A stretch of DNA of 41,315 nucleotides from NCBI GenBank assembly GCA_014730115.1, contig WJIU01000024.1, forward strand, positions 1 to 41,315. The letters are read 5' to 3'. The notes beneath the pieces are model-generated. The model ran no database searches and had not been told where the DNA came from. It saw only the letters and a program-made list of their open reading frames with translations. Of this stretch, positions 1 through 41,315 are shown piece after piece; within the stretch, counting starts at the first letter, position 1, and each line of letters begins with the position of its first letter. The stretch is from Microcaldota archaeon. GTDB taxonomy: Archaea; Micrarchaeota; Micrarchaeia; Anstonellales; Bilamarchaeaceae. The translations under genes and the position numbers were made by a program.

Positions 1-87
1 AATGGATTTACAAAACTGGAGGAATCGGCAAAACACCCGATTGACAGCGAGCATGCAATGAGGCTCCACCTTTTCAGGAAATCCTGA
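1..87 (+). CDS. C-terminal end of an unidentified protein (partial)
   Basis: Frame 1 is open from the window edge to a TGA at 85-87 and encodes about 28 residues ending HLFRKS. The residue mix (KLEESAKHP, DSEHAMRLH) looks like ordinary protein. It converges on the Lrp gene and overlaps its 3' end by 14 bases, matching the very tight convergent pairs elsewhere in the window. The body of the gene is off the edge, so the family cannot be named. A chance open frame of this size is possible. Confidence 0.4.
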   Translation, partial: NGFTKLEESAKHPIDSEHAMRLHLFRKS

Positions 88-571
88 GCTCGTCTTTCAT
101 CGGATTGTACTCATAGGTGTTCTTGTAGTAGTCCAGTATCAGGTGGGTGGTTGTTTTTGTAACCACCTTGTTCTGCTGGAGCTTTCTCAGAAAGTTTGCA
201 AGGTGGGCCTCATCCTTGAGCCTCGCGATTATCAGGGCGTCATGCTCACCGGTAACCAGGATAAATGATACAACCTCAGGCAGCTTGGCCAGCGGCTTCA
301 GCATATCCTCCCAGCCTTTTGCCATTTCCACATCCAAGAAGACAAGTGCCTGCAGCCTTTTGTCTATCTTGCCGTAATTGACAACCGCGGAGTACTTGAC
401 AAGCACTCCGGATTTCTCCAGCTTCCTCAGCCTCTGCAGAAGAGTGTTGGGATGAATCTTCAGCTTCCGGGAAAGCTCCTTTGACATTACCTTGGAGTTC
501 TCCACAAGCTGGGCGATTATCTTCTTGTCTATCTTGTCAAGCTTCAGCCAAAACACCCCCGTTTCAGGCAA
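74..571 (-). CDS. Lrp/AsnC-family transcriptional regulator
   Basis: Feast/famine-type regulator of about 165 residues. An N-terminal helix-turn-helix (roughly residues 10-60: LDKIDKKIIAQL, then HPNTLLQRLRKLEKSGV) is followed by a RAM/ACT-like ligand and oligomerisation domain with VTGEHDALIIARL. The first in-frame start is TTG at 571, inside the end of the upstream Lrp gene (8-base overlap); a GTG five codons later is an alternative. The overlap with the preceding same-strand gene implies co-transcription and translational coupling. The tail YYKNTYEYNPMK extends past the usual domain and resembles the tails of two other Lrp proteins here. The ligand is unknown. Confidence 0.92.
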   Translation of the reverse strand: MPETGVFWLKLDKIDKKIIAQLVENSKVMSKELSRKLKIHPNTLLQRLRKLEKSGVLVKYSAVVNYGKIDKRLQALVFLDVEMAKGWEDMLKPLAKLPEVVSFILVTGEHDALIIARLKDEAHLANFLRKLQQNKVVTKTTTHLILDYYKNTYEYNPMKDELRIS

Positions 572-1052
572 AGGGATTGAAGTCGTCAGGGTCCTTGTAT
601 ATGTTCAGGATGATTGAGCTGGATGTCTTCAGCACAATCGGGTGGTTCCCTACCTCCTCAATCACGTCCAGAAGATGCTTTCTGTTCCTTACCCTGCACA
701 AAGCAATCGCATCCCAGAGGCCGGTGGTTGCATAAACCGCTTCAAGCTCCCTTATTCTGGTCAGCCCCTGAAGCTGGTCAAGACCGGCACGGCCTCTTTT
801 CACCTTTATCATAACCAGTATGTGGAGGTCGTAACCTGCCTTGGAATAGTCTACGCAGGCAGAATACTTTTTCAGAACCCCTGTTTTCTCCATTTTCCTG
901 ATTCTCTGAATCAGAGTATTCGGATGCACGCTAAGGTCCTTTGCCATTTTCTTGATTGGGGTCTTGGAGTCCTCCCGCAGATAAGAAAGAACCGAAAGGT
1001 CAAGATAGTCAAGCTCTGCGGGTACCTCCAGCCTCCTCTTTCTTGCCATCAT
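564..1052 (-). CDS. Lrp/AsnC-family transcriptional regulator, first gene of a two-Lrp operon
   Basis: Second Lrp-type regulator, about 163 residues from ATG 1052 (a tandem ATG at 1049 is equally likely). The longer ORF-track start at 1112 adds 20 residues that run through the AT-rich promoter and is unlikely. The HTH contains HPNTLIQRIRKMEKTGV, nearly the recognition helix of its neighbour, followed by a RAM domain (VMIKVKRGRAG, YATTGLWDAIALCRV) and a tail IYKDPDDFNPFA. A TATA-like stretch (ataatataat, about 1071-1080) lies about 23 bases before the ATG, so the mRNA is probably leaderless. It overlaps the next Lrp gene by 8 bases. Confidence 0.92.
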   Translation of the reverse strand: MMARKRRLEVPAELDYLDLSVLSYLREDSKTPIKKMAKDLSVHPNTLIQRIRKMEKTGVLKKYSACVDYSKAGYDLHILVMIKVKRGRAGLDQLQGLTRIRELEAVYATTGLWDAIALCRVRNRKHLLDVIEEVGNHPIVLKTSSSIILNIYKDPDDFNPFA

Positions 1053-1070
1053 ATTTTTAGTGAACCTAAA

Positions 1071-1080
1071 ATAATATAAT
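1071..1080 (-). promoter_or_regulatory. TATA-like box for the tandem Lrp genes
   Basis: An AT-only run lies about 20-28 bases before the ATG pair at 1052/1049, the spacing expected for archaeal leaderless transcription. The rest of the 1053-1243 gap is AT-rich and holds the divergent promoter of the UbiA gene but no visible gene. Confidence 0.5.
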
Positions 1081-1210
1081 ACCCCCTGTCCATTTCTACA
1101 AATAGATATCACTAATCACAATAATAACACGAATTATTGAGTTTGTGCACAAAAAATTATTCAAATAACCAGCAATCGCATAATTGAGAAATCCGGCCTG
1201 TTTCCCAGAT

Positions 1211-1220
1211 ATAATTTTAA
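1211..1220 (+). promoter_or_regulatory. TATA-like box for the UbiA prenyltransferase gene
   Basis: The sequence ataattttaa ends about 23 bases before the ATG at 1244, with no Shine-Dalgarno between them, which fits a leaderless mRNA. Confidence 0.5.
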
Positions 1221-1243
1221 ACATAAAACAGAAAGCATAGTCC

Positions 1244-2092
1244 ATGCTAAGCGAGCTGTTCAGGCTAACCAGGTTCGAGCACGCCCTTATGCTGGCTTTT
1301 GCAGTGCTGATTGCAGAGGCCATAACCCTGGGCTCGCTTCCCCCCCTGGAGTTCTATATTATTCTGTCCCTGCTTGTCCCCATGCTAAGTGAAATGGGCT
1401 CTTTTGCACTCAATGACTATTTTGATGCGGAAAGCGACCGGGCCAACAAAAAGCTGGACCGCCCCCTGGTAAAGGGCACGATTTCACCGGTGTTTGCCTG
1501 GAATTTCTCTGTTGCCTGCCTGGGGCTCTCCACCATTCTTGCATTCTTTATCAACTTTTACGCATTCGGCATTGCACTGGCATTCAATGCTTTTGCAGTA
1601 CTCTACAACTGGAAGCTCAAGGATACACCACTTTTCGGAAATATATACATCGCCTTCACCATGGCAATCCCCTTTATCTTCGGCAATTACGTGATTTCGC
1701 AGCAGCTGTCCCTTCTGATAATGGTGCTTGCCCTGCTTGGATTCGTTGCAGGGCTGGCCAGGGAAATCATCAAGTCTGTTCAGGACATGGAAGGCGACTT
1801 CGCCGCCAGGGGCGCCAGAACCCTGCCGGTGCTGATTGGCAGGGATGCGTCCCTCGCCATGGCAGTTCTCCTCTATTTGGTATTCCTTCCGCTCACCTAC
1901 CTGCCATTCATCCTGATGGGGGTCCCGCGGCCAGGAGCAGCCTTGATAGTGATTGCAGACGCCCTGATTGTGCTGGTCTGCATCAGAATAATTACCGAAC
2001 AGGATTATCGGTTCGCCAGGAACATGAGCCTGATTGCCTTTTTTCTGGGCATGGTGGGCATTCTTCTGGCGTCGTTCCCGCTGCCGCAATGA
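1244..2092 (+). CDS. UbiA-family prenyltransferase, probable digeranylgeranylglyceryl phosphate synthase
   Basis: A 282-residue polytopic membrane protein with the two Asp-rich motifs of the UbiA superfamily: NDYFDAESDRAN (about residues 57-68), continuing into KKLDRPLVKG, and QDMEGDFAARGARTLP (about 180-195). In archaea this pattern is typical of the enzyme that adds the second geranylgeranyl group to geranylgeranylglyceryl phosphate to make archaeal ether-lipid core (EC 2.5.1.42). The Asp motifs bind Mg-diphosphate of the prenyl donor. About eight or nine hydrophobic segments are visible and the length is typical. It stands alone between a divergent Lrp pair and a ribosomal operon. Another UbiA specificity such as quinone or heme side-chain transfer cannot be excluded. 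Confidence 0.85.
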   Translation: MLSELFRLTRFEHALMLAFAVLIAEAITLGSLPPLEFYIILSLLVPMLSEMGSFALNDYFDAESDRANKKLDRPLVKGTISPVFAWNFSVACLGLSTILAFFINFYAFGIALAFNAFAVLYNWKLKDTPLFGNIYIAFTMAIPFIFGNYVISQQLSLLIMVLALLGFVAGLAREIIKSVQDMEGDFAARGARTLPVLIGRDASLAMAVLLYLVFLPLTYLPFILMGVPRPGAALIVIADALIVLVCIRIITEQDYRFARNMSLIAFFLGMVGILLASFPLPQ

Positions 2093-2111
2093 TTTTAAAC
2101 CTTACTTGTTG

Positions 2112-2118
2112 TTTATAA
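2112..2118 (+). promoter_or_regulatory. TATA-like box of the eL18-uL13-uS9-rpo10 operon
   Basis: The sequence ttataag lies about 55 bases before the eL18 ATG. Transcription would begin near 2140, leaving a short leader that contains a strong hairpin and an SD. Confidence 0.5.
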
Positions 2119-2137
2119 GATAGCCAATTCTGAAAGT

Positions 2138-2152
2138 CCCCCAGAAAGGGGG
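2138..2152 (+). promoter_or_regulatory. 5'-leader hairpin of the eL18 operon
   Basis: CCCCC (2138-2142), loop AGAAA and GGGGG (2148-2152) form a perfect 5-bp G-C stem close to the predicted transcription start. A GGTGG Shine-Dalgarno follows at about 2160-2164, before the ATG at 2171. It could be an autoregulatory site or simply protect the 5' end. Confidence 0.5.
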
Positions 2153-2170
2153 CGAGCCGGGTGGCGCATT

Positions 2171-2521
2171 ATGAAAAGACTTAACAAGAGCAACCAGATT
2201 CTTCTGGCTCTTATCCAAGAGCTGATGAAGAACAAGAAGCCCTTCTGGAGGAAGGTCGCAAACGAGCTTTCCAGGCCCAGAAGGAAGAAGGTGGAAGTGA
2301 ACCTCAGCAAGATAGACACTTATGGAGCAGACGACAGCACTGTCCTGGTTCCGGGCAAGGTGCTCGGGACAGGAAGCCTGTCCAAGAAAATGACCATTGC
2401 GGCATTTTCCTTCAGCGAAAGTGCAAAACGGATGATCGGGGAGGCCGGATGCAAGGCGGTAAGCATAGAAAGCCTTCACAAGGACAATCCAGAAGGCAGG
2501 AACGTGGCCATCCTGAAGTGA
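2171..2521 (+). CDS. rpl18e: Large-subunit ribosomal protein eL18 (L18e)
   Basis: A 116-residue protein with the eL18 signature: VNLSKIDTY near residue 42, VLVPGKVLGTGSLSKK around 58-73, and AAFSFSESAKRMI after that. It is a structural 50S protein. It is the first gene of the conserved archaeal eL18-uL13-uS9-rpo10 cluster, with uL13 beginning 8-11 bases downstream. The ATG at 2171 is preceded by GGTGG. Length is normal. Confidence 0.96.
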   Translation: MKRLNKSNQILLALIQELMKNKKPFWRKVANELSRPRRKKVEVNLSKIDTYGADDSTVLVPGKVLGTGSLSKKMTIAAFSFSESAKRMIGEAGCKAVSIESLHKDNPEGRNVAILK

Positions 2522-2531
2522 GGGGATAATG

Positions 2532-2948
2532 ATGATAGTTATTGATGGAAGCGGACTGTTGCTTGGAAGAATGTCCAGCCAGGTCGCCAAAAAGCTTCTG
2601 GAAGGGGAGGAAATCCACATCATCAATGCGGAAAAGCTGGTTATGGTAGGAAATCCCGCCCAGATAAAAAAAAGGTATCTTCACAAAAGGAGCCTCAAAA
2701 ACAAGGCAAGCCCTGAGCGCTCACCCAAATGGTCCAAGATCCCGCATCTTCTGGTAAAAAAGATGATTAGCGGGATGCTGCCCAAGAAGTGTGCAAGGGG
2801 GAAGGCAGCACTGAAAAAACTCAGGGTGCATACCGGCAACCCAAAAAAGATGGAGCAGAACCACAAGATTGAAAAGGCGTCTTTCGACGGGCTGTCCAAG
2901 CACATCGTGATTGGCGACCTTTGCAAAGGCATTGGATACTCAGGTTGA
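2532..2948 (+). CDS. rpl13: Large-subunit ribosomal protein uL13
   Basis: About 138 residues. It opens with a typical uL13 start (IVIDGSGLLLGRMSSQVAKKL), has NAEKLVMVG in the middle, and ends in a basic region with SPKWSKIPHLLVKKMISGMLP. Tandem ATGs at 2529 and 2532 follow GAGGGGAT; the second has the better SD spacing. It is co-transcribed with eL18 upstream, and uS9 starts six bases after its stop. Confidence 0.95.
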   Translation: MIVIDGSGLLLGRMSSQVAKKLLEGEEIHIINAEKLVMVGNPAQIKKRYLHKRSLKNKASPERSPKWSKIPHLLVKKMISGMLPKKCARGKAALKKLRVHTGNPKKMEQNHKIEKASFDGLSKHIVIGDLCKGIGYSG

Positions 2949-2953
2949 TATGT

Positions 2954-3460
2954 ATGGCAGGAAAAAAAACCACCAAAAAAACAAAGGCCAAAAAGGAAGA
3001 GACAAAAACCAAGGCCAAAAAAGCAACTAAAAAGAAAAAGACCACCAAGAAGAAGAAAGAGACAAAGGCCCTTGTTGCAAGAGGAAAAAGAAAAAGAAGC
3101 ATTGCCAGGGCAACCATCAGGGAAGGAAGCGGAGTGGTCCGGCTGAACAGCAACAATGTTGAGTCCATAACCAACAGCTACATCAGGGAGATTATTACCG
3201 AGCCCCTCAGGTATGTCGGCCCCGAGACCTCGTCGGTGAACATTTCAGTAAATGTACAGGGCGGCGGAGTGATGGGCCAGGCACAGGCGGCACGCACTGC
3301 AATTGCAAAGGCACTTACCAGGTACTTCGAAGGCCTGAAGCTAAGGGAAAAGTTCATAGAAATCGACCGTTCACTGCTGGTCGAGGACACCAGAAGGGTG
3401 GAACCCAAGAAATACCGCGGCCCCAAGGCAAGGGCAAGGTATCAGAAATCCTACAGGTGA
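2954..3460 (+). CDS. rps9: Small-subunit ribosomal protein uS9 with lysine-rich N-terminal extension
   Basis: The uS9 core starts near residue 45 (ARGKRKRSIARATI), includes VNVQGGGVMGQAQAARTAIAKAL, and ends with the expected SYR tail that reaches the P site. It is preceded by about 40 residues almost wholly of Lys, Thr and Ala, probably a disordered rRNA-binding extension absent from typical archaeal uS9. ATG 2954 is chosen because it follows the uL13 stop and an AGGTTGAT SD; the longer ORF-track start lies inside uL13. The repetitive AAA/AAG codons make this a slippage-prone stretch. Confidence 0.94.
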   Translation: MAGKKTTKKTKAKKEETKTKAKKATKKKKTTKKKKETKALVARGKRKRSIARATIREGSGVVRLNSNNVESITNSYIREIITEPLRYVGPETSSVNISVNVQGGGVMGQAQAARTAIAKALTRYFEGLKLREKFIEIDRSLLVEDTRRVEPKKYRGPKARARYQKSYR

Positions 3461-3464
3461 CAAT

Positions 3465-3659
3465 ATGGAATTTCCAGTCAGGTGCTTTACCTGCGGCGCG
3501 GTCATAGCCCAGCACTATGAAAAGTACAGGGAGCTGCTAAAGGACAAGGGCCCTGAGGCTGCCCTGGACGAGCTGGGCCTGGACCGCTTCTGCTGCAGGA
3601 GGATGTTTCTGGCGCACGTCGACCTGGTTGACAGGGTGCTCAAGTACCCCAGAACCTGA
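3465..3659 (+). CDS. rpo10: DNA-directed RNA polymerase subunit Rpo10 (RpoN)
   Basis: A 64-residue zinc protein with CFTCG at residues 7-11 and the RFCCRRM motif at 41-47. The four cysteines (7, 10, 43, 44) bind the zinc of archaeal Rpo10/eukaryotic RPB10, which helps assemble the Rpo3-Rpo11 platform. HVDLVDRVLKY near the C-terminus is typical. It is the last gene of the eL18 operon, five bases after uS9. Confidence 0.96.
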   Translation: MEFPVRCFTCGAVIAQHYEKYRELLKDKGPEAALDELGLDRFCCRRMFLAHVDLVDRVLKYPRT

Positions 3660-3744
3660 GTCTGCAACTCCTTTACTACATTAGAAAACCACCAATTGAA
3701 ACATTCTATTTAAAAATATTTACCCCTTCAATATATTATTGAGA

Positions 3745-3752
3745 GAAGGAGG
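3745..3752 (+). promoter_or_regulatory. Strong Shine-Dalgarno that supports a TTG start
   Basis: AGAAGGAGG-type sequence lies about 11 bases before TTG 3764, with a TATA-like ctatttaaaaatattt around 3706-3721. No ATG is close, so TTG 3764 is the preferred start over ATG 3800. Confidence 0.5.
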
Positions 3753-3763
3753 CAATCATATCC

Positions 3764-5542
3764 TTGTTTCAATTGGGTGGGAACATAGGAAAGAATGACA
3801 TGCGAAGAGATGGAATACTTGCTTTGCCAGACAAGCCAGAAAAAAAGTCAGGCGGGGGCAGGCTGAGGGATGCTCTGAAAAGAAGGGCGTTCGGAAAGAC
3901 CCTTGGGGAGCCGCGCCGGGATACAAGCCCCTTTTCCCAGAGCCCTGAACACCAGCAGGATGTGGGCCTGCTTTTCGCCTCAATGGCAGATGAATATGAA
4001 AAGGTGGCCCGCAGGGAAGAAAGGCACCAGATGGCACTGGACAGCATCATCTCTGCCATCGGGGATGAATCGGTGCACAACCTTTTTCAGATTATCCAGC
4101 ACGTTGAGGAACAGGCAGACTACCTCTCCCCGCAGGCAAGGAAAATGGCGGTTGAAGACCTGCTGAAAAGAATCTTCAAAAGGATAGAGGCAGAAGAAGA
4201 CCCCGTAAGGGTAATCACAAACCTGTTTGAAACCTGGGCCCCCACCTATGACCAGCATATGGCAGACACTGGCCATGACGCCGCAGTAAATGCCCTTATG
4301 AAGCAGGCAATTGAGCTGAGAAGGATGGGGCTGGGAAATGCATCCAACCCCATCATAGGGAAAAACATCCTTGAAATGAGCGGGGGGACCGGAACGGTAA
4401 TCAAGCTGCTCTGCGACAACCTCACCCTTCTGGATGAGCCACTTATCAGGGTAACCCTCAACGACCTGTCACCGGCAATGGCAGACATTGCCAAAAGAAA
4501 GCTTGCCTGTTTCTCGCACCGCTGCAAACTGGGAGGGGAGCAGCAGGACCTGAGAAAGGCCAGGTTTGGGCTTGGGGCCTATGACACCGCAATTCTTTCC
4601 CAGACCCTCCACCTCATCACCGACCCTGAGCTCCTGCACGCCGAAGGAGACCCGGACGCCGTGGCTGAAAGCCCGGACCACCGCCACATCAAGAGAAAGG
4701 TAATCGAGAAAGCATTCGAAGCCCTTACCCTGGACGGACATTTCATTATGATTGACGAATGGCCTGCCAAGCTTTCTGACCAGCCGGACCGGCCCATGGA
4801 AAGAATCATACACCGGATGTTCCACGAAACATTCAGGCCGATTGTGGACCGCTCCATATTCAGGGACAATGTGATGCAGAATGTCAAGGGGGCCAGGTTT
4901 GTTGCCGAGCTGAAGGCGCGGATAGACGGGAAGCATTCCATGTACATGATTATATACCGGAAAGACAGGGACAAGCTGTACAATACAGAAAGGCCCCTGC
5001 CCTACGATTCCAAAGAGGCCCGCGAGAGGGGAATCGGATGGGGCAAAGTGGAAAAAGCAAGAAAGGATGCAATGGACACCATAGTAAAATGCTGCACCGG
5101 CATAGACCGGCACTTTATCCAGACCTACAGGCCGGTTAATGGCGAGAGGGCGAAATGGACTGACTTCATTCCCTTCTCCCTGCCATGGGAATCGCCGCTT
5201 TCAGTGAACAACCCCAGCAATCTGCAGATGTCAAGAGAAAAAAGCCAGTTTGACACAATTGTAATCTCTGAAAGGCTCCACCAGATGGCTGAAAGGCCCC
5301 GGAGGGATATGATAGGAAAGGTACTTAAATCGCTTAAAATCGGCGGGGCAATCCTGATTGTTGACGAATGGCCGCCTCCGGCCGGAAGCCTCGGCCCCAT
5401 CAGGAAAAGGGACATAAGAAACGTCCTGATGGAACAGTTCCAGAAAAGGGTAATATTTGAGGGCTCCATGAGGCAAACCATAATGCATGGATACAGCAGC
5501 GGCTATTACGGCTACCTATTCAGAAAAATAAAATGTGTTTAA
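3764..5542 (+). CDS. SAM-dependent methyltransferase-like protein with a partial internal duplication
   Basis: A 592-residue protein. Residues 1-150 are charged and helical with no recognised domain. Residues about 155-400 look like a class I methyltransferase Rossmann fold: motif I ILEMSGGTGTVIKLL at about 202-216, an acidic strand-2 end VTLNDLSPAMADIA near 230, then YDTAILSQTLH and FIMIDEWPAK at 331-336. A second block at about 495-590 repeats the later part (FDTIVISERLH, ILIVDEWPPP near 534, ending YLFRK like YMIIYRK of the first block) but has no glycine-rich motif I. The substrate is unknown. It converges on the third Lrp gene with a one-base gap. The fold call rests on motif I and strand order only. 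Confidence 0.65.
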   Translation: MFQLGGNIGKNDMRRDGILALPDKPEKKSGGGRLRDALKRRAFGKTLGEPRRDTSPFSQSPEHQQDVGLLFASMADEYEKVARREERHQMALDSIISAIGDESVHNLFQIIQHVEEQADYLSPQARKMAVEDLLKRIFKRIEAEEDPVRVITNLFETWAPTYDQHMADTGHDAAVNALMKQAIELRRMGLGNASNPIIGKNILEMSGGTGTVIKLLCDNLTLLDEPLIRVTLNDLSPAMADIAKRKLACFSHRCKLGGEQQDLRKARFGLGAYDTAILSQTLHLITDPELLHAEGDPDAVAESPDHRHIKRKVIEKAFEALTLDGHFIMIDEWPAKLSDQPDRPMERIIHRMFHETFRPIVDRSIFRDNVMQNVKGARFVAELKARIDGKHSMYMIIYRKDRDKLYNTERPLPYDSKEARERGIGWGKVEKARKDAMDTIVKCCTGIDRHFIQTYRPVNGERAKWTDFIPFSLPWESPLSVNNPSNLQMSREKSQFDTIVISERLHQMAERPRRDMIGKVLKSLKIGGAILIVDEWPPPAGSLGPIRKRDIRNVLMEQFQKRVIFEGSMRQTIMHGYSSGYYGYLFRKIKCV

Positions 5543-5543
5543 G

Positions 5544-6029
5544 CTACTTTTTTTCAGGTACAGTATCGCTGAGAGGATTGAACCGGTAGGATTCCTTGTA
5601 CGTGACAAGCACCATGTAGCTGGTAGTCCTCAGCACGGGCTTCTGGGACTGGATGTATTTTAGTATGCGCACCAGGTCGTCACGGTTCTTTGCCTTAACT
5701 ATCGCCATCACATCCGCCCCTCCGGACACCGCATAAAGCGATACCACTTCCGGCAGCTTGGTTACTTCTGAAAGCAGGGTTTCGTCATCCAGGCCCCCTT
5801 TCCTGATTTTAATCATTACCACTGCGTGCATGTCATAGCCAAGGGACTTGTAGTCAATGTCCGCATAGTACCTGCGGATAATCTTGGACTTCTCCAGCCT
5901 CTTGATTCTCTGGAGAAGGGTATTCGGATGCATCCTCAGCTTCTGTGCAAGCTCCCTCATAGGACGCTTGCAGTCGTTCCTGAGTTCCTTAAGAATCATC
6001 AGGTCCACTGTGTCAATCTTTCCTTTCAT
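5544..6029 (-). CDS. Lrp/AsnC-family transcriptional regulator
   Basis: About 161 residues from ATG 6029, chosen because GGTGGG sits just before it and Lrp proteins usually begin a few residues before the IDxxDLxIL helix; GTG 6044 and ATG 6041 are alternatives. The HTH recognition region is MHPNTLLQRIKRLEKSKII, followed by a RAM domain (VVMIKIRKGGLD, YAVSGGADVMAIVKA) and a tail TYKESYRFNPLSD. It is a close paralogue of the two Lrp genes at the window start. A TATA-like tataaaaaat lies near 6096-6106 on the minus strand. Confidence 0.92.
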   Translation of the reverse strand: MKGKIDTVDLMILKELRNDCKRPMRELAQKLRMHPNTLLQRIKRLEKSKIIRRYYADIDYKSLGYDMHAVVMIKIRKGGLDDETLLSEVTKLPEVVSLYAVSGGADVMAIVKAKNRDDLVRILKYIQSQKPVLRTTSYMVLVTYKESYRFNPLSDTVPEKK

Positions 6030-6216
6030 GTTCCCACCCATCACAAATATCCATTTTTGGTTGCTGTATTTTGTGTTTTTGAATGTTTTTCGTGTATTTT
6101 TTATACATTTTCACCTTTATATATGTTCGCATTCGCCACAAAATTGGAATTTTATTTTTGAGGCACCAAAAGAAAGGTTTATAAAAGTAAAATAAAAGGT
6201 TTATTCCGGTGAATAA

Positions 6217-6939
6217 ATGGCTGGTATTAATGAAACGGCCGCAGGCATGAATGAATCTGCGGCAATAGATATATCACAGCAGCTTACGAAAACGGTTGCA
6301 ATGGCCGTGGACAACACGGTATCGAGCACAGCAGAGGTGCTCCCCGGACTGCTGGCGGCAATCGGCATCTTCATTGTCGGTTGGGTTGTGGCAGTGCTGG
6401 TAAGCAAGCTTTTCTCACGCATGCTGAAGGCAGTGCGCCTGGAAAGCTATCTAAAGGAGCACAAGGTTGAGGACGCAATGGGGACTGTCAAGATAAGTGA
6501 CGTCCTGGTGAAAATCCTGAAATACTACATCATACTGGTATTTCTTCAGGCATCGGTGCATTATATTCAGCTTGCAACGATAGCCAATTTCCTTACCGAC
6601 GTCCTGATTTATGCCCCTGCGCTCATCGGAGCATTCCTGGTGGTGCTTCTTTCCGTGCTGCTTGGCGAATATGTCAAGGAGATGATAAAGGAGCTCAGCA
6701 AGTCGCCCCTGGTGCACCTGACCGCACGCATCACCAAGCTGGTGATTGTTTACGTCGGTGTGGTGATGGCGCTTTCCACAATGGGCATTGATACTGAGCT
6801 TCCCAGCGGAGTCTTCATGACAATAGTCCAGGCAGCCGCATTCGGGCTGGCGCTTGCATTTGCAATCGCATTCGGACTGGGTGCCCAGGAAGACGCAAAA
6901 GAGATTACCAAGAAGTGGAGAAAGCACTTCAAACTCTGA
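6217..6939 (+). CDS. MscS-related transmembrane-helix protein (channel-like)
   Basis: A 240-residue membrane protein with four or five long hydrophobic segments: LLAAIGIFIVGWVVAVLV near residue 46, IILVFLQA near 105, ALIGAFLVVLLSVLLGEYV near 135, a strand-like VIVYVGVVMALSTMGI near 185, and FGLALAFAIAFGLGAQEDA near 215. The last, Gly/Ala-rich helix resembles the pore-lining helix of conserved TM-helix proteins related to small mechanosensitive channels. There is no C-terminal MscS beta or alpha/beta domain after it, so gating behaviour is uncertain. A TATA-like tttataaaagt and GGTG SD precede the ATG. Confidence 0.75.
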   Translation: MAGINETAAGMNESAAIDISQQLTKTVAMAVDNTVSSTAEVLPGLLAAIGIFIVGWVVAVLVSKLFSRMLKAVRLESYLKEHKVEDAMGTVKISDVLVKILKYYIILVFLQASVHYIQLATIANFLTDVLIYAPALIGAFLVVLLSVLLGEYVKEMIKELSKSPLVHLTARITKLVIVYVGVVMALSTMGIDTELPSGVFMTIVQAAAFGLALAFAIAFGLGAQEDAKEITKKWRKHFKL

Positions 6940-6962
6940 TTTTTTCTTTTTCTCTCTATTTT
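6938..6962 (+). terminator. T-rich transcription terminator
   Basis: The sequence after the channel-like gene is almost pure pyrimidine (gattttttctttttctctctattttt). This is the usual form of an intrinsic archaeal terminator and needs no stem. Confidence 0.5.
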
Positions 6963-6999
6963 TAAATTTTGTGTGCTAAGTAATACTCCAGTGGTTTTA

Positions 7000-8043
7000 A
7001 TGAAAATCAAAAACAGGGAGGCAGTAAAACCTCTGGGGTCCCATACAGCGGTCGGCCATCTCAATGAATTCGGAAAATGGAAAGAAATTGCTTATCTTAA
7101 GGACAATAACGGCATGCTTCCCCCTTTTATGATTGCGGTGGGCAGCAGGGCCAGGGTACTGAAAGTAGTTGAGGCACTTGAACTCAGGAAACCCAGGTTC
7201 ATAGACCGGGAAAGCTCCAAAAAGATGGGAGAGCACTGCTTTGGAAGGACCTCGGTACTGGTAGGGGTTGCGGAGCAGGATGATTTCCAGTTTCCGCTTG
7301 CTGTTTTTGAAACCCAGATGGGCTGCCCCGCAACCCAGATTGTCGCAAGGGAAATCATGTACTTCTCAAGAGACAACGGTTACGAAACCGAGGGGGGATA
7401 TGTAAAGAGCGACGGGCTTTACATAGTCAGGGCAGGCACCTGTGCCGGTGTGAACAGCCATGACAAAGCCGAGCACAGGATTGGCATAGGCGATATCCTG
7501 CTTGCCGGTGAAAGCTACGGCTCGGTTGGCGCACTGGTGCAGTCCGTGCTTGGAGAAATAAACTTCACCGGAGTTTCTATAGGAAAACGAGTAGACAAAA
7601 CAAGGAAGTTCCTTGAAGAGCACCGGAACCTGCGCCTCAGCCACGACCGCATGAACCTGAGCACCAGAAGCTCGTGCCGCCTGCTTCTGCACCTTCAGAA
7701 GGCAGCAGCACAGCTCGGGCTTGATTCGCTGACAGGAGCGAACTTCACCAAGGATTCCCTTTACGCAGAAATGGGAGAGGAAGGCTTTGCAATGCTCAGG
7801 GACAGGTATGGGGTGGTGAGCACAGAGATGGAGCAGCTGGCGCTGGATGTGCTTGCTGCAGAGTTCACTGCTGCAGGCATTCCTGCGCACAGCGGGCTGG
7901 TTTCTGCAGCAATAGGCGCAATACCCGGGAAATCCTTCCCGGAAACACCCGAGGAAAAGAAAGCGGCCTCTGATGCAGAGGAAAATGCGCTGAAGGTTGC
8001 GGCAGCTGCACTGGGAAGCGTTGCAAAATCAATGAACAGCTAG
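7000..8043 (+). CDS. Nucleoside phosphorylase, uridine-phosphorylase-like
   Basis: PNP/UDP phosphorylase-family enzyme that would split a nucleoside with phosphate into base and pentose 1-phosphate. Visible elements are GCPATQIVAREI near residue 106 (phosphate/substrate loop), YIVRAGTCAGV near 138 and VSTEMEQLAL near 268, matching the MExxAL ribose-binding glutamate motif. The total, 347 residues from ATG 7000, is longer than bacterial uridine phosphorylase, as often seen in archaeal forms. GTG 6973 and 6991 are alternatives; a TATA-like tttttaaatttt ending about 30 bases upstream favours the ATG. It converges on a PRTase-like gene with a CTAG stop overlap, suggesting base salvage. Base specificity is not readable. 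Confidence 0.8.
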   Translation: MKIKNREAVKPLGSHTAVGHLNEFGKWKEIAYLKDNNGMLPPFMIAVGSRARVLKVVEALELRKPRFIDRESSKKMGEHCFGRTSVLVGVAEQDDFQFPLAVFETQMGCPATQIVAREIMYFSRDNGYETEGGYVKSDGLYIVRAGTCAGVNSHDKAEHRIGIGDILLAGESYGSVGALVQSVLGEINFTGVSIGKRVDKTRKFLEEHRNLRLSHDRMNLSTRSSCRLLLHLQKAAAQLGLDSLTGANFTKDSLYAEMGEEGFAMLRDRYGVVSTEMEQLALDVLAAEFTAAGIPAHSGLVSAAIGAIPGKSFPETPEEKKAASDAEENALKVAAAALGSVAKSMNS

Positions 8044-8969
8044 AGTGTTTTTTCCAGGGATTGAAGCTTTTCATTTATCTCTTTCTGCATCCTTCTGATT
8101 TCTGACTTCCCTTTTTCGTCCAGTTCAGGGCCGTCCAGGATTTCTTCTGCAAACTCCAGGAATTCATTGTAGTGTTTTTTGGGGTTCTTGCACCGGGTGC
8201 CCCAGTCAAAGACTGCACACTTCATCTTTTTTCCAAGAGCGGGGCCATATCTCTCCAGGGTATGTTCCCTGGACTGTTCAGGCACCATTGATTTTTCACC
8301 AAGAAACCTCATGTCCGTGCCGTCTGGCATTAAATGGAACAGTTGCTCAGCCGCAAATAAGTACATTCTAAAATCAGGATTGGCCCGCTTCATCCGGTCC
8401 TCCAGGCTCTTAAGCAGTTTTGCACCGTCGGAAGAGCATGCAAGAGAGCAGATTACCAGCTTGTCTATCTTCCCCCTGATTTCCGATGATGCCCTTTCCA
8501 GCTCCCCCAGAGCTCTTACCATGGTCGCCCCGGTTGCTATGGTGTCCCCTATTATGACCGATGCATTTCTGGGAAGGGACTCAAAGTTCTCATAGGTGGA
8601 GACTGCCTTGAACTTCCCCTCGGTGCCTTCAACCCTCTGCCTTTTGATTCCCAGGAAGCACTGTGGAAGCGCAAGCCCGTGCCTTTCCCTGAACCCCCTT
8701 GCCATGAAGTAGTAAAGACCTCCGGCAAGGAGCACGAACTCCACCATATTGTCAATCCTGGTTCCTTTCAGTGCCTTTTCAGTTGCGGCATCAATGAAGA
8801 GGGGGCTGACCTTTTCCATTCTGGTCTGGAGCTCCACCCCTGCCACATGGGGGTTGTACAGGATGCTTCTGGAGGCATCCGATGAAAGCAGGTAGGTGTT
8901 TGACGGGAGGCCGCTTTCCTCCATACGGTAGACAGAATAATCCTCTTTGGAAATATCAGGAGATATCAT
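8040..8969 (-). CDS. Phosphoribosyltransferase-like protein
   Basis: About 309 residues. The motif ASVIIGDTIATGATMVRAL near residue 145 is the PRPP-binding loop of type I phosphoribosyltransferases, and RMEKVSPLFIDAATEKALKG is placed like the N-terminal part of uracil PRTases. A C-terminal extension of about 100 residues (DWGTRCKNPKKHYNEFLEF, then a charged helix) is not part of the common fold. ATG 8969 is preferred to TTG 8987 because a TATA-like attttatat lies about 25 bases upstream. Its stop overlaps that of the nucleoside phosphorylase through a shared CTAG. The pair may channel nucleoside to base to nucleotide, but this is inference. Confidence 0.7.
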   Translation of the reverse strand: MISPDISKEDYSVYRMEESGLPSNTYLLSSDASRSILYNPHVAGVELQTRMEKVSPLFIDAATEKALKGTRIDNMVEFVLLAGGLYYFMARGFRERHGLALPQCFLGIKRQRVEGTEGKFKAVSTYENFESLPRNASVIIGDTIATGATMVRALGELERASSEIRGKIDKLVICSLACSSDGAKLLKSLEDRMKRANPDFRMYLFAAEQLFHLMPDGTDMRFLGEKSMVPEQSREHTLERYGPALGKKMKCAVFDWGTRCKNPKKHYNEFLEFAEEILDGPELDEKGKSEIRRMQKEINEKLQSLEKTL

Positions 8970-8983
8970 GGTTTTGCAATTGT

Positions 8984-9328
8984 TCAAAGAAATATAAAAT
9001 TATTTAGGAGGAATCCAAAGGTAAAGGAAAATGCGTTGCAGGCCAGGCTGAGGAAAAATGCGGTGCGGAGGGAAATGCCGGGAAGCAGCTTTGCATAAAC
9101 TCCGGTCTCGGCAACCAGGGCAAACAGCTCGGATACGGCCAGCTGCAGTGAATAGCTGAGCCCCAGCAGAGGGAATGCAAACCACACCAGGGGGTGGGTA
9201 AGGGTGCTGGCCAATACCCCGTTGAACATTATTGTTTTTGGCTTGTACTTTTTATAAAGAAAAAGGTAGAGCAGGGCTGTCTCCAGGAAAATGGTAAGGA
9301 GATAAGCCTGGGGATAGCTCATTTCCAT
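8984..9328 (-). CDS. Small polytopic membrane protein, unknown
   Basis: 114 residues with about four hydrophobic helices (AYLLTIFLETALLYLFLY, ASTLTHPLVWFAFPLLG, LAVSELFALVAETG, FFLSLACNAFSFTFGFLL). An EP/THPLVW-type short motif after helix 2 recalls small archaeal integral membrane proteins of unknown role. Its start overlaps the end of the secreted protein gene upstream by 10 bases, so the two are probably co-translated and may act together at the membrane. Confidence 0.7.
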   Translation of the reverse strand: MEMSYPQAYLLTIFLETALLYLFLYKKYKPKTIMFNGVLASTLTHPLVWFAFPLLGLSYSLQLAVSELFALVAETGVYAKLLPGISLRTAFFLSLACNAFSFTFGFLLNNFIFL

Positions 9329-9801
9329 TTCAGGAACCCGAGAAGCAGCAACAGCAGGAATGCCACCGGACAGGGGCTGGCGATTTCGCCGTAAGAGATT
9401 GAGCCATCGCCGACATCCAGCTGGGCATCAACATCCCCCTGCCCGTAGGACAGGGTATTGCTGGAGCGGTAGTTCTGGTTCTCCTTTACCCTGTACTTGA
9501 AGTAGCCGCTGCTGTCCTGGAAACAGGGATTGAACTTGTAGAACCATTGGGCATTGGTGCACACTCCTCCGGAGCACGAGAAATTAACCTCTCTTTCCGC
9601 AAGGGGGCTGCCCTCCTGTCCGTCCGGCACCGGCTCGATGCAGTGGAAAACAAGCTCGATGTATCCGTCATAGGGCTCGTTGTCCTCAACCAAAGCTACT
9701 GTAATGTCAGGATTGTCAGGCGGGGGACCGACATCGCCCACCATGGCCGAAGCCAGGGAAGCCAGTATCAGCGCCATACCGAATAATACCAAGAATTTCA
9801 T
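9319..9801 (-). CDS. Secreted, C-terminally anchored protein, unknown
   Basis: A 160-residue protein with a signal peptide (FLVLFGMALILASLASA, cleavage expected before MVGDVGPPP). It has a beta-rich body with four or five cysteines (FHC, NFSCSGGVC, FNPC) and a C-terminal hydrophobic segment CPVAFLLLLLLGFLKWK that would anchor it facing outward. The tail looks like a sortase-type signal (hydrophobic stretch plus basic end) but no known tripeptide motif is evident. It overlaps the next membrane protein gene. Function unknown. Confidence 0.7.
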   Translation of the reverse strand: MKFLVLFGMALILASLASAMVGDVGPPPDNPDITVALVEDNEPYDGYIELVFHCIEPVPDGQEGSPLAEREVNFSCSGGVCTNAQWFYKFNPCFQDSSGYFKYRVKENQNYRSSNTLSYGQGDVDAQLDVGDGSISYGEIASPCPVAFLLLLLLGFLKWK

Positions 9802-9835
9802 GAATCCCTAACTGAAGGAAAAAATAAAAACACCC

Positions 9836-11029
9836 CTATTTAGTGCCGGTCCGGAAAAAGGATGCGATTTTTGACAGCAGCCCCCCTTCCCCTTTATTGG
9901 TGGTCTTCCGGGTTGAATGCAAAAGCTCAAGCAGGGCTTCGGTGTTTCTCAGCTCTTCTTCCATCCCTGCTTTTGAGTATTCCGAGAGCTCTTTTCTTTT
10001 CTGCTCCAGCCTTTTGTGCTTCTCATATTCTTTCTTGCAGGAATCCTTTTCCTCTCTGAGTGCATTTATGTTTTCAACGGCCTTTTTGGCGCCTTCCACA
10101 TTCCCTGCAAAAAAGTCAAGCACCTGTTCATCGTCATCCCGGACTGCCAGAAAGCCGGTGCGTTTGGAGTCACGCAGTTCCTCGAAAAGCACCCTGTTTT
10201 TCAGAATCACTTTTTTGAACCGGGATGTCTCCGGGCAGATGTGGGAAAGCTTTTTCTCGCTGAACCCGAACAGCCCGCAGAGCTGGTCTGCCCTGTACCC
10301 GCCCAGTTCAGGGTAGTCGGAAAAGAACTTCCTTATTTCTGAAAGTTCCTCCCTGGCGGGAAGCCCCGGCCAGTGATTGTGCAGCAGGCCCCTGTTTTCA
10401 CCGCCGAGAAGCTCTGCCACCGGCTTCCGGGTCAGGCTGTCCAGATACCTTTGTCTTGCCTTTTCAAGCTGCTCCAGGTTCTCCAGAAACTCCCGGTATT
10501 TCTGAACCTTCCCGGGGTCGGCCTTTTCCTTTTCCAGGTTTTCAAGTTCCTTCAGCAGGTTCTCAATCTTGTGCTGCTCCTTCCTGAGCAGTCTGTCTTT
10601 TCTTTCCATTTCCTCCCGGGACTCTGTGTAAGCCTTGTTCAGCCGGGCAATCTCCTGCAAAGGGCTGAACTCCTGCTTTGCAAGATGCATCTTGTTGCCT
10701 TCAATGTGATGCACTATTGAGATGAATTTCTTGCCATTTTCCTGTGAGATGTTTCCGTTCTCAAACTCCCGGGCAACTTCTCCCCCGAAATGCTCCAGCT
10801 TCTTGGAAAGCCGCATGCCTTTCTTTGCCATCTTTATTTTGGTGCTTACATCCGGGTTCCAGAGGCTCTGCTCCCTTTCCTGGGTTGACTCAATTTCCTC
10901 AATCAGCCCCTCCAGAATGTCCGACAGGCGTGAAATCGCGGAGCATTCCTTTGCCCCCAGCTCCTTTATCTGTTTTTCCCGGCGGTCATGTGATTTTTTG
11001 AATTCAAGTACCTCGTTCCTTCCAATCAT
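9836..11029 (-). CDS. Large coiled-coil protein, unknown
   Basis: 397 residues, highly charged, with long heptad-like helices at about 1-60, 130-195 (KDRLLRKEQHKIENLLKEL and LENLEQLEKARQRYL) and 320-385. A central segment (about 205-300: GLPAREELSEIRKFFSDYP, LGGYRADQLCGLFGFSEKKLSHICPE) looks globular, possibly a small helical domain. No signal peptide or membrane segment, so cytoplasmic. No enzymatic motif seen. It is likely a structural or scaffold protein. ATG 11029 follows a GAGGAT SD. Confidence 0.7.
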   Translation of the reverse strand: MIGRNEVLEFKKSHDRREKQIKELGAKECSAISRLSDILEGLIEEIESTQEREQSLWNPDVSTKIKMAKKGMRLSKKLEHFGGEVAREFENGNISQENGKKFISIVHHIEGNKMHLAKQEFSPLQEIARLNKAYTESREEMERKDRLLRKEQHKIENLLKELENLEKEKADPGKVQKYREFLENLEQLEKARQRYLDSLTRKPVAELLGGENRGLLHNHWPGLPAREELSEIRKFFSDYPELGGYRADQLCGLFGFSEKKLSHICPETSRFKKVILKNRVLFEELRDSKRTGFLAVRDDDEQVLDFFAGNVEGAKKAVENINALREEKDSCKKEYEKHKRLEQKRKELSEYSKAGMEEELRNTEALLELLHSTRKTTNKGEGGLLSKIASFFRTGTK

Positions 11030-11105
11030 CAGAATCCTCTTACAGTCATTTTGCGGAAAGGTTGACTTAATATTTTTCCCTTAATACTGGGAGTTTGGAA
11101 AAAAC

Positions 11106-11127
11106 CTATAAATTACTTTAAATACTT
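11106..11127 (+). promoter_or_regulatory. TATA-like region upstream of the uS2 leader/possible ncRNA
   Basis: Two overlapping candidates, cctataaatt (11106-11115) and ctttaaatac (11117-11126), would start transcription near 11135-11150. That is about 270 bases ahead of the uS2 start, where base composition shifts from AT-rich to GC-rich. Confidence 0.45.
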
Positions 11128-11149
11128 ATCCATAATGATATTTAACTTG

Positions 11150-11381
11150 AAATACAGAGTCACAGGGAAGCTGGCTGTGGTAGCTGGTTCGACTGAACAC
11201 ATGAACCCCGTGTGTGGATGGTTTTGTGTTTTTGAGGGGGCCGTGAGGTAACCTGGTATCCTGCGTCCTTGGGGTGGACGTTATCTGAGAAGACTTCTTA
11301 GGAGAATATCCTGGAGTTTCAGAAATTCAACTCTCCAGCTACAAACACCTGCGGCTGGGGGGAACCAATCTCGGCGGCCCC
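11150..11381 (+). ncRNA. Possible structured non-coding RNA or long uS2 leader
   Basis: This 230-base stretch has no open frame of note but is GC-rich and full of complementary segments. They are CACAG/CTGTG (11162-11180), GTTC/GAAC (11188-11199), CACA/TGTG (about 11199-11215), CGTCC/GGACG around 11275, CTGGA/TCCAG bracketing about 11311-11339, and a long-range GGGGCCG (about 11238)/CGGCCCC (about 11375) pair. I compared it by eye with SRP RNA and RNase P RNA and found none of their conserved cores, so it is not assigned. It could equally be the 5' UTR of uS2. Confidence 0.4.
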
Positions 11382-11382
11382 A

Positions 11383-11401
11383 TTTGGTCTTTTTGACCAA
11401 A
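11383..11401 (+). promoter_or_regulatory. Hairpin directly before the uS2 Shine-Dalgarno
   Basis: TTTGGTC (11383-11389), loop TTTTT and GACCAAA (11395-11401) form a perfect 7-bp stem. It ends five bases before the AGGAGGT ribosome binding site (11406-11412) of uS2. It could control translation initiation or be the 3' end of the RNA upstream. Confidence 0.55.
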
Positions 11402-11419
11402 ATCCAGGAGGTAGATGAA

Positions 11420-12241
11420 ATGGCTGAAAAAACAGAAGAAACCGAAGAAAAGAGTGGAATGCCTGTAAAGCAGGAAGTTTTTCTAGAAGCTGGTGCGCAT
11501 ATCGGCACCAAGATAAGAACCAATGACATGAGAAACTTTATTTTCAAACGGCGTGACGACGGCCTGTTTATTCTTGACCTCAGGCAGAGCGCCGAGCGGC
11601 TTCTCAACGCTGCAAAGCTTATCTCAAAATATGAACCGGGGGAGGTCTACATAGTGGCATCCCGTATTTATTCCGGAAACCCTGCAACCAGGTTTGCAAA
11701 AATTACCGGAGTGAATGTCATAAGGGGCAGGTTTACTCCGGGCACAATGACAAACATGAGCTACAAGGGATTTGCCGAGCCCAAGCTGCTGTTGGTATGT
11801 GACCCGAAGGGAGAAAAAGAAGCTCTGCTGGAAAGCTCAAAAACCGGGGTCCCTGTAATCGGCTTCTGTGATTCCGACAATGAAACCAAGTTCATTGACC
11901 TTATTGTCCCCATCAACAACAAGGGAAAGCGGTCTCTTGCACTCGCCTTTTACATACTGGCCAGGGAGATTATGATGATTAAGGGAGACATCAAGTCCTA
12001 CGATGAATTCCCCTATCAGGTACAATACTTTGAGCAGATGATAGAAGAAGAGGAAGAGAAGCCAAAGGAAGAAGAGGCCAAGGCTGAAGAGAAGCCTGAG
12101 GAAAAACCCAAGAAAGAGGCAGAGAAAGCCGGCAAGGAGGAAAAGGAAGCTCCAAAGCCAAAGGAAGAAGAGGCCAAGGCTGAGAAAAAAGAGGAAAAGG
12201 CCGGGGCAGAGAAAGAAGAAAAGCCTGAAAAGAAAGACTAA
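11420..12241 (+). CDS. rps2: Small-subunit ribosomal protein uS2 with acidic/basic C-terminal tail
   Basis: uS2 core from about residue 16: FLEAGAHIGTK, FILDLRQSAERLLNAAKLI, PGTMTNMSYKGFAEPKLLLVCDP and the C-terminal core helix LALAFYILAREIMMIKG. After residue 205 comes a 65-residue run of Glu, Lys, Pro and Ala repeats (KEEEAKAEEKPEEKP type), longer than usual and probably disordered. ATG 11420 follows AGGAGGT by 7 bases; the ORF-track start at 11384 lies inside the leader hairpin. uS2 is separated here from the eL18 operon that it often follows in archaea. Confidence 0.95.
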   Translation: MAEKTEETEEKSGMPVKQEVFLEAGAHIGTKIRTNDMRNFIFKRRDDGLFILDLRQSAERLLNAAKLISKYEPGEVYIVASRIYSGNPATRFAKITGVNVIRGRFTPGTMTNMSYKGFAEPKLLLVCDPKGEKEALLESSKTGVPVIGFCDSDNETKFIDLIVPINNKGKRSLALAFYILAREIMMIKGDIKSYDEFPYQVQYFEQMIEEEEEKPKEEEAKAEEKPEEKPKKEAEKAGKEEKEAPKPKEEEAKAEKKEEKAGAEKEEKPEKKD

Positions 12242-12244
12242 TCC

Positions 12245-13477
12245 TTATTCACTTTTACTTTTATTTGCCTCATAGGCAATCCGGCACGCTTCTTCGGCAT
12301 AGGATACATCGATATAGTCGCAGATAGAAACGTCGTCATGAATCTTGGCTGATTCAGTGTAGCACTTGTTTCTCCAGTTAAAGTTGGTTATGTCCTCGCA
12401 CTTGGTCCAGTTGATGGGGTTGTCCCAGTAGAGTATCACCCCTTCGTAGCATGTGGACCTCTTGGGCAGGGACTGTATCACCATGCAGGCAGAGGGATCT
12501 CCGTATTTCTTAGCAAAGTCAAATGCGCAGGCAAAGCGGCTGGTGGTTGCAAGCTCATGAATCGCCTCACACCCGCTGATGTTGCCGCTGAGCAGGGAGA
12601 AGTTTGTATAGCAGTCCCACAGGGTATCCAGGGAAAAGCCGTCCTCACCGCATATTGACAGGTCGTTCTCCTTTGCAGCAAAGTAGGAATAGCATTCAAT
12701 TGCATAGACCGTGTTGGGGGTTATCTCATTGCAATGGTAGTAGTTATCACTATAGACTGAATACAGCTGGTAGCAGTAGTCCTGCTGGCTCACCGTGTCA
12801 AGCACATAGCACTTGTCGTTTCTGGTTATCGAAGAAATGCACGCCTGGACAACGACAGGATTCTGGATAAGGCTGCATGCTTCTGAATCCCCCTTGGCGA
12901 TGCTGTAGTTCAGCAGGCACTTTGTATCGGAATCGCATTCCGACGGGTCATCGTATTCAAGGGCATAGCAGAGCTCCTTGTCTTCGGCATTAAGGCAGGG
13001 GTCCATTTCCAGCCTGCATTCCTCCCTGGTCTCATTGAGATAGTCGCAGATGGACAAATCACTGAATTCAACTGCAAAGTCGGTCACGCATTCGTGCCTC
13101 CTGCTTTCATTTTCCAGGGCAAGGCAGGCTTCCAGGGATACGTCCGAAAGCTGACCATAGCATTCCTGCTCCAGGGTCCCATTCTCTATCATTGCGCATG
13201 CGGTATGGTTTATATCATCCATAGCAATGTTGTAGTAGCATTCATCCCCGCATTCCGTGGTGGCATTCTCCTGCCCCTCAGGTTCGGTTTCATTTGGGTA
13301 AGTGGGGACCGCAGTCTCATTGGGCAATACGGACTCGGGCGGGGGCTCCTCCGGTTTCTGGGAAACCAGGAATACAAGTGCAGCCCCCAAGAGCACAATG
13401 AGCAAAACCAGCACCCCGATAAGGATTACCGGCGTTTTGTCGTCTTTCTTGAAACTGTAACCGCTGTCATCTGCCAT
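12245..13477 (-). CDS. Single-pass membrane protein with Cys-rich extracellular repeats
   Basis: 410 residues from ATG 13477 (a TATA-like tttataaat lies about 25 bases upstream; the longer ORF start is promoter DNA). A short cytoplasmic N-terminus is followed by a membrane helix at about 20-42 (VILIGVLVLLIVLLGAALVFLV), a Pro/Glu linker and roughly 340 residues with about 35 cysteines. The cysteines recur in units of about 30 residues of the form C-x2-I...R/E-x2-C-Y...A...D-x-S-I/A-C (for example DPSACMVIQSLPKRSTC and DVSICDYI). It probably forms a disulfide-linked helical-hairpin solenoid outside the cell. Asn-x-Ser/Thr sites are frequent. Function unknown. Confidence 0.75.
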   Translation of the reverse strand: MADDSGYSFKKDDKTPVILIGVLVLLIVLLGAALVFLVSQKPEEPPPESVLPNETAVPTYPNETEPEGQENATTECGDECYYNIAMDDINHTACAMIENGTLEQECYGQLSDVSLEACLALENESRRHECVTDFAVEFSDLSICDYLNETREECRLEMDPCLNAEDKELCYALEYDDPSECDSDTKCLLNYSIAKGDSEACSLIQNPVVVQACISSITRNDKCYVLDTVSQQDYCYQLYSVYSDNYYHCNEITPNTVYAIECYSYFAAKENDLSICGEDGFSLDTLWDCYTNFSLLSGNISGCEAIHELATTSRFACAFDFAKKYGDPSACMVIQSLPKRSTCYEGVILYWDNPINWTKCEDITNFNWRNKCYTESAKIHDDVSICDYIDVSYAEEACRIAYEANKSKSE

Positions 13478-13597
13478 GCGTGATAAAAGGACGACAAAAT
13501 TTATAAACTCAGTTTGAACAGAATCGCAGAAAGGGAATTTTTGTGATAACAAAACTCAGGCGAAAAATTTCAGTTATAAAAAGATTTGGCGTATAAG

Positions 13598-13672
13598 GTA
13601 TCCTGCTCCTTTGGAGCAAAAGAGTGGGAGGATGGAGCCGTTATGGTGTACCATCTCTCATTTTCTCCTTCT
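13598..13672 (+). ncRNA. Candidate small structured RNA
   Basis: A TATA-like ttataaaa (13574-13581) is followed after about 20 bases by nested stems. ATCCT (13600-13604) pairs with AGGAT (13629-13633) around an inner GCTCC-TTT-GGAGC hairpin (13605-13617). A second hairpin ATGGT-GT-ACCAT (13643-13654) follows, then a T/C-rich run (from 13655) that could end transcription. No open frame fits. It lies in the 200-base gap between the converging ends of the Cys-rich gene promoter and asparagine synthetase. Confidence 0.4.
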
Positions 13673-13682
13673 CCTTTCACCG

Positions 13683-14600
13683 TCAGACTAAGACCTTCTC
13701 TCCGGGAACCCTTGGAAACATGCAGACGTCCCGGATTGACCTTCTTCCGGTGAGGTACCTCACTATCCTTTCCAGGCCAAACCCGCCGCCCGCGGTGGGC
13801 CGGAGCATTCCCTTTCTTGCTATTTCCAGGTAGGCCCGGTAGGGCGAGGGGTCGGTCTTCCGCTCCTTCATCTTCCTGGTGATTACACCATAGTCGGTTT
13901 CCCTCTCCGCCCCGGAAAGCGCCTCCCCGAATCCGCCGGGATAGACCAGGTCGTAGTTTACATGCCCTCCGGTCTTAGGGTCCTCCCTATCGTAGAATTC
14001 CCGGTAATGGTCCATGACCCAGAACGGCTGGGACTCCCTGAGGGAAGCCTCATGCTCCCAGTCTTTTCCTAGGCGTTCCTCCAGCTCCGGCCTATGGTAG
14101 AGCCTGAATGGAGGCTTTGCAGGCTTCAGCTCCCTCCCCAGCCTTTCCAGGGAATCGGCGCAGGAGCTGAGCACAAAGCCCTCCATGTGGGAGTACAGCC
14201 GCTCCATGAACCCCATGAAGTCCTTGTGTGAGGCATCTTTCAATTCAATGTCTACCTGGCTGAACTCTATGAGGTGCCGGCCGCTGGAGCCGGTTTCCCC
14301 TAGCTCCAGCCGGATGTTCGGGGACACTATGTAGATGCCTTTCAAATCATCCCTCATCAGGGAAAGCTGCTTGTGGAGTATCATGCTCTTGGTGAGCTCC
14401 AGCCTCTGCCCCTCATATTCAAGGGAACTGTCATGGACCGGGTGGGCCAGAGGGTCGGTAAATGGTGAAAGCATGACCGGCATCACCTGCACTGTCCCGC
14501 TGCCCCACATGAAGTCATGAATGGATTTTAGCACCGCGCTCTGAACTGAAAGTATGTCCTTCATCTCCGGCCTTTTCAGATGCTCTATTGTGGCTTTCAT
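13683..14600 (-). CDS. asnA: Archaeal asparagine synthetase A related to AsnRS (AS-AR)
   Basis: 305 residues forming only the class II aminoacyl-tRNA synthetase catalytic core with no anticodon-binding domain. Visible: LELTKSMILHKQ after residue 85, an ISPN/FSQVDIEL motif-2 region near 130, and motif 3 GGGFGLERIVRYLTG near 272 followed by VCMFPR. This architecture matches the archaeal AS-AR family (described in Pyrococcus abyssi), which makes asparagine from aspartate, ATP and ammonia. AAGGTGA lies before ATG 14600 and a TATA-like atatatata about 30 bases upstream. AsnRS itself lies 3 kb away. An amino-acid activating paralogue of another type is the alternative. Confidence 0.82.
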   Translation of the reverse strand: MKATIEHLKRPEMKDILSVQSAVLKSIHDFMWGSGTVQVMPVMLSPFTDPLAHPVHDSSLEYEGQRLELTKSMILHKQLSLMRDDLKGIYIVSPNIRLELGETGSSGRHLIEFSQVDIELKDASHKDFMGFMERLYSHMEGFVLSSCADSLERLGRELKPAKPPFRLYHRPELEERLGKDWEHEASLRESQPFWVMDHYREFYDREDPKTGGHVNYDLVYPGGFGEALSGAERETDYGVITRKMKERKTDPSPYRAYLEIARKGMLRPTAGGGFGLERIVRYLTGRRSIRDVCMFPRVPGEKVLV

Positions 14601-14697
14601 AATTTCACCTTATAACAGCGGCAGGGCCCGTATATATATTTTGTCCTGAAAATTCTGAATAAATAATTAAGAAATTGACAAGTTTATAAAATATTTG

Positions 14698-14709
14698 GAA
14701 CAAATGTTC
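14698..14709 (+). promoter_or_regulatory. Inverted repeat at the start site of the fourth Lrp gene
   Basis: GAACA (14698-14702), AA and TGTTC (14705-14709) form a 12-bp dyad just after the TATA-like tttataaaat (14683-14692) and five bases before the ATG. It overlaps the expected start of a leaderless mRNA, a repressor position, so Lrp autoregulation is possible. Confidence 0.45.
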
Positions 14710-14713
14710 TCAC

Positions 14714-15160
14714 ATGGAACAGAAAATCGACGAAAAAGACCTGGCAGTACTTGATGTTCTGAAAAAGCACGGGGAATACACCGTGAGGCAGATATCAAAG
14801 AGGACAGCCCTGGCGCCGACGACGGTGCACAGCAGGCTAAAAAAGCTGAAAAAGGCAGGGATAATCAAGAAATACACAATAGAAGTGGATGAAAAGAAGC
14901 TGGGGAAAAAATTAGGGGCTTATATCCTAATCAACGCCGACCTCAAGCTCCTCAAGGAGAAACACAAAACCCAATATACGCTTTCGGAAGAGATAGGAAA
15001 ACTCAGTGGGGTTCTCGGGGTGGACATCCTGGTCGGGGAGACTGACCTTATAGCACATGTCAGGGTAAAGGACATCGATGAGCTTGACAGCGTGCTTCTT
15101 GGAAAAATCCAGCTGCTCGATGGGGTGGCAAGCACGAAAACGATGATTATCATCCACTGA
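14714..15160 (+). CDS. Lrp/AsnC-family transcriptional regulator, divergent from the other three
   Basis: 148 residues, HTH at about 5-55 (LAPTTVHSRLKKLKKAGII) and a RAM domain (AYILINADLKLL, DILVGETDLIAHVRV). Its recognition helix (APTTVHSRLKKL) differs from the HPNTLLQR helix of the other Lrp proteins here and it lacks the YK...NP tail, so it is a separate subfamily. It is transcribed away from asparagine synthetase, which it might regulate, from a leaderless promoter with a dyad at the start site. Confidence 0.9.
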   Translation: MEQKIDEKDLAVLDVLKKHGEYTVRQISKRTALAPTTVHSRLKKLKKAGIIKKYTIEVDEKKLGKKLGAYILINADLKLLKEKHKTQYTLSEEIGKLSGVLGVDILVGETDLIAHVRVKDIDELDSVLLGKIQLLDGVASTKTMIIIH

Positions 15161-15194
15161 CGGGGCGTTCGGTAGCTTCAGGGCAGCGGAAAAA

Positions 15195-15466
15195 TCAAAG
15201 CCCATTGCTCTCTGCGGATTCGGGGATTCTTTCAAGGCCCAATATGATTATCTCGTCGTCGGAAACTTCAAGCACCTGCCTGCGGTCCTGCCCGATGCCT
15301 CAACCTCAGGTACCGCCGAATTTACCGCGGCACCCATTATTGACTGCACCAGGCTTCTTTCAGTTTCATCAATCACGGAATTGGGGACTAGTGTGGATGT
15401 GGTCCGGACCGCAAACAATCTTGCACCCTCTATCTTTTGTCTTCCTGCGTGAACAGGTCCTGGCAT
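15195..15466 (-). pseudogene. Small unknown protein gene interrupted by a probable one-base deletion
   Basis: From ATG 15466 (GGTGAT SD just upstream) the frame encodes GARLFAVRTTSTLVPNSV, DETERSLVQSI and NSAVPEVE. It then runs into a stop after PTTR. Shifting frame near 15290 restores a coherent continuation: GIGQDRRQVLEVSDDEIII, then LGLERIPESAES, with a stop TGA at 15195-15197. Adding one G near GTTGAGG gives a single 90-residue protein. I do not recognise the family. The shift may be a real mutation, programmed, or a sequence error. Confidence 0.6.
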
Positions 15467-15522
15467 AAATATCACCTTCTCGTTTAAGCTATAATGCTTT
15501 TTCCAAAAAACCCCGGCAAAGC

Positions 15523-15532
15523 TTTAAAAATT
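15523..15532 (+). promoter_or_regulatory. TATA-like box of the EF-1A gene
   Basis: The run tttaaaaatt is preceded by a purine-rich BRE-like aaagc and lies about 25 bases before the leader hairpin at 15552. Confidence 0.55.
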
Positions 15533-15551
15533 TCTTGTATTAATGAAATGG

Positions 15552-15572
15552 TACCTTTTTCTTAGAAAGGTA
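15552..15572 (+). promoter_or_regulatory. 5'-leader hairpin of EF-1A
   Basis: TACCTTT (15552-15558) and AAAGGTA (15566-15572) form a perfect 7-bp stem with a 7-base loop near the predicted mRNA start. A GGAGGT site (15588-15593) follows before ATG 15602. Confidence 0.5.
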
Positions 15573-15601
15573 GGAATAGTATTAGTTGGAGGTAATGAAA
15601 T

Positions 15602-16873
15602 ATGGCAGAGAAGGAACACTTGAACCTAGTGTTCATAGGACACGTGGACTCTGGTAAGTCTACGACAGTAGGTAGAATCCTGTATGAGACTGGAGCCATT
15701 TCCGAACAGGTTCTGAAAAGGCTCAAGGATGAGGCAACCAAGCTCGGCAAGGCAACTTTCGAGTTTGCGTTTGTCATGGACTCCCTCAAAGAGGAACGGG
15801 AGCGTGGTGTAACAATTGACATCGCCCACCGGGAATTCGAGACAAACAAGTACCACTGCACAATTATCGATGCGCCGGGACACAGGGACTTTGTCAAGAA
15901 CATGATTACCGGCGCCAGCCAGGCGGATGGTGCAATTCTTGTGGTCTCGGTCAAGGACGGCGTCCAGCCCCAGACCAAGGAGCACGCATTCCTTGCAAAG
16001 GTTCTTGGCATCAGCCAAGTGGTTGTCAACATGAACAAGATGGATGCCGTTGGCTACAAGCAGGAGGAATACGACAAGGTCAAGGCTGACATGGAGAACC
16101 TGCTCAAGGGTATCGGGTATGATGTTTCCAAGATTCAGTTCATACCATGCTCAGGTTACGCAGGAGACAACATAACCAAGAAATCAGAAAACACGAGCTG
16201 GTACAACGGCCCGACCCTTCTGGAGGTAATCAACTCATTCACTGTGCCGCCCAAGCCTGCAGACAAGCCGCTCAGGCTGCCCATCCAGGACGTATTCACC
16301 ATCACTGGGCACGGGACCGTGCCGGTAGGCAGGGTGGAAACCGGTGTGATGAAGCCCGGCGAGCAGGTTGTGGTCATGCCTTCGGGAGCTGGCGGTGAGG
16401 TAAAAAAGATTGAAATGCACCACCAGGAGCTTACCCAGGCAAATGCCGGCGACAATGTCGGTTTCAACATGAAAGGTGTGGACAAAAAAGACATCAAGAG
16501 AGGAGATGTTGTAGGGCCCAAGTCCAGCCCGCCCACAGTGGCAGAGGAGTTCACCGCCCAGGTGGTGGTGCTGAACCATCCGACTGCAATTTCAGTGGGC
16601 TACACACCCGTGTTCCACATCCACACTGCCCAGTTTGCGGGCAAGGTAACCGAGATTGTGGAGAAAAAGGACCCCAAAACGGGCCAGCCCGTTCCCGGAA
16701 AGGCAGACTTTGTCAAGACCGGTGACGTCGCAGTCCTGAAAATTATGCCCCTGAAGCCCATTGTGATAGAAAAGTTCCAGGAGTTCGCACCTCTCGGAAG
16801 GTTCGCAATCAGGGACATGGGCCAGACAGTCGCGGCCGGCGTTGTGCTTGACGTCAAGCCAAAGACTGCATAA
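15602..16873 (+). CDS. tuf: Translation elongation factor 1-alpha (aEF1A)
   Basis: 423-residue GTPase that carries aminoacyl-tRNA to the ribosome. G1 GHVDSGKST at residues 13-21, switch region with [10 protein letters not shown]3 DAPGH near 92, G4 NMNKMD near 142 and G5 region CSGYAGDN (a slight variant of the usual SAW/GDN form). Domains II and III follow ([35 protein letters not shown]). The length is normal. GGAGGTAATGAAAT before the ATG resembles the uS2 ribosome-binding region. It is monocistronic, ending in a T-rich stretch. Confidence 0.97.
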
Positions 16874-16897
16874 TTTCTTTTTTCTTATCTTATTTTA
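16872..16897 (+). terminator. T-rich terminator after EF-1A
   Basis: Directly after the stop, aatttcttttttcttatcttatttta is almost all T with scattered C, the typical archaeal intrinsic terminator. Confidence 0.55.
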
Positions 16898-16983
16898 CCT
16901 GTTTATTATTCCCCAGAACTAGTTATGGCGGAAAGCAAATCCATTTAGTTATATTTTTAAACACTTCTTATCTTAATTACTGC

Positions 16984-17391
16984 ATGAGCAAAAGAAGGAT
17001 ACTGCTACCCATAGCTGTTGCACTCTCCATCGGCACCGCCGGCGTGGTGGGCTACGGGGGCTATCTGACCGGGAAGGCAAGGCAGGCAAGGGAAACCAGG
17101 ATACATGCCCTTGTGGACAGGTTCAAGGCATGCCCGGACAGGTTCGAGGTTACAAACGAGTGCTTCTCGCCTACCGAAAGAAGGAACCTTCAGAAATCAG
17201 CCTTCCGGAACCGCAGGGAAGACAACCATGAAAAGGCCGGGGAGGACTTTGCAAAGCTGGGCAGGTTCAACGAGGCCAGGGAAATGGCATCAGAATGCGC
17301 ATCCGGCGGAAATGAGGAATGCAGGGACAAACTGGTCGAAGATATAAAAATAAGGAGAGAAGCCATCCGCAGGGCAAAAAAACAGGACTGA
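16984..17391 (+). CDS. Small membrane-anchored protein, unknown
   Basis: 135 residues with one N-terminal hydrophobic segment (IAVALSIGTAGVVGYGGYL, about 8-30) and a basic, helical remainder. Four cysteines fall in two groups (KACPDRFEVTNECF, SECASGGNEEC), which may form disulfides if the body lies outside. Repeated short helices rich in Arg and Glu suggest a tetratricopeptide-like hairpin (FAKLGRFNEAREMASECA) but one repeat only. It has a TATA-like tatatttttaaa about 35 bases before the ATG. Function unknown. Confidence 0.6.
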   Translation: MSKRRILLPIAVALSIGTAGVVGYGGYLTGKARQARETRIHALVDRFKACPDRFEVTNECFSPTERRNLQKSAFRNRREDNHEKAGEDFAKLGRFNEAREMASECASGGNEECRDKLVEDIKIRREAIRRAKKQD

Positions 17392-17433
17392 TTTTTCAAT
17401 TCGTTTATATTCTTTTTTGAATTAAGAAACTCC

Positions 17434-18726
17434 ATGATTACCGAGATAGGCACTGTTTTTCATGATAAGCTTGAAGGTAGAGAGGTAACCATAAGGGGCT
17501 GGGTGTACAGGCACCGCACCAGCGGAAACATGGTATTCGCGGTTATAAGGGACCCCACCGGGCTCATCCAGGCAACTGTGAAAAAAGACAGGGTTTCTGA
17601 AAAAGACTGGAAAGACGCAAACGATGCCTATGTGGAAAGCTCCCTGACCGTCACCGGGGTCGTAAAAAAAGACGAGAGGGCGCCGGGCGGCTATGAAATC
17701 CAGGCAACCGGCTTCAGCCTTGTCTCCAGGGGAGAGCCCTTCCCCATTTCCAAGGACCTCAGCGACGAGTTTCTTCTGGACATAAGGCACCTCTGGGTCA
17801 GGTCCCGGAAAATGACTGCCATAATGAAGGCCAGGCACCACATCGTAAACTACCTGAGGGAATTCTTTGACAGGGAACACTTCTATGAGATTGCTCCCCC
17901 GATAATAACCAAGTCAGGTTGCGAAGGCGGAAGCACACTGTTTGAGATGGACTATTTCGGGGACACGGCATACCTTACCCAGAGTTCCCAGATGTATGCC
18001 GAGGTTTTCATATTCTCACTGGGCAGGGTGTTTGTCTTTGCCCCTTCCTTCCGTGCGGAAAAGTCAAGGACAATACGGCACCTTGCCGAGTACTGGCACC
18101 TGGAGCCTGAGATGGCATACTACGACCATGAGATGAACCTGAAGCTGCAGGAGGACATGTGCCAGTATGTCATTGAAAACATGCTAAAGAATCACTCCGG
18201 GCTTCTGGAGGCCTGCGGAAGGGACCCCCTTGACCTGGAAAAGGTAAAAACGCCGTTTCCAAGGATGGAGTACAAGGACGCGGTTGACAGGGTCAATGAG
18301 CTTGGCGGGAAGATGGAGCACGGAGAGGATTTCGGGGCAGATGAGGAGGCCCTGCTAACCAAAGAGCTGGACAGGCCCCTGTTTGTGCACAAGTACCCCA
18401 AGGGCATCAAGGCATTCTACATGAAGGAGGACCCCAAAAACCCCGACCTGGTCCTGAACGACGACCTGCTTGCTCCCAGGGGGCACGGGGAAATCATAGG
18501 GGGAAGCGAGCGCATCTGGGACTATGACGAGCTGGTTTCCAGGATGAAGGAGCAGAACCTCAACCTTTCAGACTACCAGTGGTACATAGACCTCAGGAAA
18601 TACGGCAGCGTGCCTCACTCCGGCTACGGGCTCGGGATAGAGAGATTCGTCAAATGGATTCTCAACCTTGACCACATAAGGGACACAATCCCGTTCCCCA
18701 GAACAATAACAAGGTGCTATCCATAG
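17434..18726 (+). CDS. asnS: Asparaginyl-tRNA synthetase
   Basis: 430 residues. N-terminal OB-fold anticodon domain (about 5-95: VTIRGWVYRHR, LIQATVKKDRV) followed by the class II core. AsnRS-type signatures are TKSGCEGGSTLFEMDYFG near 156, LTQSSQMYAEVF, motif 2 FRAEKSRTIRHLAEYWHLEPE near 206, and motif 3 SGYGLGIERFVKWIL near 395 followed by the PFPRTITR ending. The ending and GCEGGSTLF favour AsnRS over AspRS. A leaderless promoter (tttatatt, about 17404) precedes the ATG. The 3' end overlaps the DUF523-DUF1722 gene by 13 bases. Confidence 0.9.
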   Translation: MITEIGTVFHDKLEGREVTIRGWVYRHRTSGNMVFAVIRDPTGLIQATVKKDRVSEKDWKDANDAYVESSLTVTGVVKKDERAPGGYEIQATGFSLVSRGEPFPISKDLSDEFLLDIRHLWVRSRKMTAIMKARHHIVNYLREFFDREHFYEIAPPIITKSGCEGGSTLFEMDYFGDTAYLTQSSQMYAEVFIFSLGRVFVFAPSFRAEKSRTIRHLAEYWHLEPEMAYYDHEMNLKLQEDMCQYVIENMLKNHSGLLEACGRDPLDLEKVKTPFPRMEYKDAVDRVNELGGKMEHGEDFGADEEALLTKELDRPLFVHKYPKGIKAFYMKEDPKNPDLVLNDDLLAPRGHGEIIGGSERIWDYDELVSRMKEQNLNLSDYQWYIDLRKYGSVPHSGYGLGIERFVKWILNLDHIRDTIPFPRTITRCYP

Positions 18727-19688
18727 GATTCCGGAAACCAGATGTAGTTATAAGCAAATGCCTGGGATTTGGCAGCTGCAGATACAACGGGATAGCGCTG
18801 CAGGACGAATTCATTGAAAAACTGAAAAAATACGTGAACTTCAGGCCGGTCTGCCCGGAGGTGGAGATGGGGCTGGGGGTTCCCAGGTATCCTATCCGGA
18901 TGGTGCTCTCAGACGGAAAGGAAAGGCTGGTCCAGCCTGCCACAAAAAGGGACGTTACTTCTAAAATGAACCGGTTTCTGGACAGGTTCCTGAACGGGCT
19001 GAAGGATGTTGACGGGTTTATACTCAAGAACCGCTCCCCTTCCTGCGGGCTCAATGACGTAAGGATTTACTATGGCACTGAAAAGGGCTCGGGCTACCGC
19101 AAGGGCAGCGGCGCACTCGGCAGGAAGGTGCTTGAAGCATTCCCGGCACTCGCAATTGAGGATGAGGGAAGGCTGAAGAACTTCAGGCTCAGGGAGCACT
19201 TCCTTACCAAGCTTTACACCCTGGAATCATTCCGCAGGGCCAGGAAAAAGAACAGGATGGCCGGGCTGGTTGATTTTCATTCCCGCAACAAGTTCCTTTT
19301 CATGGGATACAGCCAGAAGGGACTGGCCATGCTCGGGAATATAGTCGCAAACCGTGAGGGAAATCCTGTTGACGGGGTTTACCGCGACTACCTGGCCGGC
19401 CTGGGCTCGGTAATGTCCGAGCCGCCCCGCAGGAGCTCAATGGGAAATGTCATGCAGCATGTCTTCGGCTATTTCTCCAAAAAGCTTTCTGATGCTGAAA
19501 AAAGGTTTTTCATGGAAACAATCGGTCTTTACCGCGAGCACCGGATTCCGTTCACGTCTGCACTGAACGTGCTGAAGGCCTGGGCGCTCCGGCATGGGGA
19601 TGATTACATAGAGAAGCAGACTCTGTTTGAACCATATCCGGAAGAACTGATGGAGCTCACTGAAGGCGGAAAACCCCTGGAAATCTGA
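18714..19688 (+). CDS. DUF523-DUF1722 fusion protein (TudS-like desulfurase domain)
   Basis: 324 residues. The N-terminal half (1-150) is a DUF523 domain with three conserved cysteine sites: SKCLGFGSCRYNG (about 14-26), CPEVEMGLG (about 47) and KNRSPSCG (about 105). These resemble the [4Fe-4S]-binding cysteines of TudS-type thiouracil desulfurase. The C-terminal half is a YbgA-like DUF1722 domain (HSRNKFLFMGYSQKGLAMLG, PFTSALNVLKAWA). The GTG start at 18714 overlaps the AsnRS stop and is the only start before the Cys motif. The real substrate in archaea is unknown; a thiolated nucleobase is possible. It ends flush against the CDF gene. Confidence 0.85.
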   Translation: MLSIGFRKPDVVISKCLGFGSCRYNGIALQDEFIEKLKKYVNFRPVCPEVEMGLGVPRYPIRMVLSDGKERLVQPATKRDVTSKMNRFLDRFLNGLKDVDGFILKNRSPSCGLNDVRIYYGTEKGSGYRKGSGALGRKVLEAFPALAIEDEGRLKNFRLREHFLTKLYTLESFRRARKKNRMAGLVDFHSRNKFLFMGYSQKGLAMLGNIVANREGNPVDGVYRDYLAGLGSVMSEPPRRSSMGNVMQHVFGYFSKKLSDAEKRFFMETIGLYREHRIPFTSALNVLKAWALRHGDDYIEKQTLFEPYPEELMELTEGGKPLEI

Positions 19689-20540
19689 TTACTCGTAATC
19701 TATGTGCACAAATGCCCTGGAAACCACTTTCATGGATTCAATGGCGCCCTGCACCCGGACCGCAATGTCATGGCTCTCCGGGCCCTTTGTCTTTTTGGGA
19801 AGCACAACTTCGATTTCAACATGCACCCGGTCGCCGACATAATGGGCCCGTATTGCCCCCAGGCTTTTCACACCTTCAACTGTTCTGGCCTTTCTGGCAA
19901 TTCCATCCATGATTTTCTTTTCAGGCTTGGCCCCCACGATATAGTCAAAGTTCCTTTTGGCGACCTGGTAGCCGGAATAGGCAATGTAAAATGATATTAT
20001 TACTGCAGCGGCATCATCAAAAAACAGCATTCCCATGTAGGTTCCGGCAATGCCTACGATTGCAACCGTATTGGAAAGCACATCATTCCTGCTGTCCATC
20101 ACCATTGCATCCAGGGCAGTGCTCATTTCCTTTTTTGAAATCCCCTGCAGGTAAATCATGGTTGCAAGTTTTACAATTACAGTAACCGCCAGTACTGCAA
20201 ATGTGAATGCAGTAATCTCAACCGCATGCTCTCCCTGGATGATGCTTAAAGCCACCGAGCGCAGAATCTCAAGTGAAAGTATGCCTGCAAAGATGGCCAT
20301 GACAATTGCAGAAAGCGCCTCCATCCTCCGGTGCCCGAACGGATGGTCGTAGTCCGGGCCACGGGAAGCCTCCCTTATGGAAAAATAGCCGGCAAAATAC
20401 GATATTATGTCATTCAGGGAATCAAGGGCGCTGGAGAGAACTGCAAGGCTGCCCGATGCCAGGGCAGCGGCAACCTTCAGGAGGAACAGCACTATGTTGG
20501 AGACGAGTGCCAGCAGTGCCGTTCTTTGTTCCTTTCCCAT
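19689..20540 (-). CDS. Cation diffusion facilitator (CDF) metal exporter
   Basis: 283 residues with six predicted membrane helices. The metal-site motif SALDSLNDIISY in helix 2 (about residue 37-48), DHPFGHRRMEAL in the loop after it, and SRNDVLSNTVAI in helix 5 are CDF hallmarks. Using Asp-Ser...Asn-Asp at both sites, rather than His, is closer to Mn/Fe-type than to classical Zn-type sites, but the ion is not provable. A cytoplasmic dimerisation domain follows from about 205 (VKSLGAIRAHYVGDRVHVEIEV). ATG 20540 is preferred to 20558 by distance from the TATA-like box. It is divergent from a P1B-ATPase. Confidence 0.9.
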   Translation of the reverse strand: MGKEQRTALLALVSNIVLFLLKVAAALASGSLAVLSSALDSLNDIISYFAGYFSIREASRGPDYDHPFGHRRMEALSAIVMAIFAGILSLEILRSVALSIIQGEHAVEITAFTFAVLAVTVIVKLATMIYLQGISKKEMSTALDAMVMDSRNDVLSNTVAIVGIAGTYMGMLFFDDAAAVIISFYIAYSGYQVAKRNFDYIVGAKPEKKIMDGIARKARTVEGVKSLGAIRAHYVGDRVHVEIEVVLPKKTKGPESHDIAVRVQGAIESMKVVSRAFVHIDYE

Positions 20541-20560
20541 GCACAAGAAACGAATCAATG

Positions 20561-20575
20561 CTTTAAAAATATAGG
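20561..20575. promoter_or_regulatory. Bidirectional TATA-like element between CDF and P-ATPase genes
   Basis: The run ctttaaaaatatagg lies about 20-30 bases from both start codons, ATG 20540 on the minus strand and ATG 20591 on the plus strand. It can be read as a TATA box in either direction, so the two metal exporters may share one element. Confidence 0.5.
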
Positions 20576-20590
20576 AGTGCAGGTTCCTGT

Positions 20591-22516
20591 ATGAAGGACC
20601 GCGAGGCCATGATTGAAGATTTCAGAAAGCGTTTCTTTGTGGCAGTCATACTGACCATCCCGGTTCTGGCCCTCTCCCCCCTTATTCAGTCATTTGCCGG
20701 GTTTGAGCTTTCCTTTGCTGGCTCGGACCATGTGCTTCTGCTGTTTTCCACAGCAATTTTCCTTTACGGCGGCTATCCTTTTCTCAGGGGAATGGCACGG
20801 GAAGTCTCACAAAAAAGCCCCGGGATGATGACCCTGATTGGGATTGCCACCGGCATTTCATTCTTCTACAGCGCAGCGGTGGTCCTGGGCATTCCCGGAA
20901 AGTTCTTTTTCTGGGAGCTGGCAACCCTTATTGATGTGATGCTGCTGGGCCACTGGATGGAGATGCGCTCGGTCCTGAGTGCATCCCGCTCGGTAGAAAA
21001 GCTTGCCGAGCTGCTGCCGGCCGAGGCCCATGTGCTAAGGGACGGGTCGGTTGTAGACATCCCGCTTTCCGAGCTGAAAAAGGGCGACATGGCAGTGGTG
21101 AAACCCGGGGAAAAAATCCCTGCGGATGCAGTCATCTCCGAGGGAAAAACCACTGTGAATGAATCAATGCTTACCGGCGAATCCAGGCCGGTGTCAAAAA
21201 AAGAGGGGGATGAGGTAATCGGAGGGTCCATAAACGGAGATGCCAGCATTACCGTTGAAATCAAAAGCACAGGAAAGGGCACCTATCTGTCCAAGATAAT
21301 CAATCTGGTGAAAGAGACCCAGAAAAGCAAGTCCAGGATGCAGGGTCTGGCCGACCGAGCGGCATTCTGGCTGACAATCATAGGCATTTCAGCAGGATTC
21401 ATAACCATGGCATTCTGGGCATCCCGGCAGGACTTCGCGTTTGCCCTGGAAAGGGCAGTCACGGTGATGGTGATAACCTGCCCCCATGCACTGGGGCTTG
21501 CCATCCCCCTGGTGGTGGCGGTCTCCACATCAATCGCCGCCACCCATGGCTTCCTTATCAGGAACAGGACCCAGTTTGAGAATGCAAGAACGCTTGATGC
21601 AGTGGTTTTTGACAAGACCGGGACTCTCACCAGGGGCAAGTTCGAGGTTTCTGGGGTCAAGTCCCTTGGCAGGAAGTACAAAAGCGGGGACATCCTGGAG
21701 CTGGCCGCATCCCTGGAATCGGTGTCCGAGCATTCCATAGGGGCAGGCATAGTGAAAAATGCAGAAAAGAAGGGAATTCGCATAAGCAGCCCCAAATCAT
21801 CCAAAACCATTCCAGGAAAAGGCATACGGGGGGAAATCAGAAAGAAAAAAGTGGTTGTTGCAAACTCGGCCTATGCAAAGGAGCTCGGTTACGGGCCTGA
21901 AAAAGAGGGAGGGGGAAAGACGACTGTTTACGTCATCGTGGATGATGAGCTTGCCGGCTCCATATCCCTGGAGGACCGGATAAGGGATGAGTCTTTTGAT
22001 GCCGTGAAAAGGCTTTCATCCATGGGCATCAGATGCATAATGCTGACCGGCGACAACGAGGACGTCGCCGCCAAAGTTGCAGAGAACCTGGGGATAGAAG
22101 AATATTTCGCGGAAGTGCTTCCTGAAAAGAAAGTGGAAATAATAAAGAACATCCAGAAAAAGGGGCTGAAAGTTGCCATGGTGGGAGACGGAATAAATGA
22201 CGCCCCTGCCCTGGTGCAGTCTGACCTGGGCGTTGCAATAGGTGCCGGCACTGATGTTGCAGTGGAAAGTGCGGATATCGTGCTCGCCAGAAACGACCCC
22301 ATGGACATCCCCGCAATAATAGGGCTTTCCAGAAAAACCTACGGGAAAATGCTGCAGAATCTGGGGTGGGCAACCGGCTACAATGCAATCGCCATACCGC
22401 TTGCTGCAGGCGTACTTTACAGCCAGGGCATAGTTCTCAGCCCTGCAGCAGGTGCCCTCCTAATGTCTGTCAGCACAATAATAGTGGCATTCAACGCAAG
22501 GCTGCTCAGGCTCTAG
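20591..22516 (+). CDS. copB: P1B-type heavy-metal ATPase, CopB-like (CPH class)
   Basis: 641 residues with no N-terminal heavy-metal-associated domain. The actuator loop has TGES (LTGESRPVS near 200). The membrane metal motif is TCPHALGLAIP near 298, the CPH form seen in P1B-3/CopB pumps rather than the CPC of CopA. The phosphorylation site FDKTGTLT near 341 and hinge MVGDGINDAPAL near 535 are intact. It should export copper or silver with ATP hydrolysis. Its stop is shared with the next, convergent gene by a CTAG overlap. It is paired with the CDF gene on the other strand. Confidence 0.93.
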   Translation: MKDREAMIEDFRKRFFVAVILTIPVLALSPLIQSFAGFELSFAGSDHVLLLFSTAIFLYGGYPFLRGMAREVSQKSPGMMTLIGIATGISFFYSAAVVLGIPGKFFFWELATLIDVMLLGHWMEMRSVLSASRSVEKLAELLPAEAHVLRDGSVVDIPLSELKKGDMAVVKPGEKIPADAVISEGKTTVNESMLTGESRPVSKKEGDEVIGGSINGDASITVEIKSTGKGTYLSKIINLVKETQKSKSRMQGLADRAAFWLTIIGISAGFITMAFWASRQDFAFALERAVTVMVITCPHALGLAIPLVVAVSTSIAATHGFLIRNRTQFENARTLDAVVFDKTGTLTRGKFEVSGVKSLGRKYKSGDILELAASLESVSEHSIGAGIVKNAEKKGIRISSPKSSKTIPGKGIRGEIRKKKVVVANSAYAKELGYGPEKEGGGKTTVYVIVDDELAGSISLEDRIRDESFDAVKRLSSMGIRCIMLTGDNEDVAAKVAENLGIEEYFAEVLPEKKVEIIKNIQKKGLKVAMVGDGINDAPALVQSDLGVAIGAGTDVAVESADIVLARNDPMDIPAIIGLSRKTYGKMLQNLGWATGYNAIAIPLAAGVLYSQGIVLSPAAGALLMSVSTIIVAFNARLLRL

Positions 22517-23040
22517 GATATCAGGGCAAGGCCAGCTTGCTTTCTGTTTTCTTTGGCAACCCCGGGAAAGGCATCAAGGCCCTGCTGGACATGGTCCACC
22601 AAACCTTCTTTCAGCAGACTGCCCAGCACCGCACCCTCGCGATAACCGGAGTTATGCAGGCTGTTTATAATCACCGTTGAGCCGGGATTGTTTTTCCTGA
22701 AGGATTCCAGGCCCTGCTTGAGGGCATCAAATGATTCCCCAAGCTCCCCCGGACTCATGATGATCACAACCTCATCTTTCATGCTTGGAAGCCTGTGAAG
22801 GAAAAGAGACCAGTTCATGGCTTTTACGGTCTGGGATTTGCCCATGAGCTCTTCCACCAGCCCGAAGGTACTGTGATAGTCGGCGTCATCTGAAACAATG
22901 CACACCTTTTTGTCCCTGCATCCGCTGAATGGGGGCTCTGCCGAAGGCCTTCTAGCCTTAAATCTGGGCCTTAGGGCACTGGGCTGTCCTTGTCTAAGCG
23001 TTAGCTCCGCCTGGCGAAGCTGCCTTGCAGGGGCGGTCAT
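22513..23040 (-). CDS. Unknown soluble protein
   Basis: 175 residues on the longest reading. Residues 1-45 are basic and low-complexity (QLRQAELTLRQ, ALRPRFKARRPSAEPP) with codon use unlike the rest, and may not be translated. The body from about 45 (KKVCIVSDDADYHSTFGLVEELM, DEVVIIMSPGELG, STVIINSLHN, LLKEGLVDHV) has alternating strands and helices like a small alpha/beta domain. No catalytic motif is recognised. The start is uncertain: ATG 23040 has a TATA-like ttatataaat about 35 bases upstream, but a shorter start is possible. Confidence 0.6.
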   Translation of the reverse strand: MTAPARQLRQAELTLRQGQPSALRPRFKARRPSAEPPFSGCRDKKVCIVSDDADYHSTFGLVEELMGKSQTVKAMNWSLFLHRLPSMKDEVVIIMSPGELGESFDALKQGLESFRKNNPGSTVIINSLHNSGYREGAVLGSLLKEGLVDHVQQGLDAFPGVAKENRKQAGLALIS

Positions 23041-23117
23041 TTCTGGTCATAAGGGTTTTTGTGTGTGAAATTTATATAAGTTCTTGTAAGAAAAAGTAGT
23101 AAAGAATGTAGAAAAGA

Positions 23118-23579
23118 TTACTCATCAGAAGCGCGCAGATAGTAGGAAGAGCTGAACCTATAGCTGAAAAGCTCATCATCCCGGAAAAACCTTTTGACTT
23201 CTTTTTCGGCAGTCTCCCTGGAGTCAGAGGCGTGTATCACGTTTCTGGATGTGCTGTTGGAAAAGTCCCCTCTTATTGTTCCGGCCGGTGCCTTGGATGC
23301 ATTGGTCGGGCCTACGATAAGCCTGATTACCTCCACGGCATCCTTGCCCTCGGCCACCATCGCCACAAGCGGATGGCTGGTTACAAATTTCTCCAGGTCA
23401 GGGTAGAAGGGCTTGTCCAGCAGGTGGGCGTAATGCTCCTTGGCAAGCTCCCCGCTCATCTGAAGCATCTTCATGCCCACAATCTTGAATCCCTTTCTTT
23501 CAAACCTTGAGATAATGCTGCCTAGCAGCCCCCTCTGTATTGCATCCGGCTTAAGCAGTATAAGGGTTTTTTCAGCCAT
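23118..23579 (-). CDS. ndk: Nucleoside diphosphate kinase
   Basis: 153 residues, normal length. It has the N-terminal KTLILLKPDAIQRG and the active-site phospho-histidine motif NVIHASDS (His about 118), plus the kpn-loop region GPTNASKAPAGTIRGDF. It moves a phosphate between nucleoside tri- and diphosphates, keeping GTP and CTP pools. It is the last gene of the L7Ae-eS28-eL24-ndk operon, a gene order common in archaea. Confidence 0.96.
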   Translation of the reverse strand: MAEKTLILLKPDAIQRGLLGSIISRFERKGFKIVGMKMLQMSGELAKEHYAHLLDKPFYPDLEKFVTSHPLVAMVAEGKDAVEVIRLIVGPTNASKAPAGTIRGDFSNSTSRNVIHASDSRETAEKEVKRFFRDDELFSYRFSSSYYLRASDE

Positions 23580-23583
23580 GCTT

Positions 23584-23787
23584 TCACTTCTTTGACTTCT
23601 TTTTCTGCATTTCCATGAACTTCCTGGCTGCAGGGGTCCATTTCTGCCTGCGGCCCTCTCTTTTCATTCCCAGGGAGTTCTTTTTGCACTTGCTGGAGCA
23701 GAAATAGAAGACCGAGCCGTCCTTCTTGACGAACATCACTCCACTTCCTTTCATAATTGGGCTGTCACAGAACGAGCAGTTCACCAT
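23584..23787 (-). CDS. rpl24e: Large-subunit ribosomal protein eL24 (L24e)
   Basis: 67 residues, a small zinc-ribbon ribosomal protein: CSFCDSPIMKGSG at the start and FYFCSSKCKKNSLG near residue 27-40 give the four zinc cysteines. The basic tail REGRRQKWTPAARKF is typical. It starts after GGTGAGC and ends five bases before ndk. Confidence 0.95.
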   Translation of the reverse strand: MVNCSFCDSPIMKGSGVMFVKKDGSVFYFCSSKCKKNSLGMKREGRRQKWTPAARKFMEMQKKKSKK

Positions 23788-23791
23788 AAGC

Positions 23792-23998
23792 TCACCTTGC
23801 CTTTATCTCCTTGGCCTCCCGGTCGGTCTCAAGCAGCACGACAATCATGCCTTTTTTCACCGGGCCCTTGACATTCCTGAGAATGACCCTGCCGGTGTCC
23901 GGTCCTTCCAGCACCTTGCAGAGGACCTGGTAAATCTCGCCATACACTCCTGTCTTGGTCCTTACCTCTACAATTTCCGCGGGATAACCTTCGGCCAT
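23792..23998 (-). CDS. rps28e: Small-subunit ribosomal protein eS28 (S28e)
   Basis: 68 residues with the beta-barrel signature [18 protein letters not shown] and the conserved C-terminal [14 protein letters not shown] (normal form LLESEREARRLR). The operon position between L7Ae and eL24 supports the call. It starts six bases after L7Ae ends. Confidence 0.95.
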
Positions 23999-24003
23999 TC
24001 AAA

Positions 24004-24369
24004 TCACTTCTTCTCCGGTTTGGGTAGCTTTTTGATGATGTCCTGAAGCTTTTCGGTCGCTCCGCCCGCATCCTCAACAGCAACGGCAGAAGTTCCGACT
24101 TCAAGCCCTATTGCCGAGCCAAGGTCCTTCTTGGTGGCAACAAATGCATAGGGTATGTTGCTGTCCTTGCAGAGCATCGGGATATGGACGACCACTTCTT
24201 CAGGTGTAACGTCTCCTGCAACCACCACGAACTGGGCGGTCTTTCTTTCAATGGACTTGGTAGTCTCATTGACTCCTTTCTTTACCTTGCCCCCATCCTT
24301 TGCAACTGAAAGCATCTCCACAATCTGGGGCACAAGTTCTTCTGGGGTTTCTAAATCCACATATGACAT
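24004..24369 (-). CDS. rpl7ae: Ribosomal protein eL8/L7Ae, kink-turn binding
   Basis: 121 residues from ATG 24369 (GAGGTG SD six bases upstream). Signatures are KKGVNETTKSIERKTAQFVVVAGDV-type core (about 30-55), PEEVVVHIPMLCKDSNIPYAFV and KDLGSAIGLEVGTSAVAV. It binds kink-turns in rRNA, box C/D and H/ACA guide RNAs and RNase P. First gene of the L7Ae-eS28-eL24-ndk operon. Its short leader has a stem next to the SD. Confidence 0.96.
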   Translation of the reverse strand: MSYVDLETPEELVPQIVEMLSVAKDGGKVKKGVNETTKSIERKTAQFVVVAGDVTPEEVVVHIPMLCKDSNIPYAFVATKKDLGSAIGLEVGTSAVAVEDAGGATEKLQDIIKKLPKPEKK

Positions 24370-24379
24370 TTTCACACCT

Positions 24380-24409
24380 CGATTTCTCTCATCGGTCTGA
24401 TAAAAATCG
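24380..24409 (-). promoter_or_regulatory. Leader stem before L7Ae
   Basis: On the minus strand, CGATTT (24409-24404) and AAATCG (24385-24380) pair over an 18-base loop, directly before the GAGGTG ribosome-binding site. The loop holds GATGAG, which recalls box C. Archaeal L7Ae is known to repress its own mRNA through kink-turns, so a feedback site is possible. A proper kink-turn (tandem G-A pairs) is not demonstrable by eye. Confidence 0.4.
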
Positions 24410-24443
24410 GTAGAGGTAATTTATGGAGGCAGGTTTAAAAGGT

Positions 24444-26072
24444 TTACCTCGTTCTCTCCCGGAAGTAGCTCTCATGGGAGGCCTCCAGAAATGCAATAGC
24501 CTTTGCATCCATCAGGAGCCCGTCCAGCCTGGAAAACACCTTTGCCGGCAACTCCCTGCTCCTGTGGACATACATCTCCCTAGCAATCCAAAGCCTCAGG
24601 CCGAGATGGGGAAGGATCCAGTCAGGCCGGGGCATGTCGCAAAGCTCTTTTTCCATGGTTCTTATTTCGGCAACCATAACATTCTGGCTGCCGTAGGTCA
24701 TCCTGGCAGCAAAAAGTATCCCTGGAATATGAGCTTCCCGGCAGAAAAGCTCCCCTCCCCTGATTTTTACCGGAATCCGCAGTGCACGGGGGGAAAACTG
24801 TATATAAGAATTGACTCCCCCGGCCATTATGCTGGAGGAAACAAGGGTGCCAATCCATTGCTTTTGTTTCTTTGAAAGGTTGAAAATTGCACCATAGAGA
24901 GAAACATGGTTGTTGCCCGGGCCGGAGACCGGGGGCCTTGATTTCAGGACCGGCCACCCCATCCTTTTTCTTACCTCAGCCATACCGCCGTGATATACCC
25001 TGAGTGCCTGCATGAATCCCGCAGAGGTGTGCTTGTATATTTCATCCCAGGTGGGTGGCCGCCCCAGTTTTCTCTTTATTCTTTTCAAGTCAGATTCCAC
25101 ATTGGACCAGTATCTCCGGGAGGCTGTGCCCTCCCTTCTGCTAGGCTTGTGGCCCATTCTCAGGGCGACAACTGTAAGCCCGCCGAAATGCTGTGCAGCC
25201 TTGTGGACTCTTCCCTTGTTTATTGAATCTAGATGCCGGTGCGAAGGGAATTCGCCGCCATTCCCGGAGATTATTTCCTCCAGCTCCCTCTCCAAGGCCT
25301 CCCATTCCCTCAGCTTTTCGGATGCCTTTTTTCCTTCCACCAGAACCTTCCAGCCGAGTTTTTTTCTTACCCCCGTCATTCCTCCGTGGTATCTCAGTGC
25401 AGAAAGAACATCATGCCTGTTGTTATTCTCCAGCTCTGACCAGGTAGGCTCATGGCCGTATTGCTTTTTGATGAAAAGAAGCTCCTCCCGCAGATTTTCC
25501 CATCTCTTGAGTGATTCTTCCCCTTTTCTATGGACCAGTGCGCCCACAGCCTTCCGAAGTTCTGGCATGCCTCCCAGCTCCTCTCTTGCCCAGTCGAATA
25601 CCCACCAGAGCTTCCTTTCCTGAAGCTCTCTTTTTTTCGGAAAATGCCCCAGCTCATCCGCCATTTTGCCCACGAAAGCGACAAGGTACCCGGCAGGGTC
25701 GGCGACCTCCCCTTTTTTGGGTCTTTTTTCTTCCTGAAAGCCCAATTCTTCCTTTATACTTCCATACCCGCCGTGTGCAATGAAGGCATGGTCCAGCATC
25801 TTCAGCCCCTGGCCTTCCAGGATATGGGAGGAAGGGAATCTCTCAAATATATCAATATACTCCTCCACTGCCTCCAGAAAAAGAGCCCTGTCGGAGTAAA
25901 GCGGATTCTTCACCCCCCTTCTGCCTGTGCAGCCGCGGGATTTCAAAAATTCTGTAAATAAGTCTATATTCATCCGGTCGGTCAGTGGCGGGGTAAGACC
26001 AAGTCTTCTTTTTTCTTGCTTCGGGCGGCTTTTCCCGGAAGCCAGCCCGATTCCCCTGCCAACTGTTTTCAT
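24444..26072 (-). CDS. DNA-binding-type repeat protein (homing-endonuclease-associated helical repeats)
   Basis: About 542 residues from ATG 26072; ATG 26117, one base after the NikR-like stop, is the coupled alternative and would add 15 residues. Five tandem units of about 60-65 residues fill the N-terminal two thirds. Each has an aromatic-rich first helix, a GxxPTxxEL-like turn and a GGMxxVRKxxGW end: YHGGMTGVRKKLGWKVL, HFGGLTVVALRMG, YHGGMAEVRKRMGWPVL, HGGYGSIKEELGF and EELGGMPELRKAVG. This pattern resembles the HNH_repeat/homing-endonuclease-associated family. The last 170 residues (from VSLYGAIFNLSKKQKQWIG) match nothing I know and carry no HNH or GIY-YIG motif. Likely DNA- or RNA-binding; activity unknown. 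Confidence 0.65.
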   Translation of the reverse strand: MKTVGRGIGLASGKSRPKQEKRRLGLTPPLTDRMNIDLFTEFLKSRGCTGRRGVKNPLYSDRALFLEAVEEYIDIFERFPSSHILEGQGLKMLDHAFIAHGGYGSIKEELGFQEEKRPKKGEVADPAGYLVAFVGKMADELGHFPKKRELQERKLWWVFDWAREELGGMPELRKAVGALVHRKGEESLKRWENLREELLFIKKQYGHEPTWSELENNNRHDVLSALRYHGGMTGVRKKLGWKVLVEGKKASEKLREWEALERELEEIISGNGGEFPSHRHLDSINKGRVHKAAQHFGGLTVVALRMGHKPSRREGTASRRYWSNVESDLKRIKRKLGRPPTWDEIYKHTSAGFMQALRVYHGGMAEVRKRMGWPVLKSRPPVSGPGNNHVSLYGAIFNLSKKQKQWIGTLVSSSIMAGGVNSYIQFSPRALRIPVKIRGGELFCREAHIPGILFAARMTYGSQNVMVAEIRTMEKELCDMPRPDWILPHLGLRLWIAREMYVHRSRELPAKVFSRLDGLLMDAKAIAFLEASHESYFRERTR

Positions 26073-26117
26073 GTTATAACACTTAAATTTTTGTGTTTTT
26101 AAACACTTTGATTGCAT

Positions 26118-26498
26118 TCACAGGATAGAGCAATGGACCGAGCGGACGTCCTTTTCTTTTTTGAGTACTGTGAAAAGCTCCCTGACTTTATCCGCGCTGC
26201 CGCATAGCACAAGGATGCGCAGGCAGGTTCCCTCATGGTGCTGATGTATCTCGGTCCTTATGATTTCCTCAAACCTGCTCATCATCCTGGCGAGCCCTTT
26301 TCCCTCGTGCTTGCGGTAGGTGACTGTGAACACTGCATCGCAGTGGCCCTTCCTGGTTTCAAGGGCGCGGTATTCATTGGCAAAAGAACTGATTGACGCC
26401 CGGAGCAGACGGGAGCGGCTGCTGAATCCAAGCTCCTTTTTCAGCCGGTTAAGCTCATCCAGGGTTGCCCTGTCCAGGGAAAGGCTTACGATTTCCAT
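26118..26498 (-). CDS. NikR-like ribbon-helix-helix metal regulator
   Basis: 126 residues. N-terminal ribbon-helix-helix (MEIVSLSLDRATLDELNRL, then SRSRLLRASI) and a C-terminal ACT-like domain (CDAVFTVTYRKHEG, CLRILVLCGSADKVRELF, VRSVHCSIL) give the NikR layout. The metal cluster reads IHQHHEGTC: two His in H-x-H plus a Cys, close to the NikR Ni site but one residue shorter between His and Cys, and the first NikR histidine has no obvious equivalent. It may bind another metal. It is divergent from a ZIP transporter and co-directional with the repeat-protein gene. Confidence 0.75.
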   Translation of the reverse strand: MEIVSLSLDRATLDELNRLKKELGFSSRSRLLRASISSFANEYRALETRKGHCDAVFTVTYRKHEGKGLARMMSRFEEIIRTEIHQHHEGTCLRILVLCGSADKVRELFTVLKKEKDVRSVHCSIL

Positions 26499-26500
26499 AA

Positions 26501-26524
26501 TTTGCCTCTTAATAATATTTGCCT
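26501..26524. promoter_or_regulatory. Direct repeat TTTGCCT in the NikR-like/ZIP intergenic region
   Basis: TTTGCCT occurs at 26501-26507 and again at 26518-26524, a spacing of 17 bases, just before the NikR-like start and in a very AT-rich 90-base gap. It may be an operator for the two divergent genes. Confidence 0.35.
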
Positions 26525-26589
26525 GTAAAATTTTATCAATTAATAATTTTTTTCAGAATATTTATTAACTTATTCTTCGCTTGAATTTT

Positions 26590-27327
26590 ATGGCAGATGA
26601 GTTCCTGTGGATTGTCGGCTCTGCAGTGGTGGATGCGCTTCTTGGCTTTGTGGGGGTGTTCTCCCTGTGGATTACCCAGCAGGATATGGAAAATATCGCG
26701 GAGATACTTGTGGCATTTGCCGCCGGAACCCTGCTCGGAGGCGCATTCCTGCACCTGCTTCCTGAGTCGCTGGCGACCATGGGAGGGAGCCAGGTATTCC
26801 TGCTTGCCCTTGCCGGATTCGTGCTTTTCATCTTCCTGGAAGCTTATGTGCACTGGCACCACTGCAAGAAATGCAAGATTCACGCATTCTCCTATGTGAT
26901 AATGATAGGGGACGGGCTCCACAATTTCCTGGGAGGCCTGACCCTGGCGGCAAGCTACCTGGTCAGCATACCACTCGGGATTGCCACCATCATTGCAATC
27001 GTTGCCCACGAGCTTCCCCAGCAGCTGGGGATATTCGGGGTGCTGGTGAAAGGAGGATTTACAAGGAACAAGGCAATCATCTACAGCTTCATGGCCCAGG
27101 CCACCATCATCCCTGGCGCGATTGTGGGCTTCATTCTTTCCGGATTCGCAGAGTGGGTTATACCCCTGCTGGTGCCCTTTGCTGCCGGCAACTTCATATA
27201 CATCGCTGCAGCAGACCTTATTCCGGAGATGCACAAATCCGAGGGCCTCAAAGGCCTGAGAAACATAGCAGTCTTCTTTGTAGGGATTGCACTGATGTGG
27301 GCGCTCAAGCTCCATGGTTCAGAATAA
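26590..27327 (+). CDS. ZIP-family metal transporter
   Basis: About 245 residues, eight hydrophobic helices. Metal-binding helices IV and V are clear: HAFSYVIMIGDGLHNFLGG (about 100-118) and IIAIVAHELPQQLGIFGVL (about 138-156), the second with the HExPQ site. A short His/Cys loop YVHWHHCKKCKIH precedes helix IV. ZIP proteins import Zn, Fe or Mn into the cytoplasm. ATG 26590 is preferred to TTG 26581. A NikR-like gene is transcribed away from it. Confidence 0.9.
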   Translation: MADEFLWIVGSAVVDALLGFVGVFSLWITQQDMENIAEILVAFAAGTLLGGAFLHLLPESLATMGGSQVFLLALAGFVLFIFLEAYVHWHHCKKCKIHAFSYVIMIGDGLHNFLGGLTLAASYLVSIPLGIATIIAIVAHELPQQLGIFGVLVKGGFTRNKAIIYSFMAQATIIPGAIVGFILSGFAEWVIPLLVPFAAGNFIYIAAADLIPEMHKSEGLKGLRNIAVFFVGIALMWALKLHGSE

Positions 27328-27380
27328 ACAATCCACATCGCATGCCCTGCTTCAAGCCTGTCCGGCAGCGCATCATTGGT

Positions 27381-27416
27381 CCAGCCTGCAGATGCTGGTC
27401 CTGCCGGGAGGGCAGG
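27381..27416. repeat. Two adjacent hairpins after the ZIP gene
   Basis: CCAGC/GCTGG (27381-27398) and CCTGCC-GGGAG-GGCAGG (27400-27416) follow one another in the 150-base gap between the ZIP and oxidoreductase genes, which converge here. No T-run follows the second stem on the + strand; on the minus strand a T-run lies before it. The gap holds no convincing gene. It could be a bidirectional 3' processing signal. Confidence 0.4.
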
Positions 27417-27480
27417 AAAAACAATATGCGCTTCATGAAGCCATCTTGAAATAAAAAAAGGGAAGTGTTCAACTTGAATG

Positions 27481-28131
27481 TCACTGATGGAGCCTTTCAA
27501 GTTTTTCCCTTATCCTTTTCCTGATTTCCTTTGGCATTCCCGGCTTTCTTGCGTTGTACCAGTTCACCCTCAGCACCGGGCTCACCCCGCAGAAGTTCAG
27601 GACTGCGCGGTCACAGGAGTTCTCAGGGGTTCTTCCGAACAGGATGTCACCAGCCTCATTGCCCCCAAAGGAGTTTATCACCAGGGCTTTCCTTCCTGCC
27701 AGTCTTTTTTTAACCGGAAGCATCCTGGCAAAAACAGGATAGAGAAATCCCAATGACATAAAATGCTTGAAAAGCTCTGCGGAAAGCTTCATCCAGCCGG
27801 GCATCTTCCGGAAGCTGAAGGCGAAGCCAGCAGTGAAAACCCTGTCGAAAAATCCCTTGAGAATTGCCGGCTGGGAATACCACCAGACGGGATGGATGAA
27901 TACCAGCTTTTCCGAACCGGAAATCATCTTCTGGTATTTTTTCACCAACCTGGCATGTTTCCTGTTTTTGTATTCCGCGGAGGGCAGGGACGGGTCAAAG
28001 CCGTCCCTGTAAAGGTCGATGAGGCTGTGCCTGATGCCTTTGCTTTTTAGCCATGCCAGGACCTCGTCAAGCACAAGCGCATTATGGCATGCATTCCGTT
28101 CCGGATGGGCATACACTACAAGCGTGGTCAT
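27481..28131 (-). CDS. Flavodoxin-fold NAD(P)H-quinone-type oxidoreductase
   Basis: 216 residues of the Flavodoxin_2 type. The N-terminal strand and loop TTLVVYAHPERNACHNAL, and the central HPVWWYSQPAILKGFFDRVF (about 80-99) match the FMN/FAD and NAD(P)H site of NQO1/KefF/MdaB-like enzymes. TAGFAF follows as usual. It is cytoplasmic, likely a two-electron reductase of quinones or nitro compounds. It lies eight bases after the BofA-like gene, so they are probably co-transcribed. Confidence 0.85.
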   Translation of the reverse strand: MTTLVVYAHPERNACHNALVLDEVLAWLKSKGIRHSLIDLYRDGFDPSLPSAEYKNRKHARLVKKYQKMISGSEKLVFIHPVWWYSQPAILKGFFDRVFTAGFAFSFRKMPGWMKLSAELFKHFMSLGFLYPVFARMLPVKKRLAGRKALVINSFGGNEAGDILFGRTPENSCDRAVLNFCGVSPVLRVNWYNARKPGMPKEIRKRIREKLERLHQ

Positions 28132-28139
28132 CCTGCACC

Positions 28140-28391
28140 TCAGAATGCAATTCCCAGAAAGTGGAGTGCCAGCACCAGCACCAGGCCGGCAAATCCGGAA
28201 AGGGCCACAATGAGCACTGAAAAAACATTAATCTCCACGCCCAGGCCGAAAGCCAGGTTGAGCAGGAAAAGAAGAATCAATGCCCCGACGGAATTGATTA
28301 ACAGCTTGACCAGCTCCTTTAGCACCTTGAAAAGAATGTATAGTATTATCACGGCCAGCACAAGCGCCGCCACCTGGACAACCAAGGACAT
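28140..28391 (-). CDS. BofA-like small membrane protein
   Basis: 83 residues, three hydrophobic segments (VAALVLAVIILYILF, LLINSVGALILLFLLN, FSVLIVALSGFAGLVLVLALHFLG). NSVGALILLFLLN followed by an internal LIVAL-GFAGLV-HF pattern matches the BofA family, known in Bacillus as an inhibitor of pro-sigma-K processing. Archaea keep the family without sporulation, so its role here is unknown. Confidence 0.75.
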   Translation of the reverse strand: MSLVVQVAALVLAVIILYILFKVLKELVKLLINSVGALILLFLLNLAFGLGVEINVFSVLIVALSGFAGLVLVLALHFLGIAF

Positions 28392-28507
28392 AGGTTGAAT
28401 TCCCGGATCAGGTTTTTAACTCTAAGTGGAACCTGAATTCCGCGGAAATGAGGTGTGCCGGTTCTTCTTTATAAACAAAGAGCGGTGCTATTCTTTTCCT
28501 AAAAAAT

Positions 28508-28552
28508 CGGGGACGTTTCCCCGGATTGCGACCAATAGGGGCCCGTAGGGTC
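28508..28552 (+). promoter_or_regulatory. Structured leader of the small coiled protein gene
   Basis: A TATA-like tttataaac near 28468 is followed by CGGGGA-CGTT-TCCCCG (28508-28523) and GACC...GGTC (28530-28552, with a GGGCCC core). The GAGGTGA ribosome-binding site comes next (28566-28572). The 28392-28507 stretch holds nothing else I can name. It may be a regulatory 5' UTR or a separate small RNA. Confidence 0.4.
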
Positions 28553-28577
28553 TCATTATATTTACGAGGTGAATGGG

Positions 28578-28763
28578 ATGGAAGAAAAAATGGATGAACT
28601 GCTCCGGTACAGGGAAGAGCTGGAAGGCGGTGAAAGGGAAATGTTTGAAAAGCTAATCGATTATGCTAACGGGAGGAACAGGCTGACTGCCCTGGAAAGC
28701 ATGCTGCTGTCCATTGCTATAAAGCAGCAGAAAAGGATAGAGAACCTTCAGGTTCACGGCTGA
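28578..28763 (+). CDS. Small helical protein, unknown
   Basis: 61 residues from ATG 28578, five bases after GAGGTGA (a GTG at 28569 overlaps the SD and is unlikely). The sequence (EEKMDELLRYREELEGGEREMFEKLIDYANG) is helical and acidic. No known motif. A GC-rich stem and T-run follow, so it is probably a single-gene transcript. Confidence 0.6.
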   Translation: MEEKMDELLRYREELEGGEREMFEKLIDYANGRNRLTALESMLLSIAIKQQKRIENLQVHG

Positions 28764-28778
28764 TTTTACACACCCCCA

Positions 28779-28826
28779 GGAGGAACGGCGGGCTGGGCGG
28801 GCAGCCCCCACCTCCCACTCTTTTTT
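28779..28826 (+). terminator. Stem-loop plus T-run terminator
   Basis: GGAGG (28779-28783) pairs with CCTCC (28811-28815) and GGCTG (28791-28795) with CAGCC (28802-28806). A TTTTTT run follows at 28821-28826. It resembles a factor-independent terminator for the small gene. Confidence 0.55.
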
Positions 28827-28835
28827 ACCCTGCAG

Positions 28836-30662
28836 CTATTTGGCGTACTTGACATCATCCCAGGGATGCCTGTACAAAGGCTGCTTCAGCCTTTTCTGGT
28901 CAAGCGCATGGCCGATAAGCCCGATGCTCCTTGCAAGCACAAACATGCCGTTCAGGTACCCAATGTCTATTATGCTTTTCATCTCTTCGTCGCTGAATGC
29001 TTCCGAGCTGGCCATCAGGTCTACAAAAAGGACGCCGATGCATCCGTCCACATTCAGGATAAGGTTATTGGCCTTCTGAAGGGTGTACTTCTCCACCTCC
29101 AGTGCATAGTCCAGGTATCGGGTAGAAGGAAAGTTCTTTTTGGCATAGTCCTTGAGAAGCTCAACCCTGCGGTCCGGGTTTTTCGCACTCTTTATCCGGT
29201 GCCCGATTCCGGGTATCCTCACGCCCTTCTTCTTCATTTCCTCCACAAACTCATCTGCGGCAAGCCCGCGGTCGCAGGCGTCCCTGAAGTAGTGTGCTGC
29301 ACCGTCAATCGCTCCGCCGAACCTTGGCCCGATGGTGAGCATTCCTGAGGCAACGCAGGAGACCAGGTCCTTGCCTGCCCTTGCCGCGACAATGGTATTG
29401 TGGGCACCGGAAACACAGGGGCCGTGGTCGGCTGCAATCACCAGGCACATCTCAATGAACTTGGTAGCATATTTTGGAAGCTTTCTTTTGAACCAGAGCA
29501 GGGAGATAACATCCCCTATGGAATAGTCCTTTTCAATTACTTCGGACATCGGAATGCCTGCATAGGTGGGCTCTTCCCCGCGGTCGTCGCATATGGTTGA
29601 AAGGAAGCCAGAGGGCCTCCTCACCTTTCCCTGCTTCACCGCGGCCTTGAAATCTGTGGGCACCTCCGGGGGCTCTACATCTTCAGCAGGGCTTATCACT
29701 CCTTTTGAAACCAGGCCCTGGTAGGTGCCGGCTATGCTCTTTGCAAATCCTTCAAAGGAATCAGGCACCACAACGCCTGCCTCTTTCAGGGCCCTGTTTT
29801 TTGCCCGGGCGCTTTCTGCTTCCTTTCCGCTCTTTGCCCCGGCATGCCCGAACTGTACTTCAGAAGGAAAGATTGATGCGCAGGTTCCGGTCACCCAGGC
29901 AACCAGCGGCTTCTTGATTTTTCCTTCACGGATTGCCTGGACAATGTCGTATTCGTCCCTGCCCCCCAGCTCGCCCAGGACCACATTCATTTTTATCTCC
30001 GGAATCCCCTCGAACCTGAGCAGGTGGCCCAGCAGCGTTGAGCCGGGATATGCATCGCCGCCAACCGCTATTCCCTCATAAAGCCCGTCCGTAGTCCTGG
30101 CCAGTATGTTGTACATCTCATTGGAAAGCCCTCCCGACTTGGATACAAAGCCTACCGAGCCGGGGCGGTGGAGCTTGCACGCAACAATATTGTCCACGGT
30201 TCCCGCAGTGTTCCCTATCTTGAATGCTCCTGCCTGAACTCCCCCGACAGTGGCGGGCCCGATAATCAGCTTTCCCTTTTTCCTGGAAAGGGAGGTAAGC
30301 TCCCGGATTTCGTTTTCCGGGACCCCCTCCGCAATTATCACAACTGTCCTTATGTTTACGTTCTCCAGCGCCTCTTTGGTTGAAGGGTAGGCGCTGCGGA
30401 ACGATGCAAAGTTAATCATAACATCGGCATGGGGGTTTTCCCTTGAAGCCCGCTCCATGCTTCCGTACACCGGAAGCAGGATTTCCTCAGACCCGAAAAA
30501 GGCCTTGTGGTGCCCTCCCGGGGAACCGGGCGAAACCAGGGCTGCAATGGAGGGTTTGTCTCTTCTGCAGAGATAGTCAAAATCAAGCATCCTCTGCACC
30601 GGGTTTGCCTTGAAGTTGTATATAAGAGCCTGAGTGTCCTTTGAGAATATCCTTGCATCCAT
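28836..30662 (-). CDS. aclA: ATP-citrate lyase, large (CoA-ligase/citrate-synthase-like) subunit
   Basis: 608 residues, matching the C-terminal half of human ACLY. Order: CoA-binding domain (FVSKSGGLSNEMYN near 172), ligase domain with phospho-histidine motif FGHAGA (His 273), then a citrate-synthase-like lyase domain with ADHGPCVSGAHNTI, IPGIGHRIKSAKNPD and ILNVDGCIGV. These give the acetyl-CoA lyase site. The complex cleaves citrate and CoA with ATP to acetyl-CoA and oxaloacetate. ATG 30662 has a GGTGA SD just upstream; GTG 30671 is an alternative. It is the last gene of the acn-icd-aclB-aclA operon, one base after aclB ends. The two-subunit form is like that of Chlorobium and plants. Confidence 0.93.
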   Translation of the reverse strand: MDARIFSKDTQALIYNFKANPVQRMLDFDYLCRRDKPSIAALVSPGSPGGHHKAFFGSEEILLPVYGSMERASRENPHADVMINFASFRSAYPSTKEALENVNIRTVVIIAEGVPENEIRELTSLSRKKGKLIIGPATVGGVQAGAFKIGNTAGTVDNIVACKLHRPGSVGFVSKSGGLSNEMYNILARTTDGLYEGIAVGGDAYPGSTLLGHLLRFEGIPEIKMNVVLGELGGRDEYDIVQAIREGKIKKPLVAWVTGTCASIFPSEVQFGHAGAKSGKEAESARAKNRALKEAGVVVPDSFEGFAKSIAGTYQGLVSKGVISPAEDVEPPEVPTDFKAAVKQGKVRRPSGFLSTICDDRGEEPTYAGIPMSEVIEKDYSIGDVISLLWFKRKLPKYATKFIEMCLVIAADHGPCVSGAHNTIVAARAGKDLVSCVASGMLTIGPRFGGAIDGAAHYFRDACDRGLAADEFVEEMKKKGVRIPGIGHRIKSAKNPDRRVELLKDYAKKNFPSTRYLDYALEVEKYTLQKANNLILNVDGCIGVLFVDLMASSEAFSDEEMKSIIDIGYLNGMFVLARSIGLIGHALDQKRLKQPLYRHPWDDVKYAK

Positions 30663-30663
30663 T

Positions 30664-31917
30664 TCATTCACCTTTCACATGGTCTATGGCCATGGGCACT
30701 ATCCTGGTCATGCTTGACTCCGGCCCGTAAACCTCTATGGGAACGCCCAGCTCCGAGCCCAGCCCCTTCATGAGCTCCAGGCCGGTCTGGTAGTTGGGCC
30801 CTCCCCGCCTGACATAAATCCTGACCCTGGCCTCTTTCAGCTTCTCCCTGCACTCCTTCAATGCCCTGATTATTCCCTTGAATGTCTTTGCAACATCAGT
30901 GAAGTTTGCGACCCCCCCTCCAATCAGCAGGGCCCGGGGCCTTCCGTCCGGCTCCCTGGTCGCCAGGTCAAGTATGGTCTTTGCATAAAGATATGTTTCC
31001 TCCTCATTGGGGTTGCCGCTGTATTCGCCGTAATTGCCGAGCTCTTCCCCGAATCCCAGGTCGGCAACGGTGTCGGTGTATATCACGCTGGCGCCTCCGC
31101 CGGCAACCATAGTCCATATCCTTCCCCTGGGATTCAGCACCGTAAGCTTAAGCGAGGCGCCGGTCTTTTCGTCCAGCCCCTTCACGTATTTCTCTTCAGG
31201 GTAAAGCTTTCTTCCGAAAGGCTGGGGAAATTCAACCCCGTTCCACTTCTTCATGTTCTTGAATGAAGCGGTGTCGTCCAGCTCCACCCTCATGTCCAAA
31301 GGAAAAGGATTGCCTTCGGCATCAAATGTAAACGGATTCATTTCAAGAAGGGTGAAATCAAGATTTTTGAATGCCTGGCAGCATTCTTTTATGAATCCGG
31401 AGGCATTCTTTTTTTTGTCTTCGGGAAGCTCCGAAACCAGCTCCATCAGCCCTGCTTCATCCGGCAGTGCGTCTACCGGCACAGTGGCGGTTTTCATTTT
31501 TCCCCAGTCTGATTCCACATCCATCCCCCCGGAGGTGGAAAAGCTTACCGAGTTGCCTTCCCTTGTGGACAGAATGGAAAGATAGTATTCATCCTCATGA
31601 GGCACAAAAGGCTCCATTATGAAATGGGTGAGCGGGCCTTTCACCCCGCTTATTTCGGCCTCATTTCCCAGCCGCTCCTTTACGAACTTCTCTGCATCTG
31701 CCAGTGTGGTATTCAGAAGCACCAGGTTGTTTTTTCCCCTTTTACCGAAAAGCATGTCCGGCTTCACGACAACTCTGGTATTTGCAAGCCAGGGATGCTC
31801 TTCTGCCAGGCTCTGGAAATCGGTCTCCGCAGTAATCTGGATGGAACGCAGGTCCAGCCCCAGCTCCCGGGCAACCAGCATTTTCGCATCATATTCCCTT
31901 ATCTTTTTTCTGGCCAT
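30664..31917 (-). CDS. aclB: ATP-citrate lyase, small (ATP-grasp) subunit
   Basis: 417 residues aligned with the N-terminal half of human ACLY. ATP-grasp features are [14 protein letters not shown] near 50, FIMEPFVPH near 98 and LLEMNPFTF near 193. The succinyl-CoA-ligase-like domain has [19 protein letters not shown] near 265 and [13 protein letters not shown]. It phosphorylates citrate through the catalytic His of AclA. GGTG lies eight bases before the ATG, 12 bases after the icd stop. It is translated in the order icd-aclB-aclA. Confidence 0.93.
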
Positions 31918-31929
31918 CTGGTCACACCG

Positions 31930-33147
31930 TTACATGTTCCTGATTATCTCGTCCCCGAACTCCGAGCATTTGAGAAGGGTGGCGCCCTCAATCTGCCTTT
32001 CCAGGTCATAGGTCACCCTCTTGGAGCGCACCGCAGACTCCAGACCGCTCTCAACCAGCTCTGCTGCCTCCCCCCAGCCAAGATATTTCAGCATCATGGA
32101 TGCGGAAAGAATCAGGGAGCTGGGGTTTACCTTGTCCTGCCCGGCATGCTTGGGCGCGGTTCCGTGGGTTGCCTCAAAAAGCGCATGTCCGGTGGTGTAG
32201 TTGATGTTTGCACCCGGGGCCATCCCCAGCCCGCCAACCTGGGCGGCGCAGGCATCGGAAATATAGTCGCCGTTCAGGTTGGGGGTTGCAATTACGTCAT
32301 ATTCCGAAGGCCTGAGCAGAAGCTGCTGGAACATCGCATCCGCGATGCGGTCATTGACAACAACCTTTCCTTCCGGCACTTCGCCATTGTTTTCGGAAAG
32401 CTCTGCCTCGGTTATTGTTTTGTCAGGGAATCTTTCCCTTGCAACCTCATAGCCCCATTCCCGGAATGCACCTTCAGTGAATTTCATTATGTTGCCCTTG
32501 TGGACCAGGGTTACTGATTTCCTTCCATGGTCCAGTGCATACTGTATTGCCGCGGCCACCAGGCGCTTGGTGCCCTCCACTGATATGGGCTTGACCCCTA
32601 TTCCGGAATCCTCTCTGACCTGTTTTTTCATCTCTTTGTTAAGGAAACCAATTACCTTTTTTGCCTCCTCGGTTCCCTGCTTCCACTCAATCCCTGCATA
32701 AACGTCTTCGGTGTTCTCCCTGAATATTACCACGTCCAGCTTTTTGGGCTCCTTCACCGGAGCAGGGGTTCCCTCAAACCATCTCACCGGCCTTACGCAT
32801 GAATAAAGTTCAAGCATCTGCCTCAGGGTTACGTTCAGGCTGCGGTAGCCTCCCCCCACCGGAGTGGTGAGCGGCCCCTTTATTGCAACCAGATACTCCC
32901 TGATTGCATCCACAGTCTCCTGGGGAAGGTAATCCTGCTTCTCCTGGTAGGCCTCCTCTCCGGCAAGTATTTTTTTCCAGGTGATTTTCCTATTGCCGCC
33001 GTAGGCCTTTTCAACCGCCGCATCAACAACCTTTCTCATGACCGGCGAGATATCAACTCCAACCCCGTCTCCCTGAATGTGGGGGATTGCCGGGTTGTCC
33101 GGCACGGCCAGCCTTCCTTCCTTTTTTTCAATTTTGGTTCCTTCCAT
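31930..33147 (-). CDS. icd: Isocitrate dehydrogenase, NADP type
   Basis: 405 residues, strongly like the bacterial Icd family. Substrate loop is [21 protein letters not shown] near 105, [20 protein letters not shown] near 290 and [18 protein letters not shown] near 330. Of the E. coli NADP-binding residues, Lys344, Val351, Tyr391 and Arg395 equivalents are present but Tyr345 is His. ATG 33147 is chosen because GGTGA sits five bases upstream; the TTG at 33162 overlaps the aconitase stop. It converts isocitrate to 2-oxoglutarate and CO2, or the reverse when CO2 is fixed. It is the second gene of the operon. Confidence 0.93.
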
Positions 33148-33158
33148 CCGATTCACCG

Positions 33159-35075
33159 TCAAGCTGATTTAGCATGCATGATGCTTCCCCCCGCAAGAAG
33201 CACTTCCTTTGATTTTCCGCCAAGGCTGCAGACTGCATTGAACTCTTTTCCCTTGGTCTTATTCACCGCCTTTACCTTTCCGCTGCGTATACCTTCTTCC
33301 AGGGATTCCAGGGAAATCACATCGCCCTGCTCCACCAAATCATAATCTGATGGGTTCTCGAATTCCAGCGGCACGATTCCCCAGTTCACCAGGTTGGCCT
33401 TGTGGATTCTTGCAAAGTTCTTTGCAATGACTGTCCGCACCCCAAGATAAAGCGGGGCGATGGCGGCATGCTCACGGGAGGAGCCCTGCCCGTAGTTTTC
33501 ACCACCGATTATGAATCCCCCGCCTTTCTCCTTTGCTCTTTTCGGGAATTCGGGGTCCACGTTGACATAGACATACTCGCTGATTGCAGGTATGTTGCTG
33601 CGCAGAGGAAGTATCTTTGCCCCTGCCGGCATAATGTGGTCGGTGGTGACATTGTCCCCCGTCTTGAGAAGGACCTCTTTTTCCATCCTGTCTTCCACCG
33701 GCCTGAGCTCAGGGAGCGGGGCGATGTTGGGGCCCCTCACAATTTCAGTCAGTGAACCGTCCTCTGGGGGTCTTGTCACCATTGAATCATCAATTATCGG
33801 CTTTTCCGGCGGAACCTTTATTGCACCACCGAGCTTGCGTGGGTCGGAAAAGGTGCCGTTGAGTGCAACCGCTGCCGCGGTTTCCGGAGAAACGAGATAG
33901 GCCTCCGCATCCTGGGTGCCGCACCTTCCCCTGAAGTTGCGGTTGAACGTCCTGACTGTTACCGCTCCGCTCCTTGGAGCCTGGCCCATGCCTATGCAGG
34001 GCCCGCAGGCAGCTTCAAGAATCCTTGCCCCTGCTGAAACAAGGTCGGCAAGAGCACCGTTCCGGGCAAGGGTCTCATAGACCTGCCTGGAGCCGGGCAA
34101 TACACAGAATGAAACATCAGGGTGCACCTTTTTTCCCTTTAGCGCAAGGGCCACGGTCATGAGGTCGCGATAGGAAGAGTTTGTGCAGCTTCCCACAATC
34201 ACCTGGTTGGCTTTTTTCCCTTCCAGCTCTGACACCTTGCAGACCTGGTCCGGCATATGGGGCCTGGCAACGTTGGGCTCTATCCCTGAAAGGTCCAGCT
34301 CGATGATTTCGCTGAAATCTGTTTCGGAATCAGCCTTCAGCTCTTTCCAGGAGTCTGCCCTCCCCTGAAGCCAAAGGTATTCCCCGGTCTTTTCATCAGA
34401 AGGAAATACTGAAGTGGTTGCGCCCAGCTCGGCGCCCATGTTGGTGATGGTAGCCCTTTCCGGAACCTCCAGGGTCTCAACACCAGGTCCAAAGTATTCA
34501 AACACCTTTCCCACGCCCCCCTTGACTTTGAGTATTCTGAGAAGCTCCAGGATTACATCCTTTGCGCTAATCCACGGCTGGAGTTTACCGGTGAGCTTAA
34601 CCCCCACCACTTCAGGCATGTTCATGGTAAAAGGCTTTCCGCCCATCGCCAGGGCAACGTCCAGGCCTCCTGCCCCTATTGCCAGGGAGCCCACTCCTCC
34701 GGCAGTCGGGGTGTGGGAGTCCGAACCCAGCAGGGTCCTTCCCGGGACAGCAAACCTTTCCAGGTGAACCTGATGGCAGATGCCGTTGCCGGGCCGTGAA
34801 AACAGTATGCCGTATTTGGCGGCGACGCTTTTCAGATAGTCATGGTCATCGGCATTCCTGAAGTCGGTCTGCAGCATGTTGTGGTCCACGTAGCTGACCG
34901 AAAGCTCAGTCTTTACCCTGGGGATGTCCAGGGCCTCGAATTCCAGGTATGCCATGGTGCCGGTGGCGTCCTGGGTAAGGGTCTGGTCAATCCTTAATGC
35001 AATCTCTTCTCCTGCTTCCGGGAGGCTTCCTTCTGCCAGATGTCCGGAAATTATCTTCTGGGTGACAGTGGCCAT
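33159..35075 (-). CDS. acn: Aconitate hydratase
   Basis: 638 residues, the short aconitase form. The three iron-sulfur cysteines are visible in [11 protein letters not shown] (about 295) and [15 protein letters not shown] (about 355), and the C-terminal swivel domain has [15 protein letters not shown] (about 540). It isomerises citrate and isocitrate. It heads the acn-icd-aclB-aclA operon; a TATA-like ttttataaa (35128-35136) lies about 55 bases before the ATG, with GGAGAGATGGT as SD. An 8-bp inverted repeat sits upstream of the TATA. Confidence 0.95.
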
Positions 35076-35126
35076 ATTACCATCTCTCCATCTGTGGAAA
35101 AACGGGAGATAGATGCTGAGTAGGGT

Positions 35127-35155
35127 TTATAAAATATGGCATTAGTTTAATGCCA
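35127..35155 (-). promoter_or_regulatory. TATA box and flanking perfect inverted repeat of the acn-icd-acl operon
   Basis: TGGCATTA (35137-35144), GTT and TAATGCCA (35148-35155) form a perfect 8-bp dyad. On the minus strand it is directly upstream of the TATA-like run at about 35127-35136, that is, at the BRE position. It is a plausible operator for a dimeric regulator. It lies outside the T-rich stretch that follows the lipoprotein gene, so a terminator role is less likely. Confidence 0.6.
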
Positions 35156-35184
35156 CTACGTCAAAAAGCGAAAAGAAAGAAGTA

Positions 35185-38100
35185 TCAGCCCGGGGCATGG
35201 GCCGGGCAGATTTGATTGTCAACGGTTTCCTTGTCCGGGCATTCACAGCCGCCGCCGGGAAGCAGGTTGCAGTCCTCTGTATACTTGTCCTTGCAGCAGC
35301 AGGAAACTTCGCCTGCAGGGTTGGACCAGGAGCTGAAATGCACGTAGATGCACTTCACCTTGCACTGCTCCTCTGATTCCCCTGCAGCTTCAGAGCAAGC
35401 CTCACCTGAGCTGTAGCCGCCCAGGCTTTCAGTGTATCCCTGCTCAAAGCAGTAGGCAGTGCAGTCAACAGAGGGCGGGGCAATGCACTGGCAGTTGTAG
35501 CAGACCTCGCCCGCATCCTCATTGCACTGGCTGTCTGATTCGCATTCCTCTCCCGCATCAACCTTTCCGTCGCCGCAGGAGGCGGGAATCTCAGTGCACT
35601 GGCAGTACTGGTTGCAGTACTGGTCCTCACTGCATGCAGAATCATCGGTTCCGTCGCATTCCTCATAGCCCTCCCTTTCATTGTTTCCGCAGAAGGCTTC
35701 CTCTTCCTCCTCTTCTTCATAAGCGCACTGGGAGTCGGAAGAGCAGAGGTCTTCTCCGGGACCGGTGACCTTGACGCACTTTTCCAGCTCATAGTCGCAT
35801 TCCATGTGGTAGGTGGACTGGTATTCCACGCACCGGCATTCCTGGCAGTAAAGCCCTGCCGGGCACTTTTCAGTGAATGTGTTGCCATGGTCGCACTCCT
35901 CCGGGGGGGTGACCGTTCCGTCCCCGCACTGCCCGGAGCCCTCCTGGGGTATGCAGGTGCACTCCGGCGTGTAGCAGGTGTACCCTTCAGGGCAGATGTT
36001 GGTTTTGACATTGCCGCCGTCGCATCCTTCAGGCGGAGTAATCTTCCCGTCCCCGCACCTGGGGGTGTGCTCTATCTCCTTGCATTCACAGCTCTCGGTG
36101 CAGTACCTGAGGGTCTCTCCTTCAGCCTGCTCGCACTTGTTGGTGTTTGCGCTTCCCCAGTCGCAGTCCTCGCCGACACCGATGATGCCGTCCCCGCACA
36201 CTGCTTCTACTTTGGGATAGCACTGGCAGTTCATCTGGCTGCAGTAATAGTCTGTTCCCAGGTATTCAGCGCAGTCGTCTATGCAGGTGAACTGCTCGGG
36301 GGGAGTTACCCCTGCCTCAGTATTGTTATAGCAGCTGAAAGTCGGGACAGCTTCCTCGCCGGTCTTTTCGCAGTAGCATCCTTCAACGTTGCACTGGTAC
36401 TCCGGGCCCAGGGCCTCGGCACAGTCGTCCACGCACTTCTTGCCAACTGCGGATATGGTTGTAGTCTGGCCGGCTACCCGGGAGGAGCACAGTATCTCCT
36501 CCGGGCCTTTGGTGCAGGTGCATGACTCTGCATTGCACACATAGCCGGGGCCAAGCTCTTCGCAGTCGTCAATGCACTGCATGGTATTGGCATTGAACGC
36601 ATTGGTGTCTGTTGCATCCACATGGTCGGTATGAACTGTGCAGCTCACTTCCACCCCGTCATCAGGCACGCACACGCAGCTGGACATGTCACATTTGGAG
36701 TCCGGCCCCATTGCCTCCTCGCAGTTGTCCTTGCATATCATTGTGGATGGGTCAAACGGAGTCGAGCCCACATTTATGGCACGGGTGATGTAGGCCTCCC
36801 CGGTGTTTGCACCGCAGTAAACCTCAGTGTCAGGCTTTCTCCTGCACACGCAGGGCTCCATGTCGCAGTACCATCCCTCTCCAAGGGCTGCACAGGTATC
36901 CTGGCATTTCAGCCCGCTGCCCGCGAATGCATTGGAGCCTTCGGTTACGGTATCAAGGGTGTTGTAGTCGCAGGGCATGACCGGCTCGCACATGCAGGAC
37001 TGCATGTTGCACACCATGTCCATGCCGAATGCCTCCCCGCCCTCATCGCAGTTGTCTATGCATATGTCGCTGGAAGGGTCGTAGCCGCTTTCATTGGTTC
37101 CCGGAAAGATGGACACAAAGTAATTGGAAAAGCAGCTGTACTCGTCTTTCTTTTTCACGCAGGTGCAGCTCTCCACATTGCACTCATAGTCCTCTCCCCA
37201 TCCTTCCTCGCAGTCGTCTTTGCACTGCATGGCAGAGGGGTTGAACGGATTCCTGTCGGTTGCATCCACGTACTGGGTGTTTATGGAGCAGGACTGCTCG
37301 GAAATGTTGGTGGGCTCACAGTAGCATGTTTCCACGTTGCAGGTGTATGCATCCCCGAATACCTCGCAGTTGTCAATGCACTGGTGGGCAGTTGCATCAA
37401 AGGGAACGTGGGTTCCCTTCTTTTCCACTCCCTCCAGGAACGCATCATCGGTATTTGCCGCGCAGTAGACATCATATCCCTCGGATTTGCGGCATACGCA
37501 TGCCCCCACATCGCAGGCGTATCCCTCTCCCAGCGAATCGCAGTTGTCAATGCACTGCATAGCTGATGTATGAACATTGTCCATGTACCAGATTGTGTCA
37601 TCGGTATTCTCTGCACACAGGGTGGCCGGCTCGCACAGGCAGGTCTCCGGGTCGCACACCACATCTGGCATCCCGAAGTATTCCTTGCAGTCGTCCCTGC
37701 ACTGCATGGTGGCAGGGTCAAACTGGGTCATCTCGCCTGTGAAGTCCCACATGCTTTCTGCAGTGTACTGCCCGCAGCTTACATAGTCCACCTGCTTTTT
37801 GGTGCAGGTGCAGGATTCTACATTGCATTCATAGTCCTCGCCAAGCTCATCGCAGTTGTCCTCGCAGGTCATGACGGAAGCATCAAAGTTGTTGACATCG
37901 GTCCTGCTTACCTCCCTGGTGTGGCCTGCGCATTTCTTTGCGGTGTCTTCCTTCTCTTCGCACACGCATGCCTCAATGTTGCATTCCCATTCGCTTCCCA
38001 GCAGGACCTGGCAGTCGTCCTTGCATATCATGCCGGGGCCAAATGAGGGGGCGCCCAAGGCTTCATCCCAGGTGTTGGAAGCGCAGGACACGTTCCTCGG

Positions 38101-39693
38101 AGGCTTTTCCCTTTCCCTGCACACGCAGGTTTGCATATCGCATTCCATATCGGAGTCAAGAAGCCAGCAGTCGTCCTTGCATATCATGCCCGGTCCGAAG
38201 CTGTTCCCGGCTATAGGCAGGTTGACAGTATTGTCCGCGCAGGATACATTTTCAGGCGGGGGCTTGGGCTTCTTGCTGCACTTGCAGGTCTTCATGTCGC
38301 ACTCCCATTCATCCCCGAATGCTGCCTTGCAGTCGTCCTTGCACATCATGCCGGGCATGAAAAGCGAGAATCCGAAGATTCCGGGGAATGAATTCATGCT
38401 GCAGTCCAAGGTCTCGTTGGGGGGCGGAGGCGCCCTTGGCTTGCACACGCAGGGCGGCACCAGGCAGACGTCATTGGGATTCGGGCATGCTACGCCCAGC
38501 TCGCACTGCTCCGGAGGCTGTATGACCTTGTCCCCGCAGTATCCTTCTCCCAGCTCCTCTTCAGGCGCAAGGCTGCGGAGGGGGGTTACTGCCGGATTCC
38601 GGTCCAGCTCCCTTGACAGCGAAGGGTCAATCTGGGACACCCCAATCCACTGGCCGTTCTCATAATATGAATAGTATATCTGTCCGGGCGAAACCACTTT
38701 TGTCCACCACACCGTCAGGCCTACGCTCCTGTCCCTTATGAATGCAATTGAGGCGCGGTCGTCCCTGTTCTTAAGGCCGGAGACAGTGCTCTCCGAGCCC
38801 GGCGAATGGACGTCCGGCTGGTGGAACAGGTCCTCATCATCGCTGTAGACTCCGTTTGCCGAATCATTGGAATCATATGCAACATCAGGCATTTCCCCAT
38901 CGGCAAAGCTGCTTGCATTTCCTGAGAGCCTGGTGGAATAGACTTTGTTGCCTGGTCCCGGCCACACTATTGTGACCTCGCTGATGCCTTCTGCGGAAGA
39001 TGCGCCGGTCCTCTGGTCGGTGGGGACTTTGTTGTCAAGCACCGCATTCTGGGATACTGCCCCGGGGGCGGACCATCCTGCTGAAGTGCCGTATGCGGCG
39101 GCGTATGCGCCCGCGCTTCCGTCAACATCATAAGCAGTGAAAACCAGGTAGTAATATCCGTCGGTCGGGTTGTAGGAAAGCTCGGGGAGTGAAACCTTGG
39201 ACAGTTTTGAAGTATTGAGCTTGGACGGGGAAGTCCAGCCTATGCCATCCTTGAAATATGAGTATGAAAGTGAGTTTGCATTGGAAACCCAGACCGCCAG
39301 CGCGTTTCCTGAAGCATCCACTGCAACGGTGGGGTCCTGGTCCAGGGCTGAATCGCTCAGGGACAATGGTGCTTTCCACTGCATGTTCTCCCAGATGGAA
39401 TAATAGATTCCGCTTCCTGATTTTGCCCAGACTGCCACTGCCCGGATGTCGTTGGAAGAGACATCAGGGTCATGGTCGTCCCCCAGGTCAGCAACAATAG
39501 GGGCGGAAACGCCTCCGCCCGGGACATGCCATGCCTTTGCATCATGGTCCCATATAGAATAGTATATATCCCAGCTATTTCCCTTATGCTGCCAGACTGC
39601 TATAGCGTCAGCACCTGCCTGTCCCGGAATGGTGCATCCGGATAAAACAACAGACAAAAGAACAAGTCCGAATAGAATATTGGGCTTTAACAC
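35185..39693 (-). CDS. Giant Cys-rich surface lipoprotein with beta-rich N-terminal region and about 20 Cys modules
   Basis: 1502 residues from a GTG (GGTGGA SD). Signal peptide with lipobox LSGC (Cys about 20), so lipid-anchored at the cell surface. Residues about 30-370 carry repeated AVW...YYSIW motifs (DIYYSIWDHDAKAW, GIYYSIWENMQW), likely a beta-propeller. From about 410 follow 14 tandem modules, C...C-x-D-x-C...C-x4-C-x-C (for example MQCKDDCEEGWGEDYECN, CTC). Six CGDG...EECD modules of the DUF4215 type occur, one before the array and five after it. More than 140 cysteines suggest extensive disulfides. No enzyme motif. It could be an adhesin or protective coat. Confidence 0.85.
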   Translation of the reverse strand: MLKPNILFGLVLLSVVLSGCTIPGQAGADAIAVWQHKGNSWDIYYSIWDHDAKAWHVPGGGVSAPIVADLGDDHDPDVSSNDIRAVAVWAKSGSGIYYSIWENMQWKAPLSLSDSALDQDPTVAVDASGNALAVWVSNANSLSYSYFKDGIGWTSPSKLNTSKLSKVSLPELSYNPTDGYYYLVFTAYDVDGSAGAYAAAYGTSAGWSAPGAVSQNAVLDNKVPTDQRTGASSAEGISEVTIVWPGPGNKVYSTRLSGNASSFADGEMPDVAYDSNDSANGVYSDDEDLFHQPDVHSPGSESTVSGLKNRDDRASIAFIRDRSVGLTVWWTKVVSPGQIYYSYYENGQWIGVSQIDPSLSRELDRNPAVTPLRSLAPEEELGEGYCGDKVIQPPEQCELGVACPNPNDVCLVPPCVCKPRAPPPPNETLDCSMNSFPGIFGFSLFMPGMMCKDDCKAAFGDEWECDMKTCKCSKKPKPPPENVSCADNTVNLPIAGNSFGPGMICKDDCWLLDSDMECDMQTCVCREREKPPRNVSCASNTWDEALGAPSFGPGMICKDDCQVLLGSEWECNIEACVCEEKEDTAKKCAGHTREVSRTDVNNFDASVMTCEDNCDELGEDYECNVESCTCTKKQVDYVSCGQYTAESMWDFTGEMTQFDPATMQCRDDCKEYFGMPDVVCDPETCLCEPATLCAENTDDTIWYMDNVHTSAMQCIDNCDSLGEGYACDVGACVCRKSEGYDVYCAANTDDAFLEGVEKKGTHVPFDATAHQCIDNCEVFGDAYTCNVETCYCEPTNISEQSCSINTQYVDATDRNPFNPSAMQCKDDCEEGWGEDYECNVESCTCVKKKDEYSCFSNYFVSIFPGTNESGYDPSSDICIDNCDEGGEAFGMDMVCNMQSCMCEPVMPCDYNTLDTVTEGSNAFAGSGLKCQDTCAALGEGWYCDMEPCVCRRKPDTEVYCGANTGEAYITRAINVGSTPFDPSTMICKDNCEEAMGPDSKCDMSSCVCVPDDGVEVSCTVHTDHVDATDTNAFNANTMQCIDDCEELGPGYVCNAESCTCTKGPEEILCSSRVAGQTTTISAVGKKCVDDCAEALGPEYQCNVEGCYCEKTGEEAVPTFSCYNNTEAGVTPPEQFTCIDDCAEYLGTDYYCSQMNCQCYPKVEAVCGDGIIGVGEDCDWGSANTNKCEQAEGETLRYCTESCECKEIEHTPRCGDGKITPPEGCDGGNVKTNICPEGYTCYTPECTCIPQEGSGQCGDGTVTPPEECDHGNTFTEKCPAGLYCQECRCVEYQSTYHMECDYELEKCVKVTGPGEDLCSSDSQCAYEEEEEEEAFCGNNEREGYEECDGTDDSACSEDQYCNQYCQCTEIPASCGDGKVDAGEECESDSQCNEDAGEVCYNCQCIAPPSVDCTAYCFEQGYTESLGGYSSGEACSEAAGESEEQCKVKCIYVHFSSWSNPAGEVSCCCKDKYTEDCNLLPGGGCECPDKETVDNQICPAHAPG

Positions 39694-39743
39694 AAGTCCA
39701 CCGAAGGGAATATGCTCGGCATCATTAAAAATGTTGCTGAGAT

Positions 39744-40133
39744 TCAGCGGGCATTGGAGCCGCCATGGTTTTCAAGAAGCTCCACCAGGGAAAGCAGCTT
39801 GGTAACAGACTCATCACTGAGGTTGTGCTTTATCCTGGAAGCCTCAAGATAAGCCTTTTCCGGGGAAACACCCGCAAGTACCAGTAGCTTTCTGAAAGTG
39901 TCGTGGCGGAGCCAGCTGTGGCTCGCCAGTTCTTCCCCCTTCTCAGTCAGGGTGACGCTTCCTCTTTTTTCGTAGTTGATAAGCTGCTGCCTGTCAAGCT
40001 TCTGAAGCATTTCAGTAACGCTGGCGGAGGATACTTCAAGAATCTGGGTAAGGTCCTTGGGCCTTGCAAACCCCTTTTCATTCATGAGGCTGTATATTGC
40101 ACATAGGTAATTCTCGGCTGTTTTTGAAATCAT
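39744..40133 (-). CDS. DtxR/MntR-family metal-dependent regulator
   Basis: 130 residues. The winged HTH (TAENYLCAIYSLMNEKG, DLTQILEVSSASVTEMLQKL, GSVTLTEKGEELA) precedes a dimerisation helix (FRKLLVLAGVSPEKAYLEASRIKHNLSDESV). The metal-site positions of MntR are partly kept (His before the DTF, Glu and His in EASRIKH), with Lys where the second Glu would be. There is no C-terminal SH3 domain, the MntR-type length. ATG 40133 is preferred to the ORF-track 40223 because the TATA-like gattttaaaac lies about 25 bases upstream. Target genes may be the metal transporters, but none lies next to it. Confidence 0.85.
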   Translation of the reverse strand: MISKTAENYLCAIYSLMNEKGFARPKDLTQILEVSSASVTEMLQKLDRQQLINYEKRGSVTLTEKGEELASHSWLRHDTFRKLLVLAGVSPEKAYLEASRIKHNLSDESVTKLLSLVELLENHGGSNAR

Positions 40134-40276
40134 GTTGTGGAATATTGCGGCAAATGTTTTAAAATCAGACGATTGACGAGATTTCAGGCACCCAAAAATT
40201 CCGCGATTTCCAGGGAAATGCACCCTCCACGTAAACCGATATTATTGCCAAACTGCTTCCCTGTGCAGGTGGTCAG

Positions 40277-40369
40277 ATGGAAGGCACAAAAATCGGAATC
40301 TCTGATGAGGAAAGAAGGCTTTTGGAGGAAATAAGGTGCTACAGAAAAGGGAATTCATCCGGAGAGTAA
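40277..40369 (+). CDS. Possible 30-residue protein
   Basis: ATG 40277 follows a GGTGGT SD and opens a charged 30-residue frame ending in TAA 40367-40369 (MEGTKIGISDEERRLLEEIR...). It overlaps the 3' end of the convergent neighbour by 15 bases. A TATA-like atattatt lies near 40241. It is too short for the ORF track and no homologue is known to me, so it may be chance. Confidence 0.35.
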   Translation: MEGTKIGISDEERRLLEEIRCYRKGNSSGE

Positions 40370-40708
40370 GTCGCTGATGATTGCGCTTGTCTCCTCAAGC
40401 GCCCTTTTTCTGCTGTATTCTGAAGGAAGCCTGACCAGGACAGCGGAATCAACCGCCCCCAGCTTCACCAGCATCTTCAGGGTAACCGGAAGGTCCGAGC
40501 TCTTGATGCTGGTGGGGCCTACCTCATCCCAGTCGCTTATGACCGCGGGCTCCTCCAGCCCCTTGGCGGATTCAACTATGATAAGGTCCCTGCCCTCTTC
40601 CTCAATTTTGTCTTTTTCCAGCCTGCTGAATTCTATTCCTGAGAACCTTTGCTTGAGCTGCCTGTAAAAGGGAATAGAGGGAGACACAAGCACCTTCTTT
40701 TCATCCAT
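40355..40708 (-). CDS. Small alpha/beta protein, unknown
   Basis: 117 residues with strand-helix pattern (KKVLVSPSIPFYRQL, GRDLIIVESAKGLEEPAVISDWDEV, DLPVTLKMLVKLGAVDSAVLVRLPSEY). The order recalls the hydrogenase maturation protease (M52) fold, with an Asp at the SDWD loop, but the catalytic metal ligands are not all visible, so this is only a hint. It is transcribed from a TTTTATAAAA box at 40731-40740 that also faces the next gene. Confidence 0.55.
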   Translation of the reverse strand: MDEKKVLVSPSIPFYRQLKQRFSGIEFSRLEKDKIEEEGRDLIIVESAKGLEEPAVISDWDEVGPTSIKSSDLPVTLKMLVKLGAVDSAVLVRLPSEYSRKRALEETSAIISDLLSG

Positions 40709-40730
40709 CGTACAACTTGGGGGGAGGTTG

Positions 40731-40740
40731 TTTTATAAAA
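40731..40740. promoter_or_regulatory. Palindromic TATA-like box between two divergent genes
   Basis: TTTTATAAAA is exactly symmetric. It lies 23 bases upstream of the minus-strand ATG 40708 (leaderless spacing) and about 41 bases upstream of ATG 40781 on the plus strand. Confidence 0.45.
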
Positions 40741-40780
40741 CCCATTCGGAAGGCGCAGAAGATAAACAAAAGTATTAAGT

Positions 40781-41315
40781 ATGATTCACCTTACAGAAAT
40801 TCCACACAAGAAGGTTGAGAAATTGCTCTGTATCCTTGCATTTTTCGTGTTTGCCGTACTTTCCGTATTCTCCGCCAGATACAGGCCTCTTGCAAAGGAG
40901 GCCTTTGCCTGCGTATTCAAGACGGTAACGCTGAAACCCTGCGACACCGGAATGGACGACCGGCTGAAGGCAGAGGTTGTGTCCGGCCTTCTGAAAGTCT
41001 CCCCGGCTGCCGCGCGCACCGTCAACCGGCATTTCACGGTGCTTTCCTGGGTTTTTGTCCTGCTCACCCTGGGCAGCTTTGCCTACACTGCGTTCGGGGC
41101 CTACAACTTCTATTTCTACGGAAACTGCGACGGCCCCCAGAGCAGCAACATCTGCATACTCAACGACCTTACCGGGGACTACGGGAGGTTCAGCGAGCCC
41201 CAGGAGCTTGTGCCGCCTGAAAACTACAGCGGCATAACATCGGGCAGCCCTGATGCAGAGATAGTCATTGTGGAGTTCGGGTGCTTTACCTGCCCCTACA
41301 CCATGGAGGCGGAAA
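40781..41315 (+). CDS. Membrane-anchored DsbA-like thiol oxidoreductase (truncated by the window end)
   Basis: Open from ATG 40781 to the window edge, 178 codons with no stop, so it is not in the ORF track. Two hydrophobic segments are seen (LLCILAFFVFAVLSVFSA near 16-33; VLSWVFVLLTLGSFAYTAFG near 90-109). A short extracytoplasmic linker follows with NCDGPQSSNIC. A thioredoxin-like strand then leads to FGCFTCPYT, the CxxC-Pro-like active site of DsbA/DsbG-type disulfide enzymes. The C-terminal two thirds of the fold are beyond the window. It would work outside the membrane, oxidising or isomerising disulfides, possibly of the Cys-rich lipoprotein upstream. Confidence 0.7.
   Translation, partial: MIHLTEIPHKKVEKLLCILAFFVFAVLSVFSARYRPLAKEAFACVFKTVTLKPCDTGMDDRLKAEVVSGLLKVSPAAARTVNRHFTVLSWVFVLLTLGSFAYTAFGAYNFYFYGNCDGPQSSNICILNDLTGDYGRFSEPQELVPPENYSGITSGSPDAEIVIVEFGCFTCPYTMEAE

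Follow-up and report, generated by a model that had tools for sequence, protein, structure and literature searches.

Cysteine-rich surface proteins of ultra-small microbes are already a known kind, and what is new at the locus described here is two unannotated domain families. In Peribacteria, large cysteine-rich extracellular proteins with weak similarity to the cysteine-rich repeats of Myxococcus have been proposed to serve in attachment (PMC4736985). A cultured Micrarchaeon carries an S-layer and filamentous structures at the sites of contact with its host (PMC8975820). In Methanomicrobia and Thermoproteota, surface lipoproteins (L055 and L056) possess a lipobox and a propeller-like N-terminus homologous to those of the protein described below, but CARDB domains follow the propeller-like region, with almost no cysteine there.

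The present protein is encoded in a 41,315-nucleotide stretch of a Micrarchaeota genome (contig WJIU01000024.1 of assembly GCA_014730115.1; the whole stretch is called the window). The source data are metagenome-assembled genomes (MAGs), that of the window being 83% complete and 1.15 Mb in size. Like the Peribacteria proteins, it is a large exported cysteine-rich protein of an ultra-small microbe, with weak similarity to the Myxococcus repeats. Unlike them, it comes from another domain of life, and the available portion of the Peribacteria report describes no six-cysteine module, lipobox-propeller head or C-terminal domain of this type (PMC4736985). The reading that we favour, tentatively and at close to an even chance, is a lipid-anchored surface protein in which a disulfide-stabilised, length-variable, acidic spacer may present a shared surface-docking or contact domain, a function we infer from the evidence assembled below.

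Layout of the lipoprotein and its propeller-like region

The gene (35185..39693, minus strand) is an open reading frame (ORF) of 1502 amino acids, read from a GTG start at 39693 down to 35185, on a strand that the initial annotation had left unstated; orthologues align with it from the first residues on. Its sole hydrophobic segment belongs to a signal peptide with a lipobox (aa 1–20; 39634..39693, minus strand). The motif LSGC20 has the form [L/V/I/F]-x-[G/S/A]-C after a hydrophobic signal, and G19 and C20 are invariant in six aligned homologues. The 1502-residue lipoprotein proposed in the initial annotation is supported in both its length and its lipobox. From the N- to the C-terminus, the lipobox is followed by a cysteine-free repeat region, one CGDG unit, 14 six-cysteine modules, five CGDG units together with an irregular four-cysteine unit, and a C-terminal domain. 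The same annotation had set the array between a beta-rich region and six CGDG modules; the number of units was right, but one of them (aa 386) precedes the array. Of the 137 cysteines, one is C20 of the lipobox and 136 are others, with none in aa 21–385. The count per domain is even throughout (0 in the repeat region, 6 in the first CGDG unit, 14 × 6 in the array, then 6, 6, 6, 4, 6 and 6, and finally 12), as would be expected if disulfides form inside each domain. The G012 orthologue has an odd count.

The cysteine-free region (aa 29–385; 38539..39609, minus strand) contains five to six mutually similar segments of about 48 residues (hhalign probability up to 98.6%; one segment is unmatched and one weak), which agrees, on sequence, with the four or more homologous blade repeats of a beta-propeller. 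Pfam and PDB matches are weak, PDB profiles matching only at E = 0.38. Identity is 55–60% among the module carriers of the phylum, and the region is conserved across phyla and kept in homologues without any cysteine modules. This conservation would suit a business end that binds or processes a glycan or protein, the remainder of the chain serving retention and spacing. We regard that reading as quite unlikely, since the Pfam and PDB profile searches identified neither catalytic residues nor a known family, and since the region is located between the membrane and the array, where its reach would gain nothing from a long spacer placed further out.

The six-cysteine modules and the CGDG units

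The 14 modules (aa 431–1158) follow the spacing C1-x(15-27)-C2-x3-C3-x(8-12)-C4-x4-C5-x-C6 and are joined by linkers of 5–12 residues; the six cysteines and the Asp of C2-x-D are invariant in all of them. All lie on the minus strand, with modules 1 to 5 at 38278..38403, 38119..38241, 37960..38085, 37804..37932 and 37633..37776, modules 6 to 10 at 37492..37617, 37318..37464, 37159..37290, 36988..37134 and 36844..36972, and modules 11 to 14 at 36670..36816, 36514..36642, 36370..36489 and 36220..36333. Against the 14 core motifs observed, 5000 shuffles of residues 386–1502 gave a mean of 0.018 and a maximum of 2, and the regular array of 14 copies described in the initial annotation is confirmed by spacing, invariance and shuffling alike. 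The array is not an assembly artefact, since its modules have diverged (about 30% mean pairwise identity outside the cysteines, and no exact DNA repeat longer than 24 bp) and two independent assemblies contain it. The array is strongly acidic, with 136 D+E vs 44 K+R.

A Pfam scan of the whole ORF returned nothing at E ≤ 1 save an insignificant match to DUF5710, and no significant Pfam match was obtained when 51 modules were scanned. The module has no significant match among PDB sequences, PHROGs or PADLOC, and the best stretch for the NCBIfam model TIGR02232 falls in the CGDG region, none being reported in the six-cysteine array. The initial annotation could assign the module to no named domain, and this holds across Pfam, NCBIfam, PHROG, PADLOC and PDB sequences and folds. 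Derivation of the module from the CGDG unit was rejected (hhalign probability 12%, over the last 10 columns only, which hold the common C-x-C end), as was a relationship to the C-terminal domain (0.3%).

A structure prediction of two modules, a check proposed along with that annotation, yielded a compact helix-strand-helix-hairpin bead with a pLDDT near 90. The AlphaFold model of modules 3 and 4 (pLDDT 89.6; input of 23 rows from the window and related loci) shows the same order in each bead: a short strand comes first, C1 opens a helix, C2 falls in a strand, C3 opens a short helix, and C4 and C5-x-C6 lie in a hairpin; its pTM of 0.51 leaves the inter-module geometry and the stalk length unfixed by the model. 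Foldseek found no relative of the module model in the PDB (best probability 0.04), a negative that is only suggestive because Foldseek is weak on small disulfide-rich folds.

In the CS-alpha-beta fold, a single helix that packs against a beta hairpin holds both cysteines of C-x3-C, and the pairing is C1–C4, C2–C5 and C3–C6. The modules share the C-x3-C and C-x-C spacings of this superfamily of defensins and short scorpion toxins (C-x3-C ... C-x4-C-x-C in 14/14), and single weak Pfam matches to Toxin_2 (0.0054) and Scorpion_toxin_alpha-beta (0.033) occur among the 51 modules, as might be seen if the protein were a tandem antimicrobial or toxin-like precursor. Their predicted helix placement differs, however, with C2 placed in a strand and a helix beginning only at C3, so that the two do not share a helix; Foldseek finds no such fold, and the array is acidic, not cationic. 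On these grounds the CS-alpha-beta identity was rejected, and with the modules displayed in tandem and the window protein lipid-anchored, we consider a toxin-like precursor extremely improbable.

The first CGDG-type unit (aa 386–417; 38443..38538, minus strand) stands before the array, and the five CGDG/CGNN units after it (starting at aa 1166, 1213, 1256, 1335 and 1373) share aa 1166–1403 (35485..36198, minus strand) with the irregular four-cysteine unit at aa 1299. The CGDG units marginally pass TIGR02232 (myxo_disulf_rpt, a cysteine-rich acidic repeat; 21.2 bits vs a cut-off of 20.8), whereas the 14 six-cysteine modules do not match it; 12 of the 28 CGDG units in the window protein and its orthologues are matched. 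Despite their CGDG...EECD look, for which they had been annotated as of the DUF4215 type, that assignment is not supported, as a search for DUF4215 (PF13948) in the window protein gave nothing even with the threshold relaxed to E = 1; among the proteins that share its C-terminal domain, one scores 16 against the 27-bit cut-off of the family. The same genome encodes a second CGDG-bearing protein (L044:2-1321, minus strand; G000:C5), which is 440 aa long and contains the CG[DN]G unit twice.

Homologues, array growth and gene neighbourhood

In a scan of one genome per species, homologues were found in Micrarchaeota MAGs, in an unclassified archaeon MAG (L048, a contig identical to G053, which is assigned to the order of the window) and in one Diapherotrites genome (L052); those of Methanomicrobia and Thermoproteota match in the propeller-like region only. 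The orthologue search envisaged in the initial annotation thus found homologues in Micrarchaeota and one Diapherotrites genome that keep both end domains. Between these ends the module number varies greatly, with 14 in the window, 13 in L046 (G005), 14 in L047 (G010), 2 in L048, 1 in L049 (G012), four plus one variant (4–5) in L052, and 0 in L050, L051, L053 and L054. The stalk role suggested earlier gains support from this range of 0–14 modules between conserved ends, and from the CARDB domains that distant homologues carry in the corresponding place. Together, these comparisons suggest that the beads are an adjustable spacer keeping the conserved end domain off the cell membrane.

In a tree of the propeller region (11 rows, midpoint root), all module carriers form one clade (97/95), in which the three large arrays form a nested clade (97/95), and the simplest reading of the module history would be one gain with later expansion. 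The modules of the window and G005 are largely in register. Block repeats occur at lag 4 in G005 (p = 0.0006), at lag 2 in G010 (p = 0.005) and at lag 4 in the window (p = 0.05), and such repeats of two or four modules mark the way the arrays grew. Six-cysteine modules are present in 15/301 genomes of the phylum, and most Micrarchaeota genomes are without the module and the C-terminal domain alike. In the Diapherotrites phylum, modules occur in 2/87 genomes and the C-terminal domain in 1/87, a scattered occurrence that suggests lateral transfer; a search of 115 genomes from the phylum to which L055 belongs returned no module.

Immediately upstream of the lipoprotein gene, on the same strand, lies a gene for a DtxR-family iron-dependent repressor (39744..40223, minus strand; PF01325 1.9e-17, PF02742 6.6e-9), and a DtxR-family gene also lies immediately upstream of the G005 orthologue on the same strand (tblastn, 50% identity in L046). 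A DsbA-family thiol oxidoreductase gene (40781..41315, plus strand, extending past the window; PF13462 8.6e-22, PF01323 4.9e-14) lies 1.1 kb upstream of the lipoprotein on the opposite strand. Further upstream is a thioredoxin-CcdA-like membrane protein (L119:3905-5143), labelled so for its CxxC thioredoxin-like start and many predicted membrane segments, with no Pfam match above cut-off; in G010 its homologue, at 65% identity, stands immediately upstream of the lipoprotein gene. No VKOR was found in the window's own genome, at its 83% completeness. Such neighbours, together with the acidity of the array, would fit a metal- or redox-responsive surface protein, controlled by the neighbouring DtxR-type repressor, whose modules, rich in Cys and Asp, either bind a metal such as iron or act as a thiol buffer. 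The even cysteine counts, compact model beads and conserved spacing instead point to structural disulfides, and the DtxR linkage holds in only two of the loci examined (window and G005), which leaves this reading very unlikely.

Just past the window, a 355-aa lipoprotein (L119:6825-7892, minus strand) combines C-x(4-5)-C-x(5-6)-C-x4-C repeats with a HELGH zinc-peptidase motif and has no Pfam match; it is a second secreted cysteine-rich protein near the same cluster. Downstream of the gene under study, ATP-citrate lyase (citrate-binding/ATP-grasp and CoA-ligase/citrate-synthase subunits) and isocitrate dehydrogenase form an operon-like run (28836-33162, minus strand), notable in a Micrarchaeota genome of this size. 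An aconitase-like gene, named from sequence only, adjoins the run (33159-35075). Both the run and the aconitase-like gene are conserved in L047 (G010), at about 80% identity, and seem to have no connection with the surface protein. The window also contains a 557-aa ORF (24444-26117, minus strand) with a homing-endonuclease associated repeat (PF18780, 4e-9).

The C-terminal domain and a candidate display scheme

The last 92 residues form a separate conserved domain with 12 cysteines (aa 1411–1502; 35188..35463, minus strand), which was absent from the initial annotation. In the AlphaFold model the whole segment has a pLDDT of 83.9, most of the domain itself reaching about 90, and consists of a long beta hairpin with flanking helices; no PDB match was found for it. 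It is present in 24/301 genomes of the phylum and is probably the functionally important end of the protein. Apart from propeller lipoproteins, it terminates a subtilisin-clostripain protein (PF00082, PF03415; S8/C11), legumain-like proteins assigned by sequence pattern only, and the HExxH metallopeptidase-like proteins L102 (with a sub-threshold PF13583 match), L111 and L113, whose signal peptides are without a lipobox. The spacers preceding it are CGDG units, CssDsqC units, TSP3-like repeats or six-cysteine modules.

Several related arrangements were observed in passing. In Diapherotrites, two adjacent membrane proteins with TSP3-like repeats and the same C-terminal domain lie beside the propeller lipoprotein (L052:352-5474, minus strand), and an HExxH protein (L127) bears a single six-cysteine module near its end. 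L072 (G064:C140) is very rich in cysteine: the 1030 aa of it that were seen contain 173 Cys, and they carry shorter six-cysteine module variants in tandem as well as CC-type repeats.

The reuse of the C-terminal domain on secreted peptidases is what speaks most strongly for a role in docking or retention. An adhesin or host-contact fibre, which the initial annotation had put forward along with a stress coat, would differ mainly in what the tip binds: the same domain would be a free tip binding partner archaea, held out through the S-layer by the array. The N-terminal lipid anchor, which makes the domain distal, agrees with it, as do the contact-site filaments of the cultured, host-attached Micrarchaeon (PMC8975820) and the attachment role proposed for the Peribacteria proteins (PMC4736985). 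However, a domain found on secreted peptidases, some of them without a lipobox, fits retention or targeting better than attachment alone, and no host is known for the window genome, so that we find the fibre conceivable but somewhat doubtful.

In the favoured docking arrangement, the protein would be exported and lipidated, with its N-terminus in the membrane and the beta-propeller beside it, and an external DsbA-type enzyme, in keeping with the DsbA-like and CcdA/thioredoxin-like genes nearby, would oxidise the 136 cysteines, pairing them inside single beads. Acidic beads and short linkers would then make a spacer that resists proteases, is partly flexible and spans a few tens of nm, at the far end of which the C-terminal domain may dock to a surface partner. 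Because this domain also ends secreted peptidases without a lipobox, the partner would most likely be the organism's own outer layer (S-layer or glycans), a suggestion drawn only from the sharing of the domain. Bead number would tune the reach, and may change over evolution as two or four modules at a time are duplicated.

More broadly, it is possible, though we hold it with less than even confidence, that Micrarchaeota and one Diapherotrites lineage use a common display scheme, in which diverse secreted heads (propeller, subtilisin, clostripain, legumain-like, metallopeptidase) and interchangeable spacers (CGDG, TSP3-like, or the six-cysteine bead in up to 14 copies) are combined with a novel C-terminal docking domain, as an archaeal counterpart of bacterial C-terminal sorting and cell-wall-binding domains. 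Few molecular candidates are available to explain how ultra-small and probably symbiotic archaea present their proteins and make contact with other cells. Two unannotated families can now be recognised from their sequences. The bead, which occurs in tandem, has a confidently predicted fold for which no relative was found in the PDB, and the C-terminal domain is common to peptidases and surface lipoproteins; both could be expressed and tested in laboratory bacteria, with no need for an archaeal culture.
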